64,000 nucleotides of DNA from an uncultured Candidatus Melainabacteria bacterium (GTDB lineage: Bacteria > Cyanobacteriota > Vampirovibrionia > Gastranaerophilales > Gastranaerophilaceae), in the NCBI GenBank assembly GCA_949741915.1, contig CATJOM010000078.1, positions 1-64,000 on the forward strand. The letters run 5' to 3'. Under the pieces are notes generated by a model. The model saw only the letters and a list, made by a program, of their open reading frames with translations, was not told the DNA's origin and did not search any database. The position numbers and the translations under genes are program-made. The stretch's first letter is position 1. The number at the start of each line of letters is the position of its first letter. This document shows, one piece after another, positions 1 to 64,000 of the stretch.

Positions 1-1
1 C

Positions 2-96
2 GACGGTTAAATAACCTTAAGGGCCTTCCCTTCGATTGCAGACAAGCTGCGTTTTCACCACAGGTAAAAAGTTGCAGCGGCACAAGCCGTAGTGGA
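2..96. repeat. 95-bp direct repeat, copy 1
   Basis: This segment recurs 245 bp downstream (247-341) with only two mismatches that I can find. It contains a GGTTA/TAACC dyad at 5-16, a CCTTAAGG palindrome at 15-22 and a CGGC-ACAA-GCCG hairpin at 78-89. The spacer between copies holds three more small hairpins: GGC-GCAA-GCC at 112-121, ACTGC/GCAGT at 138-152, and AATTTAC/GTAAATT at 193-220. The base composition is richer in G+C than the neighbourhood. The repeat touches the window edge, so the array may extend to the left. Function unknown. Confidence 0.85.
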
Positions 97-246
97 AATG
101 CGAAAATAAAAGGCGCAAGCCGGTGCTCAAAATGAAAACTGCGGCAAGCAGTTTGAATGGAGCATAACGATGGCGACGTAGGATGTGAGCAAAATTTACG
201 GCAGCGAAGCGAAGTAAATTCTTGTGAAACACCCACAGGAGCAATT

Positions 247-341
247 GACGGTTAAATAACCTTAAGGGCCTTGCCTTTGATTGCAGACAAGCTGCGTTTT
301 CACCACAGGTAAAAAGTTGCAGCGGCACAAGCCGTAGTGGA
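247..341. repeat. 95-bp direct repeat, copy 2
   Basis: Second copy of the repeat at 2-96, offset by 245 bp. Because 245 is not a multiple of three, a reading frame crossing both copies changes frame between them, which argues that the array is non-coding. It ends about 90 bp downstream of the stop codon of the minus-strand gene at 433-990. Confidence 0.85.
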
Positions 342-432
342 GGCACAAAGATAAGTCTATAAAAAAATAATGCGGTATATAATCAAATATATACCGCATT
401 ATTGTAAAAAACTTATATTGGAATTAATCAGT

Positions 433-990
433 CTATTTTTCTGATTGTTCATCCGTTTTAATATTGTTATCAGAAGCAGCACCATCAGAGGCATTCACAA
501 TATTATCATAATCTTCTTTTAGAGCCTTTGAATTTTCTTCACCAATTTTTTTTGTAAGCTCTTTTTGTTCTTGTTTTGCCTTTTCCATCTCGGGCGTTGT
601 CACTATATCTTTTATACCTCTTTCTTTTTTAGTTTTATCAGCGTCATTTTTATTTAGCATGCCTGTTATTAATCCGCCTGCAATCATTAAAAGTCCGATA
701 ATCTTACCTGCGCCAAACTTTGCAGTTTTCTTTGCAAAACTCCGCACGTCAGAAAAAGCATAAAGGCCACCTCCAAACAATAACAAAGAATTAGATGCAA
801 CAAGAAATTTGCCGTTTTTTTCTTCTCTATTTTTTGAAAGATTTATTGAATTACTCACAATGCATTTAGTGTGTATACGGCTTATTTCACTAAATATATT
901 ATCCTTGTTTTTATTTGAATCTTTTTTGGGCTTATCTGAACCTTTAAAACCTATTCTTTGGTCAACCGCAATTCTGTTTACACCTAACAT
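433..990 (-). CDS. small predicted membrane protein, unknown function
   Basis: The preferred start is the ATG at 988-990 (185 residues), because a GAGG Shine-Dalgarno lies 6 nt upstream; an ATG 36 nt further out has no such support. The N-terminus carries a short polar leader followed by IGFKG. Then come two hydrophobic stretches, around residues 65-80 (LLLFGGGLYAF) and 90-110 (IIGLLMIAGGLITGML), and a highly charged Lys/Glu-rich C-terminal tail. It may be a two-pass or hairpin membrane protein with a cytoplasmic coiled tail. I do not recognise a family. The N-terminal aromatic-Gly motif resembles that of other unknown proteins in this window (61306-61506, 48901-51258), so it is probably a lineage-typical protein. 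Confidence 0.7.
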   Translation of the reverse strand: MLGVNRIAVDQRIGFKGSDKPKKDSNKNKDNIFSEISRIHTKCIVSNSINLSKNREEKNGKFLVASNSLLLFGGGLYAFSDVRSFAKKTAKFGAGKIIGLLMIAGGLITGMLNKNDADKTKKERGIKDIVTTPEMEKAKQEQKELTKKIGEENSKALKEDYDNIVNASDGAASDNNIKTDEQSEK

Positions 991-1026
991 AAAAAACCTC
1001 GCTGCAATCTTTTTTGTATAATACAT

Positions 1027-1491
1027 AATATCAGATAATCACATATTTACAATACTGGAAGAGCATTTTAGCTTTTGCCGACAAAAAGAATTAACAAAGA
1101 CAATTAAATATGGTTTTACATCTGTCATTAAATGCATTTGTTACCAAAATATTTCACTTAGAAAACTTAATAAGAACGTTATCTTGTGGCATAAAGCCCT
1201 CCATTACAAAAAACAAGAGCACTATCTGCGCATTAAATACAATTTATCTAAAATAATACCTCTGCAAAAGGCAGAGGCTAAAATAAAGGTTACAAAAATA
1301 AAATTCAAAATTAACCACATTTGAATAAAAAACTTATGAAAAGCCGGGTGTGACGGTAATTATATATTCTGATAGTGAGGAGTGGGGTAATGATATGTCA
1401 ATTGGAGCTGTCAATTAGAACTTTTTTAAATTTTTAAAAATGCTTAATAATATAAACCGTCACCCCAGCAAAAATTAAAACTATGAAAAAC
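1027..1491. other. 465-bp intergenic region with a strong hairpin
   Basis: No convincing gene. It contains a 7-bp perfect hairpin, CCTCTGC/GCAGAGG, at 1259-1277 with an AAAAG loop but no T-tract on either strand. It also has a direct repeat TGTCAATT at 1396-1403 and 1409-1416. An 8-bp inverted repeat, GTGACGGT at 1350-1357 and ACCGTCAC at 1456-1463, encloses about 100 nt immediately downstream of the sigma factor gene. This could form a long terminator-like or processing structure for the sigma transcript, but that is inference. Confidence 0.5.
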
Positions 1492-2448
1492 TTACGTTAA
1501 ATAGTTTTTGAGTTCGCTTGTATCTTTTGATTTTCTAAGCTTCTTTAAAGCCTCACCTTCAATTTGCCTTATTCTTTCTTTTGAAAACCCTAATATTTTG
1601 CCTAATTCTTCAAGGGTCTTTGTATTACGCCCGCAAAGCCCGAAACGATTAATTATTATAAATCTTTCCTTCTCAGATAAAATATCAAGAGCCTTTATTA
1701 TGTCCCTATTTAAAAATTCTTTTTCTGTTTTTATGTCAGGAAGCCTTTTAAAATCATCTTTTATATAATCTTCAAGACATAAATCTTGTGCAACTGGTGT
1801 ATCAAGACTTACAGGTTCTTTTATCATGGCTTTTTTTATAGATTTTATTTTCTTGACATCAAGCTTTAAATAATCCGCCAATTCCTCATCGACAGGTTCT
1901 CTGCCTAATTCTACATGCAGTTTTACAAGAGCCTTCTTCAAAGTTCTTATCTTATCGCTCATATGTACGGGAATTCTTATTGTCCTTGAATTATTGGCTA
2001 TTGCCCTTATTATGGTTTGTTTTATCCACCATGTGGCGTAGGTTGAAAATTTAAAACCTTTTGTATAGTCAAACCTTTCTGCAGCCTTTATAAGCCCCAA
2101 AGAACCTTCCTGGACTAAATCCATAAACAAAATTCCCTGGCCTGTGTATTTTTTTGCAATACTAACAACAAGCCTTAAATTTGCCTGGATAAGTTTCTTT
2201 CTTGCTATCTTTGCCTCTTTTTTGGTACCCTCTTTTATGGTCTTGCCGATTAGTGTTTCATTTGACCTGTTTAAAAGTTTAATCTTGCCTATATCCTTTA
2301 AGTACATCTGCAAAATTTCATCCTTATTAGCAATGGTATTAAAGGTTTTAATTTCGCCATTCTCTTCCTCGTCTTCAAAATTTGGCTCTAACAATTCATA
2401 TTCATCGTAAAAATCTTTTCTGTTTAATGAATCCTTCATAGCTTCCAT
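1492..2448 (-). CDS. rpoD: RNA polymerase sigma factor, sigma-70 group 1/2 (RpoD/SigA type)
   Basis: Directs core RNA polymerase to -10/-35 promoters. Region 1.2 is visible around residues 42-75 (MYLKDIG). Region 2 follows at about 85-160 with [10 protein letters not shown], the [10 protein letters not shown] core-binding segment and the [11 protein letters not shown] -10-recognition helix. Region 3 is at about 165-235. Region 4 has LSEKE, TLEELG and [18 protein letters not shown] for -35 recognition. At 318 residues it lacks the long region 1.1 of proteobacterial RpoD and fits the shorter cyanobacterial/firmicute SigA-like proteins. The ATG is preceded by GAAGGGGAT. It appears monocistronic. 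Whether it is the primary sigma factor or a group 2 paralogue cannot be settled from this window. Confidence 0.92.
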
Positions 2449-2535
2449 AAATCCCCTTCTTTATAAAATTCCATCTCTTCTTAATTTGCTTGACGTAAAA
2501 ATTTTAATTATGTTTCCATTCTTTTTATATTGGTG

Positions 2536-2541
2536 TATAAT
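2536..2541 (+). promoter_or_regulatory. -10 box for a possibly leaderless gene
   Basis: A perfect TATAAT ends 7 nt before the ATG at 2549, so transcription would start one base before or at the start codon. No Shine-Dalgarno sequence precedes that ATG. A weak -35 candidate (TTTCCA, 2513-2518) sits at 17-bp spacing. Confidence 0.55.
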
Positions 2542-2548
2542 AAGCTCT

Positions 2549-3355
2549 ATGAAATTTTGCAAACCGTTATTAATTCTGGCATCTATATTGTTTTTTCAGA
2601 CAGGGGTATATGCAAATGATGTCACATTTACTGCAATATCCGATGTGTGTCTGAAATCAGACAAGATGGAAAACAACCTGACGCCATCAATCCAAAATCT
2701 TTTAAGGACCAAGGATGACATTAATAATTCAGGAAGTAAGTTCGTTGTATTCCTTGGTAATAACGTTGCTAAGGCAGATAAATATGACCTTGTTATGTTT
2801 GCAAAAATTATCAACAAAATAAGAAAGCCTGTCTATGCAGGGCTTGGCAATAAAGATATTCAAAGGGCAAAGCGCCTGGATAAGGAAGAATACTACAGAC
2901 TTTTAAATAAATTTTCAAAGAATAAAATCCCAAGACTGCCCTATGCAAAAAATATAGATGGCTTTACGTTTATTTTTATGGATGGCACAAATGAAATGGC
3001 ATCCTTGCCGAGGGGATATTTTAAAGATAAGGAATTAATAGCCCTTGAAAAGTATTTAATCAAATATAAGGATAAAGATGTAATAATAGTGCAGCATTTC
3101 CCGATACTTAAGATGAAGGAGCAGACAAAGACAACCTACAACAGGGAAAGCTATATTAAATTATTATCTGGTTTTGATAATGTAAGGGCAATTATTTCTG
3201 GCCATGAGAATGAAGAATTTGAGATTGAGGATGAAAACGGCATAAAACACATAAATGTGCCGTCATTAAGTACTGCTAAAGAATATAAAGTAATAAGCAT
3301 CAAAAAAAATGATGATAAATTTTCTATAAAGAGCAAGATTATAAGTGTAGAATAG
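2549..3355 (+). CDS. exported metallophosphoesterase-fold protein with degenerate active site
   Basis: The start chosen gives a signal peptide (MKFCKPLLILASILFFQTGVYA); a more distal in-frame start at 2486 would add 21 residues without a better signal. The body follows the calcineurin-like phosphoesterase layout. First strand plus loop is AISDVC (family DxH), then FLGNN (family GD), GLGNKD (family GNHD), IVQHFP, and GHENE (family GHxH). Several metal ligands are replaced: the first His by Cys, the GD Asp by Asn, the GNH His by Lys, and the final His by Asn. It may be catalytically altered or dead, perhaps a binding protein. It is probably extracytoplasmic. It is divergent from the sigma factor gene and apparently monocistronic. 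Confidence 0.7.
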   Translation: MKFCKPLLILASILFFQTGVYANDVTFTAISDVCLKSDKMENNLTPSIQNLLRTKDDINNSGSKFVVFLGNNVAKADKYDLVMFAKIINKIRKPVYAGLGNKDIQRAKRLDKEEYYRLLNKFSKNKIPRLPYAKNIDGFTFIFMDGTNEMASLPRGYFKDKELIALEKYLIKYKDKDVIIVQHFPILKMKEQTKTTYNRESYIKLLSGFDNVRAIISGHENEEFEIEDENGIKHINVPSLSTAKEYKVISIKKNDDKFSIKSKIISVE

Positions 3356-3451
3356 GGCTTAAGGCAATTGGCAGATATTTGTGCCGGTGAGTTTTGTCCA
3401 GACACTATACTGGGCGTGCAAAAAGACGGGCCCCGACATAGAATTATACAT

Positions 3452-5458
3452 TTATACCGGTAATTTTATTTCAAACACTGTGCTTTTTGCAATTTTGCCA
3501 TCTTTAGTTTTATAGCTTGTTGAATCAAAAGTTATTTCACCCTTGTGTTTTTCTATTATTTTTTTACATATTGCAAGGCCAAGCCCTGTACCCTCTCCAA
3601 CCTTTTTTGTGGTAAAGCCTGCCTGAAAAATTTTCTTTTTATCCTCCTCTTTTATGCCAGCACCATTATCTTGGATTTTTACAATGAGCACATTATCAAT
3701 AATCTCGGTTGAAACAATTATTTCACCCGCATAACGCACACCACATACGGAAATATCGTCTTTCAATGTGCTGCATCCAACATCTAAAGCAGATTTTGAG
3801 CCGCCAAGGCCTGCATTTTCAATACCTGCTTGTTTTTCTATACTTTGAATAGAATTCATCAGAATATTCAGAAATACCTGGTTTAACATGTTTGGATAAC
3901 ACTCAACAAGCGGAATGTCTCCATATTTTTTAACAAGATTTATATCTTTTTTAAGTTTGTGCCTTAATAAATTCAGGGTTAAATCCAGTTCATCATTAAT
4001 ATTGGCACTTTGGCTTGTCATCTCATCTAGCCGGACAAACCTTTTTAATGACTGCACAAGATTTGTAATCCTCTTAATAGCCTCAGTATCAATAGAATTA
4101 GTGTCTTTAAGAATTTCTATTGTATCACTATCAAACACTGTATCTTTTTCAAAGAATTTTTTTAAAATCTCATTGTTAGCGCAAATGCTTGCAAGGGGCG
4201 TATTTATCTCATGGGCAACAGATGCAATTAATTGTCCCAGGGATGCCATTTTTTCAGAATTTATAAGCTGCAATTGCGTCTCTTTTAACTCTGCAAGGGC
4301 ACTTTCAAGCTCTTCTTTTTTATCTGAAACAGCCTTAAACAGCATGGCCTGAGTTATAGCACTAGAAATTTGCATTGAAACACCAAGTATAAGTTCCTTT
4401 TCAATATCTTCAATGTGTTTTTTTGGTGTCAAAATTACAACTATTGCAATTAAATTTTCCTTATTTGCGATTGGCAAAATTATCCTTGTACTTGGTGCCC
4501 TCATTGGCTCTTCGGCGTTCTCAAATTCTTTCAGGCACACTGAAATTGCAATCTTGTTATCTAAAATTTCATCGGTGGTTGTTGAGTCATATCTTAATAT
4601 TTGGCCCTTAAATTTTTCTTCATTGCCTTTTTGATGTGAATGAACATATTCCACATGAAATGCCTCGCCATCTGGGCTTTGCAACCTTTTTGCAAAATAA
4701 ACCTTTCTTGCGCCAAAAATGATGCTTAACTCGCCAAGCGCTGTGTTTATCATGTTATTAAGGTCAATGGTTTTTGATATACTTGTTGAAATGCGGTTTA
4801 AAAGCGCCATTTTAACAGCCTGGTTCTGAGCCTTTGAATTAGTATTTAAAAATTCCTGGTTTTGAATTTTAAGCCTTTCATTTTCAGAGGTGATTCTCTC
4901 AAGCATTATTTCTTTTGTGATGTCATAAAAATACAAAATACGGTACTTTTTAAGCGAAAACGCCTGAATTAAAAAATATAAAAACTCCCGCTCACTCTTT
5001 TGATAAAGCCCGTAAAGGCACAGGTTACCTCTTGATTCTATTGCATCTTTCAGAGGCGAATAAGTTTTTAATTTTTCACTCTCGATAAGGCACAGGTCAA
5101 AATAAAACTTGTAATCAAGCTTCTTCAAGGCTCTTAAACCATTTGTTTCTGCTTCATCTTGATTAAAAATATCAGCAAAAATATTCCTAAATGCCTTATT
5201 AAAATACACGCCGTTTATGTTTTCAAGCTTGTTGTTTATTATGGGCTTTTGAATACAAATATCGTCACAAGGAGCTGATTTACTCTCTGAACCGCATAAA
5301 AAAGCATTTTCGTTGCCATTTTTTGAAACTTCAACACCAAATACACCATTTGAAGGCAATTGGGAAGAGCCGCTACGAGAATTATTACAAGGGGGGAAAT
5401 CACAAATTATAATGGGTTCACGTAAATTGTGATAAAAACTCCTCAATACGGTGCTCAT
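3452..5458 (-). CDS. soluble sensor histidine kinase, PAS-like + GAF + HisKA + HATPase
   Basis: 668 residues with no membrane segment, so it senses a cytoplasmic signal. The N-terminal ~180 residues look like a PAS fold (REPIIICD ... GVYFNKAFRNIF ... YFYDITKE), followed by a coiled coil (~185-215) and a GAF domain (~225-370). The H-box EKMASLGQLIASVAHEINTP has its phospho-acceptor His near residue 416. The N-box is NILMNSIQSIE, the G1 box DNGAGI, and the G2 box GEGTGLGLAICKKI. There is no response regulator next to it, so its partner is elsewhere. Two in-frame insertions stand out: ~50 Cys/Ser/Asn-rich residues inside the PAS (about 21-75) and ~30 residues between the N-box and G1 box. Start ATG with GAGG close upstream. 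Confidence 0.92.
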   Translation of the reverse strand: MSTVLRSFYHNLREPIIICDFPPCNNSRSGSSQLPSNGVFGVEVSKNGNENAFLCGSESKSAPCDDICIQKPIINNKLENINGVYFNKAFRNIFADIFNQDEAETNGLRALKKLDYKFYFDLCLIESEKLKTYSPLKDAIESRGNLCLYGLYQKSEREFLYFLIQAFSLKKYRILYFYDITKEIMLERITSENERLKIQNQEFLNTNSKAQNQAVKMALLNRISTSISKTIDLNNMINTALGELSIIFGARKVYFAKRLQSPDGEAFHVEYVHSHQKGNEEKFKGQILRYDSTTTDEILDNKIAISVCLKEFENAEEPMRAPSTRIILPIANKENLIAIVVILTPKKHIEDIEKELILGVSMQISSAITQAMLFKAVSDKKEELESALAELKETQLQLINSEKMASLGQLIASVAHEINTPLASICANNEILKKFFEKDTVFDSDTIEILKDTNSIDTEAIKRITNLVQSLKRFVRLDEMTSQSANINDELDLTLNLLRHKLKKDINLVKKYGDIPLVECYPNMLNQVFLNILMNSIQSIEKQAGIENAGLGGSKSALDVGCSTLKDDISVCGVRYAGEIIVSTEIIDNVLIVKIQDNGAGIKEEDKKKIFQAGFTTKKVGEGTGLGLAICKKIIEKHKGEITFDSTSYKTKDGKIAKSTVFEIKLPV

Positions 5459-5583
5459 AATTCCTCTTTTTCAAGCTTTTTGCAGCACTTTGGCTTTTAA
5501 AACTGCAAATCAAACAGGTATTCATTAAAAACAGAAATACAGCAGTTTAAAAGCAACGGCAAAATTATCCGCCCAGCCTAATT

Positions 5584-6270
5584 CTACATCATAAAATCGT
5601 CAGTATTTTTCTTTACATAAAAACCGAGACCAACTGCCTTATAGCTTGCATTTTCACCTTTCAAGCTAAAATTTTCTTTATTTAATTCATTCAATTTTTG
5701 TCTTAAGGTTTCATTTTCAGTCTTTGTTCTTATTAGCTCTACAACAATTTCATCAAGACCATCCATTTTTTCGCTTAAAACTTTTGAAATCCTGTCAACA
5801 ATATTATTTTCAAGAGCTTCTATGCTTCTTGCAGGCGTATTCTTTGCAACAGCAGGCAAGGCATCTTCTTCATCAAACATTATTTCATGCTTTTGAGCTT
5901 TATGTTTCATTTTTTGAAGAAAATTGCTTTCCTTTACGCTTTTATATAAATTGTCAGAATTATTTACTTCTACCTCAGCAAATTCTTTTTCCATCGCCAT
6001 TTTTTTTACAGCTTCTTCAACGGCGCGCTTTTTCTCTTCCTGCAGCTCTTTAGTGTGCTTGTAAAGCTCTTTTACTTTCTTTAATACATCAATATCATCT
6101 TTAGAGAAATAAATATTTCCAAAGCCGTCTTTTTTGGGCTTCAGACAAGCTTTCTGGCATAGCGTAGAAACTTCTTTAGGGTTTGAATTTAAAATCTTCA
6201 AAAGTTGCCCTGCACTTATGATTTCTTCCATCTGATTAATATCTTCCTGCTTAACTTCAAAATTTTCCAC
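5584..6270 (-). CDS. MerR-like HTH protein with C-terminal coiled coil
   Basis: Start GTG at 6268-6270 with AGAAGGAT upstream. Residues ~17-75 (ISAGQLLKILN ... VSTLCQKACL ... GNIYFSKDDIDVLKKVKELY) resemble the winged-helix DNA-binding part of MerR-family proteins. The middle is charged and helical, and residues ~150-210 form a coiled coil (SIEALENNIVDRISKVL ... ENETLRQKLNELNKENFSLKGE). There is no classical MerR effector domain. It could be a DNA-binding structural or partitioning-type protein rather than a transcription regulator. It lies downstream-to-upstream with the kinase on the same strand but is separated by 125 bp. Confidence 0.6.
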   Translation of the reverse strand: MENFEVKQEDINQMEEIISAGQLLKILNSNPKEVSTLCQKACLKPKKDGFGNIYFSKDDIDVLKKVKELYKHTKELQEEKKRAVEEAVKKMAMEKEFAEVEVNNSDNLYKSVKESNFLQKMKHKAQKHEIMFDEEDALPAVAKNTPARSIEALENNIVDRISKVLSEKMDGLDEIVVELIRTKTENETLRQKLNELNKENFSLKGENASYKAVGLGFYVKKNTDDFMM

Positions 6271-6659
6271 TGCAAATCCTTCTCGCCAAGTGTTAAACGT
6301 GTGTGGTAACTTTTATGTCATCCGTCTATCAAGACAAATTTTATTGTCTATCTTACTACAATATTATAAATTAAATTTTTTAAAAAACTACAAGTTTCTA
6401 TTTTATCTTTACAATTTTGAAGAAATTGTAATAAATGTTACGATGCCGTTTACCATTTTAAACAAGGAACTATTCATTAAAGATAAATGAGACTAGTATA
6501 TGTAAATCAATGTTTGCAAAAACTTTTATAAGGCTTAGTTACTTACTTTTAAGAAACCAATGAAAATAGCTGCATTATTAAACAGGATGACTTTTTTTGC
6601 ATTTTATCAAAAAATCTAATATTATTAGAATAGTTGAATATTATGGATTTCTTAGAAGC
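6271..6659. other. 389-bp divergent intergenic region
   Basis: Separates the minus-strand MerR-like gene from the plus-strand thymidylate kinase, so both promoters must lie here. The sequence is very AT-rich. No hairpin, palindrome or convincing small gene is visible. A 66-codon open frame in it lacks a ribosome-binding site and has unremarkable composition. Confidence 0.5.
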
Positions 6660-7286
6660 ATGAAAAAAGAAAAAAGAGGATATTTTATAACTTTTGAAGG
6701 GGCAGACGGATGCGGAAAAACAACGCAGACAGAACTTATTAAAAAATATCTTGACAATAAAAATATTGAAAATATTCTAACAAGAGAGCCGGGTGGCTCA
6801 GAGCTTGGGGTGCATTTAAGAAAAATTTTATTACATTATGAAAAACCGGTTTCAAACATAGCGGAAACCTTCCTATACCTTGCAGACAGAGCCCAGCACA
6901 TTGAATATAAAATTAAACCCGCACTAGAAGAGGGGAAGATTGTTCTTTGCGACAGGCATACTGATTCAACACTGGCATATCAAGGGTATGGCAGAAATCA
7001 GGATATAGAAACGATTCAAGGGCTAAATAAAATTGCAGTAAACAGCATTTTGCCTGATTTAACCATAGTGTTTGATGTTGAATCTGAAACTGCGCAAAAG
7101 AGGCTCACAGGTGAAAAAGACAGGCTTGAAGCCGAGGGTATCGAATTTCACAAAAAATTAAGGGCAGGTTATCTTGATATAGCAAAAAAAAATCCAAAAA
7201 GAGTAAAGATAGTAAATGCAAACCAGGGTATAGAGCAGGTTTTTAATGATACCATCAAAATAATCGGGGAACTTTTAAACTTATGA
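6660..7286 (+). CDS. tmk: thymidylate kinase
   Basis: Phosphorylates dTMP to dTDP in DNA precursor synthesis. Walker A is GADGCGKTT near the N-terminus. The dTMP-binding REPGG follows, then DRHTDSTLAYQG (family DRYxDSTxAYQG, here with His for Tyr) and a LID region with KDRLEAE. Starting at the ATG at 6660 gives 208 residues, the usual family length; a TTG at 6597 would add a 21-residue extension without support. Its end overlaps the following TPR gene by 4 nt (ATGA), implying translational coupling. Two further TMK-like proteins at 44423-45760 lack REPGG, so this is the real dTMP kinase. Confidence 0.95.
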   Translation: MKKEKRGYFITFEGADGCGKTTQTELIKKYLDNKNIENILTREPGGSELGVHLRKILLHYEKPVSNIAETFLYLADRAQHIEYKIKPALEEGKIVLCDRHTDSTLAYQGYGRNQDIETIQGLNKIAVNSILPDLTIVFDVESETAQKRLTGEKDRLEAEGIEFHKKLRAGYLDIAKKNPKRVKIVNANQGIEQVFNDTIKIIGELLNL

Positions 7287-9031
7287 AAAGATTAAACAAA
7301 AAAGTTGTAATATTTTTTATAATGCTTACTATGATTGGCTTTCATGGGCAAGGTTTTTCAAATCCAAACTGGAATTTGAATAACGGTATTGAACTTATGA
7401 ACCAAAAAAAATACGAAGATGCCCTAAAATTCTTTGCAGGATATGTAAAAAGCAACCCCAATGATTCTGATGGGCATTATTACCTTGGGCTATGCTACAA
7501 AAATCTTAATCAGATGAAAAAATCATCAATACACCTGCAAAAGGCATATGAATTGAGTCCAAACCTTGAAAAAATAAGCGTTTCGCCTTCAAGCAACCAT
7601 GATATATCTGCTGAGGATGATTATCTTGATATGGCAAATATGTATTTTGACAATGGTGATTATAAAAAAAGCCTTCAATATGCTGATTTAATGCTAAAAG
7701 TGAACCCCAACAGTGCAAACGCCTTCATATTGAAAACCAAAATATATTACAAACAAAATAATATTAATCAAGCAAGAATATACTTTAAAAAGGCTTTAAT
7801 GGTAGATAACAGCCTGACAAATTCCATCTGGGCAAAAAATTTAAATATAGCAAAGGTGCCAGAGTATAATTATGAATATTACAACATAAAAGGGCTTGAA
7901 AACTACTATTCGGCCGATATCAAAGGGGCAATCAAATATTTTATCAAAGCCGCCGAAATGGAGCCCAAAAATCCTGCTGTGTATAATAATATGGCCTCAG
8001 CCTATATGAAACTTAATGATTTTGAAAACGCGAAAAAGGCTTTAAATAAAGCAATTGCAGCAGATAGGAACTTTAATTTAACATATATAAATCTTGCAAA
8101 GCTTGAGATGCTTAAAAATAAAGAAAATAAAAAATCTTCAAATGATAAAACAGAAAAATACCTCCAAAAAGCTGTAAAGATAAACCCAAACAGCAAATAT
8201 GCCTATTTAGAACTTGGAAATTTTTACCTCAAAAACAAAGAATATACGCTGGCCAACGAAAATTTCAAAAATGCAGTCTTAATTGATGGCAATTTCTTTG
8301 AAGCACTAATGGGGCTTGGAATCAGCTACGTTGAAGAGGGAAACTTATCAGACGGGATAAAGGTTTTAAGAAAAGCTTCGACCACACAAAAGAATGGTGC
8401 CAAGAACCCGGATATGCTCTATTATCTTGCTAAAATATGCATCGCAAATGCAAATTTTGCAGAGGCAAAAACCTATCTATTAGATGCTTTGAGGCAAAAT
8501 GAAAATCATAATTACTATTTTGAGCTTGGTAAAATTTATTTTCACAACGAAGATTATTCATCTGCTGAAAATGCCTTCAAAAAGGCTATGGAACTGGATT
8601 TAGGGTTTGATTTAGAGGCAGATATTTACAATTACCTTGGGCTTATACAGTATAAAAATTTTGATACAGACAAAGCAATTTATATGTTCAAAAAAGCGAG
8701 AGACCTTGAACCAAACAGGGCCATATACCTGTATAACCTGGCACAAGCCTATAAGAGCCTTGGCAAAAATAATTCATACACAAAAGAGATTGAGGCAATT
8801 GCAAGCTTGAAACCAAAGACTGTGCAGGATTATCTGGATTTTTCAACAATTTATTATGACAAAAAAAATACAAATCATGCCATAAAAATTTTGGATGAAG
8901 GCATAAACAAATATCCTGATGAAAGAGCGCTGTATGAGGCCAAGCTAAAGCTTTTCAGAGCGAGCAAGGATGCGCGCGGCATAAAAGATACAGAATATCA
9001 GATTAAAAATAAATTTAAAAGACAGTCATAA
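7283..9031 (+). CDS. exported TPR-repeat protein
   Basis: 582 residues. The N-terminal ~26 residues form a signal peptide (KKVVIFFIMLTMIGFHG then QGFSNP). The rest is built of tetratricopeptide repeats, for instance DALKFFAGYVKSNPNDSDGHY, DYLDMANMYFDNGDYKKSLQYA and SAENAFKKAMELD, giving about a dozen repeats. TPR solenoids mediate protein-protein contacts, and a periplasmic location is predicted. The partner is unknown. The start codon overlaps the tmk stop (ATGA). Confidence 0.85.
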   Translation: MKRLNKKVVIFFIMLTMIGFHGQGFSNPNWNLNNGIELMNQKKYEDALKFFAGYVKSNPNDSDGHYYLGLCYKNLNQMKKSSIHLQKAYELSPNLEKISVSPSSNHDISAEDDYLDMANMYFDNGDYKKSLQYADLMLKVNPNSANAFILKTKIYYKQNNINQARIYFKKALMVDNSLTNSIWAKNLNIAKVPEYNYEYYNIKGLENYYSADIKGAIKYFIKAAEMEPKNPAVYNNMASAYMKLNDFENAKKALNKAIAADRNFNLTYINLAKLEMLKNKENKKSSNDKTEKYLQKAVKINPNSKYAYLELGNFYLKNKEYTLANENFKNAVLIDGNFFEALMGLGISYVEEGNLSDGIKVLRKASTTQKNGAKNPDMLYYLAKICIANANFAEAKTYLLDALRQNENHNYYFELGKIYFHNEDYSSAENAFKKAMELDLGFDLEADIYNYLGLIQYKNFDTDKAIYMFKKARDLEPNRAIYLYNLAQAYKSLGKNNSYTKEIEAIASLKPKTVQDYLDFSTIYYDKKNTNHAIKILDEGINKYPDERALYEAKLKLFRASKDARGIKDTEYQIKNKFKRQS

Positions 9032-9303
9032 GTGGTATTTTATAATTTTTGATACCTTTGCGTGCATTGTTTTGTGCCTCTTTTGGAATAATTTTGCGAT
9101 GTTAATATGCCATAAACACTTGCGCCCTAATGATTTTGGTGTTTTATGATTTTATAGCAAAGAAAGAATTTTGGTGTCCTTAAATTTTTCAAAAACTCAA
9201 AAATTGGTTCTATGAGTGGATTTTAGCTATACAATATATACAAAATAGCTAATATATCTGATTTTTCGAGTGATTAAACAGCGAATGCAATAAGCAGAGC
9301 ATA

Positions 9304-9972
9304 TTACGGCAAATTTAAAAATTTATGCATTTGTGGAATAAGCCTGATTCTTTTATATTTTTCGTATAATTTTTGGAAAATTCCAGGTATATCAAGGGTT
9401 TCAGATATAGGCATTTTTGGCTGCAAAATAATTTCTATTCCATGTCTTAATCCTAAATTTGCCAATTCAGATATTTCTTTATCAGTTATATTTTCATCAA
9501 AAACCACTTTTGCAAAAACCCTGCTATCCCTTGCTACAAGCAGAAATTCATCATTAATTGCAAAGTCGTTTTTCTGGCCAGTTGCAGATTCAAGTTTTAT
9601 GTCCATTGCAACTATATCAACATAATCAATGACATCACGCAGCCTATAAGGTAGGCTGCCATTGGTTTCCAAATATATTGTTTTTTTCATTGAACCCTTA
9701 TACTCTTTTAAAAAATCAGCCAAAAACTCTGATTGCAAGAGAGGCTCACCACCCGTAAAGCTTATTATGTCTGCACCATAGCCTTTTATTTCATCATAAA
9801 GTGCCGATTTTGTTAAGATTACAGATTTTGTATCATCTAAAAGCTTAGTGTCGCAATAATCACACGCCAAATTACACCCAAAAAGTCTTATAAACAGGTG
9901 CTTTTCACCAATATTCTGGCCCTCTCCCTGAATTGATTCAAAAATTTCTGTTATTTTGCAAGTTTTCTCCAA
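9304..9972 (-). CDS. queE: 7-carboxy-7-deazaguanine synthase (radical SAM)
   Basis: Catalyses formation of CDG from carboxytetrahydropterin in queuosine/7-deazaguanine synthesis. The N-terminal IFESIQGEG is the QueE substrate-binding signature. The Fe-S motif appears as CNLACDYC (CxxxCxxC), followed by FTGGEP and YLETNG SAM-binding segments. Length 222 is normal. The start appears to be TTG at 9970-9972 with AGGAA about 8 nt upstream. No other queuosine genes lie next to it. It is followed on the same strand by no gene (the next plus-strand TPR gene converges on it). Confidence 0.93.
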   Translation of the reverse strand: MEKTCKITEIFESIQGEGQNIGEKHLFIRLFGCNLACDYCDTKLLDDTKSVILTKSALYDEIKGYGADIISFTGGEPLLQSEFLADFLKEYKGSMKKTIYLETNGSLPYRLRDVIDYVDIVAMDIKLESATGQKNDFAINDEFLLVARDSRVFAKVVFDENITDKEISELANLGLRHGIEIILQPKMPISETLDIPGIFQKLYEKYKRIRLIPQMHKFLNLP

Positions 9973-10026
9973 AATTTTATTTCCTAAAATCCTCTAATTA
10001 TGCCAGATTAAGCCTAATTGAAAAAA

Positions 10027-11088
10027 TTATTCTCTGAAATCAGCTTCCCTTAATTTTTTATACAGTGTAACCTCGTCAGGGCTTATATTTTCAGGAATTT
10101 GTACCTTTAAAACCACGGAATATTCTGCATTTAAGGCCGACAATGGCATTTTCACAGCCCTATCTTTTAGTTTAAATCTTGTCATAGATTTTGTCAAAGG
10201 CGGCACCTTTATCTTAATGCTTTCATTATTTATAAAAATTTCTGATTCGCCCCCCAAAACGGCTTTCCAGGGCGGAATAGAGACTTCATAAACAATTTCA
10301 TTTCCTTCATATTTAACCTGAGTTTCATCATGAATTTTTATTAAAAGATACAAATCTCCATTTTTACCGCCAAATTTTCCATATTCACCCTCATTTTTTA
10401 TTTTCATCTTTGCGCCGTTTTTAATGCCGGCTGGAATCTTCACGTTCATGATTTTGTGCTCTGATTTCTCGCCTGCACCACGGCATAGGGCACATATGCT
10501 ACCGTTAATGTACTTGCGCCCCAGGCATTTCGGGCATTTATCAGTATGAAGAACATTGATTCTTCTGGTTGTCCCGCGTGTTTGTTCGCTTTTTGATATT
10601 TCTGCTACAGTTTCAATATCTTTGCCATCCAATTTTGGGCCTGCAGCTTCGTTTTTAAGGCTTCCATCAGCGCACGAAGCCTGTTTTTGAGCGTTTTCAG
10701 CTCTTTTATTTTTGCAAAATGCACTGTTATTAAGGTTTTTTACTGTATTATAAAGACCAAATGCAGATGGAGCTTCGTTTTTAGATGTTTTTTTGACAAA
10801 GTCATTTGAGCTATTTTTGCTTTTTTGCTCAAATGTGGTAGTATTTTTTTGCACGTGCACTTTTTGAGATGCCGAAATGCCCGCTATACTGTCGTATTGA
10901 AGCCTCTTTGTGTCATCAAGCAAGGTTTCAACAGCATTATTCAATAATTTAAAGTAAGCTTCAGCCTCTTTTGTTTTATTAATGTCTGGATGGTAGATTC
11001 TCACCAGCTTTCTAAAAGAAAGCTTTATCTCTTCCTTTGTAGCATCGGGATTTAGACCTAAAATCTCATAAAAATTCTTGCTTTTCAT
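10027..11088 (-). CDS. DnaJ/CbpA-like co-chaperone with half zinc domain
   Basis: 353 residues. The J domain (residues ~4-66, NFYEILGLNPDATKEEIK ... YHPD) contains the HPD needed to stimulate DnaK. A long unusual linker (about 70-165) replaces the Gly/Phe region and includes a Cys/Ala/Asn-rich stretch (about 118-150). The zinc region has only two CxxC repeats, CPKCLGR and CALCRGAG, enough for one zinc rather than two. The C-terminal substrate-binding beta domain follows (VKIPAGIKNGAKMKIKNEGE). It pairs with a second half-zinc DnaJ at 53369-54448. The linker DNA contains an AGGCTTC/GAAGCCT hairpin at 10658-10682. Confidence 0.87.
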   Translation of the reverse strand: MKSKNFYEILGLNPDATKEEIKLSFRKLVRIYHPDINKTKEAEAYFKLLNNAVETLLDDTKRLQYDSIAGISASQKVHVQKNTTTFEQKSKNSSNDFVKKTSKNEAPSAFGLYNTVKNLNNSAFCKNKRAENAQKQASCADGSLKNEAAGPKLDGKDIETVAEISKSEQTRGTTRRINVLHTDKCPKCLGRKYINGSICALCRGAGEKSEHKIMNVKIPAGIKNGAKMKIKNEGEYGKFGGKNGDLYLLIKIHDETQVKYEGNEIVYEVSIPPWKAVLGGESEIFINNESIKIKVPPLTKSMTRFKLKDRAVKMPLSALNAEYSVVLKVQIPENISPDEVTLYKKLREADFRE

Positions 11089-11587
11089 ATTTATAATCTG
11101 ATTTTAGCAAATTTCTCCGATTTTACCAATTGCCCCTGTAATAATTTTAGAAGCTAGGCAAAAATCAGCGCCAAATAAGGGCATTTGTACGTATAATTTT
11201 ATACATTCTCTATGTATACAGAAATTTGGTTTATCTAATATAAAATAGGCTAAAAGCCTTGGCCTTAGCAAATTGTAGCAGATATTATTATGCAACCAGT
11301 GACAATTACATAGATATAGTGATGTATAAGCGGATAACATTTCTGAAACCCTGTCATAGCTTGAAAAAAATCCCTCCTTGTGAACTAAAGGAGGGAAAAC
11401 TTTTAAAGAACTATGGAGATATATAGGAGGAGAAATTTAGCTTTTGGGCTGATTGGCCCGTCATTAGGGTGAATTGGACTTTATGTATTTTTGTAAACTA
11501 CTTTTTAAACCATCATAACGCCTCAAACATAGCCGCTGCAAAAGTCTTAACAAAATAACAAGATCATTTGCATCTGCTTATCTTGGT
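11089..11587. other. 499-bp intergenic region containing a minus-strand terminator
   Basis: Apart from the terminator at 11364-11396 nothing convincing is present. A 78-codon open frame at 11104-11340 has a Cys/Leu/Ile-rich composition unlike the neighbouring proteins and no ribosome-binding site, so I do not call it a gene. The segment 11090-11110 must contain the promoter of the DnaJ-like gene. Confidence 0.5.
11364..11396 (-). terminator. rho-independent terminator of the gene at 11588-11956
   Basis: A 9-bp perfect stem, TCCCTCCTT (11371-11379) with AAGGAGGGA (11388-11396), and an 8-nt loop. Read on the minus strand the stem is followed by seven T residues (A-run at 11364-11370). Confidence 0.75.
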
Positions 11588-11956
11588 TTATACATCTTTC
11601 ATCACGGCACGAAGTGCAAGCGCCTGGGCCTGATTGGCTGATATGCCCGGCAATTCTGCTTGCACGGCATTTGTATAACTATCTACAACGCCTGTAAAAT
11701 TTTGCATGGAAGCCTGAATCCTTGCTATAGAGGCATCATCAAGATAATCTTTGGGATTAATTCTGTTTATTCCTGCAAATGTCATATTTTGAACACCTGA
11801 AAGGGTCATGGCATCTAAAAGTGCGCCAGTCTGGGCTTTTTTTTGGCCCGCATTTTCAAGTGGCGCCTGTTTTTCTTCTGCTTTTTTGTCAGGCTTCTTT
11901 TCTACCTGATTTTGATAATTCAAAGCATAAAGATTAAGATTATTAATTTTGTTCAT
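11588..11956 (-). CDS. small hypothetical protein, unknown function
   Basis: 122 residues, hydrophilic, with no signal peptide or membrane segment. The first ~45 residues are polar and Lys/Gln-rich. The C-terminal half is Ala/Gln/Asn-rich and probably helical (IARIQASMQNFTGVVDSYTNAVQ, SANQAQALALRAVMK). An AAGGAG lies upstream of the ATG and a terminator follows, so it is a genuine monocistronic gene. No family recognised. Its short-residue composition and MTFAG segment recall other lineage-type proteins here. Confidence 0.65.
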   Translation of the reverse strand: MNKINNLNLYALNYQNQVEKKPDKKAEEKQAPLENAGQKKAQTGALLDAMTLSGVQNMTFAGINRINPKDYLDDASIARIQASMQNFTGVVDSYTNAVQAELPGISANQAQALALRAVMKDV

Positions 11957-12346
11957 TTCCTGGTTTCTCCTTGTTTAGTTCTTTAAGGTTATTTTTCTTT
12001 ATCATTCCCTATGTTTTAGCTATCGGATACTTTTTAATTAAACTTTATAGTTAATCAAAAAACTGTTACATAACTTTACATATTGTCTAAAAGCCTTCCA
12101 CAAAAGATTTCAGGCAACATAAATACCCTTCTTGAGCAAAAAGGGATAAATTATTAATATAATTGAAAATGCCTAAAATTAAAATTGCACAGAAATGCAT
12201 AAACCCCAAAAGCATTATTTCAAAGAATAGAAATCCTACGCAGGGGCTTATTCAGACTGATTTTTGATAAAGATTTATCTATATTTCGAGCCAATGACAA
12301 CAGTTCTCTTAGCTCAGAGGATTATTATATTTTAAAGTGAAATTAT
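11957..12346. other. 390-bp intergenic region
   Basis: Between two minus-strand genes. It contains small dyads only: CCCTT/AAGGG at 12126-12144, and a GATAAA/TTTATC element near 12267-12280. No T-tract follows either, and no gene or RNA is recognised. Confidence 0.4.
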
Positions 12347-12982
12347 CTATTTATTTCTCTCCCAAAATTTCCATTTGGGAACATCTTCATAGTAAAATTT
12401 TAAGAGCATGATATCTCCAGTTTTAATGTCCACCTCTTCGCCTTCTTCAATATACGCAAGAGGCGAATTCTCATAAACACTCTTTGCGCCTGATTTGAGA
12501 CGGTTCTCACCATCTTCCGGAGAGATTACACCTTTGCCAAAATAAAAAATCTGGCCAATTCCTTTTACAAAAAAACCTGCAACCGATAAACCAGCCTTTG
12601 CAGCGGCACTTTTGGCATCAAAAGGCTTGTAGCCTACAACATTTGCAAACCAATACTCATCCTCAAGCTTTACAACAGCCCCGCTTGATGGAACAGTATA
12701 ACTTAAAGGATCAACAACAAGATAGCCATTTCTTTTGCCGCGTTTAGGATCAACAACTTTTGCCACCTTTGCTGTTATTATGGCGTCTTTTTCAAATTTT
12801 ACACCATTTTGAAACTTGTTTTTTTCTAAAACTTTAAGCTTTACAGTATCAACCTGATGGTTAAATGAAAAATCATCCAAGCTTTCAACTGCCACTTTGT
12901 TCCTGCCAGTACCTGCAAATACAGGATTTAAGCCAAAAAATGCAATAAATGTAAATATTGTAAATGCAATTATCTTTTTCAT
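12347..12982 (-). CDS. exported protein, unknown function
   Basis: Starting at the ATG at 12980-12982 gives 211 residues beginning with a clear signal peptide (MKKIIAFTIFTFIAFFGLNP then VFAG). A more distal TTG/GTG-type start would put 14 residues in front of the signal and is disfavoured. The mature part looks beta-rich (VDTVKLKVLEKNKF, DAIITAKVAKVVDPKRG, KLEDEYWFANVVGYKPF) and ends in a Trp/Lys tail. It resembles in style the C-terminal part of the SLH protein at 23834-25054, so an envelope role is plausible, but no family is recognised. The start has no Shine-Dalgarno and a -10 box at the leaderless position. Confidence 0.65.
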   Translation of the reverse strand: MKKIIAFTIFTFIAFFGLNPVFAGTGRNKVAVESLDDFSFNHQVDTVKLKVLEKNKFQNGVKFEKDAIITAKVAKVVDPKRGKRNGYLVVDPLSYTVPSSGAVVKLEDEYWFANVVGYKPFDAKSAAAKAGLSVAGFFVKGIGQIFYFGKGVISPEDGENRLKSGAKSVYENSPLAYIEEGEEVDIKTGDIMLLKFYYEDVPKWKFWERNK

Positions 12983-12988
12983 GGGACA

Positions 12989-12997
12989 ATTATAGCA
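12989..12997 (-). promoter_or_regulatory. extended -10 (TGC-TATAAT), predicted leaderless start
   Basis: On the minus strand TGC precedes a perfect TATAAT (12989-12994), which ends exactly 6 nt before the ATG at 12982. This places the predicted +1 on the A of the start codon. There is no Shine-Dalgarno sequence. Confidence 0.65.
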
Positions 12998-13169
12998 TTC
13001 ATCAAAATAAGGAAACTGTACCAATCAGAGGATTTTTCATAAAATCTTTTTTATTATTCTTGAGTAAATATAATAAATAGTGTCGCAGTGCGCTCAATGC
13101 CTTTAGGCAAAACATGGCTCCCTGTATACACACGACAGAAGATATAACAATTAAACAAAGGAAAATATT

Positions 13170-13715
13170 ATGCTAAAAACAATGGATAGTTTAGTTTTAA
13201 TTATAGATATTCAGGAAAAGCTAATGGCTGCCTTGAATCAGGGAATAAAGGAACAAATGCTAAACAAGGCACCAAAACTAGTGAAAGCTGCAAAAATTTT
13301 AGGTGTCAACACACTAGTTACAGAACAATACCCAAAAGGCCTAGGTGGCACTATTGAAGCCGTAAAATCAGAACTTGGTGAATATCATCCCCTGGAAAAG
13401 ACTGATTTTTGTGCGTTAATGGAGCCTGGGTATGCCGAAACAATTAAATCCCTAGGTAAAAAACAGGTGATAATCTGCGGAATTGAAGCCCATATTTGTG
13501 TTTATCAAACTGCAGCAAAACTTTTAGAAGAAGGATATGAAGTTTTTGTCTTAAGAGATTTATGCGCAAGCAGAAACAAGGTGGAATTTGAATGCGCAAT
13601 GGATTTATTAAGAAGCCTTGGCGCCAAAATTACCTGCCTTGAAATTGTATTATTTGAATGGCTTAAAACCGCCAAAAATCCTAATTTCAAAGAAATACAA
13701 GGAATGATAAAATAA
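13170..13715 (+). CDS. isochorismatase-family cysteine hydrolase
   Basis: 181 residues with the family triad. The Asp is in LIIDIQEKL (near residue 13), the Lys in LEKTDFCA, and the nucleophile Cys in CGIEAHICVYQTA with its preceding cis-peptide region. The closest type is the YcaC/nicotinamidase-like hydrolases. The substrate (an amide or pyrazinamide-like compound) cannot be inferred. AAAGGA lies upstream of the ATG. It is monocistronic and converges with ylxR. Confidence 0.85.
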   Translation: MLKTMDSLVLIIDIQEKLMAALNQGIKEQMLNKAPKLVKAAKILGVNTLVTEQYPKGLGGTIEAVKSELGEYHPLEKTDFCALMEPGYAETIKSLGKKQVIICGIEAHICVYQTAAKLLEEGYEVFVLRDLCASRNKVEFECAMDLLRSLGAKITCLEIVLFEWLKTAKNPNFKEIQGMIK

Positions 13716-13729
13716 AAAACAAGCATAAG

Positions 13730-13777
13730 AGCTTTGCTTGTGCTGCAAAATTACACTCAGGCAAAGCTTATTATTTT
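13730..13777 (+). terminator. possible terminator between convergent genes
   Basis: An 8-bp stem AGCTTTGC (13730-13737) with GCAAAGCT (13761-13768), followed by TATTATTTTGTT. The 23-nt loop is long. A competing ACAAGC/GCTTGT dyad (13719-13741) overlaps it. Confidence 0.4.
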
Positions 13778-13784
13778 GTTGTAT

Positions 13785-14057
13785 CTATACATTTAACTTG
13801 CCAAAAGGATTCAAAAGTTCTTTTTCCAAACTTGAAATTTCATCAAAGTTTTTAAATTTCAAGGCAGAATATATTCTTTTTTTCTTTATTGCAGTCTTGA
13901 TACATTTAATGTCTGGACACAAATACATACTTCTGCCCAAAATTTTAGATGTTGGATTTATATGAAGGGTACCGCCTGAAAGTGTTATTTTAATAAGTTT
14001 CTCCCTTGGAAAAACTCCATTACAGCCTTGGCATTTTCTATTTATGATTTTTTGCAT
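13785..14057 (-). CDS. ylxR: YlxR-family RNA-binding protein (RnpM-like)
   Basis: 90 residues matching the YlxR/DUF448 pattern throughout. RKCQGCNGVFPREKLIKI opens with the CxxC, GGTLHINPTSKILGRSMYLC is the central GRxxYLC block, and IKTAIKKKRIYSALK ends the fold. The family binds RNA and in Bacillus modulates RNase P (RnpM). It normally sits between nusA and infB. Here it stands alone, facing the isochorismatase gene. No Shine-Dalgarno at useful distance is visible (AGGATTTT is about 14 nt from the ATG). Confidence 0.88.
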   Translation of the reverse strand: MQKIINRKCQGCNGVFPREKLIKITLSGGTLHINPTSKILGRSMYLCPDIKCIKTAIKKKRIYSALKFKNFDEISSLEKELLNPFGKLNV

Positions 14058-14130
14058 TTATCAGGTTAAAATCCTATACAAATTGTATTTACTATAAATT
14101 TATCTTATAATATTATAAAAACAAAAAACA

Positions 14131-15753
14131 ATGAAAGAGATGACCGAAAAAGATTATAGTCATTTAGAGAGCGTGGTTCACATGCTCGATAAAATGTTTG
14201 AAATAAATGCAATAGCCAGTCAGGCAATTGGTGTTGAAGATTTAATAACCAAAATGTCTGATTTAATATCATCTGCTATAAAAAACCATCAGGTTTCATT
14301 TTATTTGTTTGAAAATAACGTATTTAAAAGTGTTTTAACTAACCAAAATTCAAGACTTGATGAGTATTTTGAATACGAGAATGAAGCCTTCTGGTCTATT
14401 ATGAGCAAGGGCGACATCATTAAAACAACAAATGAAAACCATCAGCAGATATTTTCGTCCTTCTGGCAGAATAATGGCCTTATTGAGCTTGAAGTGCAAT
14501 ATATAAGGGTATTTTTTGACAAAGAAAAAAATATGCCAATATGCCTATGCTTTATCGGCAAAAATGATGATGGCACCGCAGAAATCAATCCTGAAAATTT
14601 AAAATTCTTAACAAAAGTTTTTGAATACATGGAGCCTGTTATTGTAAAACTCCTCCATAGAAAAGCACAAGACAATAAAATCATTGAGCTGCAAAAATCT
14701 CTTTACAATATTTCAATCCTTTACAATATTTCACAGGCCGTTAACTTTATTGATGATCTTAAGAGGCTTCTTCAAATAATTTTAAGTAAAGCACTGACAA
14801 CTCTTGAGGCTGAAAAAGGTTCATTAATGTTGTATGACTATACCTCAAATTCACTTCAGGTAAAAGTTGTATACGGTTTGAATGACAAAAGAGTGGAAGA
14901 GAATATAAACAACGGCCTCATCCAATGTTCGCAAATTAAGGCAGGAGAAGGTGTTGCAGGCACAGTGTTCCTTGAAAAGAAGGCCATAATTACAAATCTT
15001 GGCTCTAATGACCCGAGGTTTGTAAAAAAAGATGCGCTTACAAACACTCAGTCGCTTCTGTGTGTGCCCTTAATAGCGAAAGGCGAATCTATTGGTGTAA
15101 TAAACATTTCAAATAAAAAAAATAATAAACTCTTTAACCAGAAAGATTTAGAGTTTATGACATCTCTTTCAAACCAGGCTGCAATTGCGATTGACAACGC
15201 AAAACTATATGAGCTTGCAACCAAAGACGGACTTACAAAATTATACATTAGCAGACATTTTTATACCCTTCTTGAAAATGAAATCAGAAGATGTTCAAGA
15301 TATAAGCACAAAATGTCACTTTTAATGATGGATATTGATAATTTCAAAAAAATAAATGATACCTATGGACATTTAATTGGCGATCAGATTTTAAGAGAAC
15401 TATCAAACGAAATATCCCAAACAGTAAGAAAAATTGATATTCCTGCAAGATACGGCGGGGAAGAATTTATTGTAATCCTTCCTGAAACAACAAAAGAGGA
15501 TGCTGTAATTATTGCAGAAAGGCTTAGAATGAATGTTTCAAGAATAAGGGTAAAAGCCAAAGAAGGGGTATTCATTTCACCCACAATAAGCTCAGGCATA
15601 TGCCAGTATCCAATGGATGGCGAAGACGCTAAAACCCTTATAAATAGTGCCGATACAGCATTATATTTTTCAAAAAATAACGGTAAAAATATTGTATCAA
15701 TCTATCATCAGGATGGCTCTGTCCTTGTTCCAAGAGAAGAAGATAAGGCATAG
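14131..15753 (+). CDS. diguanylate cyclase with GAF domains
   Basis: 540 residues, cytoplasmic. The first ~170 residues look like a degenerate GAF. A better GAF lies at ~195-355 (LQIILSKALTTLEAEKGSLMLYD ... LLCVPLIAKGESIGVINI). The GGDEF domain begins at TKDGLTKLYISRHF and has MDIDNFKKINDTYGH and an intact GGEEF near residue 441. An RxxD inhibitory site (RKID) sits five residues before GGEEF, so c-di-GMP feedback inhibition is expected. No EAL protein is nearby. A second Met four codons in is an alternative start; no Shine-Dalgarno precedes the first one, and TATAAT lies at 14106-14111, about 19 nt upstream. Confidence 0.92.
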   Translation: MKEMTEKDYSHLESVVHMLDKMFEINAIASQAIGVEDLITKMSDLISSAIKNHQVSFYLFENNVFKSVLTNQNSRLDEYFEYENEAFWSIMSKGDIIKTTNENHQQIFSSFWQNNGLIELEVQYIRVFFDKEKNMPICLCFIGKNDDGTAEINPENLKFLTKVFEYMEPVIVKLLHRKAQDNKIIELQKSLYNISILYNISQAVNFIDDLKRLLQIILSKALTTLEAEKGSLMLYDYTSNSLQVKVVYGLNDKRVEENINNGLIQCSQIKAGEGVAGTVFLEKKAIITNLGSNDPRFVKKDALTNTQSLLCVPLIAKGESIGVINISNKKNNKLFNQKDLEFMTSLSNQAAIAIDNAKLYELATKDGLTKLYISRHFYTLLENEIRRCSRYKHKMSLLMMDIDNFKKINDTYGHLIGDQILRELSNEISQTVRKIDIPARYGGEEFIVILPETTKEDAVIIAERLRMNVSRIRVKAKEGVFISPTISSGICQYPMDGEDAKTLINSADTALYFSKNNGKNIVSIYHQDGSVLVPREEDKA

Positions 15754-16069
15754 CTTTTAAGTTGCTTTTAGACATAAGTCCATTTTTTATATCATCAAAA
15801 ACTAGGCTGGCATGGCTTTTACTAAAAGAGCATTTATTAGTGCCTTCGTTTTCCATCATTATAGATATGGAAATTAGACGGAGCAATGTATCAATAAAAA
15901 TAATGCTAGTTACATAGTACAAAATGCTAAATATAGCTTCCTAGAATTAAAGCTTATATAATCCATATACAAAATAATATCTGCCAAAACCAAAAGTGTC
16001 TTAACCCAGTCAAAACAATACAATTGGTACACTTGCACTAATAAAATGCCTTTACCTTAAGCATAATAA
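15754..16069. other. 316-bp region between convergent genes
   Basis: Between the diguanylate cyclase and the PLP lyase. I see no gene, RNA or clear terminator. A 94-codon minus-strand frame overlaps the end of the cyclase and is a shadow. Confidence 0.4.
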
Positions 16070-17311
16070 CTATAACAATTCCTCTAAAATACCAATTAGA
16101 GCAAGTTTTACGTGAAAATAGCTGAGCCCTCCCTGCATATAAACCGCATAAGGCGGGCGACAAGGGCCGTCGGCTGATAGCTCAATGGTAGAACCCTCAA
16201 TAAAGCTGCCTCCTGCCATTATAAGTTTATCTTCATACCCAGGAACGCCATCTGGAATAGGGGTTAGATAACTTTCAACAGGCGAGTATTTTTGAAGTGC
16301 ACAACAAAAAGCTTCCTGCGCCTTTTGTTCTTCAAATTTAATAGTTTGAATTAAATCACACCGCACAGAATCAGATTTTGGATGGGTTTTAAACCCAACA
16401 TTCTCAAAAACTTTTGCAGCAAGAATCGCGCCCTTGACTGCATAAGATACAACGCCTGGTGCCATAAAAAACCCCTGAAGCATAACTCTTGTCTGGTTAA
16501 ACATAGCGCCGCCCTCTGCCCCTATGCCAGGAGCCGTCAATCGTCTTGCACACATTTCAATCAAATCCTTTTTGCCTGCAAGATAACCGCCAGCCTCTAC
16601 TATGCCGCCGCCAGGGTTTTTAATTAGGCTACCTGCGATTAAATCAGCACCTACATCCGTTGGCTCAAGAGTTTGGGTGAATTCTCCATAGCAATTATCC
16701 ACAAAGCAAACTATATTGGGATTAATATTTTTTACAATATTTACAATTTTTTCAATATCATTAATAGTTAAAGAATTTCTTAGACTATACCCTCTGGAGC
16801 GTTGTATAGTTACCATTCTGGTGTTTTTTTTAATATATTTTGAAATAGATTCAAAATCAACATCCAAGTCACCTAAAAGTGGCACTTCATCATATTCTAC
16901 GCCCATTGCCTTAAGGGAACAGTTGTAATATTCACAATTTTCATTTTTTCCTATGATTTCATCAAGCGTATCATATGGGCTTCCCGCTATTGAAAGCAGA
17001 GCATCATTTGGACGAAGCACCCCAAAAAGCGCACAGGCAATGGTGTGCGTACCAGAAACAAAATGTGGACGAACAATTGCAGCTTCTGTATTGAATGTAT
17101 CTTTAAATACATTATCAAGAGCTTCGCGGCCAAGGTCATCATGGCCATAGCCTGTTACAGTATAAAAATGCTCTTCGCCTATTTTGTTTCTTCTAAAGGC
17201 ATTAAGCACCTTCTCTTGATTGTATTCTGCAATTTCATCTGTTTTTTTAAACAGATATTTTATTTCTTCTTCTGCCTCATTTACTATTTGGCGCGCTTTT
17301 TCTTTTTCCAT
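16070..17311 (-). CDS. methionine gamma-lyase-like / aluminium-resistance PLP enzyme
   Basis: 413 residues of the Met_gamma_lyase (PF06838-type) family, common in cyanobacteria and firmicutes. The opening block FYTVTGYGHDDLGREALDNVF is characteristic. The SGTHTIACALFG segment binds PLP phosphate, FVDNCYGEF carries the ring-stacking Asp, and SLIKNPGGGI holds the Schiff-base Lys. A GGLSYFHVKLALIGIL end is typical. The true reaction is poorly defined (C-S lyase activity is assumed). Rubredoxin lies just upstream on the same strand (51 bp), so they may be cotranscribed. ATG start with a weak GAGAAG. Confidence 0.88.
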   Translation of the reverse strand: MEKEKARQIVNEAEEEIKYLFKKTDEIAEYNQEKVLNAFRRNKIGEEHFYTVTGYGHDDLGREALDNVFKDTFNTEAAIVRPHFVSGTHTIACALFGVLRPNDALLSIAGSPYDTLDEIIGKNENCEYYNCSLKAMGVEYDEVPLLGDLDVDFESISKYIKKNTRMVTIQRSRGYSLRNSLTINDIEKIVNIVKNINPNIVCFVDNCYGEFTQTLEPTDVGADLIAGSLIKNPGGGIVEAGGYLAGKKDLIEMCARRLTAPGIGAEGGAMFNQTRVMLQGFFMAPGVVSYAVKGAILAAKVFENVGFKTHPKSDSVRCDLIQTIKFEEQKAQEAFCCALQKYSPVESYLTPIPDGVPGYEDKLIMAGGSFIEGSTIELSADGPCRPPYAVYMQGGLSYFHVKLALIGILEELL

Positions 17312-17362
17312 ATATTCTTCTCAATTGTTTCTGGCGCCAAATATCAATATTTAGACGCAGAA

Positions 17363-17524
17363 TTATCCTTGTTTTGCAAACTGGCTCTTAGGTGCATTAC
17401 AAATTGGACATCTCCAATCTGCAGGTAAATCTTCAAATGATGTGTTTGGTGCTATATCGTTATCAGAATCACCAACTTGTGGGTCATAAACATATCCGCA
17501 AAGTAAGCACACATATTTTTCCAT
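17363..17524 (-). CDS. rub: rubredoxin
   Basis: A 53-residue gene beginning at the ATG 17522-17524, with GGGGAG about 9 nt upstream. It has both iron-binding knuckles, CLLCGYVYD (CxxCGYxYD) and [11 protein letters not shown] (CPxCxAxKxxF), plus the invariant GD ... [13 protein letters not shown] stretch. Rubredoxins shuttle single electrons, often to peroxide or superoxide reductases in anaerobes. No partner reductase is in the window. It precedes the PLP lyase on the same strand. Confidence 0.97.
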
Positions 17525-17900
17525 TTTATATTCTCCCCTTATTCTACATCAAAAAATTTAGAATGAATAAATAATAATTACATTGTACAAACGGGTATAG
17601 CAAAAAGAATAAATTGTATTGTCTGTGCAAATCCGATTTGTAGAATTAATTTTCAATTTCTATTTTGCAATTAACCATATATTGCGTTTCATTTTTTTTG
17701 TTATAAAATAATAAAACAGTCCGGCTAAAATATTCGGCGCTGACAAATGTTTGAAGTTAAAATTGATAGCATCTTACTGTATGATTTTATTTAGAACATT
17801 TGGGGATATGTTTTTTTGATGATGGATATATAATTATTTCTAATCAGTATTAATCAGGCTTTATAATAGCCTTATAATTCTAAAAAGAGGAGTTTTATTT
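17525..17900. other. 376-bp divergent intergenic region
   Basis: Holds the promoters of rubredoxin (minus) and of the secreted coiled-coil protein (plus). On the plus side two TATAAT boxes, 17862-17867 and 17872-17877, lie 25-35 nt before the ATG. The first is inside a GGCT/AGCC dyad, and AATCAG is repeated just upstream. A strong AGAGGAG precedes the ATG at 17901. No further gene is seen. Confidence 0.5.
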
Positions 17901-18320
17901 ATGAAAAATTTTCTAGCTGTACTTTTGGCTTTAGTTTTTACAACTTCAATTGCATCCGCTGCATCAGCCACTACTAGCACAAATTTAAGAGATGCAATTA
18001 AAAAAGATATAACCAGCACTAAAGATGCCATTAAAAAAGATTTACAAAATGCAGACAAAGAAAACAAAGCAAGAAGAGATGCACAGAACAAAGATAAAAA
18101 AGAAGCCCTGAAGACAAAAAGAGATAATCAGGTAAATGCTATAGATAATCAGATTAAGACAAAAAAGCAGCAGATTAAAGAAGTTAAAAAATCTACAGCA
18201 ATGACTGAAACAGAAAAAAATATAAGAGTAAGGTCTTATGAAAGACAGATTGAGGCTTTAGAATCAAAGAAAGCTAAAACTAACGAAATATACAACAAAA
18301 GCATTGAAGCTATAAAATAA
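17901..18320 (+). CDS. secreted Lys-rich coiled-coil protein
   Basis: 139 residues with a textbook signal peptide (MKNFLAVLLALVFTTSIASA, cut after ASA). The mature protein is almost entirely charged helix, with two imperfect repeats (LRDAIKKDITSTK and DAIKKDLQNADK) followed by a Lys/Gln/Glu coiled coil. It is strongly basic. It would sit in the periplasm or at the surface, possibly cross-linking envelope polymers, though I do not recognise a family. AGAGGAG ribosome-binding site; a terminator follows. Confidence 0.8.
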   Translation: MKNFLAVLLALVFTTSIASAASATTSTNLRDAIKKDITSTKDAIKKDLQNADKENKARRDAQNKDKKEALKTKRDNQVNAIDNQIKTKKQQIKEVKKSTAMTETEKNIRVRSYERQIEALESKKAKTNEIYNKSIEAIK

Positions 18321-18342
18321 ACTTACTTATCAAACCTAACCT

Positions 18343-18376
18343 GCACACTTTGAAGCCATAGCGTTTTAAAGTGTGT
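18343..18376 (+). terminator. terminator of the secreted coiled-coil gene
   Basis: An 8-bp stem CACACTTT (18344-18351) with AAAGTGTG (18368-18375), extended by a G-U pair, then a pyrimidine-rich ACTTTTCCTATTTTTT. It is immediately upstream of the -10 box of the next gene. Confidence 0.6.
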
Positions 18377-18391
18377 ACTTTTCCTATTTTT

Positions 18392-18400
18392 TGATATAAT
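18392..18400 (+). promoter_or_regulatory. extended -10 (TGA-TATAAT), predicted leaderless start
   Basis: A perfect TATAAT (18395-18400) with extended TG, ending 7 nt before the ATG at 18408. The predicted +1 falls at 18407, giving a leader of zero or one nucleotide. No Shine-Dalgarno is present and no good -35 is visible. Confidence 0.7.
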
Positions 18401-18407
18401 TTAACTT

Positions 18408-20198
18408 ATGAACAGTGAAGCACAAGAATTTTTAAACGCTTCTTTAGAGCAAATAAGCAAAGAAGAATTTGAAGAGGCATTTGAAACATTAAAAAAAGCA
18501 AAAAAAATTGAACCTGAAAATATAGAAATTCTGAAAAATACAGGTCTTGTTTTAATAAATCTTGAGGATTATATTGAAGCTAAAAAAATCTTTGCCAAAA
18601 TAATACAGAAAGAACCAGAAAATGCAAACGCCTGGTTTTATTTAGCTAGTGCACAAGAAAAACTGGAAGATTTTGATGAAGCCATAATAGCATATAAAAA
18701 AGTGATTGAATTAAGACGCGAATTTATTGATGCTTACAAGGCTCTTGGAATTTTATTTCTTAAAGCAGGAAGGCTTGATGAATTAATTGAAACCTTGAAC
18801 ACGGCAGTTGCCTTTGAGAAAGAAGACTACCAGCTTTATTACATTTTATCATCAGCCCATATGGCGCAAAAGGATGATGATAATGCGCTTAATTACTTAA
18901 AAAAGGCACATAGCTTAAATCCTGAACACTTGCAGATTTTAAACAATATTAGCACCTGCTTTATTGCAAAAGGCGAATGTGATGCTGCTGAGGAATATCT
19001 TAAAAAGGCTTTTTCTCTGGATAATGAAAACCCGATGACAAATTACAACTTAGGGTCACTATATCAAATGCAGGGCAAATATAAAGAGGCATTCAGCCAT
19101 TTTAACGCGGCATATATTAAAGAGCCAACATCAAGCTTTTTGTCATCCCTTGCCTATTGTGCGATACAGGCAGAAGAATGGGATACTGCAAGAAATTTAT
19201 ACAAAAGCCTGAGTGCAATACATCCTGAAAAATTTAACTTCAAAATGAATTACTTAAATTGCTGCATTCAAACTGGTAAGTATAAAGAAGGACTAGATAT
19301 AGCACAAACTCTTGCAAAATTAAACCCTAAATCTACAGATATACAGAAAAAGCTTGCATATTTATTCAGGCTGACAAAGCGACCTCAAAGCGCGATTGAA
19401 GTTTTGGAAAAGCTCTTAAAAAGAGGTAAAATAGATTTTGAAATCTGCTACAACCTCGCTATTTCCTTTATAAACACAGGAGATTTAGAGGCAGGAAAAG
19501 AAAATCTTAAAAAATGCATTTCATTAGAGCCTGAAAACCCTGTTGCACGCAGGGATTTAGGAATTTTATATTTAAAGATGAACTATATGGAATGGGCGCT
19601 TGACGAGCTAAAGACAGCTATCAAACTGGAGCCTGAAAATCCTGAAAATTATTTTAATTATGCGGTGGCCTTGAACAATTCACAAAACTTTACAAAAGCT
19701 GATGAATATTTTAAAAAAGCCGTAGATTTAAATAATGACAACGCGGATTATTATTTATACAGGGGTGAAAACCTGCTTGCGACAGGAAAAAATGATGAAG
19801 CTGAAGAAAATTTAAAAACCGCTCTAAGGCTTTCACCTGACAATTGCAGGATAAAATTTGCACTTGCAAAGATTTATTTTGAAAAGAAAAAATATTCAAT
19901 ATCAAAAGATTTATTGATAGACGTTGCGGGCAATGACAATAGCCCTGAGACCTTGAACCTTCTTGCAAAAAGTTACGCTAAATTAAAAGATTTTAAAAGT
20001 GCTGCAGGCATTTTTAACAAACTTGCAAAAACTTATCCAAATAATCATATTTTATTGACAGAACTTGCAAAATGCCAGCTTAAATTAGGCGCATTTCAAA
20101 ATGCGAAGGAAAACGCAAAAAAAGCTTTGATGATATTTTCTGATTTTGAAGATGCAATAAAAGTACTAAAGGAGGCACAAAACAATGAACCCGACTAA
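18408..20198 (+). CDS. cytoplasmic TPR-repeat protein
   Basis: 596 residues without a signal peptide. Tetratricopeptide repeats run almost end to end, for example AWFYLASAQEKLEDFDEAIIAYKKV, NYNLGSLYQMQGKYKEAFSHF and NYFNYAVALNNSQNFTKADEYFKKAV; I count roughly 16. It is a scaffold of unknown partner. Its last 14 nt overlap the start of trpS, whose ribosome-binding site (AAAGGAGG) lies inside this gene, so the two are cotranscribed. The ATG is at the predicted transcription start. Confidence 0.88.
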   Translation: MNSEAQEFLNASLEQISKEEFEEAFETLKKAKKIEPENIEILKNTGLVLINLEDYIEAKKIFAKIIQKEPENANAWFYLASAQEKLEDFDEAIIAYKKVIELRREFIDAYKALGILFLKAGRLDELIETLNTAVAFEKEDYQLYYILSSAHMAQKDDDNALNYLKKAHSLNPEHLQILNNISTCFIAKGECDAAEEYLKKAFSLDNENPMTNYNLGSLYQMQGKYKEAFSHFNAAYIKEPTSSFLSSLAYCAIQAEEWDTARNLYKSLSAIHPEKFNFKMNYLNCCIQTGKYKEGLDIAQTLAKLNPKSTDIQKKLAYLFRLTKRPQSAIEVLEKLLKRGKIDFEICYNLAISFINTGDLEAGKENLKKCISLEPENPVARRDLGILYLKMNYMEWALDELKTAIKLEPENPENYFNYAVALNNSQNFTKADEYFKKAVDLNNDNADYYLYRGENLLATGKNDEAEENLKTALRLSPDNCRIKFALAKIYFEKKKYSISKDLLIDVAGNDNSPETLNLLAKSYAKLKDFKSAAGIFNKLAKTYPNNHILLTELAKCQLKLGAFQNAKENAKKALMIFSDFEDAIKVLKEAQNNEPD

Positions 20199-21198
20199 AA
20201 AAAGAATTATGTCCGGAATGCGCTCTACGGGAAAACTCCACCTGGGGCATTATTTTGGCGTATTAACAAACTGGGTAAAACTACAGAATGAATATGAGGC
20301 TTTCTATTTTATTGCAGACTGGCACGCCCTCACAACAAAATACAATGATACAAAAAATTTAAGAGAAGATGTTCAAAATGTTGCCCTGGACTGGCTTGCC
20401 TGCGGTATTGACCCTGATAAATCAACCATTTATCTACAGTCTCTTGTACCAGAGACAGCTGAACTTCACATATATCTTAGCATGATAACCCCGCAAAACT
20501 GGGTAGAAAGAGACCCGACCCTTAAGGATATGACAAAAATCTTAAGAACGCAGGGTGCAACGGATAACAGCATAACCTACGGGCTTCTTGGCTATCCTGT
20601 TTTAATGACAGCAGACATTATTACTTTTAATGTTGACTATGTTCCTGTTGGAATTGATCAGGTTGCACACATTGAAATTTCAAGGGATATCATAAGGCGT
20701 TTTAATAACATTTATAAAGTGGAATATTTTAATGAGCCAAAACCGCTATTAACAGATATTCCGCTCCTTAAGGGCATTGACGGCAACAAAATGGGAAAAT
20801 CATTCAATAATGATATAAAAATATCAGATGATGAAGAAACAACCCAAAAGAAAATAATGAAAACAATAACAGACAGGGAAAGAATTAGAAGAGACGACCC
20901 GGGACACCCTGAAAACTGCGAAGTAACCTACCAATACTGGAAGATATTCGGCACAGAAGAAGAAGTAAGGCAAATTGAAGCAGATTGCAGAGGAGCAAAA
21001 CTTGGCTGCACAGATTGCAAAAAATGCCTTGCAAAGAAAGTAAATGAATACTTTGCACCAATAAGAGAAAAAAGGCATAAATATGCCGAACACCCTGAAA
21101 CCGTAAGAGAAATCCTGCTTGAAGGTTCAAAAAAGGCAAGAATTGAGGCAAAAAAAGTACTTGACGGTGCAAAAGAAGTAATTGGTATGTATTTTTAA
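20185..21198 (+). CDS. trpS: tryptophanyl-tRNA synthetase with [4Fe-4S]-type Cys motif
   Basis: 337 residues of the class I, bacterial TrpRS type. The HIGH-type motif is HLGH at 19-22, and the KMSKS-type motif is GNKMGKS at ~200-206. Substrate-pocket residues are visible in YFIADWHALT and LLGYPVLMTADI. In the anticodon-side region Cys245, Cys268, Cys275 and Cys278 form exactly C-x22-C-x6-C-x2-C, the spacing described for the Thermotoga maritima enzyme that holds a [4Fe-4S] cluster; an extra Cys281 follows. A terminator follows the gene. Confidence 0.96.
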   Translation: MNPTKKRIMSGMRSTGKLHLGHYFGVLTNWVKLQNEYEAFYFIADWHALTTKYNDTKNLREDVQNVALDWLACGIDPDKSTIYLQSLVPETAELHIYLSMITPQNWVERDPTLKDMTKILRTQGATDNSITYGLLGYPVLMTADIITFNVDYVPVGIDQVAHIEISRDIIRRFNNIYKVEYFNEPKPLLTDIPLLKGIDGNKMGKSFNNDIKISDDEETTQKKIMKTITDRERIRRDDPGHPENCEVTYQYWKIFGTEEEVRQIEADCRGAKLGCTDCKKCLAKKVNEYFAPIREKRHKYAEHPETVREILLEGSKKARIEAKKVLDGAKEVIGMYF

Positions 21199-21212
21199 AA
21201 ATCATTCAATAT

Positions 21213-21252
21213 TTAAAGACCTCCGGCTTTACAACTTGCTGGAGGTCTTTAA
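21213..21252. terminator. bidirectional terminator between trpS and the GH13-like gene
   Basis: A 12-bp perfect stem, TTAAAGACCTCC (21213-21224) with GGAGGTCTTTAA (21241-21252), and a 16-nt loop. T-runs are short on both strands. It lies between two convergent genes, so it can serve both. Confidence 0.75.
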
Positions 21253-21327
21253 TTAACTTTATTATTATATAATGCCAAACTGCATTAACCTGACAAACCC
21301 TATTAAAACAAAGCTTGGTTTGAATTT

Positions 21328-23604
21328 TTATTTTGATACAAACCTGTAAACTTTGAATTCACCAGGTTTTAGAATATTGAATGTAATCATATTATTTATA
21401 GGATTCAATAGCTTTTTTTCAACAAACTGACACTTTTGCATCTCATCATAATCAAATTCAAAGAAAGAGATGAGCACCCTATTCTCAAGCTTTATCACCT
21501 TATCCATCAACATTTTTCCGCGCTTTGTCTCGATAGCGCTTGTGCCATCCTCTTTTTCAACGCACATTTTTTCTGTGGGACTTTGATAATTTGATACCAC
21601 AAGAAAATTCCCATCATCAGACAATATTTCCCAGGCGGCAAGACCATCTTTAGTTTGTTCAACCATGCTTGCCTTGCCATTTAAAATCACAGAACAATTT
21701 TGTACAAAATAATTTATAGCATTAAATTTTTCAAAAAATGCCCAGTCTTTGTTTCTTTTCATTGAAACTTCATTGCCAATAACATATTCTATGCCAGTTT
21801 TTGTAAAGCTCTCATCTCCATCTATATACAATGAAGAACGATTGGCGCCGCTTCCGCCAGGTAAAAACTTATACTTAAACCATTTGTATAAGGCACCCTC
21901 GGCCCCAAGTTGACCTGGATACTGGTCTATAGCTTCAAATTCACCATCCTGGTTGTTATAAGTTTTTAGTATTGAAAGCGGATTTAATACACTATTTCTA
22001 GAATTATAAGTTTCAAGATACTTATTATCCGCAACAATTTGCGAAGGCGTTTTTGTATTCTGAGAAACAATATCATTTCCCCACAATAGGTCGAAATTCA
22101 TATCAAGATGATATTCCTTATAATAATTATCCCAGAGCATATACTCCGCAAGCGTTGCAAAATATGGTATTTTTCTCTTTAATACGCCATTCATTTTGCC
22201 AAGAACTTCTCTTGGTGCCCGATAGCTGATTGGCATTTTATTTTTCTCAGAAAAATCATCCACAACATGGTCAATATGATCTATTCTAAAGCCATCAAAA
22301 TTATATTCTTCGGCAATTGCCCTTGTATATTCAAAGAAAAAGTCACAAACTTTTTTATTATATCTTCCATTTTCAAAATATACAAAATAATATGGCGTCT
22401 GACAGTCAAGATTTGCAAAATGTGTTACATCTTCATTCTTGTAATCAAAATGTCTAAACATAGGATAAGCCTTGCTTAAATGCATTTTATCAAATACCGG
22501 CATGCCAGCTGAACACCAAGCACCTCCAGGGGCTGGCCACAATCCTTCATTTATAAGCGCCTTAACAATCTCAGGCTGTTTTGTAATATCTTCTTCCCTG
22601 ATTGGTTTTTTACCGTTTGTATCTTCTATAACCTTGTAAACTTTTTTTAATATATCATCCTGGCTGAATCTATTTGACATCTTTTCACAAAGTGTCTTTT
22701 TGACATCAAGCATCATAGTATCAAATTCTTGCAGAATCTCTTCGTTATCGCCTTTTATGGTTTTCTTTGAACCACTTAATATCTCAGCATAAAGTTTTTT
22801 TGCTTCATTAACCTGATTTGAATCAAACTTGTCCTTCAAAACAACTGCAATTTTTTCAACTTCGGCAAGATAATCACTCATTAAATCATTGACATCAAAC
22901 CATCTTGCAACATATGGTTTTGAGAGCACAATCTTTGAAAACCTTCCAGTTTGCGGAAGTATATCATAAATAACGGGGTGACCTGATAACTGGGCAAACA
23001 GAACGAATAATTTTACCTGTTCTTTAGCGCTGAGTCCCAAAAATTTACTTAATTTTTTATCTTCAATTCTGGGGCTCACGTCTGATGACATGGGTAGATA
23101 AGCACAGCCGAATTCTCTTGGATGGAAAGGCAAAAGATATACTGTATCTGCCATGACATTGAATTCTTCGCTTCCCCTCGGAAGAATGATTAGTTGTGCA
23201 ACCCACTCAATAAATGTGCCAACATTTGGACTTTTATTTCCATCCCCCAGTGCAGATAGTGAAATAAGCTTTATATTGTGTCCTTCTCTTTTAATCCAAT
23301 TAGAATTTTTTACCTTTTTTCTTGCCAAAGGCGAAGGGTTGCTTATATCTTTAAGTTTATTATTTTCATAAGTGCCTTCCAGTTTTAAAATTTCAACAAA
23401 AGAATAAATAATCTCCGACTGATTAAGCTCTTCAAGTACTTTATAGTGAGGATAAGGCAAATAGCCATATTTTTGTATTGTTTTAGAAAGGTATTGTCTT
23501 CTTTCTTCTGAAACATCGTTGATACAGTATATTTCTTTTAATTTTGTAAATACATCCTGTAGTTTGATTCCGCCCAATACATTCTTTGACAATAAATTTA
23601 ACAC
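21328..23604 (-). CDS. GH13-like alpha-glucan-active enzyme, specificity unknown
   Basis: 758 residues. The layout is of the alpha-amylase superfamily. LLPFHPREFGCAYLPMSSD opens the barrel, SGHPVIYDILPQTGRFS fits region I, and NFDGFRIDHIDHVVDD fits region II with the nucleophile Asp. TLAEYMLW supplies a region III Glu. A beta-rich C-terminal domain follows (ENRVLISFFEFD ... FKVYRF). The usual NHD/transition-state region is divergent. It might be a glucanotransferase, phosphorylase or hydrolase on internal glucan. It has no signal peptide, so it is cytoplasmic. The start is GTG with AGGTGA upstream. Confidence 0.65.
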   Translation of the reverse strand: MLNLLSKNVLGGIKLQDVFTKLKEIYCINDVSEERRQYLSKTIQKYGYLPYPHYKVLEELNQSEIIYSFVEILKLEGTYENNKLKDISNPSPLARKKVKNSNWIKREGHNIKLISLSALGDGNKSPNVGTFIEWVAQLIILPRGSEEFNVMADTVYLLPFHPREFGCAYLPMSSDVSPRIEDKKLSKFLGLSAKEQVKLFVLFAQLSGHPVIYDILPQTGRFSKIVLSKPYVARWFDVNDLMSDYLAEVEKIAVVLKDKFDSNQVNEAKKLYAEILSGSKKTIKGDNEEILQEFDTMMLDVKKTLCEKMSNRFSQDDILKKVYKVIEDTNGKKPIREEDITKQPEIVKALINEGLWPAPGGAWCSAGMPVFDKMHLSKAYPMFRHFDYKNEDVTHFANLDCQTPYYFVYFENGRYNKKVCDFFFEYTRAIAEEYNFDGFRIDHIDHVVDDFSEKNKMPISYRAPREVLGKMNGVLKRKIPYFATLAEYMLWDNYYKEYHLDMNFDLLWGNDIVSQNTKTPSQIVADNKYLETYNSRNSVLNPLSILKTYNNQDGEFEAIDQYPGQLGAEGALYKWFKYKFLPGGSGANRSSLYIDGDESFTKTGIEYVIGNEVSMKRNKDWAFFEKFNAINYFVQNCSVILNGKASMVEQTKDGLAAWEILSDDGNFLVVSNYQSPTEKMCVEKEDGTSAIETKRGKMLMDKVIKLENRVLISFFEFDYDEMQKCQFVEKKLLNPINNMITFNILKPGEFKVYRFVSK

Positions 23605-23833
23605 TTAAATCACCTTTTTTCTATTCCTTTGGGGAATAATTCTAATCTATCCACAAAAAATCTTACCATGGAAATTTTAAATTTAATTATTGTGTTGAGA
23701 AATGTTAAAATATGCTAAAACATGGACAGCACAATGCTCTTACATGATTGATTTTAAAAATTCATTGTTGTAAAATTTCTATACAAGAAAGCTATCGCCT
23801 ACTAGAAAGCTAGAAAGTGAAGGAAGGAAATAA

Positions 23834-25054
23834 ATGAGTTTTTTAAAGAATGCTTACAGGCTATTTTTAGTCTTATGTTTGATTGTCACAGGTACAAAAT
23901 CGAGCTTTGCATCTATTATGCAGGATGTACCCGAAGGTTATTGGGCAGAAAATGCTGTGAAAGACTGCATTAACAGGGGTTATTTGCAATTAGATGCTAA
24001 ACATAATTTTTATCCAGAGGGTACCATTAAAAGAGCAGCCTTCTTGAATTCGCTATTAAAGGTTATTGAAAGCGAAGATGCGGTCAAAGGTGCAAAAGCT
24101 TATTTTAAGGACGTAAATAGAAAATCATCATACAGCAATGATATTGCTGTTTCTCAAAATATAGGTATAGTCTTTGGTTATCCTGACAAAACTTTTAAGC
24201 CTGATGAAGCAATAACCCGCTCTGAAGCAACGAGTATTGTTGCCAACATTTCAAGAGTAAAAATGGGCGACAAATCAATTCTTGAAGAATTTTCAGATGT
24301 GGGCGAAATCCCTGGCTGGGCAGTAGATTCTTATGCAACTGCTGTAAGTGAAAAATTATATGTAAATTATCCAAACCCTGAAAAGTTTAACCCAAAAGCA
24401 AAGATGACAAGGGCGGAAGCTGCTGTATTGTTTGCGAAAATGGCAGAAGACTTTGATATGCTGAAATTAAAATACTCCCTTGGCGACAAAGATGCCTTCC
24501 TCCGTCAAGAAACCTTGTCTACATACAACAAAGCGCCAAGAACAGTTGTAAAAATTTATAATAATAAAAAAGTAATTGAGGCAGGCAATGTAATTAAGGC
24601 ACACCCAACCAGCCTTATAGATACAAGAAAAATCCAAAAAGATTCCTATGTAACATTTTTGGCCCCTGAAGATATGTATACTGATGAAGGAACGCTTTTA
24701 TATAAAAAAGGTGCCAAATTCAACGGCCGGGTTCATATAGTAAAAAACAGAATCTGGATTAATAAACAGCAAAAGGCCTTATTCATATTTGATAACGGAA
24801 AATACCCTAATGACACAGAAAAAGAATTGGCTGCAGTTCCTTATACAACAAACAGAGGCCGAATTGTTTTTGTAACTGATGCTAATTCAAAGAAAAAATA
24901 CAAGGAAAGCTCAAAAGAACTGACAAAGGGCGATTTCCTTCTTCAATATGTAGACAAATTAAGACCAGTTGTAAAAACAAAGATTAAAAAGAATGAAGAC
25001 ATCTACCTTCTATTAACTGGCGACTTAATTATTCCAAGTAATCCAGACCTGTAA
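23834..25054 (+). CDS. SLH-domain cell-envelope protein
   Basis: 406 residues with a signal peptide (FLVLCLIVTGTKSSFA). Three S-layer homology motifs follow: DVPEGYWAENAVKDCINRGYL (~35-90), a second with VFGYPDKTFKPDEAITRSEATSIV (~100-150), and a third with FSDVGEIPGWAVDSYATAVSEK ... KMTRAEAAVLFAKM (~155-215). The remaining ~190 residues look beta-rich (VVKIYNNKKVIEAGN, SYVTFLAPEDMY, RVHIVKNRIWINK). SLH modules bind pyruvylated wall polymer; cyanobacteria use them in outer-membrane porins, though this protein is short for a porin. GAAGGAAGGA ribosome-binding site. It converges with GT9, with 2 bp between the stops. Confidence 0.87.
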   Translation: MSFLKNAYRLFLVLCLIVTGTKSSFASIMQDVPEGYWAENAVKDCINRGYLQLDAKHNFYPEGTIKRAAFLNSLLKVIESEDAVKGAKAYFKDVNRKSSYSNDIAVSQNIGIVFGYPDKTFKPDEAITRSEATSIVANISRVKMGDKSILEEFSDVGEIPGWAVDSYATAVSEKLYVNYPNPEKFNPKAKMTRAEAAVLFAKMAEDFDMLKLKYSLGDKDAFLRQETLSTYNKAPRTVVKIYNNKKVIEAGNVIKAHPTSLIDTRKIQKDSYVTFLAPEDMYTDEGTLLYKKGAKFNGRVHIVKNRIWINKQQKALFIFDNGKYPNDTEKELAAVPYTTNRGRIVFVTDANSKKKYKESSKELTKGDFLLQYVDKLRPVVKTKIKKNEDIYLLLTGDLIIPSNPDL

Positions 25055-25056
25055 TT

Positions 25057-26115
25057 TTAAATACATTCTAAAACATCAGAAGTTTTAATATCTAAACAAA
25101 AAGATTGTTCGCAGTTTACCTGCCTTTTATGCCAAAGACAAGGCCTGCATTCAATCTTTTTGTTTTTAATCACTTTTATATTATCCTTTTTTGGCACAAG
25201 TTTTTCTTCATTTGTAGGACCAAAAATCGCTATTATATTTAAGTCTAGCCCGACACCAATATGCAAAGGTGCGCTATCAGCACATATTAATGTATCTGCC
25301 TTTGATAACACATTCATTAATTCTCTTAAATTCTTTGTTTTGCCATAGAAATTAATAAAATCTGGATTAGATGCAATTTCTGTGCATTCTAAAATTTTTC
25401 CTATGATGGCAGCATCATCCGGCCCACCCAATAGCAGCAATTTTTTACCCTTATTTAATACGCCTTTGATAACATCAATCCAAAAAGAAGATTCTGGACA
25501 TTTATATATTCCTTTATTAATGCTCATCAAAGAAACCCCGGGATGAAGTGCGATAAAACCTGGCTCGATGTTATCTGGCAAGACATAATCTTTATCCGCA
25601 ACAAGATGGGGTATGCATATTTCTTCCACAATGGATTCTTCATCCAAAAAGGGTAAAATCAAATCATGATACATATTGCCAGCATATTGATTTTCATCGA
25701 GGCCAGATCCATCTGTGAGCAAAAATGATGTCTTGCTAAAATACCCTGAGCGCCTTTTAATGCCTGTCATATATAGAATTATTGCAACAAGAGGAGATTT
25801 GCCGCTTGATATAACAACATCAAATTTTCCCGCCCTTGCTTTTTTAATAAGGTTAAGCACATTAAGATATTTATTTATTCCTTTAGCCTTTATATCAACC
25901 TCAATTACTTCATCTACCAAGTTTGTTATCTGTTTTATGCCTCTTGCCCTATTTTCAAGACAGAGCGTTATTTTGCAAGTTGGAAATTTCTTTTTAAAAT
26001 CTTCAATTGCAGGCAAAAACAATATTTCATCTCCAAGCCCGCCATAGTTTATAAAAAGTGCATTGCAAAAATCATCGGCATCTTTGTTTATCATATTTTT
26101 GTTAAAGTTTTCCAT
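25057..26115 (-). CDS. glycosyltransferase family 9 (heptosyltransferase-like)
   Basis: 352 residues from the ATG at 26113-26115 (AGAGGAT upstream; a TTG two codons earlier is an alternative). The N-terminal GGLGDEILFLPAIEDFKKKFP is the GT9 opening. The C-terminal nucleotide-sugar half has LHPGVS, KLLLLGGPDD, LRELMNVLSKADTLICADSAPLHIG and FGPTNEEKL, all GT9 landmarks. The Cys-containing tail CRPCLWHKRQ is also common. The family transfers heptose or related sugars onto lipopolysaccharide core, implying an outer membrane. Confidence 0.9.
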   Translation of the reverse strand: MENFNKNMINKDADDFCNALFINYGGLGDEILFLPAIEDFKKKFPTCKITLCLENRARGIKQITNLVDEVIEVDIKAKGINKYLNVLNLIKKARAGKFDVVISSGKSPLVAIILYMTGIKRRSGYFSKTSFLLTDGSGLDENQYAGNMYHDLILPFLDEESIVEEICIPHLVADKDYVLPDNIEPGFIALHPGVSLMSINKGIYKCPESSFWIDVIKGVLNKGKKLLLLGGPDDAAIIGKILECTEIASNPDFINFYGKTKNLRELMNVLSKADTLICADSAPLHIGVGLDLNIIAIFGPTNEEKLVPKKDNIKVIKNKKIECRPCLWHKRQVNCEQSFCLDIKTSDVLECI

Positions 26116-26171
26116 AATCAACTATCCTCTGGTATTATTTTATAATAAAATATTTTCTATGGAGAAAGTTC

Positions 26172-27311
26172 ATGAATAATTCGTTGGATACAACTATAAA
26201 AAAATTAAGTCTGTCTTACACAGGCATAGGCTCCCTTCCATTCAAAAATGATAATGCACCATATGAAGCTATGGATTATGTTTTTGAATGCTGCGCTGAT
26301 TTTCCTTACTGGGCACAACTTCCTCATTATAAAAAAGAAGAGGATATGACACTCCAGTTTTCAGAAAATCTTGCTGGAATAATATATGATGAGCAGGAAT
26401 TCAAATATTACCTCGACGATACGGCTGATATATTTTTTGAAGGCCTTGAGAATCTATTTATTGACTATGAAACCATAACTTCAGCCCATTCCTTGATAGA
26501 AAATGAAGAAATTCTTGATAAGTATAAAATTGCAAAGCCATATTCAAACACTATAGACATTTTTATAGATAGGCTTAAAAACAAAAATTATATAAAAATC
26601 CCAAGTTTTACAAAAGGTTCTATTACGGGCCCTTTCACATTTTCAACAAGCATTTGCGATAAGAATGGAAAATCCGCTTATTACAATGAAACATTAAGGG
26701 AAGCAATCATTAAAACATTGAGCCTCAAAGCCTTATGGCAAATAAAAGAATTCAAAAAAGCTTGCCCCCAAGCGATGCCTGTAATTTTTATGGATGAGCC
26801 TTCAATTTCACAAGTTGGAAGCTGCGCATTTGTAACCGTTAAAAAAGATGATGTTACATTTATGCTAAAAACAATATCCGATGACATTAAAAAATTTGGT
26901 GCCCTTTCAGGCATTCACTGCTGTGGGAAAACGGATTGGGATATAGCAATTGAAAGCGGTGTAAACATAATAAACTTTGATGCCTATTTTTACTCTCAAA
27001 GTGTTGGAACATATGCTGAAAAATTAGAAAACTACATAAAAAACGGTGGCGTTTTATCATTTGGAATTGTGCCTACACTTGATAAAGACGCACTAGAATC
27101 ACTGGATGTAAGCAAAATATATAATAAGTTCAAAGAAGCCCTAGACTGTTTTGTTTCAAAAAATATTGATAAAACACTTATATTAGATCATTGTTTTATA
27201 ACCCCAAGCTGCGGCTGCGGCTCTTTGAACATAGAAATGGCAAAAAAGGCCCTAATGCTTTCAAAAGAATTATCTGAAGCCCTAAAGAAAGAAAACGGGG
27301 TGAAGCTATGA
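26172..27311 (+). CDS. MetE-like/UroD-fold methyltransferase (core-MetE type)
   Basis: 379 residues, first gene of a tight operon. The start GIGSLPF and the fold pattern match the C-terminal catalytic half of cobalamin-independent methionine synthase, without the N-terminal half. Zinc ligands are visible as HCCG (near residue 249) and the Cys of SCGCG (near 348), with MDEPSIS in between. Such short core-MetE proteins are thought to take methyl groups from corrinoid proteins rather than from methyl-folate. The neighbours, a CooC-like ATPase and FolD, support a corrinoid or one-carbon role. GGAG precedes the ATG. Confidence 0.8.
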   Translation: MNNSLDTTIKKLSLSYTGIGSLPFKNDNAPYEAMDYVFECCADFPYWAQLPHYKKEEDMTLQFSENLAGIIYDEQEFKYYLDDTADIFFEGLENLFIDYETITSAHSLIENEEILDKYKIAKPYSNTIDIFIDRLKNKNYIKIPSFTKGSITGPFTFSTSICDKNGKSAYYNETLREAIIKTLSLKALWQIKEFKKACPQAMPVIFMDEPSISQVGSCAFVTVKKDDVTFMLKTISDDIKKFGALSGIHCCGKTDWDIAIESGVNIINFDAYFYSQSVGTYAEKLENYIKNGGVLSFGIVPTLDKDALESLDVSKIYNKFKEALDCFVSKNIDKTLILDHCFITPSCGCGSLNIEMAKKALMLSKELSEALKKENGVKL

Positions 27312-28066
27312 CATCCACTATTGCTGTGATAGGAAAATCAGGAAGCGGAAAAACCACAATAGTAAGGGCCCTGCAAAACACTATTAAAGATTTTTTTCCT
27401 GAAAAATCAATTCTTCTTATTGATAATGATTTGTCACAAGAATTAGCACAAAGGTTTAACCTTGCGATAAATAACACTGTGTATGGAATAAGAAGCGGCA
27501 AACATGAATACAACACGGGTATTCCTAAAAAAATGACAAAACAAGAATATGTGGAATGGGCGCTTGAAGATATCTTAACCGAAATTGATGATAACACCGA
27601 GATACTCGTATCTCACCTTGTAGCTTCCAAAGACTGCATCTGCCCAATAACAAAGATAATGAATGAAGCACTGGTAAAGTTAATCGATAGATATGATTTT
27701 GTAATTTTTGATTGTGAATACGACCTCAAATATTTAACACAGCTTGTTGATTATCCTATTGATACAACACTGCTTGTTACAAAGCCTGATTCAAAATCAA
27801 TCCTTCTGGCATCAAAAATATACGAGAGCAATAAAAAATACGCAGCAGCAGGCCAATTTAGCATAATTTTAAATCAGTTAAAAAATGGACAGGAAAATAT
27901 TATTCAAGAAGCTTCCAAAGCATACTCTCTGGATATCTTAGGGGTAATACAAAAATATGACGATGCAGCTGATAATAATAAAGTAAACTATGAAGCAACT
28001 GAAATAATGAAAAATCTATACTCAAGGCTTAATTTGCCACAAAACATACAATTCAAGAGGGCCTAA
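27308..28066 (+). CDS. CooC-like nickel/corrinoid maturation ATPase
   Basis: 252 residues overlapping the previous gene by 4 nt (ATGA). The P-loop GKSGSGKTT is a deviant Walker A with the signature Lys of the MinD/CooC class. Walker B is at FVIFDCEYD. A CxC pair (Cys110-Ile-Cys112) matches the metal-binding CxC at about position 112-114 of CooC, the nickel chaperone of CO dehydrogenase. No CODH gene lies in the window. It could instead activate a corrinoid protein for the MetE-like enzyme next door. A generic ParA role is less likely given the CxC and the operon. Confidence 0.78.
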   Translation: MTSTIAVIGKSGSGKTTIVRALQNTIKDFFPEKSILLIDNDLSQELAQRFNLAINNTVYGIRSGKHEYNTGIPKKMTKQEYVEWALEDILTEIDDNTEILVSHLVASKDCICPITKIMNEALVKLIDRYDFVIFDCEYDLKYLTQLVDYPIDTTLLVTKPDSKSILLASKIYESNKKYAAAGQFSIILNQLKNGQENIIQEASKAYSLDILGVIQKYDDAADNNKVNYEATEIMKNLYSRLNLPQNIQFKRA

Positions 28067-28068
28067 AT

Positions 28069-28911
28069 ATGACTGTAATACTAGATGGAAAAGCCCTTTC
28101 AAATAAAATTCTTGATGATATTAAACATAAAGTTTCAAATCTTAAAACAAAACCGGGACTAGCTGTAATACTTGTAGGCAATGACCCTGCTAGCTCTGTA
28201 TATGTTAAAAATAAAGAGAAACAGGCATTGAATTCGGGTTTTAATTCATACATCCACAACTTGTCTCAAAACACCACAAAAGAAGAACTTTTGGATTTAA
28301 TTGCAAAGCTAAATTGCGATAATAATATCGATGGCATCCTTTTGCAATTGCCCTTGCCAAAGCACCTAAATGCATATGATTTTCTTGATAAAGTTGACCC
28401 CAAAAAGGATGTTGATGGCTTTCACCCAACAAATTCAGGTAATCTGATGATAAACGAAAAACCGTATGCAATCGCCTGTACACCAAAAGGCATCATAAGA
28501 CTCTTGGATGAATATAATATACAAATATCCGGTCAGAATGCCGTAATCATAGGACGCTCGAATATCGTTGGAAAGCCTCTCTCCATGCTCCTTTTAAATA
28601 GAAATGCAACAGTTACTATCGCTCATTCTAAAACAAAAAATCTTTCTCATATTACAAAGAGCGCCGATATATTGATTTCTGCAACAGGCAAAAAAAATAT
28701 GGTAACAAAAGACATGGTAAAACAAGGCGCCACCATAATTGATGTTGGAATTATGAGAGACAGCGATGGAAAATTAAGAGGCGACGTTGATTTTGATAAT
28801 GTTAAAAAAGTTGCAGATTACATAACACCAGTGCCAGGAGGAGTGGGCCCTATGACGATTGCTTCTTTAATGGAAAATACATTAGAATTGCACCTTTTGA
28901 ATAAGGGATAA
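28069..28911 (+). CDS. folD: methylenetetrahydrofolate dehydrogenase/cyclohydrolase
   Basis: Bifunctional one-carbon enzyme interconverting methylene-, methenyl- and formyl-tetrahydrofolate. 280 residues, normal length. Motifs are VGNDPASSVYVKNK with the catalytic Lys, QLPLPKH, DVDGFHPTN, CTPKG, VIIGRSNIVGKPLSMLL for NADP binding, and PVPGGVGPMTIASLMENT. It starts 2 bp after the CooC-like gene and is followed 3 bp later by alr, so it is part of one operon. Confidence 0.96.
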   Translation: MTVILDGKALSNKILDDIKHKVSNLKTKPGLAVILVGNDPASSVYVKNKEKQALNSGFNSYIHNLSQNTTKEELLDLIAKLNCDNNIDGILLQLPLPKHLNAYDFLDKVDPKKDVDGFHPTNSGNLMINEKPYAIACTPKGIIRLLDEYNIQISGQNAVIIGRSNIVGKPLSMLLLNRNATVTIAHSKTKNLSHITKSADILISATGKKNMVTKDMVKQGATIIDVGIMRDSDGKLRGDVDFDNVKKVADYITPVPGGVGPMTIASLMENTLELHLLNKG

Positions 28912-28914
28912 ACT

Positions 28915-30072
28915 ATGATTAACAGAGCATTACCAGTAAATAAATTAAGAGATGCCTGGGTTGAAATACACCTTGGAAATTTAGAATTCAATATAAACTC
29001 AATCAAAAAAAAGATTGAAGAAAATTTTTGCAAAAAAGAAGATATGCCAAAACTTTTAGCGACAATAAAAGCTGATGGTTATGGCCATGGCAGCCTTGTG
29101 TGTGCACCCACATTAATTGCATGTGGGGTTAGCGCCTTTGGCGTTGCAAGTGTCGATGAAGGTCTTGAATTAAGAAATAGTAAAATAAGTGCACCCATTC
29201 TTGTTCTGGGCGCTGCACCGATTTGGGCCTTTGAAAGTGCTGCAGCAAATGATATCGCAGTTTCAGTATTCAATAAAGATCACCTTGAAGCAGCAAAAAT
29301 TCTATACGAAAGAACAGGAAAAAAGTTAAAAGCTCATATAAAAATAGACACAGGAATGAACCGGATAGGAATTAGCCATAAATTCGCAAAAGATTTTATA
29401 AAAGAGGTGCAAAATGCAGATTATATTGAACTCAAAGGAGTTTTTACCCACTTTGCAGATGTTGAAAACAAAAATGTCCTTGAGCTACAAAAACAGAATT
29501 TTAAAAACGTAATAAATTCAATTGATAGAAAAAATCTTATAATTCACTGCCAAAACAGCCTTGGCGCCTTCATAGACCCAGACATAAAATGCAATATGAT
29601 AAGACTTGGTATAATATTATACGGCCTTTCCCCATTGACATATGGAAAAGAGTGCAATATAAATCTGCCTGAATTAAAACCTGTTATGGGTTTAAAGGGC
29701 AGAATTACTAATATTCACACAATAGAAAAAGGTGATGGAGTAAGCTATGGCTATTCTTATATCGCAGAAAAGACAACCCGTATTGCAACAATCCCAATAG
29801 GATACGCTGATGGCATATCGAGAAACTTATCAAATAAAATCACCGCTTCATTAAATGGGAAAAACATAAAACAAATCGGAAGAGTGACTATGGATCAAAT
29901 GATGTTTGATATTGGCGATATTGAGGCAAAGGAAGGCGATATTATAACACTTCTTGGACAAGACGGAGACAAATATTATTCAATCGATGACTGGGCAAAA
30001 ATTTTAAATACTATAAACTATGAATTGACCTGCAGGCTAAAAGTAAGACTTCCAAGGATATACGTAAGATAA
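28915..30072 (+). CDS. alr: alanine racemase
   Basis: PLP enzyme making D-alanine for peptidoglycan. 385 residues. The N-terminal barrel carries ATIKADGYGHG with the PLP Lys near residue 49. HIKIDTGMNRIG and VFTHFADVE are barrel landmarks. The C-terminal beta domain includes VSYGYSY with a catalytic-type Tyr and IPIGYADGISR, VTMDQMMFDI. AAGGGA precedes the ATG, 3 bp after folD. Confidence 0.96.
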   Translation: MINRALPVNKLRDAWVEIHLGNLEFNINSIKKKIEENFCKKEDMPKLLATIKADGYGHGSLVCAPTLIACGVSAFGVASVDEGLELRNSKISAPILVLGAAPIWAFESAAANDIAVSVFNKDHLEAAKILYERTGKKLKAHIKIDTGMNRIGISHKFAKDFIKEVQNADYIELKGVFTHFADVENKNVLELQKQNFKNVINSIDRKNLIIHCQNSLGAFIDPDIKCNMIRLGIILYGLSPLTYGKECNINLPELKPVMGLKGRITNIHTIEKGDGVSYGYSYIAEKTTRIATIPIGYADGISRNLSNKITASLNGKNIKQIGRVTMDQMMFDIGDIEAKEGDIITLLGQDGDKYYSIDDWAKILNTINYELTCRLKVRLPRIYVR

Positions 30073-30283
30073 AACAAATAAACATTAAAAAACTTACTAT
30101 TAAAATTCTGATTTCAATATTCCAATAAATACCTGTATAAATAAAATACCCATCGGGCAAAAACAATTATATCCTGAATATTAGCTCTAAATATCGCCAA
30201 AAATACCTTGCTGCTTTTAAAATTCAACTTAACACTTTTAAAAAACTACTGGCACAATCATATAAAATATGATAATAAATTAA

Positions 30284-30296
30284 TTGTACAGTACAA
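30284..30296. promoter_or_regulatory. 13-bp palindrome upstream of gcvH, possible operator
   Basis: TTGTAC-A-GTACAA is a perfect 6+1+6 palindrome. It lies 10-20 bp downstream of -10-like sequences (TATAAA near 30261, GATAAT near 30271) and 39 bp before the gcvH start codon, so it would overlap the transcription start. Regulator unknown. Confidence 0.45.
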
Positions 30297-30334
30297 GTTA
30301 CTAAAAACTGTTTGTAGTAAATAGAGGAAAATAT

Positions 30335-30733
30335 ATGAGCACACCGGAATCGAGAGCACCTGAAGGAATATTATGTTCCAAAACCCATGAATGGGCGCTT
30401 GAGTCTGATAACATAATTACAATAGGCCTGACTGATTATGCCATAGAACAACTTGGCGATATCGTTTTCGTAGAATTGCCCGAATCAGGTACTGAGTTTG
30501 CAAAAAACGAAGTATTTGCAACAATAGAATCCGTAAAGGCTGCATCTGAAATATATATGCCTGTTGGCGGAAAAATCATTGAAGTAAATGAAGAGCTAAT
30601 CAATTCACCCGAAATAATAAATGAAGACCCTTGGGAAAAAGGGTGGCTGATTAAAATTGAAAGCAGCACATTCCAAGAAGACTCCCTAGGGCTGTTAGAA
30701 TATGAGGACTACAAAGAAGAAGCTGCAGATTAG
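30335..30733 (+). CDS. gcvH: glycine cleavage system H protein
   Basis: 132 residues. Lipoyl-domain protein that carries the aminomethyl group between the P and T proteins. SKTHEWALES, TIGLTDYAIEQLGDIVFVELPESG and IESVKAASEIYMPVGGKIIEVN (lipoylated Lys in ESVKA) are diagnostic, as is DPWEKGWLIKI. AGAGGAAA ribosome-binding site. P, T and L proteins are not in the window. In organisms lacking them, GcvH can serve as lipoyl carrier. Confidence 0.96.
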   Translation: MSTPESRAPEGILCSKTHEWALESDNIITIGLTDYAIEQLGDIVFVELPESGTEFAKNEVFATIESVKAASEIYMPVGGKIIEVNEELINSPEIINEDPWEKGWLIKIESSTFQEDSLGLLEYEDYKEEAAD

Positions 30734-31073
30734 CAGCCAGCCCACAGTCTTGACAGTTGCAGCAAATATAAGCAATCCCCTTTTTGTTTTGAGGGTCATT
30801 TTGATTTCTAAACTCTTAGCACTTAGGTTTTGATAAAATTAAATTCTAATATCGTTATTTTTAAAGCAGGATAATTATTCTTTGCATAATGATTTTGTAG
30901 AATTCACACTTTCAAGCTATCAGTCTATTTTGATACTTTTTTATTAAGAAATATTACAAAAATATAAAAATTATATACAAAATAGTCAATTTTTTTATAA
31001 AAAAAGACTTTATATAAGTACAAGGACAAATTAAATCAAAATAGAGAAAACATAATGGAGGAATTAAAAACCA
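30734..31073. other. 340-bp intergenic region
   Basis: Very AT-rich. The GCTGC/GCAGC dyad at 30722-30737 spans the gcvH stop codon but has no T-tract. No gene or RNA is recognised. The promoter of the ribbon-helix-helix gene must lie near the right end (TATATAAG near 31012), with GGAGGAATT 12 nt before its ATG. Confidence 0.4.
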
Positions 31074-31262
31074 ATGGCTAGAGTACTTATTTCAATGCCC
31101 GAAAAATTTTTAGATGAAATTGACCACGTAGCAGACAATGAAAATCGTTCACGCTCTGAATTAATCAGGGAAGCGTTAAGGACATATATTCACCGCACAA
31201 AGGTGAGAGAAAATACTTTTGCCCAGAAAAATGCTTCAATTTTAGAAGCCCTGCTTGATTAA
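31074..31262 (+). CDS. ribbon-helix-helix (CopG-type) DNA-binding protein
   Basis: 62 residues. ARVLISMPEKFLDEIDHVADNENRSRSELIREALRTYI has the beta-strand followed by two helices and the SRSELIREALR signature of CopG/Arc/NikR-N proteins. There is no C-terminal metal domain and no toxin gene beside it, so it is a stand-alone small regulator or orphan antitoxin-like protein. A strong terminator follows. Confidence 0.85.
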   Translation: MARVLISMPEKFLDEIDHVADNENRSRSELIREALRTYIHRTKVRENTFAQKNASILEALLD

Positions 31263-31330
31263 AAGTTTAACAATCAATCAATACAAACAAAATTTACCCC
31301 GCAAATACACCAAAGTATTAACAACATCTA

Positions 31331-31358
31331 AAGCACCTTATTTTTTAGGGTGCTTTTT
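31331..31358 (+). terminator. rho-independent terminator of the RHH gene
   Basis: A 7-bp stem AAGCACC (31331-31337) with GGTGCTT (31349-31355), an 11-nt T-rich loop, and a closing T-run (31354-31358). Confidence 0.8.
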
Positions 31359-31381
31359 GCTGTGATTAAGTAAATTTTCTT

Positions 31382-31750
31382 TTAACTGTTTATGGGCGCA
31401 TCTTCTTTATAGGCACAGGGAATATTTTCTTCTTTTAAATAACTCATGCCCCATTTATTTAATTCAATAATCGCAGGGATTAAAGTCTTTCCTCTTTCAG
31501 TGAGCGAATATTCAGTCTTTGGCGGCACAATGGGATAAAGTTTTCTTTTAACAATTCCATCAGCTTCCAATTCTTTTAACTGTTGAATAAGCATTTTAGG
31601 GGTGCTGTGACAAATTAGTTTTTGTAATTCATTGTACCTTAGAGTTTTATTGATTAAATGCCCTATTATAACCCCTTTATATTTTCCGCCAATTATGTCC
31701 ATTGTAGCTTCAAGCGGACATTTGTATTCTTCCTGTTTTTTTCTTGCCAT
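31382..31750 (-). CDS. HxlR-family winged-helix regulator 1
   Basis: 122 residues. The family core is complete: CPLEATMDIIGGKYKGVIIGHL, LRYNELQKLI, TPKMLIQQLKELEADGIVKRKLYPIVPPKTEYSLTERG. The N-terminal Cys before the first helix is the position used for thiol/electrophile sensing in some relatives (YodB, HypR). It is divergent from the MBL hydrolase at 31867, its probable target. A 23-bp element with a near dyad lies between them and is almost identical in front of the second HxlR gene. Confidence 0.92.
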   Translation of the reverse strand: MARKKQEEYKCPLEATMDIIGGKYKGVIIGHLINKTLRYNELQKLICHSTPKMLIQQLKELEADGIVKRKLYPIVPPKTEYSLTERGKTLIPAIIELNKWGMSYLKEENIPCAYKEDAPINS

Positions 31751-31783
31751 ATTCTTCCATACTTACTTTTTAGTAAATATTAT

Positions 31784-31806
31784 ACAAAAAAGTACATTCT
31801 TGTAAA
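31784..31806. promoter_or_regulatory. candidate HxlR operator 1
   Basis: A 23-bp element, 21 of 23 identical to 42556-42578. The core is AAGTA-CA-TTCTT (imperfect dyad here), with ACAAAA on the left and GTAAA on the right. A TACTTTTT/AAAAAGTA inverted repeat also spans 31765-31794. It lies between the start codons of HxlR 1 and the MBL hydrolase. Confidence 0.6.
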
Positions 31807-31866
31807 AAGGAAAATCATTACTTAAAATAATTTTAGAATATAAAACTTTGCAGCAAGGAGAAATAA

Positions 31867-32655
31867 ATGAAAATCACACAAGTAAGAAATGCAACAATTA
31901 TAGTGGAATATAACAACACTAAATTCTTAATTGACCCATGGCTTATGCCAAAAGACTTTATGCCGGGCTTTGAAGCTGCAATAAATTTTGAAATACGCCA
32001 GCCAAGGGTAGACTTGCCGTTTGAAATTGAAAAAATTATAGATGCTAATGCTGTCATTATAACCCATATTCACCCTGATCATTGGGATAACTTTGCCGAA
32101 AAAGATCTTAATAAAGACACAAAAATTTTTGTGCAATCTGATTGTGATAAAGATTATATTTTATCTAAAGGCTTCAAAAATGTTGAAATTATCTCTACAG
32201 AGGGGACAGAATTTAATAATACAACCTTATATAAAACATCCACCCAGCACGGCAAAAAAGAAATTTTAAAGCCTATATGTGAAAAAATCGGTATGCCCTA
32301 CGATGCAATGGGTGTTGTTTTTAAATCCAAAAATGAAAAAACATTGTATCTGGCAGGCGATTCAATATGGTGCAGCGAAATAAATGAGGCAATAAACAAA
32401 TACATCCCGGATATAATCATAGTAAACGCTTGTGCAGCAACTGTTTTAAATGGCGAAAAAATAATAATGGGCATAGAAGATATAAAAGAAGTAATGAAAT
32501 ATGCACCAGAGGCAATAATTATTGCAAGCCATATGGATACAGTAAGCCACTTGAGTATCACTCGAAAAGATTTAAAAGAATTTAAACAAGAAAATAATAT
32601 CAAAAATTTACTTATTCCTGATGATGGAAGCACAATAGAAATAAATAATAAATGA
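31867..32655 (+). CDS. metallo-beta-lactamase-fold hydrolase (UlaG-like)
   Basis: 262 residues. It begins MKITQVRNATIIVEYNNTKFLIDPWL, the opening of UlaG/YtnP-like MBL proteins. THIHPDHWD gives the HxHxDH zinc motif. Later ligands are the His in STQHGKK, the Asp in LAGDSIW, and the His in ASHMD. The substrate is unknown. Probably regulated by the divergent HxlR. CAAGGAG ribosome-binding site. A very strong terminator follows. Confidence 0.88.
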   Translation: MKITQVRNATIIVEYNNTKFLIDPWLMPKDFMPGFEAAINFEIRQPRVDLPFEIEKIIDANAVIITHIHPDHWDNFAEKDLNKDTKIFVQSDCDKDYILSKGFKNVEIISTEGTEFNNTTLYKTSTQHGKKEILKPICEKIGMPYDAMGVVFKSKNEKTLYLAGDSIWCSEINEAINKYIPDIIIVNACAATVLNGEKIIMGIEDIKEVMKYAPEAIIIASHMDTVSHLSITRKDLKEFKQENNIKNLLIPDDGSTIEINNK

Positions 32656-32670
32656 AGCTATGCAAATGGT

Positions 32671-32716
32671 ATCTGTAAAGCCATAGATAGTATGGCTTTA
32701 CAGATTTTTATTTATA
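32671..32716 (+). terminator. rho-independent terminator of the MBL hydrolase
   Basis: A 15-bp perfect stem, 32671-32685 with 32691-32705, loop GATAG, followed by TTTTTATTTAT. Confidence 0.88.
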
Positions 32717-32805
32717 CCAAAACAAACATCGACCGAAACATTTGCTTACTAAATAAAATATTTACAAAAATTAATAAAGTATAATTTATACTATGTTTTA
32801 TAAAT

Positions 32806-32825
32806 CCATGCCAAATTTGGCATGG
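32806..32825. repeat. 20-bp perfect palindrome
   Basis: CCATGCCAAA followed directly by its reverse complement TTTGGCATGG. It lies about 15 bp downstream of a TATAAT-containing palindrome. It could be an operator or the first stem of a small RNA. Confidence 0.8.
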
Positions 32826-33028
32826 AAAAATGAGAAGATTTACATTTCTTAACTAAAATTGTCCATTTTTAAAATCATGAAAACATGCATGCCCCATGGG
32901 TTTTACATGTATGAAATCATGGAAAGCCATGTCCAAAGATTATCTCAGGGGGGTTAATCCCTTAATATATAAGCTATATAAGCCAAAACGAGTATGTTAA
33001 ATCTTGTTAATAATTGGCGGAAATACAC

Positions 33029-33056
33029 TTGTATACTAGCTCTTAGAAGCTATAAT
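33029..33056 (+). promoter_or_regulatory. promoter of the Cys-rich mini-protein
   Basis: TTGTAT (33029-33034), 16 bp, TATAAT (33051-33056). The ~80-nt leader contains an 8-bp hairpin AAGCCTTT/AAAGGCTT at 33078-33101 before the AGGAG at 33132. The leader hairpin has no T-run, so it is not an obvious attenuator. Confidence 0.6.
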
Positions 33057-33142
33057 AGTAATAAATTCAGTTAGGACAAGCCTTTTCAAACTTAAAGGCT
33101 TTCAGATTTGGGTAGTTCTTAAATTAAGATTAGGAGATAAAA

Positions 33143-33361
33143 GTGCATAAAAGCAGAGATATGGGGCGGGCAGTTGCAGTGAGAAGATGGACAACAACTG
33201 CAATAGAATGTTATAAACGAGGATGCAACTGCGAAGGATGCTTTTATACAGATTTTTTTGGCAAATCATCTCAAAAATGCCAAATGAAAGCATCAGTTCT
33301 TGAACTTGTAAGGGTTTTAGGCAAACCAGATATTGAAATGCAGCAAATATTAAATGACTAG
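33143..33361 (+). CDS. Cys-rich mini-protein, unknown function
   Basis: 72 residues. The GTG start is supported by AGGAG 6 nt upstream and by a good promoter. The sequence has RWTTTAIECYKRGCNCEGCFY, with five cysteines including CNCEGC, then KCQMKASVLELVRVLGKP, a probable helix. The Cys cluster (CxCxxC plus a later Cys) could hold zinc or an Fe-S cluster, followed by a helical DNA- or protein-binding segment. I do not recognise a named family. It is monocistronic and divergently placed from nothing; cdd converges on it. Confidence 0.7.
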   Translation: MHKSRDMGRAVAVRRWTTTAIECYKRGCNCEGCFYTDFFGKSSQKCQMKASVLELVRVLGKPDIEMQQILND

Positions 33362-33402
33362 CTAAGCCTACAACAAAGGGTGAAATAATGTATTAAAAAG
33401 GT

Positions 33403-33819
33403 TTAATTAATATTAAAGCCATATGGTAAAAGTTCATTTAAACTATAGGCCTTAAAACCATTATCCACTTCCAAAACTACTTTAATATCACTGTATTTGC
33501 CATTCATTGTGCTGAACTCATTAAGCCACTGCAAACATCCACCGCAAGGCAAACAGTTTTTCTGCCTTGGACTGTACACAGCAACTGCAATCAATTTGGT
33601 TTTTTCGCCTGCACATAAAGCGCTTGACAGAGCATTCCTCTCGGCACAAAGACCAAGACAATAGCTGGCATTTTCAATATTTGAACCAAGATAGATACTT
33701 CCGCTTTCAAATAAACACGCAGCGCCAACAGGAAAATTTGAATAAGGCGAATAGCTGTTTTTGCTTGCTTCTTTTGCTTTTTCTAAAAGTTTACTGAAAT
33801 CTGATTTTACTTCTTCCAT
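33403..33819 (-). CDS. cdd: cytidine deaminase
   Basis: 138 residues from the ATG at 33817-33819, chosen because AAGGA lies 7 nt upstream; a GTG 21 nt earlier has no support. Deaminates cytidine/deoxycytidine to uridine for pyrimidine salvage. NIENASYCLGLCAERNAL carries the zinc Cys and catalytic Glu, and CLPCGGCLQWLNEF the other two zinc cysteines (PCGxC, with Gly-Cys-Leu replacing the usual CRQ). Tetrameric short type. Confidence 0.93.
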   Translation of the reverse strand: MEEVKSDFSKLLEKAKEASKNSYSPYSNFPVGAACLFESGSIYLGSNIENASYCLGLCAERNALSSALCAGEKTKLIAVAVYSPRQKNCLPCGGCLQWLNEFSTMNGKYSDIKVVLEVDNGFKAYSLNELLPYGFNIN

Positions 33820-33849
33820 TTTGCTTTCCTTAAAAATCACATAATAACA

Positions 33850-34491
33850 TTAAGAATAAATTGCGTTTTTACCAAAATATGCGTTGTTAATCTTTTCATG
33901 TTTTATAGTAGTATTATCGCCATGACCTGTAAAAACTTTAATATTCTCATCTAATTTAAACAACTTTTCTTTAATACTATTTTTAATCTCATCAAACGAG
34001 CCACCAGGCAAGTCACAACGCCCAATTTCCTCAAAAAACAAAGTATCGCCCGAAAATAAATTATCCTCAATTAAATAGCATACTGAGCCTTTTGAATGCC
34101 CGGGTGTTGCTATGGTTTTAATCTTAGTACTGACAAAATCTATCTCTTTTCCATCATTTATAAATTCATCAATCCTAATTGGTTCTACCCTTTTTTGTCC
34201 GAATAAATCGCACTGCATTGAAAGATTATCATACAATATCTTGTCGGCCTCAGACATCAAAACCCGAACATCAGGATATTTGCTCTTAAATTCCTTCAAA
34301 CCGCCCACATGATCAAAATGAGCATGGGTAATTAAAATATATTCCACACTCAGGCCATTTTTATCAATAAAATCAAATAAGGCCTGATTGCAACCCGCAC
34401 AGTCAACTAAAATTGCCTCTTTTCTATGATCATCATATAAAAGATAATTATTGGCTGCAAACTCCTGCGGTATAAACTTTTTAACTATCAT
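33850..34491 (-). CDS. glyoxalase II-like MBL-fold hydrolase
   Basis: 213 residues. Zinc motif THAHFDHVGG; later ligands in TPGHSKGSVCY, FSGDTLF and FTGHGDNT. This is the compact YcbL/glyoxalase-II-like type without the C-terminal helical domain, usually a thioester hydrolase of unknown substrate. AGAAGGAT ribosome-binding site 7 nt from the ATG. It lies 31 bp upstream of cdd on the same strand, probably cotranscribed. Confidence 0.9.
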   Translation of the reverse strand: MIVKKFIPQEFAANNYLLYDDHRKEAILVDCAGCNQALFDFIDKNGLSVEYILITHAHFDHVGGLKEFKSKYPDVRVLMSEADKILYDNLSMQCDLFGQKRVEPIRIDEFINDGKEIDFVSTKIKTIATPGHSKGSVCYLIEDNLFSGDTLFFEEIGRCDLPGGSFDEIKNSIKEKLFKLDENIKVFTGHGDNTTIKHEKINNAYFGKNAIYS

Positions 34492-34520
34492 TAAACTATC
34501 CTTCTAAAATTTTATAAATT

Positions 34521-34826
34521 TCAGTTCCAATATTTTAACATAGTCAAGCATTTTACAATAGGGTTTTGGGGTTTATTTGAATTGTAGGTTTCCATTAAAA
34601 TCTTTTGAATTCCATCATCTGTCAAATCAAAATGCAATTTCAAATCATTAAGATATCTAGACAAATGCCTTTTAGCAGATTCAAAATCTCCGCTACATGC
34701 GCTTTTGCGGTCAAATATTCTTCTTAATCGTTCAAAAACCATAAGAGAATATTCTTTGGCATTTCCTAAAAAACCATCACAATCACACCTTTTTAATAAA
34801 AAACCTTCTTTAAAACGTTTTTCCAT
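34521..34826 (-). CDS. small hypothetical protein
   Basis: 101 residues from the ATG at 34824-34826 (a TTG 18 nt earlier is an alternative). Hydrophilic, mostly helical, with KRCDCDGF near the N-terminus and CSGDFESAKRHLSRYLNDLKLHFDLTDDGIQKIL in the middle. There is no Shine-Dalgarno. It lies 29 bp upstream of the MBL hydrolase on the same strand and may open that operon. No family recognised. Confidence 0.55.
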   Translation of the reverse strand: MEKRFKEGFLLKRCDCDGFLGNAKEYSLMVFERLRRIFDRKSACSGDFESAKRHLSRYLNDLKLHFDLTDDGIQKILMETYNSNKPQNPIVKCLTMLKYWN

Positions 34827-35071
34827 AAAAATCAGCACATTCAATCATACCACTCTAACACAATTAATAATAAAAAATTTAAAGCCCCAAAACATTACCA
34901 ATAAGTTTAATCACACAATTAGCCTAAAATAATTATATTTACATAAAGAACAATCCCGGGTGATTTACAGCCGTAAAATCTAAAATTATTTTCGCCAATA
35001 TAAGCAAAGCATTTAAATTACTCATCGCCCAAAATATATTGCAAATGCATATGCTTCAAATAAAACGAATC

Positions 35072-35980
35072 TTACTTCTTCTTTGTGGGCAAAATATTTT
35101 CAAACTTAAACACATAAGATTTTTGCGTTTCTTCTTCCTCTTTTAGGCCAAGAATGCGCTCCAGGTCGACTTTTAAATTGCCCAAATCATCATATTTTTT
35201 TAAAACGCCATCAATTGCAATAGAAACATCTCCAGTTTCTTCTGAAACTACAATACAAGCACAGTCTGAAATTTCAGTAATACCGATAGCTGCTCTGTGT
35301 CTGGTTCCATATCTCCAACTTAATTTGGGGTCTTCAGTCAATGGCAACAATACTCCTGCAGATTGTACAACATCATTACACACAACAACAGCCCCGTCGT
35401 GCAAAGGCGTGTTGGGGTGAAATATCGTAAGCAATAATTCTTGGGACAGATTGCCGTTGATTTCAACACCCACATCAGAGTGATTCAAGGCTTTATCTTC
35501 TTTTTGAAGAACAATGAGTCCTCCAATTCTTGATTTTGATAAATATTTTATTGTTTCTATTAATTCCTTTACAACATCAATATTTCCAGCCCTTTTTTCA
35601 AAAGTTTTTCTGCCAAATAATATTTTTGTCAAAAAATCATTCTGTCCAATATAACCCAAAAAACGTCTCAATTCCGGCTGAAAAATAACAATCAGGCTCA
35701 CTGTTACAACTGACACAAGAGTTTTTAAAAACACGCCAAATATTTGAAGATTAATCCGTATTAGAAATTCTGAAAAAAGCCACATGATAAGAAGCGCAAA
35801 TATACCCCTCACAAGGCTTTCAGAATGCGTTCCTTTAATGTACTTGTTATATAAAAAAATCAATATCAAAGAAAGGACAATTATTTCAGCAACGCTTACC
35901 CCAAGCTGAGCCCCTGCAAATGAATGGGCAAGCTCATAAAACTGCCTAAGCAAATATTGGTAAATATATGAAAAATCCAA
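35072..35980 (-). CDS. cdaA: membrane-bound diadenylate cyclase (CdaA type)
   Basis: 302 residues. Makes c-di-AMP from two ATP. Three hydrophobic helices lie in the first ~100 residues (VAEIIVLSLILIFLY, IFALLIMWLFSEFLI, LVSVVTVSLIVIFQPELRRFLG). The DAC domain has LHDGAVVV near residue 193 and GTRHRAAIGITE near 225, the DGA and RHR catalytic motifs, and SEETGDVSIA. The start is TTG with GGAAGG 8 nt upstream. It lies 57 bp downstream of lysA rather than beside cdaR/glmM as in firmicutes. Confidence 0.94.
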   Translation of the reverse strand: MDFSYIYQYLLRQFYELAHSFAGAQLGVSVAEIIVLSLILIFLYNKYIKGTHSESLVRGIFALLIMWLFSEFLIRINLQIFGVFLKTLVSVVTVSLIVIFQPELRRFLGYIGQNDFLTKILFGRKTFEKRAGNIDVVKELIETIKYLSKSRIGGLIVLQKEDKALNHSDVGVEINGNLSQELLLTIFHPNTPLHDGAVVVCNDVVQSAGVLLPLTEDPKLSWRYGTRHRAAIGITEISDCACIVVSEETGDVSIAIDGVLKKYDDLGNLKVDLERILGLKEEEETQKSYVFKFENILPTKKK

Positions 35981-36037
35981 TGTTTGCGCCTTCCTGTGCT
36001 AAATTCTTACTTTAATTCCGCCGAAATTTGATACAGA

Positions 36038-37357
36038 TTAAAGGATGACATCATTTTGGATTAATTGCTGATATGTCTCCCTTTTAACTATAATATCAGA
36101 TTGAGAATTATTTACAAGTACCATTTCAGGCTTTAATACCCTGTTGTAATTACTTGACATAGAATATCCATAAGCGCCAGTATTGAATACACATAAGATA
36201 TCTCCTGCAGTCGGTGAATTTAATTCTATATCTTTAATTAAAATATCACCTGATTCGCAAAATCTGCCTGCTACTGTAACCTTTTGCGGCTTGCTATCTT
36301 CCTTCTTGTTTGCAATTACAGCCTCATATTTAGCTCCATACATAGATGGCCTCGGGTTATCAGCCATACCGCCATCCACAGCCACATATCTTCTGCCATT
36401 TGGCACTTGTTTTGATGAACCTATTGTATAAAGCGTAACACCTGCAGTGCCAACTATAGAGCGGCCGGGCTCAATATATAAGAGAGGCTCATCTAAATCA
36501 TACATTTCACAGTGGTCTTTTATTGATTTTTTAATAACATCCGCTATCTCAAATACAGATGGTGGACAATCAGCCTCAGTGTATGTAATTCCAAGGCCCC
36601 CGCCTATGTTAATTTCATTAAGATTTAGATTAAACTTATCGTTTATCCTCTTTAATTCTTTTAACAAAACACCGATTTCATCATAATAAACCTGTGTTTC
36701 AAAGATTTGTGAGCCAATATGTGCATGAAGCCCCATGATTTCAAGATTTTTGAACTCATTCATTACAAGCTCTACCGCTTCATCAATTTGCACCAAATCA
36801 AAACCAAACTTAGAATCAAGATGTCCTGTTTGGATGTATTCATGTGTATGGCATTCAATCCCTGGAGTAATCCTTAAAAGAACCTTTTGCGCCTTATCGA
36901 AAGATTTTGCAACCTCGTTCAATAATGACAGTTCTAAAAAATTATCAACACTAATACGCCCGACACCCAATTCTAACGCCAAAAGGAGTTCATCTGTTGT
37001 TTTATTGCTGCCGTTGAATGTTGTCATATCCATATCTACACCGGCCTTATTCACTGTATAAATTTCACCGCCTGATACAACATCAAAACCAAACCCTTCA
37101 GAGTGAAGAATTTTGGCTATCTGTGCTGTCATCAAAGCCTTTGAAGCGAACATCATATTCACTTTTTTATAGTCGCCGAATGCCTCTTTATACTGTCTTG
37201 CAATTGTTCTCAATGTAACCTCATCCATAACATATAGAGGGGTGCCATATTTTTCAGCAAGCTCAACCGTGTCGCAGCCTGAAATTTCAAGATTACCCTT
37301 CTTGCTTATCTTTGTTGTTATTGGCTTTATATTTTGGTTTACTGTTTTGTCCGGCAT
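36038..37357 (-). CDS. lysA: diaminopimelate decarboxylase
   Basis: 439 residues, PLP-dependent last step of lysine synthesis. FASKALMTAQIAKI holds the PLP Lys (family YAxKA with Phe for Tyr). GFGFDVVSGGEIYTV, HAHIGSQIFE, INIGGGLGITY, EPGRSIVG, GRFCESGD and FNTGAYGYSMSSNYN are all present, including the CESGD active-site Cys. AAGGAG precedes the ATG. Followed at 57 bp by cdaA on the same strand. Confidence 0.96.
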   Translation of the reverse strand: MPDKTVNQNIKPITTKISKKGNLEISGCDTVELAEKYGTPLYVMDEVTLRTIARQYKEAFGDYKKVNMMFASKALMTAQIAKILHSEGFGFDVVSGGEIYTVNKAGVDMDMTTFNGSNKTTDELLLALELGVGRISVDNFLELSLLNEVAKSFDKAQKVLLRITPGIECHTHEYIQTGHLDSKFGFDLVQIDEAVELVMNEFKNLEIMGLHAHIGSQIFETQVYYDEIGVLLKELKRINDKFNLNLNEINIGGGLGITYTEADCPPSVFEIADVIKKSIKDHCEMYDLDEPLLYIEPGRSIVGTAGVTLYTIGSSKQVPNGRRYVAVDGGMADNPRPSMYGAKYEAVIANKKEDSKPQKVTVAGRFCESGDILIKDIELNSPTAGDILCVFNTGAYGYSMSSNYNRVLKPEMVLVNNSQSDIIVKRETYQQLIQNDVIL

Positions 37358-37434
37358 TATCTTCTTAACTCCTTGCTAAATCTTTGCTTAAATTGTAACA
37401 TAAAGATAAATTGTTAATAAAGGAGGAGCTTTTT

Positions 37435-38526
37435 TTGGAAGATAATAATATAAATAATGATGTTGTAAACTCTGAAAGCCAAACAGATACAAACAATACA
37501 AGTCTTTTAACTTATAAAAACATTATTTTCGCAATAATGCTTATTTTGGTTTTGTTGTTTTTATCAAACATTGCAGATATAGCACTGATGCTGTTTGTCG
37601 CTTTTATAATTACCTGCGCGATAGACCCGCTTGTTAATAAATTGCAAAAATATATGCCAAGAGTTTTAGCAGTAAGTCTTGTGCTTTTAATGCTTCTTTT
37701 AGGCATCTTAGTGATTTTTATCCCACTTTTAACGCTCACTATCAAACAGGGTATCATTTTTATAAAAAATATTCCCGAATATATCCAAAATCTACAAATC
37801 TTCCTTCACACAAAGCACTTTGGAATACTTCTTTCAAAATATATTAATTCCGATATGATTAACACAGCAAACACAGACATAACAAACCTCACAAGTGAGC
37901 TGGTATCAAAGGGGATGGATTTTTCAAAATTAATAGTAAGTTCACTAACAGGTTCAATTGCTGTAGCTATAATGGTTTTTTATTTTTCTTACGATGAAAA
38001 GCTAATGATAAAAAGGTTCTTGGAATTTTTTCCTCCAAAATTTAAGGAAAAAGCCGCACATATCCTTGATTCCATCAGAACAAAAGTCGGCGGTTATGTA
38101 TTTGCGCAAGTTTTATCAATGATTGTTGTAGGCGTATTTACTTTTGTGGGGCTATTATTAATAGGCCATTCAAATGCACTATTAATAGGATTTTTAGCTT
38201 GCATACTTGATATAATTCCTGTAATAGGAGCAACTATTGCCGTTGGAATCGCCCTGTATATGGCAATTAGCGGCGGTCTTTTCTATGTCATATTAACATT
38301 TGTGATTATGATGATAGCTCAATGGTTGCAAAATCAGATATTCCGGCCAATTTTATTTGGAAAATTTATGGACACACACCCGCTTTTAATAATAGTTTCG
38401 CTTTTAATCGGTGCTAAATTTATGGGCTTCTGGGGCGTTGTTCTTGCACCTGCAATTGCAAGCATAGTCTGCGTTTTAGTTGATGAACTTTATATAAAAC
38501 CCATAAATATGAAAGAAAAAATATAA
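37435..38526 (+). CDS. AI-2E-family transporter (PerM/YhhT type)
   Basis: Start TTG at 37435-37437, 8 nt after AGGAGG (37421-37426); the ribosome-binding site would be inside any longer form. 363 residues with about eight membrane segments (IIFAIMLILVLLFLSNIADIALMLFVAFIITCA; LAVSLVLLMLLLGILVIFIPLLTL; TGSIAVAIMVFYFSY) and the family's conserved LIGFLACILDIIPVIGATIAV region. The family includes exporters and Na+/H+ antiporters, so the substrate is unknown. The next gene starts 3 bp later. Confidence 0.9.
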   Translation: MEDNNINNDVVNSESQTDTNNTSLLTYKNIIFAIMLILVLLFLSNIADIALMLFVAFIITCAIDPLVNKLQKYMPRVLAVSLVLLMLLLGILVIFIPLLTLTIKQGIIFIKNIPEYIQNLQIFLHTKHFGILLSKYINSDMINTANTDITNLTSELVSKGMDFSKLIVSSLTGSIAVAIMVFYFSYDEKLMIKRFLEFFPPKFKEKAAHILDSIRTKVGGYVFAQVLSMIVVGVFTFVGLLLIGHSNALLIGFLACILDIIPVIGATIAVGIALYMAISGGLFYVILTFVIMMIAQWLQNQIFRPILFGKFMDTHPLLIIVSLLIGAKFMGFWGVVLAPAIASIVCVLVDELYIKPINMKEKI

Positions 38527-38529
38527 AAG

Positions 38530-40083
38530 ATGGAAAAATTTTTATACGAGAGGCTCCAGAATAAAGACCCGAAAATCAATGTATGGTTTGCTTTTCCGGC
38601 CATTGAAAGTTTTGCAATGGCATCTTTAGGTTTTCTTTCAATCTTTAAACAGCTCGATTTGATTGAAAATATTTTTGTTGAAAGAATTTATTCTGACACA
38701 AAAACAACGATAGCAAACGTCAAAGACGTAGATGTACTTGGTTTTTCAAACTCTTTTGAAATTGATATTTTAACCATTATGAAGATGTTATTAAAATACA
38801 ACATACCGCCTCTCTACAAAGACAGAGGAGATGACTGCCCTTTGGTATTTGCCGGAGGCCCAGTTATGACTGCAAACCCAGTACCCTTTGAGGATTTCTA
38901 TGACTTTGTAAGTATAGGAGATGCCAAAAATACATTTTATAAAGTTTTTCAAGTTTTAGTTGAAAAAAGAAATGAAACAAGAGAGGCAAAACTAAAGGCC
39001 TTGTCTGAAATAGAAGGCATTTGGGTTCCAAAATTTGGCAAGAAAAAAACCATTAAAAAAATGACAGAAATTATTGAGGAGCCTGTATATACGCCAATTT
39101 TGAGCGACAAAAGTTATTTTAAGGATACATTTATAATAGAAATTGAAAGAGGATGCCCGAAAACCTGCAATTTTTGTCTAGCGAGCTGGTTAAACCTGCC
39201 TGTAAGATATGCCCCACTTGATAAAATACTTGATGCAATCGATTTAGGACTCAAATATACAAATAAAATCGCGCTTCTTGGAGCATATGTTGCAGGGCAC
39301 CCGAATTTTGATAAAATTTTAGAATATATAAGAAAAAAGAACGAAAAAAGCCCTGTTGAATTAACGTTATCCTCACTGAGGGCGGACCTTGCAGACGAAA
39401 ATGTGATAAGGGCCCTTGTAGAGTGCGGCCAGAAAACAGCCACTATAGCAGTGGAAGCAGGAAGTGAAAGGCTTAGAAAGGTTATAAATAAAGACCTTTC
39501 AGATGAACAAATTCTTAAAACCGTTGAAAATGCAAGAAAGTTCGGGTTAAAAGGGCTTAAAATATACGCTATGATTGGCCTTCCAACCGAAACGGATGAG
39601 GATATTGATGCACTTATAAATTTAATGCACCGTCTAAAGGAGGCCAACAAAGGGTTTGAGCTTACACTTAGCGTGTCATCCTTTATTCCCAAGGCACACA
39701 CACCTTTTGAGAGGGTAAGAAAGGCTGATAGCAAGGAATTAAGCGTTAAATTAACAAAATTAAAAAATAAAATTTCTAAATTGGGTATAAACCTGCGCCC
39801 CACAAGTATTGACTGGGATTTAATACAAGCAATCCTTTCCAGGACAGGTCTTTCACTCTCATCATATTTGCTGAAAGTCAATGAGAACGGGGGCAATCTG
39901 GGTGCATTCAGGCAAACTTGGCGCCAAATGGCAAAAGAGGGCATTTTACCTGACTTAGAATCGCACGCAAGACTTCCTGTATCCCAAAACCCAGATGAGA
40001 CACTGCCTTGGAGCTTTATAGACGTGAAAACCGCTCATATGCTCAAAAAGCGCCTAATCGAATCAGGCGCCTTAAACTCTTGA
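38530..40083 (+). CDS. B12-binding-type radical SAM protein, unknown substrate
   Basis: 517 residues. The N-terminal ~190 residues have the Rossmann-like pattern of a B12-binding-type domain (ADVDVLGFSNSFEID, LVFAGGPVMTANPVPFEDF, DFVSIGDA) but I do not see the DxHxxG cobalamin loop. The radical SAM core follows with ERGCPKTCNFC near 200, LGAYVAGHPNFDKIL, and KIYAMIGLPTETDEDI. It resembles the N-terminal part of a two-protein family often linked to ribonuclease G and tRNA modification genes. It is translationally coupled to the permease gene (3-bp gap). Its last codons contain a terminator for the opposing gene. Confidence 0.82.
   Translation: MEKFLYERLQNKDPKINVWFAFPAIESFAMASLGFLSIFKQLDLIENIFVERIYSDTKTTIANVKDVDVLGFSNSFEIDILTIMKMLLKYNIPPLYKDRGDDCPLVFAGGPVMTANPVPFEDFYDFVSIGDAKNTFYKVFQVLVEKRNETREAKLKALSEIEGIWVPKFGKKKTIKKMTEIIEEPVYTPILSDKSYFKDTFIIEIERGCPKTCNFCLASWLNLPVRYAPLDKILDAIDLGLKYTNKIALLGAYVAGHPNFDKILEYIRKKNEKSPVELTLSSLRADLADENVIRALVECGQKTATIAVEAGSERLRKVINKDLSDEQILKTVENARKFGLKGLKIYAMIGLPTETDEDIDALINLMHRLKEANKGFELTLSVSSFIPKAHTPFERVRKADSKELSVKLTKLKNKISKLGINLRPTSIDWDLIQAILSRTGLSLSSYLLKVNENGGNLGAFRQTWRQMAKEGILPDLESHARLPVSQNPDETLPWSFIDVKTAHMLKKRLIESGALNS
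40045..40073 (-). terminator. minus-strand terminator inside the 3' end of the radical SAM gene
   Basis: On the minus strand a GCGCCT/AGGCGC stem (40065-40070 with 40050-40055) is followed by five T (A-run 40045-40049). It serves the gene at 40114-40635 and lies wholly within the coding end of the convergent gene. Confidence 0.65.
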
Positions 40084-40113
40084 AAAATTACATTTTATGG
40101 AATTTTGCTTATT

Positions 40114-40635
40114 TTATACATTTTCAATTGATGCCTTGCTGTAATTAGCAAGTATATTCATTGTTTCGCCTATTGAAACTGAATCTGCAGCAATATCGCT
40201 GATTTTCACCCCCGAAGAGATGAAAAGCCCTTCTACGAGGTCCATTAGACCCATATATTCATCATACTCACTCTGAGATTCAGCGCTGCGAATTTTATCG
40301 ACAAGACTTTCCATGATTTCCTTAAAATCCTTTTCAGGAGTGCCTGTAGGCTCCAGCCCAAGCTGGTACATTATGCTGTACCAAACCCTTGATGCCTGCC
40401 CTGAGCTGTTTTCAACTGTCTTATCGTCCTCCGAGAGACTCTGCTTATTTTCAACGGCTGTTTTTGTTTGTATTTCCTGTAACTTTGCAAGGTCCTTTTG
40501 AGCGTCCCCACTAGATTTCACGCCATACAGAGCAAGCAAATTTGAAACAGAGGAGTAGTCTGTGTGGGTTGCATATAAAAAATAATGAATTTGCTCCTGA
40601 TACAAGCTGGATGCGGAAATCGGGGAAATTGACAT
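40114..40635 (-). CDS. hypothetical protein
   Basis: 173 residues, soluble and acidic, helical. It opens MSISPISASSLYQEQIHYFLY and contains VSNLLALYGVKSSGDAQKDLAKLQEIQ and WYSIMYQLGLEPTGTPEKDFKEIMESL, which look like two copies of one helical unit (LG[VL]xxxG[DT]xxKDxxxI). No signal peptide or membrane segment. Family not recognised. It ends at a clean terminator overlapping the convergent gene. Confidence 0.65.
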   Translation of the reverse strand: MSISPISASSLYQEQIHYFLYATHTDYSSVSNLLALYGVKSSGDAQKDLAKLQEIQTKTAVENKQSLSEDDKTVENSSGQASRVWYSIMYQLGLEPTGTPEKDFKEIMESLVDKIRSAESQSEYDEYMGLMDLVEGLFISSGVKISDIAADSVSIGETMNILANYSKASIENV

Positions 40636-40800
40636 AGTAAATTAAGCCTTAACTTAAACTAAGTACACATTTATATGTTCCACGTGTAAATTTTTTCTAA
40701 CATTTTTGTTATTAGTCAAGCAGCGCAATGCTTTTCGGTTTTGCACACAAAAACCCCGTTCTCGTCTACCTTTAATGCCAATTTTTATCATAAGTTTTTG

Positions 40801-40809
40801 TGATAAAAT
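40801..40809 (+). promoter_or_regulatory. extended -10 (TGA-TAAAAT), predicted leaderless start
   Basis: TAAAAT (40804-40809) with extended TG, ending exactly 6 nt before the ATG at 40816, so the predicted +1 is the A of the start codon. No Shine-Dalgarno sequence. Confidence 0.65.
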
Positions 40810-40815
40810 CTTAAT

Positions 40816-41385
40816 ATGAAAAAAAGTGAACTTCACAACCCGTGTTTCAATAAAATCGGGTATATACAGGTTTATACAGGTGACGGCAAAGGAAAAACCA
40901 CAGCCAGTCTTGGTTTAGCCTTAAGGGCGCTAGGCAGAGGCTGGAAAGTCCTTATTGTAATGTTTGCAAAAGGAGGGTCTGATTATGGAGAAATTCACTC
41001 GTTTTCAAATCTGTCTGATGATATTAAAACCCGCTTTAAAGTAATAAATGCAGGCCTTGACAGGATTGTATATAAAAACAATATGAATGAAGACGATAAG
41101 TCTGAAATTCAAAAAGGGTGGACATTTGCAAAAAATGCCATAAACAATTGCGAATATGAACTTGTAATCCTTGATGAGGCAAACATAGCAATAGATTTAG
41201 GACTTATTGATGTTGATGACATGCTTGAAACCTTAAAAAACAAGCCCAAAGGGGTTGAAATCGTGCTCACGGGAAGAAATGCACACGAAAAAATTATAGA
41301 GGCAGCACACCTTGTCTCCAAGATAGAACCTGTAAAGCACTACTGGGACATAGGGGTTGAGGCAAGAGAAGGGGTTGAGTATTGA
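40816..41385 (+). CDS. cobO: cob(I)yrinic acid a,c-diamide adenosyltransferase
   Basis: 189 residues of the CobA/CobO/BtuR type. It attaches the adenosyl group to corrinoids. The P-loop VYTGDGKGKTTASLGLALRALGRG is diagnostic, with VILDEANIAIDLGLI as Walker B and GVEIVLTGRNAHEKIIEAAHLVSKIEPVKHYWDIGVEAREGVEY as the conserved end. Its stop overlaps the next start (TTGA). Together with the B12-type radical SAM protein and MetE-like enzyme it indicates corrinoid use. Confidence 0.96.
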   Translation: MKKSELHNPCFNKIGYIQVYTGDGKGKTTASLGLALRALGRGWKVLIVMFAKGGSDYGEIHSFSNLSDDIKTRFKVINAGLDRIVYKNNMNEDDKSEIQKGWTFAKNAINNCEYELVILDEANIAIDLGLIDVDDMLETLKNKPKGVEIVLTGRNAHEKIIEAAHLVSKIEPVKHYWDIGVEAREGVEY

Positions 41386-42026
41386 AAATCAAAAAAGAAC
41401 GACTGGCTGAAATATCAATCTTATTAGGGCTTGTCATCTCGGGCATCTCGGCCACATACAGTGCATATTATCATACTATAGTAAAGCCAAATCTTTATAC
41501 AATTAAATTTCATGATATAGATAGCATTATAAAAGGTTCTCCTGTAAGGCTTATGGGCATAATAGTAGGTCATGTAAGAAACCTAAAACGCAAAGATGAT
41601 AAAATTTTATGTGAAATTGTAATTACAAAACCAAACACCAGAATCCCAGATGGTGCAGTCGCCAAAGTGGAATACAACGGACTTGGCGGTTCAAAATCAA
41701 TTGAAATTATGCCGCCAAAAACTAATGACCCGGATATCAAAGGAATTATAGCAACAGATGCGCTCAGAATATCTGATTTTGCCGATGCCTTTAACGATGT
41801 TCGCGAAGTCTTAGTCTGCATTAGTCAATTTGTAGCAGTGTTAACACCTGAAAGTACCCTTGAGAGTGCAAGAGCTATATCTAATATGCCGGATTTCACT
41901 ACAAATGCAAATATTGCACTTGACAAAGCTATGGACGAACAGAAAAAAATACACAAAAAAACGGGAAATCTAAAAAAACTGGAATTAGAGCTTGATAAAA
42001 TTTTAAATTTTACAAAACATAGATAG
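41382..42026 (+). CDS. MlaD/MCE-domain protein
   Basis: 214 residues. The start is TTG, overlapping the cobO stop, with AAGGGG upstream. One N-terminal membrane helix (ISILLGLVISGISATYSAYYH), then an MCE domain (YTIKFHDIDSIIKGSPVRLMGIIVGHVRNL ... AKVEYNGLGGSKSIEIMPP), then a helical tail. MCE proteins form hexameric rings moving phospholipids between membranes, so this supports an outer membrane. MlaE/MlaF partners are not in the window. Confidence 0.87.
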   Translation: MKIKKERLAEISILLGLVISGISATYSAYYHTIVKPNLYTIKFHDIDSIIKGSPVRLMGIIVGHVRNLKRKDDKILCEIVITKPNTRIPDGAVAKVEYNGLGGSKSIEIMPPKTNDPDIKGIIATDALRISDFADAFNDVREVLVCISQFVAVLTPESTLESARAISNMPDFTTNANIALDKAMDEQKKIHKKTGNLKKLELELDKILNFTKHR

Positions 42027-42181
42027 ACAAATATAGCACAAGGCAAGTATTTTAAAATCTCTTATAAAAGCAACATTACACAAGAACTATACAGAAACAG
42101 GACAGAGCAGTTCACATCTAAAGAGCGTTTTGGCATTGCTTAATAATGTGCTCACGAATTTGAAAACCACTTAAATGCAAT

Positions 42182-42517
42182 TTAGTCTTTTTTTAGATTA
42201 TCGCAATAAAATTCTCCCCATTTTTTCATCTCAATTAGAATCGGCACAAGGGTTTTACCAAGATCAGCAAGTGCATATTCAACCTTTGGCGGCACAACAG
42301 GATAAACCCGCCTTTCAATAATACCGTCAGCCTCAAGCTCGCGAAGCTGCGCTATGAGCATCTTTGGGGTGACATCTTTCAGGATTTTCTGTAGTTCTCC
42401 ATAGCGCAAAACGCTCTCTTTGTATAAATACCAAACAATCACAGCCTTATATTTTCCACCAATAATAGAAAGCGTGACACCCACAGGGCAATTAAAATTT
42501 TCAATCCTGTTCTTCAT
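42182..42517 (-). CDS. HxlR-family winged-helix regulator 2
   Basis: 111 residues from the ATG at 42515-42517, supported by AAGGA 7 nt upstream; a more distal start adds 14 residues without support. The core matches the paralogue at 31382: CPVGVTLSIIGGKYKAVIVWYL, LRYGELQKIL, TPKMLIAQLRELEADGIIERRVYPVVPPKVEYAL. It also has the sensor-type N-terminal Cys. It is divergent from a flavin-dependent oxidoreductase, its likely target, with the shared operator element in between. Confidence 0.92.
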   Translation of the reverse strand: MKNRIENFNCPVGVTLSIIGGKYKAVIVWYLYKESVLRYGELQKILKDVTPKMLIAQLRELEADGIIERRVYPVVPPKVEYALADLGKTLVPILIEMKKWGEFYCDNLKKD

Positions 42518-42555
42518 AAGCTGTTCCTTAATTTTATCATTTTTTATAGCATATA

Positions 42556-42578
42556 ACAAAAAAGTAAATACTTGTAAA
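42556..42578. promoter_or_regulatory. candidate HxlR operator 2
   Basis: 21 of 23 positions match 31784-31806. Here the core AAGTA-AA-TACTT (42562-42573) is a perfect 5+2+5 dyad, flanked by ACAAA on the left and GTAAA on the right. It lies between the HxlR 2 and oxidoreductase start codons. Confidence 0.65.
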
Positions 42579-42620
42579 TATTATAAAAATGCATAAAATA
42601 AAGAATGTAAGGAGCATATC

Positions 42621-43349
42621 ATGATAAACAAAGAAACGGAACAAAATACAGTACTTCAAAAAAAAGATAAAGAAGCCAGCACTCAAAAACAGTGCAAAAT
42701 ATATATTATTAATTCATCCCCAAGAAAGGGGCGAAACACAGATGAAATGTGCAAAAGCTTTAAAAAAGGTGTTGAAAATGCAGGCGGAGAGGGTAAAATA
42801 ATTTATTTGAACGATTTGATTTTTAAGGGCTGCAGAGAATGTTTTGCTTGTAAACTAAAAAACGGCAAGAACTACGGCAAATGTGCTTTTTCAGACGAGA
42901 TAACGCCTATACTCAATGATATCAGCCATTCGGATGGAATAGTATTTGCAACACCCATATTTTTCGGGGATGCTTCAGGAGTTATGAAATCATTCGCAGA
43001 AAGACTTTTATTTCCATACATCAGATACGACAAGGATTTCACATCAATTGCCCCAAAAAGGCTAAGGACTGCAGTAATTTATACTATGAATGTTACAAAA
43101 GAAATATTTGAAAATGATTATCTAAGGGCGGATAATTCAGGCCAATTAGGCCTTTTTGAAAGCTGGATTGAGAAAGTTTTTGAAAAACCCGAAAGAATTT
43201 GCGCCCATAACACATATCAATTTAGTGATTATGACAAATATGATGCAGAAATTTGGGATGCGAATGACAAGGAATGGCAAAGACAAAACGTATTTCCAAA
43301 AGATCTAAAAAATGCTTATGAAGCAGGCAAACGAATGGCATCAATATAA
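42621..43349 (+). CDS. NAD(P)H-dependent flavin oxidoreductase with Cys cluster
   Basis: 242 residues of the flavodoxin-like FMN reductase fold. IYIINSSPRKGRNTDEM is the FMN phosphate loop. GCRECFACKLKN ... GKCAFSDE supplies a CxxCxxC plus a distant Cys, as in iron-sulfur flavoproteins. FATPIFFGDASGVMKSFAERLLF lines the flavin. A 25-residue polar N-terminal extension precedes the fold. GGAG precedes the ATG. Probably an electrophile- or thiol-stress reductase controlled by the divergent HxlR. Confidence 0.87.
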   Translation: MINKETEQNTVLQKKDKEASTQKQCKIYIINSSPRKGRNTDEMCKSFKKGVENAGGEGKIIYLNDLIFKGCRECFACKLKNGKNYGKCAFSDEITPILNDISHSDGIVFATPIFFGDASGVMKSFAERLLFPYIRYDKDFTSIAPKRLRTAVIYTMNVTKEIFENDYLRADNSGQLGLFESWIEKVFEKPERICAHNTYQFSDYDKYDAEIWDANDKEWQRQNVFPKDLKNAYEAGKRMASI

Positions 43350-43359
43350 AGTCAAAGCC

Positions 43360-44283
43360 TTATTTAGAAAGGACATTTCTATGCGTTTTAAATCCTTTAA
43401 TGGAAGGGTTTTTTGACCTCAAAATAACTATTGAAACACCAATAAGAATCAACAGTACGCCAAGGATTATTTTTGGTGTCAAATGCTCACCAAAAAACAC
43501 AATTCCGCAAAATAATGCAGTAATGGGCTCAAGAGCTCCTAAAATAGCTGTGGTTGTTGAGCCTATAAGCTTTATTGCTATTATTGTAGTCTCAAAAGAA
43601 ACAATGGTAGGAAAAATTGCCAATGCGAGTGCAAAAAACAACATCATTGGCCCATCTAATATTTGAAGCTGCGTGCAAAACCTCAAATTAAAAACATAAA
43701 CTAAAAGCCCAAAGAGCATAACATAAAAGCTTAATTTTTCACTTTTCATATGTTTCACGGCGCCAATAGTCTTAATGCCTACCATATAAAGTGCATAAAA
43801 TAAAGAGGCTGATAAAACAAGTATTACACCATATAAATTTAGAACAGCGCCTGCCTTGCCTTTATACAAAAGCGAAATTCCGATTGAGGTCAACAGTATT
43901 GAAAAAACAATGCCTTTGGTTATTTTTTCCCCAAAAAACAAAGCCATAATTATAGCAACCATAACAGGGTAAATAAACAAAATAGTGCAGGCAATTCCAG
44001 CTTCAATATAATTAAAAGCCCAAAAAAGTGTTAGTGATGAAAATGAAAACAAAAGCCCAAGTATAAAAAGGACACAAAACTCCTTTATGCTTATTTTAAG
44101 AGAAATTTTTTTAAAAAATTTAATCCAAACGCCATAAATCATTACCGCAAAGAAGTATCTGTAAAAAAGTACAGAATTTACCTCTATTCCACCTGCAAAA
44201 AGAGGAAGCGCAAATAATGGATTGGCACCATAGCTAACCGCTCCAACCAGAGCATTTATTCTTCCTTTTGTATCCCTTTTCAT
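43360..44283 (-). CDS. EamA/DMT-family permease
   Basis: 307 residues from the ATG at 44281-44283. About ten membrane helices in two EamA halves (RINALVGAVSYGANPLFALPLF ... GIACTILFIYPVMVAIIMALFFGEK; and FYALYMVGI ... STTTAILGALEPITALFCGIVFFGE HLTPKIILGVLLILIGV). The two E-P/G-E motifs of the family are visible. Exports small metabolites; substrate unknown. Convergent with the flavin oxidoreductase, 10 bp apart. Confidence 0.9.
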   Translation of the reverse strand: MKRDTKGRINALVGAVSYGANPLFALPLFAGGIEVNSVLFYRYFFAVMIYGVWIKFFKKISLKISIKEFCVLFILGLLFSFSSLTLFWAFNYIEAGIACTILFIYPVMVAIIMALFFGEKITKGIVFSILLTSIGISLLYKGKAGAVLNLYGVILVLSASLFYALYMVGIKTIGAVKHMKSEKLSFYVMLFGLLVYVFNLRFCTQLQILDGPMMLFFALALAIFPTIVSFETTIIAIKLIGSTTTAILGALEPITALFCGIVFFGEHLTPKIILGVLLILIGVSIVILRSKNPSIKGFKTHRNVLSK

Positions 44284-44422
44284 GATAATCAAAGTTAGAT
44301 TAAAGTTTTAAAAAAGTCAACAGCAATATTTATACAAACTATTCTTCTAAAAACATGCAGATGGATTGTTACGCCTTGTTTTGCAAAATCAAGCCTGATA
44401 ATACATAAAAATTTGCCTTGCA

Positions 44423-45085
44423 TTATTCCACAAGTCCTAAGTCAAGAACTTTTTTTACTTCCTGTTTTATTTTTTGATGAATTTCATCAATTGAAAGTTC
44501 GCCATCTATTGTTATAAAGCCGTATTCATCCTGAAGGCTGTCATATTCTTCAAGGCACCTTCCTTGATAAATTTCAAAACTCTTGTAAATATCGGTAGAA
44601 AGGCCAATATCACGGCCAGATTCAAAATAATCTAGCCCTTTTGTACCAATCATTCTTTTTAGAAGCTTATCTACTGGCATTTTAAGGTAGAATACAATAT
44701 CAGGAGTTGGTGCAAAATCATATAATTTTTTCACCCACTCAATGTCATGGCCCCTTACAGTGTCGCGCACAAATGCTGTGTATATGTATCTGTCTAAAAG
44801 TACTATAAAACCAGCCTTTAAAGCAGGAATTATAACATTTTCAAGCCTGTCGGCGTAATCTGCCGCATATAACAGGCTGAAAGTCGTTGTATTTAATAGA
44901 TTTCGCTCTTTTGCTTCGTTAATCACATCAGATATCAAACGCGATGTTTTCCACTCAGATAGCATACAGCCATAGCACTCATTTTCTATATATTTCTTAA
45001 GAAGATTTACCTGCGTTGATTTTCCAGCGCCGTCTGTTCCTTCAATAACTATTAGAAGCCCGTCATAGCCGTGTTTTTGATACAT
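44423..45085 (-). CDS. thymidylate-kinase-like protein B
   Basis: 220 residues, second of a tandem pair. P-loop VIEGTDGAGKSTQ, then LSEWKTSRLI where true dTMP kinases have REPGG, and DRYIYTAFVRDTVRG instead of DRYxxSxxAYQ. The LID region is MIGTKGLDYFESGRDIGLS. Nucleotide-kinase activity is likely but the acceptor may not be dTMP. The ATG immediately follows the TAA of the upstream paralogue (zero-base gap), so the two are translated together. Confidence 0.85.
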   Translation of the reverse strand: MYQKHGYDGLLIVIEGTDGAGKSTQVNLLKKYIENECYGCMLSEWKTSRLISDVINEAKERNLLNTTTFSLLYAADYADRLENVIIPALKAGFIVLLDRYIYTAFVRDTVRGHDIEWVKKLYDFAPTPDIVFYLKMPVDKLLKRMIGTKGLDYFESGRDIGLSTDIYKSFEIYQGRCLEEYDSLQDEYGFITIDGELSIDEIHQKIKQEVKKVLDLGLVE

Positions 45086-45760
45086 TTATATATTTATACC
45101 TTTCGATTTTAAAAGCTCAACAACCAACTGCCTGAAATACACCTGTTTTTTGTGGATTGTATCATTGGCATCCACCTTTATAAGGCCATATTCATCCACC
45201 ATATCTTTATATTGCTCTATTACCCTGTTTTGAAATAATACATAACTTTTATAGGGATTATTGGATAATTTTAAATCCATGCCAGCCTCATAATACTTCG
45301 GCTGTCGGGTAGAACAGATTCTCTCCAAAGAGACCTTTGCACTGACATCAAAATATACAGCTAAATCAGGCTTTATTGCAAAGCCATACATATTCCTTAC
45401 CCACTTTTTATCAACATCACGGGCAACATCACGGGCAAAGGCAGTATAGACATACCTGTCTGCAAGCACTATAAAACCAGCTTTCATGGCAGGAATAATA
45501 ACCTTTTCAAGCCTATCAGCAAAATCTACAGCATGAAGAAGAGAAAATGTTCTTCCCGAGAGGAGGTTTTTCTTTTTTGCTCGCTTTGTGGTTTCAGATA
45601 TCAAATCAGATGAATTCCAGCAGGTTAAAATTACATCTAAATCCTTGGTTTTTAGCCAGCTGTATAATAAATCAAGCTGCGTTGATTTACCGCTGCCATC
45701 AATTCCCTCAACACAAATGAGTACGCCTTTCAGGTCATGATTTTTATTAAATCTTAACAT
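45086..45760 (-). CDS. thymidylate-kinase-like protein A
   Basis: 224 residues, first of the pair. P-loop CVEGIDGSGKSTQ, then LTCWNSSDLI in place of REPGG, DRYVYTAFARDVARD, and ICSTRQPKYYEAGMDLKLSNNPY. It aligns along its whole length with protein B (DRLEKVIIPAMKAGFIVL versus DRLENVIIPALKAGFIVL), so the pair arose by tandem duplication. AAGG lies 6 nt before the ATG. Both differ from the true tmk at 6660-7286. Confidence 0.87.
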   Translation of the reverse strand: MLRFNKNHDLKGVLICVEGIDGSGKSTQLDLLYSWLKTKDLDVILTCWNSSDLISETTKRAKKKNLLSGRTFSLLHAVDFADRLEKVIIPAMKAGFIVLADRYVYTAFARDVARDVDKKWVRNMYGFAIKPDLAVYFDVSAKVSLERICSTRQPKYYEAGMDLKLSNNPYKSYVLFQNRVIEQYKDMVDEYGLIKVDANDTIHKKQVYFRQLVVELLKSKGINI

Positions 45761-45847
45761 TTTATACCTTGTTTTTTAGTGCCCTTTGTTAATAATATTA
45801 TAAGTAATAATTGATATTTGCAAACTCATTAAAGATTGGAAAGACAG

Positions 45848-46720
45848 ATGCAGAGTTTATTTAAGAAGTCTTTTAATATTGTAAAAGACAGCCCGTTTAT
45901 AACATTATTTTTTGTGCTATATCTAATTGCGCTATTTTTAGTAATTCAGGCGATGGTAACAGCGAAAAACTTTGCCCTTGCAGGAATCATAGGAATCTTG
46001 CTTTCACTTTTAACCTGCGCATTTATTTCAGGCTGGTTTGGAATGATTCGAACCTCTGTACTTGTTTATAAAGAAGATAAAACACCCGAAGAAAAGCTTA
46101 ACGAAGCAATAAAACTTAAAAATGACTTTTTTTCAGGCGTTTCAACCTTTATTTTGCCAATGTTTGCAGGATTCTTGGTTTTTACGGCGCTTTTGTACGG
46201 CCATTCTTGTCTATCCGATATTCTGTTCGGAAAAATTGATGATGTGCTTTATAATTTGTCAAAGTATGCAAATGACCCAGAGGCTTTTAAGAATTACTTT
46301 ATAAGTCTTCCAAATTCAACATGGAATTTAATATTCAAAAAAAGTGTATTTTCATATGTTACATTATGCCTAATTACGCTTACATTTCTATATTGGGCTG
46401 CAAGTCTTTATTTAAACTGTAACTGTTCAATAAACCCTGTTAGAGCACTCATAGATTCATTCAAGACGATGTTTCTTAACTTTTTTGAAACAATTTCAAT
46501 TTTTATATTGTTAACAATTGTTAACTTTGTACTTATGCTTATGCAGGCAGTTTTTATAGATAATGTAATAATTTCATTCATTGCAATGATTTTAAGGATT
46601 TATTTTGCAGCGTTCATAATTGTGCTAATATTTGACTTATATGACTCTAAACAAAAAAAATGCACCACTGATTGTAATAACAGGACCAACTGCTTCGGGC
46701 AAAACAGCGTTGACAATTAA
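45848..46720 (+). CDS. polytopic membrane protein, unknown function
   Basis: 290 residues from the ATG at 45848, which has GGAAAG just upstream; a TTG 12 nt earlier is possible. About six membrane segments (ITLFFVLYLIALFLVIQAMV, LAGIIGILLSLLTCAFISG, VSTFILPMFAGFLVF, SVFSYVTLCLITLTFLYWA, ISIFILLTIVNFVLMLMQAVF, FIAMILRIYFAAFIIVLIF). The last ~20 residues are Cys/Asn/Thr-rich and are encoded by DNA shared out of frame with the start of miaA. No family recognised. Confidence 0.75.
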   Translation: MQSLFKKSFNIVKDSPFITLFFVLYLIALFLVIQAMVTAKNFALAGIIGILLSLLTCAFISGWFGMIRTSVLVYKEDKTPEEKLNEAIKLKNDFFSGVSTFILPMFAGFLVFTALLYGHSCLSDILFGKIDDVLYNLSKYANDPEAFKNYFISLPNSTWNLIFKKSVFSYVTLCLITLTFLYWAASLYLNCNCSINPVRALIDSFKTMFLNFFETISIFILLTIVNFVLMLMQAVFIDNVIISFIAMILRIYFAAFIIVLIFDLYDSKQKKCTTDCNNRTNCFGQNSVDN

Positions 46721-47546
46721 TCTCGCAAAAAAAATTAACGCCGAGATAATCTGCGCTGATTCAAGAATTGTATACAAAGGATTAGATATAGTAAGCGCAA
46801 AGCCTTCCATTATAGAAATGGAAGGTATTGTGCATCATTTGATGGATATAATGGAGCCATTGAATAAACCTTACAGCGCAGGCGATTTTGTTAAGGATGC
46901 GAAAATTTGTATAGAAAAGATACAAAATAAAGGCAAACCTGTTATTATTTCAGGCGGAACATGGTTTTATATTAAATGCCTTTTGGATGAAAAAGAGCTT
47001 CATGAAATTTCAGAAAACATTGAACTCAGACAAGAATTAGAAAAATATGACACCAAAACACTTTGGCATATGCTAAATAATACTGATAAAAAAAGGGCGG
47101 AGGCAATTCATCCGAATAATAAAGAGAGAATAATTCGCGCAATTGAAATGGCGAAAGCATTAAACGGCAATGTTTCAGGTGCGCAAAGGAAAGAAAATAC
47201 GCAATATCAAACCTTGTGGTTTTCGAATGATTTTATTGAGGAAAAAAAAAGAGAAGAGCTTTATAGCAGAATAAATCTGCGCGTGGATAAGATGATAGAA
47301 AACGGGCTTTATTATGAATGGGAAAGGATGACAAAAAAACACGGCAGGACAAAGGTTTTAGAAAACACCATAGGGTACAAAGAATTTTTTGAACTTGAAA
47401 ATGGCATTTATTCAAACATTGATGAAGCGATTATTAAAATTAAGCAGAGAACAAGAAATTTTGCCAAAAGGCAATTAACGTTTTTCAGACAAATGTCAAG
47501 AATTATAAAGATTAAGGATGAAAATGACATTTTGGAGCAATTTTAA
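46641..47546 (+). CDS. miaA: tRNA dimethylallyltransferase
   Basis: Prenylates A37 of tRNAs reading U-codons. 301 residues from the ATG at 46641. The P-loop is ITGPTASGKTAL, with CADSRIVYKGLDIVSAKPS (family DSMQVYRGMDIGTAKP), VHHLMDIMEP, GDFVKDA, ISGGTWFYIKCLL, NNKERIIRAIEM and NTIGYKEF as further landmarks. It overlaps the upstream membrane protein gene by 80 nt in another frame. A TGC-TAATAT box at 46623-46631 could give an almost leaderless transcript of its own. Confidence 0.95.
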   Translation: MTLNKKNAPLIVITGPTASGKTALTINLAKKINAEIICADSRIVYKGLDIVSAKPSIIEMEGIVHHLMDIMEPLNKPYSAGDFVKDAKICIEKIQNKGKPVIISGGTWFYIKCLLDEKELHEISENIELRQELEKYDTKTLWHMLNNTDKKRAEAIHPNNKERIIRAIEMAKALNGNVSGAQRKENTQYQTLWFSNDFIEEKKREELYSRINLRVDKMIENGLYYEWERMTKKHGRTKVLENTIGYKEFFELENGIYSNIDEAIIKIKQRTRNFAKRQLTFFRQMSRIIKIKDENDILEQF

Positions 47547-47616
47547 AACCTGTTTTGTTTTATAAGATATGTAGAATAAAAATATGTAACATAAAGCAGG
47601 GAAATTTTGTAATTCT

Positions 47617-48201
47617 ATGGCAAGCAGCATAAGCCCAAATATTAATAACGCCCAAAATATGCAGAGTATCAATGTTGCTATGCCTGCACAAAATACTAGT
47701 GCGAAGATGCAAAACAAACCCGCAAACATAAATGGCACACTGGAAAACAGTCCAAGCGAAGATGTATTTATTTCAAGTAATGCAACAACCCAAAATTTGG
47801 AACAGGATGTTGAAATAAATCCAAATAACCAAGCAAACCTTGAAGATAAAGGACAAAATATTCAAGCAGAAGAGGCCACCTGCACAGATAATTCAGATAA
47901 TTCCCAAAGTGCACAATCAGCTGACAGCAAAAAACCCAACCTTGGCGTACTTGAAGGGCCCAATAACTATTCAAAAACACCAATAACCGATACAATAAAT
48001 AAGCAAAAAGAAGAAACCCCAAGGACTAAACTTCCAAAGAAGGTCAAAGAAAAAAATAAACCGGTAGGAAGTCCAACAGGAAAAAAATTAACCTCGGGAC
48101 AAATCAGCGCCTTGTGTTCAATGGGCTCTCTTGCAATAACTTTAACCATATTGATTCCGAAAGGAATTTCAAAAATCAAAAAAATAATCAAGCATAAATA
48201 G
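47617..48201 (+). CDS. Asn/Gln-rich protein with C-terminal membrane anchor
   Basis: 194 residues. The first ~150 are low-complexity, rich in Asn, Gln, Ser and Lys and probably disordered. Residues ~160-182 are hydrophobic (ISALCSMGSLAITLTILIPKGI), followed by a Lys-rich tail. It would be a tail-anchored or C-terminally anchored membrane protein. There is no clear Shine-Dalgarno near the ATG (a GGGAAA is ~14 nt away). No family recognised; composition resembles the 785-residue protein at 48901-51258. Confidence 0.6.
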   Translation: MASSISPNINNAQNMQSINVAMPAQNTSAKMQNKPANINGTLENSPSEDVFISSNATTQNLEQDVEINPNNQANLEDKGQNIQAEEATCTDNSDNSQSAQSADSKKPNLGVLEGPNNYSKTPITDTINKQKEETPRTKLPKKVKEKNKPVGSPTGKKLTSGQISALCSMGSLAITLTILIPKGISKIKKIIKHK

Positions 48202-48283
48202 TATTTAACTTGCTTAAATCATATATTATGACCTATAATAATTTTAACGGGTAATAATTGTTTGATAAAGAGAGATAAATATT

Positions 48284-48880
48284 ATGAAAAAACACGCATT
48301 TACTTTGGCTGAAACCCTTTTGACACTGGCAATTATAGGTATTTGTGCAGCCATGACAGTTCCATCAATCAAAAATTTAACAAACAGCACAAGAGAACAG
48401 GAAGCCGACGTCATGGCAAAAAAAATTATCACCAATTTCTCGGGCGCTTCAAGCCAGATACTAATGACGCAGTCAAAAACCAGAAGAATGAATGATATAG
48501 GCTGTAATGATGCCACTGATTTATTTAATCTTTATGGAAAATTTCTTCAAATTTCAGCTGTCATGGATAAAAGTGATATTCCAAACGGTTTCAATGGTGA
48601 TGTTGTAGGACGATTGGCAGATAGTTCAATATTCGGCCTTGAATATGATAAAGCATGTAATATTTCAAAAACAGGCTTGACTGTTTTACCCGGAAAAAGC
48701 GGCAGCAACGCTACCTCGCCTGTCGTAATAAATGCAACCAAAGCCTGCGGTATTATCTATTTTGATACAAATGGTGTCAAGGGACCAAACACTGATGGCA
48801 TAGACAGATTTGCTGTACCAATATTTAAATCAGGCGTAAAAATTCCTTCTGTAACAGCTTCTGCAAGCCCTAGTACTTAA
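48284..48880 (+). CDS. type IV prepilin-like / pseudopilin protein
   Basis: 198 residues. The N-terminus KKHAFTLAETLLTLAIIGICAAMTVPSI is a class III (prepilin) signal, cut before Phe, with Ala rather than Gly at -1 and Glu at +5. The C-terminal domain has cysteines that may pair and IIYFDTNGVKGPNTDGIDRFAVPIF, a pattern of pseudopilins with a calcium-type DxNGxKGPN loop. No prepilin peptidase, ATPase or other pilus gene lies nearby. AGAGAG precedes the ATG; TATAAT at 48235-48240. Confidence 0.85.
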   Translation: MKKHAFTLAETLLTLAIIGICAAMTVPSIKNLTNSTREQEADVMAKKIITNFSGASSQILMTQSKTRRMNDIGCNDATDLFNLYGKFLQISAVMDKSDIPNGFNGDVVGRLADSSIFGLEYDKACNISKTGLTVLPGKSGSNATSPVVINATKACGIIYFDTNGVKGPNTDGIDRFAVPIFKSGVKIPSVTASASPST

Positions 48881-48900
48881 TTTAACTATAATCTAATAAA

Positions 48901-51258
48901 TTATAAATATTTCATGGCATCATCCATTGCTTTATCCGCCTTATCAAGCACATCCAGAACATTCTGGTTTGTTATATCTGCTTCATTTACAGGCGTATTA
49001 GCATCATTTTGGCTGATGCCTGATGTTTTATCTAATAAATTATTTGCCTTTGATTCTGCATCAGCTGCCGCATTCACCTGGGTGGCATTGCTCTGTGCTG
49101 CCAGTGTAGCTGTCTCGTTGTAATTAAACGGTTTCGAAGACGGTATATAGGTCCTTGCAGGCTCAGCAGTTGCTTCAGGCTGCGTATTCTCAGGCGCCTT
49201 TATATTTTGTTTTGCCGCATTTGCTGTGTCATTTTGAGTGCTTGCAGGCCGTTGTCTTTGAGGCTGAATGCTTTGGGAATTATTATGCACTTGGTCTGCA
49301 TTCGGTCTCGCTGAACTTTCCTGCATTGTATTTGTGTTCAGGGAAGAATTTGACTGCATTCTATTATTTGGATTATTTACATAACTTTGAAGAAGCTGGC
49401 TTGGAGGAGTTTGCTTAGAGACCTGCTGCAATTGGTCGTTTGATGTTGAAGCATTCGACATCTGCCCCCCAGGTATTTGCGCTGCTGGCTCATCTGGTAT
49501 AGAAGCCAATAATTCTAATAAAAGCATAGGATTTTGCTGTATTTGCGCCATTGCTTCAGGGCTGCTCTGCAGAGCCTGTATAATCTCAGGATGTGCCTGC
49601 AGTTTTTGAAGTGCCTGTTCCTCTGTCATATTCAGATTCTTCATAGCTTCCGCCTGAGCCTTTTGTGCCTCTTCCTGCTGCGCCTCAACAGGGTCATATG
49701 GTTTTCCAAATACTTTATTAATTGCAGCAGTTATTGGCTTAGAGAATATACCCTGCAATACCATAGAAATCAACATAAACCTCATTACACCACCGCCACC
49801 ATTTTTTATATGTTGAAATCCTCTGCCTACAGCAGTCTTAGCGGTTTTTTCTACAGCACGTCCGTTAATTACAGGATCTAAGCCTATACCAAAGAATTTA
49901 CCAACAGGTTTTAGTATCTTTGTAAACAAAGTCTTGCCCTCGGCATTTCCCATTGATGCAACACCATAAGTCAAACCAAATGCCATAGGCATTGTGAATG
50001 CCAATGAGCCCATTGTACCCATATAATCATGTGCTACAACAGAAGCCTTTTTGCCCTCTGGTGCATCCTGTGCGCTGTTATACAAGCTCATAATCTGGAG
50101 GCATAATAATGCACCCATACCAGATTTATCATTTACAAAGTTTGAAATTGATTCTGTCGGGAAAAGTAATGATTTTTGAATAAGAGAACCAACCTTATTG
50201 CTTGCAAGATTATCAGATATAACATTATATTTTATCAATGAATTTCCCAGATTGCCTTTACAGAAAGGCTTCCAAGAATCACCCATTATCTTTTTACCTG
50301 CCTTATCAATAAAGTTAACAGGCCACCAGGAGCCCATTATATCTTGCAGTTTTGCAAGACCCTTGCCATCACTGTCCATAAGAACACCGGTAAATTCGCT
50401 CATATCAAGGCTTAGTTTGCCGTCAAGCCCTGTAATTTTGCCTTCTTCAAGCTGTGATAATATATTTAATAAATCTTTGTGATTTTTACATCCAAAGTTA
50501 TCTTTAATCATATCGGTAAAGCGGTTGCATATTTGAACGTTTGTAAGCTGTTCACCATTTAAATCCATCGATTTTTCAATCATGGTCAAAAGTTCTTTTG
50601 CCTTTTTATCTGAACCAGTGAGTTTCTTTAATGACTTCAATTTTTCAGCTTCATTTCCTAAGCCACCAAGAGCATGCTTTAAAATATCAGGCGGAGTCAA
50701 AGAAAATATGGTTTTCATACCTTGACCTTGGCCTCTTGCAATGCTCCATTTGGGTTTTGCTTTATTCACCTTAAGCGTATGTTCTATATCCTGAAACGAT
50801 TTACTTTTTCTAAGAATATCAAGGGTTCCGTCTTTGCCCTTTTTAAAAAATCCTGTAATTGATTTATATAAGCCGTTATTGTCCAGTGATTCTGCAACAT
50901 TTATGCCTATCTCAGGCAGCTTATGAACAGAAAATTTACTATTGCCTAATGCAGCAAGCCCCACAACCGTTCCAAAGGTAAGCCCCAAAGACGTCATGAA
51001 TTTTTTAAAGCCCTTGCCGCCAACAATATTCTTTGCTGCTTTTACAAAACCATTATCATTGGCTTGTTCTGAAGCCCTACCAGCAAGTTCTACGGTATCC
51101 TGTTTAATTTTTTCTGTATCAATTGCACCAAAGTTTTGTTGATTATAAGGATTTACAACATTTTGGCTATTCTGCTGCTGTTTTTTTTGCATAGCAGGTT
51201 GATTAGTCATCATACCAAATGCCATATTATTTTGTGTTTGGTTATAGCCGTAAACCAT
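48901..51258 (-). CDS. large Asn/Gln-rich protein, unknown function
   Basis: 785 residues. It starts with a polar leader and QQNFGAIDTEK, then a glycine-rich hydrophobic segment (FKKFMTSLGLTFGTVVGLAALG, about 95-120). A folded-looking, Lys-rich middle follows (~150-400), then further hydrophobic segments (GTMGSLAFTMPMAFGLTYGVA, FMLISMVLQGIF). The C-terminal ~250 residues are Gln/Asn/Ala/Pro-rich, including QLQQVSKQTPPSQLLQSY and NPNNRMQSNSSLNTNTM. It is probably envelope-associated. No family recognised. Divergent from etfB with 127 bp between. Confidence 0.75.
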   Translation of the reverse strand: MVYGYNQTQNNMAFGMMTNQPAMQKKQQQNSQNVVNPYNQQNFGAIDTEKIKQDTVELAGRASEQANDNGFVKAAKNIVGGKGFKKFMTSLGLTFGTVVGLAALGNSKFSVHKLPEIGINVAESLDNNGLYKSITGFFKKGKDGTLDILRKSKSFQDIEHTLKVNKAKPKWSIARGQGQGMKTIFSLTPPDILKHALGGLGNEAEKLKSLKKLTGSDKKAKELLTMIEKSMDLNGEQLTNVQICNRFTDMIKDNFGCKNHKDLLNILSQLEEGKITGLDGKLSLDMSEFTGVLMDSDGKGLAKLQDIMGSWWPVNFIDKAGKKIMGDSWKPFCKGNLGNSLIKYNVISDNLASNKVGSLIQKSLLFPTESISNFVNDKSGMGALLCLQIMSLYNSAQDAPEGKKASVVAHDYMGTMGSLAFTMPMAFGLTYGVASMGNAEGKTLFTKILKPVGKFFGIGLDPVINGRAVEKTAKTAVGRGFQHIKNGGGGVMRFMLISMVLQGIFSKPITAAINKVFGKPYDPVEAQQEEAQKAQAEAMKNLNMTEEQALQKLQAHPEIIQALQSSPEAMAQIQQNPMLLLELLASIPDEPAAQIPGGQMSNASTSNDQLQQVSKQTPPSQLLQSYVNNPNNRMQSNSSLNTNTMQESSARPNADQVHNNSQSIQPQRQRPASTQNDTANAAKQNIKAPENTQPEATAEPARTYIPSSKPFNYNETATLAAQSNATQVNAAADAESKANNLLDKTSGISQNDANTPVNEADITNQNVLDVLDKADKAMDDAMKYL

Positions 51259-51347
51259 GAATAATCCCGCTTTATCTCTATATTATAATAAAGTCAAAAT
51301 AGAAAAAATAATTTACCGATTTTTACATTTTGTAACAATTAATAATG

Positions 51348-51356
51348 TGATATAAT
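51348..51356 (+). promoter_or_regulatory. extended -10 of etfBA
   Basis: TGA-TATAAT (TATAAT at 51351-51356). Predicted +1 near 51363, giving a 23-nt leader with AGGAT 7 nt before the TTG start. This is a contrast to the leaderless genes. Confidence 0.6.
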
Positions 51357-51385
51357 TAACATAAATAAAATTTAGGATAGAAAAA

Positions 51386-52186
51386 TTGAAAATTATAGTA
51401 TGTGTAAAGCAGGTTCCAGATACAAATGATGTCAAGTGGAGCAAAGAAAACAATATTATACGAGAAGGGCTTATTAATATAATTAACCCCTATGATGAAT
51501 ACGCAATTCAAGCAGCATTGGATATTAAAAAATTTAACCCCGATACAAAGATTACGCTTCTTTCCATGGGGCCAAACTGCGCCAAGGATGCGCTTGAATA
51601 TGGACTTTCAATGGGGGCAGATGATGCCATCTTGCTTTCGGATAAAAGATTTTCAGGTGCAGATACCTGTGCCACAAGTAAAACTTTGGCTTCGGCTATT
51701 AAAAATGTGATTAAAGATTTTGACCTAATAATCACAGGGCAATTTGCAATTGACGGAGATACTGCGCAAACTGGCCCGTCACTTTCATATCATTTAAACA
51801 TTCCTGTGTTAACTTATGTAAAGAAAATTACAGATTCAAAAGAAGGCAAAATAACTGCAATGTGCGAAAGGGAAAATGAAGTATTAACTTTCGAGACCAA
51901 ATTGCCAGCCGTATTATGCGTATTAAAGAATTGTGCGGAATTAAAAAAACCAAGAATTGAAGATTATATACGGGCACAAACGAAACGGATTGGGATTCTA
52001 AACCTTGATGATATACAATCAATACCAGAAGAGACAGGAATAAAAGGTTCGCCTACATTTGTTCAAAGAGCCTTTCGCCCAGAAGTTAACAGATGGTGCA
52101 AAAAAGTAAAATACGACTATATAAAAGAAATTTTATTGCATATAAGGGAAGAAAATGGCAAAGAAGAAAAAACAGAACAGCAATAA
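51386..52186 (+). CDS. etfB: electron transfer flavoprotein beta subunit
   Basis: 266 residues. Start TTG with AGGAT upstream. IIVCVKQVPDTNDVKWSKENN is the EtfB opening. NPYDEYAIQAALDIK, ITLLSMGPNCAKDALEYGLSMGADDAILLSD, and LIITGQFAIDGDTAQTGPSLSYHLNIP form the AMP/FAD-binding fold. Its last 32 nt overlap etfA. The subunit pairs with EtfA to pass electrons between acyl-CoA-type dehydrogenases and ferredoxin or quinone, but no such dehydrogenase is in the window. Confidence 0.95.
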   Translation: MKIIVCVKQVPDTNDVKWSKENNIIREGLINIINPYDEYAIQAALDIKKFNPDTKITLLSMGPNCAKDALEYGLSMGADDAILLSDKRFSGADTCATSKTLASAIKNVIKDFDLIITGQFAIDGDTAQTGPSLSYHLNIPVLTYVKKITDSKEGKITAMCERENEVLTFETKLPAVLCVLKNCAELKKPRIEDYIRAQTKRIGILNLDDIQSIPEETGIKGSPTFVQRAFRPEVNRWCKKVKYDYIKEILLHIREENGKEEKTEQQ

Positions 52187-53255
52187 TCAAAATGAAAACT
52201 TATCAAGTAATCAGGCAGAAGAAATGATTACCAGAGATATATTTGTCTTTGCAGAAATAATCAAAAAGAGCGATAAAATGACACTACATGCCGTTGTGCC
52301 TGAGCTTTTAAATGCTGCAAGAGAACTTGCAGATAAATACACAAACATGCTAAAGGTTTGCTCTATCATTTGCACTGATTATAACATTGATTCAGATTTT
52401 GAAAATATTAAAAGAGATTTATATATCAATGGCAGCGATAAAATTTATTTTATTAAAAGCGAAAAAATACAAAATTACACAGGAATAGCAAAAGCAGTTT
52501 CAGAATTTTGCAAAGCCAAGATTCCCGAAATATTCCTAATAGGCGCCACAATAATAGGAAGGAGCATTGCGCCACTAATTTCTTCTGATTTGAATACAGG
52601 CCTTACGGCTGATTGCACAAAACTTGAAATAACAAATTTTAAGGATGAAAAAAAACTTGCCGCAACAAGACCTACATTTGGTGGGCAGTTGATGGCAACA
52701 ATTTTATGTAAAAATCTGCCTCAAATGGCGACTGTCCGACCTTCTGTACTGCAAAAAAGAGGTGACATCTATAAAGAAGATGGCGAGTACGAAGAATTCA
52801 TACCGAATTTAGACGATTTTTGTAATCATTTGACTATATTAAACACTGAAATCAATAAAAACAAGCTGTCTGCAGAACTTGAAAATGCACAGATTGTTGT
52901 TGCTGGAGGCAAAGGCCTTAAAAATGAAGAAAATTTTCAAAAATTAATAAAATTTGCAAATCTGATTGGCGCAAGCTATGCGGGCTCCAGAGGCGCTGTA
53001 GATATGGGCTTGATTGGTAAAGAATATCAAATAGGCCAAACAGGGAAAACTGTTGCCCCTAAAGTATATATTGCTTTTGGCATTTCAGGTGCAGTTCATC
53101 ATATGGTAGGGATAAGCAACGCTAAAAAAATTATTGCAATAAACAACGACGAAAATGCCCCAATTATCGAAAATTCAGATATTGCAATAGTCGAAGATGC
53201 CTCAAAAGTCTTGGATGAACTTATAGAAGAACTTGAAAAAAATGGAAACGCCTAG
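52155..53255 (+). CDS. etfA: electron transfer flavoprotein alpha subunit
   Basis: 366 residues, overlapping etfB by 32 nt with AAGGGAAG before the ATG. A polar ~25-residue leader precedes the EtfA N-domain. The FAD domain has VVAGGKGLKNEENFQ, AGSRGAVDMGLI, YQIGQTGKTVAPKVYIAFGISGAVHHMVGI and IIAINNDENAPI, all typical. Whether the pair is of the electron-bifurcating type cannot be decided from the sequence by eye. Confidence 0.95.
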   Translation: MAKKKKQNSNNQNENLSSNQAEEMITRDIFVFAEIIKKSDKMTLHAVVPELLNAARELADKYTNMLKVCSIICTDYNIDSDFENIKRDLYINGSDKIYFIKSEKIQNYTGIAKAVSEFCKAKIPEIFLIGATIIGRSIAPLISSDLNTGLTADCTKLEITNFKDEKKLAATRPTFGGQLMATILCKNLPQMATVRPSVLQKRGDIYKEDGEYEEFIPNLDDFCNHLTILNTEINKNKLSAELENAQIVVAGGKGLKNEENFQKLIKFANLIGASYAGSRGAVDMGLIGKEYQIGQTGKTVAPKVYIAFGISGAVHHMVGISNAKKIIAINNDENAPIIENSDIAIVEDASKVLDELIEELEKNGNA

Positions 53256-53368
53256 ACAAAGGCCATATTTACAGCTTTTTTGGAGTCTGCCGTAATTTTG
53301 ACCAAACCAAATTGGCGTTACAGTTCAAGAAATATTGGCACGATATAACGACTGCACAAAAAATATCC

Positions 53369-54448
53369 CTACACGGTTTCAAGCGTTTTTAGTTTCCTGT
53401 ACAGCTCCAATTCATTATCTGATATGATTTTTGGAAGAACAATTAATATCTTCACATTTAAATTACCGGCACTGCCATCCTTCTTTGGAAGCCCAAGCCC
53501 CTTCAAACGAAGCATTTTGCCGCTGCTTGTTTTTTCAGGAATTGTAATGGTTACCTTGCCATCTGGCGTTTCAATCTCTTTTTTACCACCTAAAACCGCT
53601 GTCGGAGGCGTTATTTCAATAGTTTTAATTAAATCTTCGCCGTCAATTAAAAAATTTGCATCTTTAATTTTAACAGTAAGGTACAAATCTCCCTTGTTAC
53701 CATAATCATCAGCCCTGCCCTCGCCCTTAAGGCGGATTTTCTGGCCTTCCCTGACGAATTTGGGAATTTTAACAGATAAATTTTTTGAATTTTTTTCTAT
53801 GCCAGAGCCAGCGCAGTGAGAACAAAAAGAGCCTGATGAATTTCCATGGCAGTATCTGCATTTTTGATAATCAGATATTGTAATATTTTTTACACCGCCA
53901 TTAATCACATCTTTAACATTCAAAACAAGATTTTGATTTATATCAAGATTTTCCTTCTGGGCCTTATTGGGATTATCCCTTCTTTTCGAGCTACTTCTAG
54001 GGTCACTTCCGCCCATATTTGTATAAAATCCTGAGTTTCCACCAAAAATATCCTGGTTAAATCCTCTGCCATAAGAGGTTTTAGCACCGCCCGACATTAA
54101 ATCACCAAATATAGCACTAAAGAAATCAGAAAATCCGCCAGTACCACCAGAAGAACCTCTTGCGCCCTGTGCAAACTGCGAAAAATCAAATCCACCAAAG
54201 CCAGATGACGGATCAAAATCTGAACCATTCTGAAACCCTGAACCAAGCATATCATATCTTTGTCGTTTTTCTTTGTCGCCCAATACCTCATATGCTTCGT
54301 TAATGTCTTTAAATTTTTCCTCGGCACCTTTTTCTTTATTTACATCGGGATGATATTTGCGCGCAAGTTTTCTGTAAGCAGATTTTATTTCTGCTTCTTT
54401 TGCATCTCTTTTTACGCCTAAAATTTCATAATAATCTTTATATTTCAT
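53369..54448 (-). CDS. DnaJ/CbpA-like co-chaperone 2 with half zinc domain
   Basis: 359 residues. J domain [54 protein letters not shown] with the HPD. A long Gly/Phe/Ser region follows (~75-150, [21 protein letters not shown] ... [16 protein letters not shown]). Only two CxxCxG repeats are present, CRYCHGN and CSHCAGSG, where full DnaJ has four. The beta-domain end is [36 protein letters not shown]. No Shine-Dalgarno is visible; a TAATAT lies 6 nt before the ATG. Neither dnaK nor grpE is nearby. Confidence 0.9.
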
Positions 54449-54553
54449 AATTTTATATTAATTTATAATTTCCGTTTTTATACAATTTTTAATATTTTAT
54501 TAATAATGTATCCTTAAAACGATAAAACTTATCCGCCAGAAGGCTAGCATCAA

Positions 54554-55408
54554 TTAATGGCTCTTCTTTCTGTATCTCTTACCATCTACCTCATGCACAT
54601 TTTCTATGGCAATGAATGCAGAAGAGTCAATCTCGCTTACAATATCCTTAATCTTTGGAATCTCAATCTTTGTAATAACGCAGTACACCATCTTTGACTT
54701 TGCACCTGAATACCCACCCTCAGCACTTAGATATGTCACACTTTTATCAAGATTCTTCATTATCTCTTTGCCGATTTCTTCATACTTGGGGCTCATTATA
54801 AACACAGATTTTGCCTCATTCACGCCCTGTAAAACAAGGTCTATAGCCTTTGCAGCAATAAAATATGTAACAGCTGAATACATGGCTTTATCTACACCAT
54901 ATACGAAGCCTGCTGCAATGAATATAAAAACATTAAAAAACATTACAATTTCACCCACTGCAAAGGGATATCTTTTTGCAAGCTTTATTGCCATAATCTC
55001 TGTCCCATCAAGCGCTGCATTGCTCTTTAAAACAAAACCTACACCAATTCCAAGTATTATCCCACCAAAAACTGCTGCAATAAAAGTATCCTCTGAAAAG
55101 ACAATGCCTGTTTCAAGAAATATTTCAGAAAACAAAGACAACATGATAACACCATAAAGCATAAGGCCCACGAATGTTTTACCAAATTTCTGAAACGCCA
55201 TAACAACAAAGGGTAGGTTAAACACTATTAAAAATAATCCCAAAGGAAGCTTTGTTAAGTAATTTGCCATGATTGAGACACCTACAACCCCACCGTCAAT
55301 GACGTCTCTGGGAATTAGTACACACTCAATTGCGAATGCCGCAATGGCAGAACCTATTGTAATAAACAATAATCTTAGTAATAATATTTTTAAAAAGCCC
55401 TTAGTCAT
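54554..55408 (-). CDS. YitT-family membrane protein
   Basis: 284 residues from the ATG at 55406-55408. A longer frame upstream would overlap the divergent lipoprotein gene and reads as nonsense. Five to six membrane segments (LLLRLLFITIGSAIAAFAIECVLIP, GVSIMANYLTKLPLGLFLIVFNLPFVV, VGLMLYGVIMLSLFSEIF, IAAVFGGIILGIGVGFVLKSNAAL with DGTE) then the cytoplasmic DUF2179 domain (LSAEGGYSGAKSKMVYCVITKIEIPKIKDIV). Function unknown. Only 22 bp separate it from the divergent gene. Confidence 0.9.
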   Translation of the reverse strand: MTKGFLKILLLRLLFITIGSAIAAFAIECVLIPRDVIDGGVVGVSIMANYLTKLPLGLFLIVFNLPFVVMAFQKFGKTFVGLMLYGVIMLSLFSEIFLETGIVFSEDTFIAAVFGGIILGIGVGFVLKSNAALDGTEIMAIKLAKRYPFAVGEIVMFFNVFIFIAAGFVYGVDKAMYSAVTYFIAAKAIDLVLQGVNEAKSVFIMSPKYEEIGKEIMKNLDKSVTYLSAEGGYSGAKSKMVYCVITKIEIPKIKDIVSEIDSSAFIAIENVHEVDGKRYRKKSH

Positions 55409-55414
55409 GGTTTT

Positions 55415-55424
55415 ATGATAAAAT
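55415..55424. promoter_or_regulatory. overlapping divergent -10 boxes in a 22-bp intergenic gap
   Basis: Plus strand: TGA-TAAAAT, with TAAAAT at 55419-55424 ending 6 nt before the ATG at 55431. Minus strand: TATCAT (55415-55420) ending 6 nt before the ATG at 55408. The two hexamers share 55419-55420. Neither start has a Shine-Dalgarno. Confidence 0.65.
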
Positions 55425-55430
55425 AAAAAA

Positions 55431-56225
55431 ATGAAAAAAGTAAGTCTTTTATTATTAATAATATTTTCTGTATTTCTTTCTGGGTGCGTTAACTCAAGCA
55501 AAGAACCCAAAGATATGTTGTCCAGAATAAAGTTCAGAAACAAGATTGTGATTGGAATTAAAAAAGACTCGAAACCTTTTGGATTTACTAAAAATGGCGA
55601 GCTCGCAGGCTTTGATGTCGATGTAGCAAAGAATATAGCAAAAAGGCTTTTGGGAGATGACAATCTGACAGAGTTTGTGGATGTAACAGCTGATTCAAGA
55701 ATTAGCGATTTAAATTCAGGCAAAGTGGATATAATTATTGCCACAATGAGCATAAACGCAAAAAGGGCAGATATAATAGATTTTACGAGCCCATATTTTA
55801 TAGCAGGTCAAGCTCTTATGATACCAGAGGATTCAAAATTAAACTCCATTGAAAACCTGAATACGAGAAAAGTAGGAATAATATTAGGGTCAACAGGCGA
55901 AAAAACAATAAGGTTGCTTGCTCCAAATGCTATGGTAATAGGAAAAAGAAACTATGAAGATGTTTTCAAATTGTTAAAAGAAAATAAAGTCGATGCAATT
56001 TTAGCTGATGATACTATTTTGTATGGCTTTATTATGGATAATAAAGGCTACAAAATCCTTCCTGCAAGGTACACACGAGAATTTTATGCTATAGCCTTGA
56101 GACAGGGTGAAGAAAACAAGGAACTAAAAGAGGAATTAAACAAAATAATTAATCACATGCAGCAATCTGGAAAACTCAACAGAATAAAGGAAAAATGGAT
56201 TCCAAATTTACAGAAAACGGAATAA
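55431..56225 (+). CDS. amino-acid-type ABC transporter substrate-binding lipoprotein
   Basis: 264 residues. Lipoprotein signal VSLLLLIIFSVFLSGC (lipobox LSGC). The SBP family 3 body is DSKPFGFTKNGELAGFDVDVAKNIAKRLLG, DVDADSRISDLNSGKVDIIIATMSI (as VTADSRISDLNSGKVDIIIATMS) and RADIIDFTSPYFIAGQALMIP, with the Asp and Arg side-chain clamp typical of polar amino acids. No permease or ATPase is adjacent, so it may be a receptor or an orphan binding protein. hppA follows 51 bp later. Confidence 0.9.
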   Translation: MKKVSLLLLIIFSVFLSGCVNSSKEPKDMLSRIKFRNKIVIGIKKDSKPFGFTKNGELAGFDVDVAKNIAKRLLGDDNLTEFVDVTADSRISDLNSGKVDIIIATMSINAKRADIIDFTSPYFIAGQALMIPEDSKLNSIENLNTRKVGIILGSTGEKTIRLLAPNAMVIGKRNYEDVFKLLKENKVDAILADDTILYGFIMDNKGYKILPARYTREFYAIALRQGEENKELKEELNKIINHMQQSGKLNRIKEKWIPNLQKTE

Positions 56226-56276
56226 TGTGTTATAATTTCGCTTGAAATGATGGGTAAAAATAGATAAGGAATTCAA

Positions 56277-58391
56277 ATGAAAAATAAAAGACACATTTTT
56301 TGGGAAGTGTTATTCTGGATAGTTCTTCTTGCCGGAATTTATATGTCATTCGGTGTTTATTTAAAAGATGCAAAGTCAATATTTATAGGAATAATAGCAG
56401 GCGTGACTGCCCTTTTGTTTGCAGCAATTAAAACTGCCAAAATAATGTCGCACGATAGAGGTACAGATGCTATGAGCTCTATCTCCAACAATATATATGC
56501 TGGCGCCATGGCATTTCTTAAAAGAGAGTATTCAATTCTTGCTGTTTTTGTTGTAATAATTGCAGGCCTTATAGCATATTTTCTTAAGCCCGAAACCGCC
56601 ATATGTTTTCTGTGTGGCGCAGCGTGCTCTGCACTTGCAGGATATATAGGCATGACAGTTTCAACAAAATCAAATACAAGAACAGCACATGCAGCCGAAA
56701 GCTCATTGAATAAAGCATTCAGGATAGCCTTCTCGGGTGGCGTTGTAATGGGAATGACGGTTGCAGGTTTAGGACTTTTAGGCTTAACTATTCTTTATTA
56801 TATATTTAAAGACCATGAAATTATAAATGGATTTGCTCTGGGTGCAAGCTCTATAGCGCTATTTGCACGTGTTGGTGGAGGCATTTTTACAAAGGCGGCC
56901 GACGTAGGCGCAGATTTAGTGGGAAAGGTTGAAGCTGGAATTCCAGAAGATGATCATAGAAACCCGGCTGTTATTGCTGACAATGTTGGGGATAACGTTG
57001 GAGATGTTGCAGGAATGGGCGCCGACCTTTTTGAATCATATGTAGGCTCAATCATAGCTGCAATTACACTAGGTGCAATTTGTTTAAACCTAATGGGAGC
57101 TTTTCTTCCAATAGTAATCTCTGGACTTGGAATTTTTGCTTCAATTATTGCGGTTTATTTTGTTAGAACCAAAGAAAACGGAGACCCAATGAAATCATTG
57201 CAGATAGGTACATCTGCTGCGATGCTTATGGTAATTGCAGGCTCATACTTTGTTATTACAAACTGGATTCCAAAGCAAAACGGCGGACTCGGCATATTCT
57301 TTGCACTTCTAATAGGTATCGCTGCAGGAACGTTGATTGGGTATCTGACAGAATACTTCACTTCCTATAACTTTAACCCTGTTAAAAGAATAGCAAAATC
57401 GACACAAACAGGTACAGCTACAACCGTTATTTCTGGTCTTGATATTGGAATGTTATCAACATTTTTCCCAATGGTGATTATAAGTATCGCAACAATTGCG
57501 GCATTTCTTGTTATAGGTGGAATGAATAATTATACTCTTGGCGTATACGGAATAAGTATCGCTGCTGTAGGAATGCTGTCTACTGTTGGAATAATTGTGG
57601 CGGTTGATGCTTATGGCCCCATCTCGGATAATGCAGGCGGAATAGCACAAATGGCAGACCTTGACAAGACTGTTAGGGAAAGGACTGATAAGCTTGATTC
57701 TGTTGGAAACACAACAGCGGCAATTGGTAAAGGCTTTGCGATAGGTTCTGCGGCACTGACAGCGCTAGCCCTTTTGTGTGCCTATGCAACAGTTATTGAC
57801 CTTGAAAATATTGATATATTAAATCCATTTGTAACATCTGGCGTATTGCTGGGTGCATCGCTACCGTTTCTATTCTGCTCATTAACTATGGGGGCGGTTG
57901 GCCGTGCAGCAGAAAAGATGGTGAACGAAGTTAGGAGACAATTTAAAGAAAATCCTGGCATTATGACCCACCAAGTCCAGCCTGATTACAAAAAATGTGT
58001 TGACATTTCAACAAAAGCAGCAATTCTTGAAATGCTTCTACCTGGAATTATCGCAATTGGCGCCCCAATTCTTGTTGGAGTTGGCATCAGCCTTTTGACA
58101 GGAGAAAAAACTCTTGGTGCCCAGGCGCTTGGCGGCTTACTAATGGGGGCAATAACAACCGGCGTTTGCCTTGCTATTATGATGGCAAATACAGGAGGCG
58201 CCTGGGATAATGCTAAAAAATATATTGAGGAAGGAAATTTTGGCGGAAAAGGTTCAGCCCAGCATGCAGCAAGCGTGGTAGGCGATACCATAGGAGATCC
58301 ATTCAAAGATACATCTGGTCCATCCTTAAATATATTAATAAAACTTATGACCATAGTATCATTAGTCTGTGCGACATTGTTTATTGCCTAA
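56277..58391 (+). CDS. hppA: membrane-bound ion-pumping pyrophosphatase
   Basis: 704 residues, about 16 membrane helices. Hydrolyses PPi to pump H+ or Na+. The substrate block DVGADLVGKVEAGIPEDDHRNPAVIADNVGDNVGD is near residues 206-240, with a second acidic loop at DAYGPISDNAGGIAQMA and DTIGDPFKDTSGPSLNILIK at the end. GNTTAAIGKG has Ala at the position that is Lys in K+-independent enzymes, so a K+-dependent type is expected. H+ versus Na+ specificity is not decided. AAGGA precedes the ATG; TATAAT lies upstream near 56230. Confidence 0.96.
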   Translation: MKNKRHIFWEVLFWIVLLAGIYMSFGVYLKDAKSIFIGIIAGVTALLFAAIKTAKIMSHDRGTDAMSSISNNIYAGAMAFLKREYSILAVFVVIIAGLIAYFLKPETAICFLCGAACSALAGYIGMTVSTKSNTRTAHAAESSLNKAFRIAFSGGVVMGMTVAGLGLLGLTILYYIFKDHEIINGFALGASSIALFARVGGGIFTKAADVGADLVGKVEAGIPEDDHRNPAVIADNVGDNVGDVAGMGADLFESYVGSIIAAITLGAICLNLMGAFLPIVISGLGIFASIIAVYFVRTKENGDPMKSLQIGTSAAMLMVIAGSYFVITNWIPKQNGGLGIFFALLIGIAAGTLIGYLTEYFTSYNFNPVKRIAKSTQTGTATTVISGLDIGMLSTFFPMVIISIATIAAFLVIGGMNNYTLGVYGISIAAVGMLSTVGIIVAVDAYGPISDNAGGIAQMADLDKTVRERTDKLDSVGNTTAAIGKGFAIGSAALTALALLCAYATVIDLENIDILNPFVTSGVLLGASLPFLFCSLTMGAVGRAAEKMVNEVRRQFKENPGIMTHQVQPDYKKCVDISTKAAILEMLLPGIIAIGAPILVGVGISLLTGEKTLGAQALGGLLMGAITTGVCLAIMMANTGGAWDNAKKYIEEGNFGGKGSAQHAASVVGDTIGDPFKDTSGPSLNILIKLMTIVSLVCATLFIA

Positions 58392-58410
58392 AAACAAGTT
58401 AAAAACAAAT

Positions 58411-58839
58411 ATGACTGTTAAAAACGAAAAATTCTTAGTACAAACACAGGGTTTCAATGATATTATCGACATAACATTAAGGGTCGATGAGGCAGTTAAA
58501 AAATCTGCTGTAGCTGCAAAATTTAAAAATGCAGCTGTGCACATATTTTCCCCTGGCTCAACCGTCTCAATCACGACAATAGAATACGAACCAGGGCTTG
58601 TTAGGGATATTCCAGAAATTCTAGATGAATTAATACCCCAAAATAAAACGTATCATCACGATGAAACCTGGCATGACGGGAACGGATATGCGCACATAAG
58701 AGCCGCCTTCATAGGAAATGGAATAAATGTTCCATTTGTAAACGGCGAATTGGAACTTGGCAACTGGCAGCAAATTGTACTTATGGACTTTGACAATAAA
58801 CCAAGAACAAGAAGCATAATAGTACAAACGATATACTAA
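58411..58839 (+). CDS. yjbQ: YjbQ/UPF0047 family protein
   Basis: 142 residues from the ATG at 58411; longer frames enter hppA. DITLRVDEAVKKSAVAAKF, TTIEYEPGLVRDIPEILDELIP, YHHDETWHDGNGYAHIRAAFIG and LELGNWQQIVLMDFDNKPRTR are family landmarks, including the metal-binding His residues. The family has been linked to thiamine-phosphate-related chemistry, but its physiological role is uncertain. No Shine-Dalgarno; probably translated as part of the hppA transcript (19-bp gap). Confidence 0.92.
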   Translation: MTVKNEKFLVQTQGFNDIIDITLRVDEAVKKSAVAAKFKNAAVHIFSPGSTVSITTIEYEPGLVRDIPEILDELIPQNKTYHHDETWHDGNGYAHIRAAFIGNGINVPFVNGELELGNWQQIVLMDFDNKPRTRSIIVQTIY

Positions 58840-58871
58840 GAATAGGCCTTATTAAAAATACTGGAAAGTCT

Positions 58872-60476
58872 ATGAAAAGCTTTGAAGATTTTATTAACAT
58901 ACAAAATGATAATGAGTACATCCTCCTAAAATCCAAGGATGATTTAACCTTAGAACATAATAAGAACTCTACGCTGTTTGAAATGACAGGATTTTTGGGC
59001 ACAGCAGGCGAAGCAATCATCGATAAAAACAATAACATCACACTCTTTGTTGACCCTAGATACCACCTGCAAGCTGATTCACAGACTAAGGGCAGAAATG
59101 TCAAGGTTATAAAGCTTGATATGAAAACAAGCCTTGCTGAGGGATTAAAAAACACTTTAAAGGCAGGGGACACGCTCTATATTCCTGCAAAATCAACAAG
59201 ACTTTCAACATTAGAAAATTTTCAAAAAACCCTAAAAAATATTAAAATAAAACCTTATAGCACAAAAGACATAAAATCCGAAAAATCCATCATCGAGACC
59301 GTTAGCCCTAAAATTTGCGGCACTCCATATAATAAGAAGATAGAAAAACTAAAAAAGGCCATAAAAAATAAAAATATTTTTATTTCAAACCCTGAAGACG
59401 TGTCATATCTTCTGAATTTAAGATGTTACAAAACAGAAAATACCTCTGTCATAAAGGCAAAAATGCTTATTTTGGGAGACAAGGCTTATGTTTTCACAAA
59501 CGATATAATGCCAGCATTGAAAGAAATTAAAACCTTGCCCCTAAATAAACTTGATACAGTCTTATCAAGCACAAACGAAGAAATTTTGGTTGATAAAAAT
59601 ACAATCACCATAAATGATTATAACCTGATTAAAAAACCTACCACTCTCAGGAAAAACCCGATATCAAAAATGGCATCATTAAAAAACAAATACGAGATTG
59701 AGCATTTTAAAGATAGTTTTAAAAAACTTGACAATGCCTTGTATAATTTTAGAAACAAAACCAGGGTAGGTTTAACCGAATTTGAGCTTAAAGAAATTTT
59801 CGAGGATGAACTCATTAAAAATGGCGCAAAATGTACGAGCTTTAAGACTATCCTTGCTGTAGACAAAAATTCAAGCTCTATACACTATTCAAGCTATGAC
59901 AAAGATAAAAAGATAAAAGATGGGGACATTCTGCTGATTGATTGCGGCGGATATTATGAAGGAGGCTACGCCACAGATATAACAAGGGTTTTCCTGTGCG
60001 GCAAAGAACCCCGCAATGACAAAATAAAAGAAATTTATACAGCAGTTTTAAGGGCGCAGTTAAACGTATACTTTAATGATTTTGAAGACACAAGCTCTAT
60101 GGATGATTGTGCTAGAAAAATCCTTCAGCCCTATGAAAAACAAGGATTCTTATTTCCTCACTCACTGGGCCACGGCGTGGGCATTCCCGTTCATCAAGCG
60201 CCTCCAACTCTGACTCCAAATCCAACATATAACTGCAAACTACAAAACAATATGGTATTCACAATTGAACCTGGACTCTATAAAGAGAACGATTTTGGGA
60301 TAAGGCTTGAAAATACGGTATATTTTGATAAAAAAAGCAATAAAAAAATATCCCTCTCGAAATTCCCATATGAAGAAAATCTTATTAATAAAAACATGCT
60401 TACAAAAAAAGAATTAAAATGGCTTAATGAGTGGCAAACCGGTGCCAGCCAAAATGATGAGGCGATTGGCAGATGA
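58872..60476 (+). CDS. pepP: Xaa-Pro aminopeptidase (M24B)
   Basis: 534 residues. The N-terminal creatinase-like domains span ~1-290 (NSTLFEMTGFLGTAGEAIIDKNNNITLFVDPRYHLQA). The catalytic domain has LLIDCGGYYEGGYATDITR (two Asp ligands), HSLGHGVGIPVHQAP (His) and FTIEPGLYKENDFGIRLENTV (two Glu ligands). Removes N-terminal residues before Pro. GGAAAG upstream. Overlaps the next gene by 4 nt (ATGA). Confidence 0.94.
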   Translation: MKSFEDFINIQNDNEYILLKSKDDLTLEHNKNSTLFEMTGFLGTAGEAIIDKNNNITLFVDPRYHLQADSQTKGRNVKVIKLDMKTSLAEGLKNTLKAGDTLYIPAKSTRLSTLENFQKTLKNIKIKPYSTKDIKSEKSIIETVSPKICGTPYNKKIEKLKKAIKNKNIFISNPEDVSYLLNLRCYKTENTSVIKAKMLILGDKAYVFTNDIMPALKEIKTLPLNKLDTVLSSTNEEILVDKNTITINDYNLIKKPTTLRKNPISKMASLKNKYEIEHFKDSFKKLDNALYNFRNKTRVGLTEFELKEIFEDELIKNGAKCTSFKTILAVDKNSSSIHYSSYDKDKKIKDGDILLIDCGGYYEGGYATDITRVFLCGKEPRNDKIKEIYTAVLRAQLNVYFNDFEDTSSMDDCARKILQPYEKQGFLFPHSLGHGVGIPVHQAPPTLTPNPTYNCKLQNNMVFTIEPGLYKENDFGIRLENTVYFDKKSNKKISLSKFPYEENLINKNMLTKKELKWLNEWQTGASQNDEAIGR

Positions 60477-61216
60477 TTGAAATTACAAGCATTTCCAACA
60501 ATATCGTTAAAGAAACCACAAAACTTCATATAAAAAAATACAGAAATGAATATATTATCGTCGAAGGCAAAAAAGCTGTAGATGGCGCCATGGAGGCCGA
60601 TTTAAAAATTCAACACATTTTTTCGGCAAATAAAGATTTACTAAAAAATTACGAGAATTTCAAAACCTACCTTACAAATGAAAAAGTTATGGAAAAAATC
60701 TCCACAACAGAAAGCCCTGCAAGCATTTTGGCAGTTGTAAAAAAACCAAAGAATGATATCGAGGGATTCAAAAAGTTCAAAAAAATTGCACTCCTTGATA
60801 ACATAAAAGATGCCGGTAACCTTGGTACAATTATAAGAAGTGCATCTGCATTTAACATAGAAGGAATAATGCTTTACGGCGAATGTACGGATGAATTTTC
60901 ACCAAAAACAATAAGGTCTGCTGCTGGCAATATTTTCAAAATACCAATAATTCATTGCACAACAGAGCAATTGCAAGAATTCAAAAAAACGCATAAAATG
61001 ATAGCAACGGTTGTTAATTCACCAAATGACATTCAAAATTTTGATTCAACAGAGCCTTTTATTATAATGTTTGGCTCCGAGGCAGACGGATTGTGCAGCG
61101 AATTATTAACCTTTTGTAACATTTCATATACAATTCCTATGAAAAAAAATGTAGAATCGCTCAATTTAGCGGTATCTGCAGGAATTGTCTTATATGAAAT
61201 ATTCAAACACCAATAA
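60473..61216 (+). CDS. SpoU/TrmH-family RNA 2'-O-methyltransferase
   Basis: 247 residues. An N-terminal L30e-like substrate-binding domain (YIIVEGKKAVDGAMEADLKIQHIFSA) precedes the SPOUT domain. Motif 1 is LLDNIKDAGNLGTIIRSASAF, motif 2 IIMFGSEADGLC, motif 3 IPMKKNVESLNLAVSAGIVLYE, with the trefoil-knot SAM site. The family methylates ribose in rRNA or tRNA; the exact target (RlmB-like, TsnR-like) is not determinable. Coupled to pepP by the ATGA overlap. Confidence 0.94.
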   Translation: MIEITSISNNIVKETTKLHIKKYRNEYIIVEGKKAVDGAMEADLKIQHIFSANKDLLKNYENFKTYLTNEKVMEKISTTESPASILAVVKKPKNDIEGFKKFKKIALLDNIKDAGNLGTIIRSASAFNIEGIMLYGECTDEFSPKTIRSAAGNIFKIPIIHCTTEQLQEFKKTHKMIATVVNSPNDIQNFDSTEPFIIMFGSEADGLCSELLTFCNISYTIPMKKNVESLNLAVSAGIVLYEIFKHQ

Positions 61217-61305
61217 GACCAAATGTATTATTGCATATTTTGGCCAATTGTTGTATTATTAATAGGCAGTGTGCGTTGGCACCGTTTGTTTATGAAGGAG
61301 CACAA

Positions 61306-61506
61306 ATGAAAGTATCAGCTATTCATATGATTCGAAACAATCAATGCAAAGGCAATAATTGCAATACTTTCAGACAGAATTTTTCAAATAACACCGCCAT
61401 ATCAAACAAAAATTTAGACAATAACGATATTTTTGTCCGTTTAGCCGCCGCCAGCACAAGAGATGCTCGTATCGAAAAAGAGTTATACGAAATGGGTCTG
61501 ATTTAA
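61306..61506 (+). CDS. 66-residue lineage-type small protein
   Basis: The ATG at 61306 is supported by AAGGAG 6-7 nt upstream; further 5' extension to 61231 is not. The protein opens MKVSAIHMIRNNQCKGNNCNTFRQNFSNN, a polar leader with two Cys and a NFS motif, and ends in RDARIEKELYEMGLI, a charged helix. No family recognised. It may share the short aromatic N-terminal motif with 433-990 and 48901-51258. gpsA follows 44 bp later. Confidence 0.6.
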   Translation: MKVSAIHMIRNNQCKGNNCNTFRQNFSNNTAISNKNLDNNDIFVRLAAASTRDARIEKELYEMGLI

Positions 61507-61550
61507 TTTTTAAGCCCGTTCTGATAAAAAGATTTTAAGGAAACAAAGAA

Positions 61551-62558
61551 TTGAAAATTGCCGTTATTGGCCTTGGCTGCTGGGGAATAGTTTTAACAAA
61601 GTTATTAACAGATAATTTTGATGTTGTTTATGGCTGGTCCAGAAGAGAAGACTTAAATGAAACACTTCTAAAAGAAGGTAAAACTACAATACCATTTGAA
61701 ATTCAGCTTGATAAAAAGGTCAAAATAACGAGCGACCTGAAAGAAACAATTAAAGATGCGGACATAATCCTTCTTGTTGTCTCAACATCTGCAATAAGAA
61801 GCGTATGCAAGCAATTAAAAGAATCAGGAATCAAGGACGAACAAATCCTTGTGAATACTTCCAAAGGCCTTGAATTGCCATCGCTCAAAAGAATGAGTGA
61901 AGTTATCAAAGATGAGCTGCCAAACCAAAAATTCGCAGTCCTCTCGGGTCCAACTCTTGCAAAAGAAGTATTGATGGGATACCCTACAGCTGCTAGCGTA
62001 GCTTCATATGACATAGAGACAGCAAAAAAGGTACAAAAAGCTCTCACCGTTAAAAATAAATTCAGGCTTTACACAAATACTGATATGGTGGGTGTAGAAC
62101 TTGGTGGAAGCTTAAAAAATGTAATAGCGATTGCTGCAGGATTTTTAGATGAGATGGACTTTGGCGATAATTCTAAAGGTGCACTTTTAGCTCGCGGAAT
62201 GGCAGAGATTGCAAGAGTTGCGATTGAATTAGGCGCAAACCCTTCTACAATGTGGGGTTTATCAGGCATGGGCGATTTAATTGCCACCTGCTCAAGCCAC
62301 CTAAGCAGAAACAACACGGTTGGCAGAATGCTTGCACAGGGCAAAAAAATTGATGACATTTTAAAGAGCCTTGGCTCGGTTGCAGAAGGCGTTAAAACCT
62401 CCAAAGCTGTTTGCGAACTTGCAGAAAAACTAAATATAGAAACACCAATTTCAAATGCCATTTACAGGGCTGTTTATTCAAAAGAAAATTCAAAAGAAAT
62501 ATTTTTAAGCCTTATGAACCGTGAACTAAAAGGCGAAGAAGAGTTTATTAAAAAATAA
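61551..62558 (+). CDS. gpsA: glycerol-3-phosphate dehydrogenase [NAD(P)+]
   Basis: 335 residues. Reduces dihydroxyacetone phosphate for phospholipid synthesis. The start is TTG (61551) with AAGG about 10 nt upstream. IGLGCWGIVLTKLL is the nucleotide-binding loop (GxGxWG). LVNTSKGLE, VLSGPTLAKEV, GGSLKNVIAIAAGFLDEMDFGDNSKGALLARGMAEI (catalytic Lys) and GLSGMGDLIATCSSHLSRN are all present. Confidence 0.96.
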   Translation: MKIAVIGLGCWGIVLTKLLTDNFDVVYGWSRREDLNETLLKEGKTTIPFEIQLDKKVKITSDLKETIKDADIILLVVSTSAIRSVCKQLKESGIKDEQILVNTSKGLELPSLKRMSEVIKDELPNQKFAVLSGPTLAKEVLMGYPTAASVASYDIETAKKVQKALTVKNKFRLYTNTDMVGVELGGSLKNVIAIAAGFLDEMDFGDNSKGALLARGMAEIARVAIELGANPSTMWGLSGMGDLIATCSSHLSRNNTVGRMLAQGKKIDDILKSLGSVAEGVKTSKAVCELAEKLNIETPISNAIYRAVYSKENSKEIFLSLMNRELKGEEEFIKK

Positions 62559-62663
62559 CGCCAGTCAATTTTTAATATGGCAAACTAAAAATATATTACA
62601 CCCAGTACCCATCGAAAATATTAAAGCCAATTATACTCATAATATTGTTCATGACTGCCGTTC

Positions 62664-62885
62664 TTATTCAGCAAAATCAAAAAATACTTTGGGATGGACC
62701 TCTAAGCCTTTAGCAATTTTTCCTATCATAGTAATTGATGTATTTAATTTACCTGTTTCAATTCTTCCAATTGTAGTATAACAAACATCAACAATTTCGG
62801 CCAATTTCTCCTGGGAATATTTCTTTAATTTTCTATATTTTCTTATATTTTGCCCAATTTGCTTTAGAAGTTTTTCATCAACCAT
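62664..62885 (-). CDS. XRE-family HTH regulator
   Basis: 73 residues from the ATG at 62883-62885. A single Cro/C1-type HTH: IGQNIRKYRKLKKYSQEKLAEIVDVCYTTIGRIETGKLNTSITMIGKIAKGLEVHPKVFF. No effector domain. The gene lacks a Shine-Dalgarno and has TATATT at the leaderless position. Its start region overlaps the strong promoter of the divergent mini-gene at 62959, so it probably represses that gene. Confidence 0.9.
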   Translation of the reverse strand: MVDEKLLKQIGQNIRKYRKLKKYSQEKLAEIVDVCYTTIGRIETGKLNTSITMIGKIAKGLEVHPKVFFDFAE

Positions 62886-62887
62886 AC

Positions 62888-62916
62888 TTGACAATATAGC
62901 GCGACACGCATAAAAT
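62888..62916 (+). promoter_or_regulatory. near-consensus sigma-70 promoter, overlapped by the XRE start region
   Basis: Perfect TTGACA (62888-62893), 17 bp, TAAAAT (62911-62916). The minus-strand -10 of the XRE gene (TATATT, 62893-62898) lies inside the spacer. GACACG occurs twice as a direct repeat (62903-62908 and 62928-62933), a candidate repressor site. Confidence 0.75.
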
Positions 62917-62958
62917 AAGTATACCCTGACACGGACATTTTAATAACAGGAAATCACA

Positions 62959-63159
62959 ATGAAAAACGATTACGAAAAATTAAAAAATCTATCTGCAGAT
63001 ATTTACAATATCGCATCCTTGCTAACTGAATTTTGCAGCAGGGAAGAATATAACGAAAAAATTGCAAACATTCTCCCGGTCTTAAAATATCTTCACAATA
63101 AAGCAGACAAATTAAACTGCATGTTTATAAACATGCAGTTTAATTCAAAACAGAATTAA
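62959..63159 (+). CDS. 66-residue protein divergent from the XRE regulator
   Basis: AGGAAA precedes the ATG and the near-consensus promoter drives it. Soluble, helical, charged: DYEKLKNLSADIYNIASLLTEFCSREEYNEKIANILPVLKYLHNKADKLNC. No family recognised. A 36-bp perfect palindrome (63110-63145) covers the codons near its C-terminus. Could be a phage-, plasmid- or toxin-antitoxin-type small gene, without direct evidence for any of these. Confidence 0.7.
   Translation: MKNDYEKLKNLSADIYNIASLLTEFCSREEYNEKIANILPVLKYLHNKADKLNCMFINMQFNSKQN
63110..63145. repeat. 36-bp perfect palindrome inside a coding 3' end
   Basis: The left half (63110-63127, starting AATTAAACTGC) is exactly the reverse complement of the right half (63128-63145). 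As RNA it makes a hairpin of about 16 bp with a four-base turn. There is no T-run after it on the plus strand. Confidence 0.9.
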
Positions 63160-63195
63160 ACTTCTTTGCCAGATATAATTACCTCAAGCTCTTCG

Positions 63196-64000
63196 TTATT
63201 CATCAATATAAGATATAATCTTCTCAATATTTTTAGATATACTGTTTAATTTATTTTCAATAGCGTCAACCCTTGAAGTCAAACTCTTTGTCTGGGTTGT
63301 ATTATCGTAGAATAAATCAATAAATGATTTCACATCAAAGCCTTCTGACTGTTTCTGTAGAATCTGTGTAATCTTTTCATCAAGCTCTTCCAGGCGCATT
63401 TCTTGAATTTTATACTTTTTCTGCACATTAGCAAGAATTTCTTCTACCTTTTGTGGTGCACTCATATTTCTTTCGTTCTGGATTAGCTTCGCTTTTATCT
63501 CTTCAATGCCTGATTTTTCTGTATTTTCAACTTTCTTGGATAATGTATCAATTAGCCTCGCAAGCCCATCAAGCCTTGAATTAGTGTTTTTAAGCCAGCC
63601 GCCAATATTCTGAAAATCTGCGCCTATATTCTTATTTGATTTTTCAAGACTGAATCTCAATTTTGCAAGGTCTGCCTCTAAATCAGACATGGAATATGAG
63701 CCATCAGATTTTTTTGCCATCAGATTTGAAATATCATTAAGCTTATCCATTATATCATCGGAAATTTTGCTTGAATAAGCGCCTGATAAGGGGGAGGATG
63801 AGATTGATGATGCACCTCTTTTTTGAATATTACCTATCTGAGATTCTATATTACCCAAACCATGCTTAATATTATCAATTACAGTGCTCGCAATTCTTTC
63901 TGATGCTTCATTCACAATGGTTTCTATTCTTTGTGATACTTCTTCAGATGAATCATTGACTGTTTTAATAATTCTATCTGAGCTATCAATGGTATTCGTA
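63196..64000 (-). CDS. coiled-coil protein, 5' end beyond the window
   Basis: The frame stays open to position 64000 without a start codon being needed, so an internal GTG at 63913-63915 is probably not the real start and the gene is cut by the window edge. At least 267 residues are visible. The part near the edge holds imperfect repeats (DSSDRIIKTVN, DSSEEVSQRIETIVN, EASERIASTVIDN). The remainder is heptad-rich (IEEIKAKLIQNERN, LDEKITQILQKQ, VDAIENKLNSISKNIEKII). Cytoplasmic; resembles a filament- or scaffold-type protein. No family recognised. Confidence 0.75.
   Translation of the reverse strand, partial: TNTIDSSDRIIKTVNDSSEEVSQRIETIVNEASERIASTVIDNIKHGLGNIESQIGNIQKRGASSISSSPLSGAYSSKISDDIMDKLNDISNLMAKKSDGSYSMSDLEADLAKLRFSLEKSNKNIGADFQNIGGWLKNTNSRLDGLARLIDTLSKKVENTEKSGIEEIKAKLIQNERNMSAPQKVEEILANVQKKYKIQEMRLEELDEKITQILQKQSEGFDVKSFIDLFYDNTTQTKSLTSRVDAIENKLNSISKNIEKIISYIDE

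Follow-up and report, generated by a model that had tools for sequence, protein, structure and literature searches.

The 22 bp between the divergent start codons of a yitT homologue and an amino-acid-binding lipoprotein gene, in a gut bacterium of the uncultured order Gastranaerophilales, most probably form a single bidirectional core promoter of the -10-symmetry kind described by Warman and Grainger, with both transcripts leaderless. We assign this reading a probability of about 0.8. The locus lies in a stretch of 64,000 nucleotides that was analysed as a whole and is called the window here. Its assignment to the order agrees with the closest named YitT relatives, which bear the name Candidatus Gastranaerophilales. 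A first-pass annotation had placed the two start codons 22 bp apart with overlapping -10 boxes between them, and its coordinates and geometry proved right: positions 55406-55433 read CAT GGTTTTATGATAAAATAAAAAA ATG, which leaves a gap of exactly 22 bp, and the boxes TATCAT (minus) and TAAAAT (plus) share T55419 and A55420. The features of the locus are as follows.

54554 to 55408, minus strand: yitT homologue, 284 aa, ATG at 55408, with YitT_membrane (PF02588) and DUF2179 (PF10035)
55431 to 56225, plus strand: family-3 solute-binding (amino-acid-binding) lipoprotein gene, 264 aa, ATG at 55431, with SBP_bac_3 (PF00497) and lipobox LSGC
55409 to 55430: intergenic gap, 22 bp, GGTTTTATGATAAAATAAAAAA, with both putative core promoters inside
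55419 to 55424, plus strand: putative lipoprotein -10 box TAAAAT, ending 6 nt before the ATG; TAnnAT lies at exactly 6 nt in 11/11 genomes
55416 to 55418, plus strand: TGn extended -10 element of the putative lipoprotein promoter (TGA here); TG is invariant in 11/11 junctions
55415 to 55420, minus strand: putative yitT -10 box TATCAT, ending 6 nt before the ATG; TAnCAT lies at 6-8 nt in 11/11 genomes
55419 to 55420: TA common to both -10 boxes, at positions -12/-11 of each promoter, invariant in 11 genomes
55431, plus strand: predicted lipoprotein transcription start site (TSS), the first base of the ATG, from the -10 spacing (7 bp)
55408, minus strand: predicted yitT TSS, the first base of the ATG, from the -10 spacing (7 bp), 23 bp from the predicted lipoprotein TSS

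The annotation had named transcription starts inside either gene, with real start codons further downstream, as an outcome that would undo its reading. The lipoprotein start at 55431 is forced, because an in-frame TAA (55419-55421) lies just 5' of it and the signal peptide and pre-lipobox region contain no other start codon; the same TAA rules out a start further upstream. The yitT ATG at 55408 is backed by the N-termini of orthologues and by a Pfam YitT_membrane match that starts at residue 13. A Shine-Dalgarno (SD) sequence was sought ahead of both genes and is absent on both sides.

With 6 nt between each -10 box and its start codon, transcription is predicted to begin on the A of the ATG in both directions. 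The ten-base core ATGATAAAAT would hold one -10 element per strand, TGn plus TAAAAT for the lipoprotein gene and TATCAT for yitT, overlapping by TA. RNA polymerase would melt this shared core in either orientation and begin on the A of the start codon each way, so that both mRNAs would be leaderless and their 5' AUG translated without an SD sequence. The core would hold one polymerase at a time, which would make initiation in the two directions mutually exclusive for each event. Twenty-two base pairs carrying every predicted initiation signal for two genes may approach the smallest possible divergent control region.

The conserved TG, a feature absent from the first-pass annotation, turns the lipoprotein side into an extended -10. 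Read on the other strand, an extended -10 of the form TATGnTA is TAnCATA, and such an element would therefore come with an opposing -10 already in place at the offset seen here. The annotation had also placed each -35 inside the opposite gene, which is geometrically right, although neither hexamer at a 17-bp spacer (AGCCCT for the lipoprotein gene, TTACTT for yitT) is recognisable as a -35 element. A plain sigma-70 consensus promoter scan of the region gave 13 sites where 13.0 were expected; with no excess, motif matching alone proves nothing here, and conservation and genome statistics are the informative evidence. The best match in the scanned region is a near-consensus extended promoter at 56207-56236 (plus strand; TTTACA-18-TATAAT with TG before the -10), which overlaps the end of the lipoprotein gene; an SD-led gene for a membrane pyrophosphatase (ATG at 56277) follows it at a distance of about 34 nt.

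Eleven distinct Gastranaerophilales genomes carry the divergent pair, with YitT identity as low as 53% (L343 and G001 are one contig and were counted once). Conservation of the 22-bp gap in relatives, proposed as a check in the annotation, holds with a small tolerance: the gap is 22 bp in four genomes, 23 bp in six and 24 bp in one, and TTATGnTAnnATnAA is invariant. When the 11 gaps are aligned, every contact position of TTATGnTAnnATnAA is unchanged, in contrast to the n positions of the -10 elements, which differ freely among genomes. Counted from the lipoprotein ATG, the invariant bases are -18 T, -17 T, -16 A, -15 T, -14 G, -12 T, -11 A, -8 A, -7 T, -5 A and -4 A, and positions -13, -10 and -9 are free. 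As read from this alignment, the conservation of the gap is the contact pattern of a putative extended -10 (TGnTAnnAT) on one strand and of TAnCAT on the other. The distance from -10 box to ATG is fixed on the lipoprotein side, at 6 nt in every genome, and ranges over 6-8 nt on the yitT side. Between this genome and its sister G001, 21 of the 22 gap positions are identical, compared with 42% and 44% at the fourfold sites of the two genes (p ~2e-7). The five paired genomes included in a tree of YitT from 30 relatives group as a single clade with 98/97 support.

Conservation of this kind could also mark a transcription-factor operator, with the -10-like matches incidental to A+T-rich DNA. The sequence is indeed short and AT-rich, and the consensus scan found no promoter excess, yet variation falls precisely where an extended -10 makes no contact, and unrelated gene pairs have this core at the same distance from their ATGs, as described below. 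We regard an operator as the main function of the core as very improbable.

That both the yitT and the lipoprotein mRNAs are leaderless, as predicted for a bidirectional core promoter at this position, is well supported by the combination of a genome-wide 6-nt peak of -10 motifs in genes that lack an SD sequence, the conservation in 11 genomes and the leaderless yitT orthologues found elsewhere. The leaderless statistics come from about 790 kb of stretches of this genome. Among the 262 non-SD genes of that sample, 39 carry TANNNT at a distance of exactly 6 nt from the chosen ATG and 23 at 7 nt, compared with a mean of 11.4 for offsets 10-44. The yitT/lipoprotein pair stands outside the count of 39: the yitT frame runs open through the lipoprotein gene, whose called start moved upstream, and automatic gene calling therefore discarded it. 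Both genes show TANNNT at the 6-nt spacing and no SD sequence. TGn, which was not a selection criterion, stands at -15/-14 in 14 of the 39 leaderless candidates, where about two would be expected from base composition. An SD-like motif precedes about half of the genes in the sample, and the genome thus mixes SD-led and leaderless modes. Near the locus, a dnaJ-like gene at 54448 (minus strand) lacks an SD sequence and has TAATAT at a distance of six bases from its ATG, which makes it another leaderless candidate. The first-pass annotation had held that both mRNAs must be leaderless; the sequence favours leaderless transcripts, but "must" is slightly too strong, because a promoter inside the neighbouring gene is conceivable, and because an alternative lipoprotein -10, TATGAT (55414-55419), lies 5 nt further upstream, the use of which would leave a leader of roughly 5 nt.

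The two boxes do not have equal standing. The yitT box is the less independently supported, and the case for it leans more on the behaviour of orthologues, because TAnCATA automatically complements the lipoprotein TATGnTA and because the yitT spacing drifts between 6 and 8 nt. These same two facts are what would be expected if only the lipoprotein promoter (the extended -10, TATGnTAnnAT) were real and the yitT -10 its accidental complement, the true yitT promoter then lying within the lipoprotein gene and the yitT mRNA having a non-SD leader. The relatives argue otherwise: many yitT genes without a lipoprotein neighbour appear leaderless, with a box at 6-7 nt and unrelated sequence upstream of it. 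Moreover, the A at -16, which is T-7 of the yitT box, is invariant in 11/11 junctions, whereas the leaderless candidates of this genome have A in 19 and G in 13 of 39 cases, and the length of the gap stays at 22-24 bp. A lipoprotein promoter acting alone is accordingly quite unlikely, and a promoter for each gene within the gap remains the preferred reading.

More generally, yitT orthologues often appear leaderless if they are first in a transcript and are usually SD-led if they follow tightly behind a gene on the same strand. Lipoprotein orthologues that are not paired with yitT are mostly SD-led in the relatives. A simple history would have the lipoprotein gene come to lie beside a yitT promoter that was already leaderless. 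In more distant Gastranaerophilales (L350, L351, L352, L369), yitT has a TATAAT-like box and a short leader with an SD-like purine run, and the leaderless state thus changes within the yitT family.

The layout is not confined to this pair. Across 59 relatives, CAT-N6-ATnnTAnnAT-N6-ATG occurs at about 55-60 sites, compared with about 25 when the spacers are N10 and 9 when they are N3. When both ATGs were required to open ORFs of at least 60 codons, 26 of 117 sites with CAT-N6/7-ATnnTAnnAT-N6/7-ATG qualified, against 0 of 32 spacing controls; the p value of 9e-4 is indicative only, because four of the 26 double pairs are yitT pairs and further ones are orthologous to one another, so that not all are independent. 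Of these 26, 16 have TGn on one strand or both, compared with 8 of 33 sites without an ORF. Chance in A+T-rich DNA was weighed as a source of the layout and is rejected by the conservation, the spacing controls and the ORF test. A looser pattern, CAT-N6-AnnnTAnnnT-N6-ATG, gave 7 sites in this genome and 6 in a reversed control and is therefore not informative alone. The 18-bp TSS geometry, the commonest at E. coli bidirectional promoters, gave about 60 sites for doubly leaderless pairs with about 60 in the spacing control, and 0 of 30 had ORFs on both sides. Further pairs with the layout are listed here.

C20:5764-5792 in this genome: ligA / Orn-Lys-Arg decarboxylase pair, in three genomes including this one (the others are G022 and G027)
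Same layout: GIY-YIG / YhcH pair, in three genomes
Same layout: tilS / small protein pair, in two genomes
Same layout: dnaX / LD-carboxypeptidase pair

The first of these, between an NAD-dependent DNA ligase and an Orn/Lys/Arg decarboxylase, gives this genome a second doubly leaderless candidate pair. A bolder reading would be a Gastranaerophilales promoter class in which one ten-base core ATnnTAnnAT, 6-8 bases from two opposed start codons, would set the start of transcription and of translation for two genes with a nearly fixed TSS spacing of 23-25 bp, the choice of orientation coupling the genes inversely. We think this proposal doubtful.

The bearing of the geometry on regulation is a separate matter. 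Mutual exclusion at the level of the polymerase, as claimed in the first-pass annotation, would follow from the geometry, and simultaneous binding of opposed polymerases is stated to be sterically prevented at bidirectional promoters generally (PMC12825309). The annotation went further and called the gap a compact switch, and this description finds no support. A dedicated switch would use polymerase exclusion to express YitT and the binding protein inversely upon a signal; overlapping -10 elements that cannot be occupied together would suit such a role, and so would the finding for bidirectional promoters of E. coli that an activator of one direction tends to repress the opposite one (PMC12825309). 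However, the same geometry is found at unrelated housekeeping pairs (ligA/decarboxylase, tilS/small protein, dnaX/LD-carboxypeptidase), neither a regulator gene nor an extra operator was seen in the gap, and the bidirectional promoters that have been tested show low basal activity and little competition, although activated promoters do interfere (PMC12825309). A dedicated switch is therefore unlikely, and a regulatory role for polymerase exclusion is possible but unproven. The layout is real and recurs in the order, but it resembles a compact version of a promoter type already described, and its use as a switch is unproven. About two dozen candidate sites now offer a way to ask whether the exclusion of one polymerase by another at overlapping -10 boxes has regulatory consequences.

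Comparison with known systems places the gap at the meeting point of two phenomena that have been studied separately, -10-symmetry bidirectional promoters and leaderless translation. It shares with the former (PMC12825309, PMC10268837) the -10 elements overlapping on opposite strands, here conserved in 11 genomes, and the expected polymerase exclusion. Its TSS spacing of 23 bp, as predicted from the -10 positions, would fall within the 7-25 bp range of divergent TSSs in this class and match one of the spacings that, with 10 bp, are also common in E. coli after 18 bp (PMC12825309). It differs in that both predicted TSSs are start codons, and the word "leaderless" is absent from the two texts searched on these promoters (PMC12825309, PMC10268837). 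TA-led leaderless genes have TANNNT some 12 bp ahead of the start codon (Zheng et al. 2011, PMC3160421; Deinococcus -10-motif genes, PMC12340547) and are reported to be abundant in Actinobacteria and Deinococcus-Thermus; a distance of about 10-12 bp, the range used here to recognise the class, covers both genes of the pair. They resemble the genes described here in having TANNNT immediately before the ATG, no SD sequence and, as predicted here, no leader. Unlike the present divergent pair they are reported as single genes, and the searched texts (PMC3160421, PMC12340547) make no mention of divergent or bidirectional use. The M. tuberculosis lysG/lysE pair (PMC5648196) is likewise divergent, with overlapping -10/-35 elements and one leaderless transcript; it differs in its 108-bp intergenic region, LysR-type regulator and inverted repeat, and its leaderless transcript arises at a second promoter that is distinct from the overlapping ones. 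The open-access literature searched yielded no account of bacterial bidirectional promoters with both transcripts leaderless, which is a weak indication that the arrangement is new, and none of leaderless genes in Gastranaerophilales, for which the present analysis provides a sequence-level case. Elsewhere in the window, two adjacent thymidylate-kinase-like ORFs lie in tandem at 44423-45760 (minus strand), with a third at 6597-7286.
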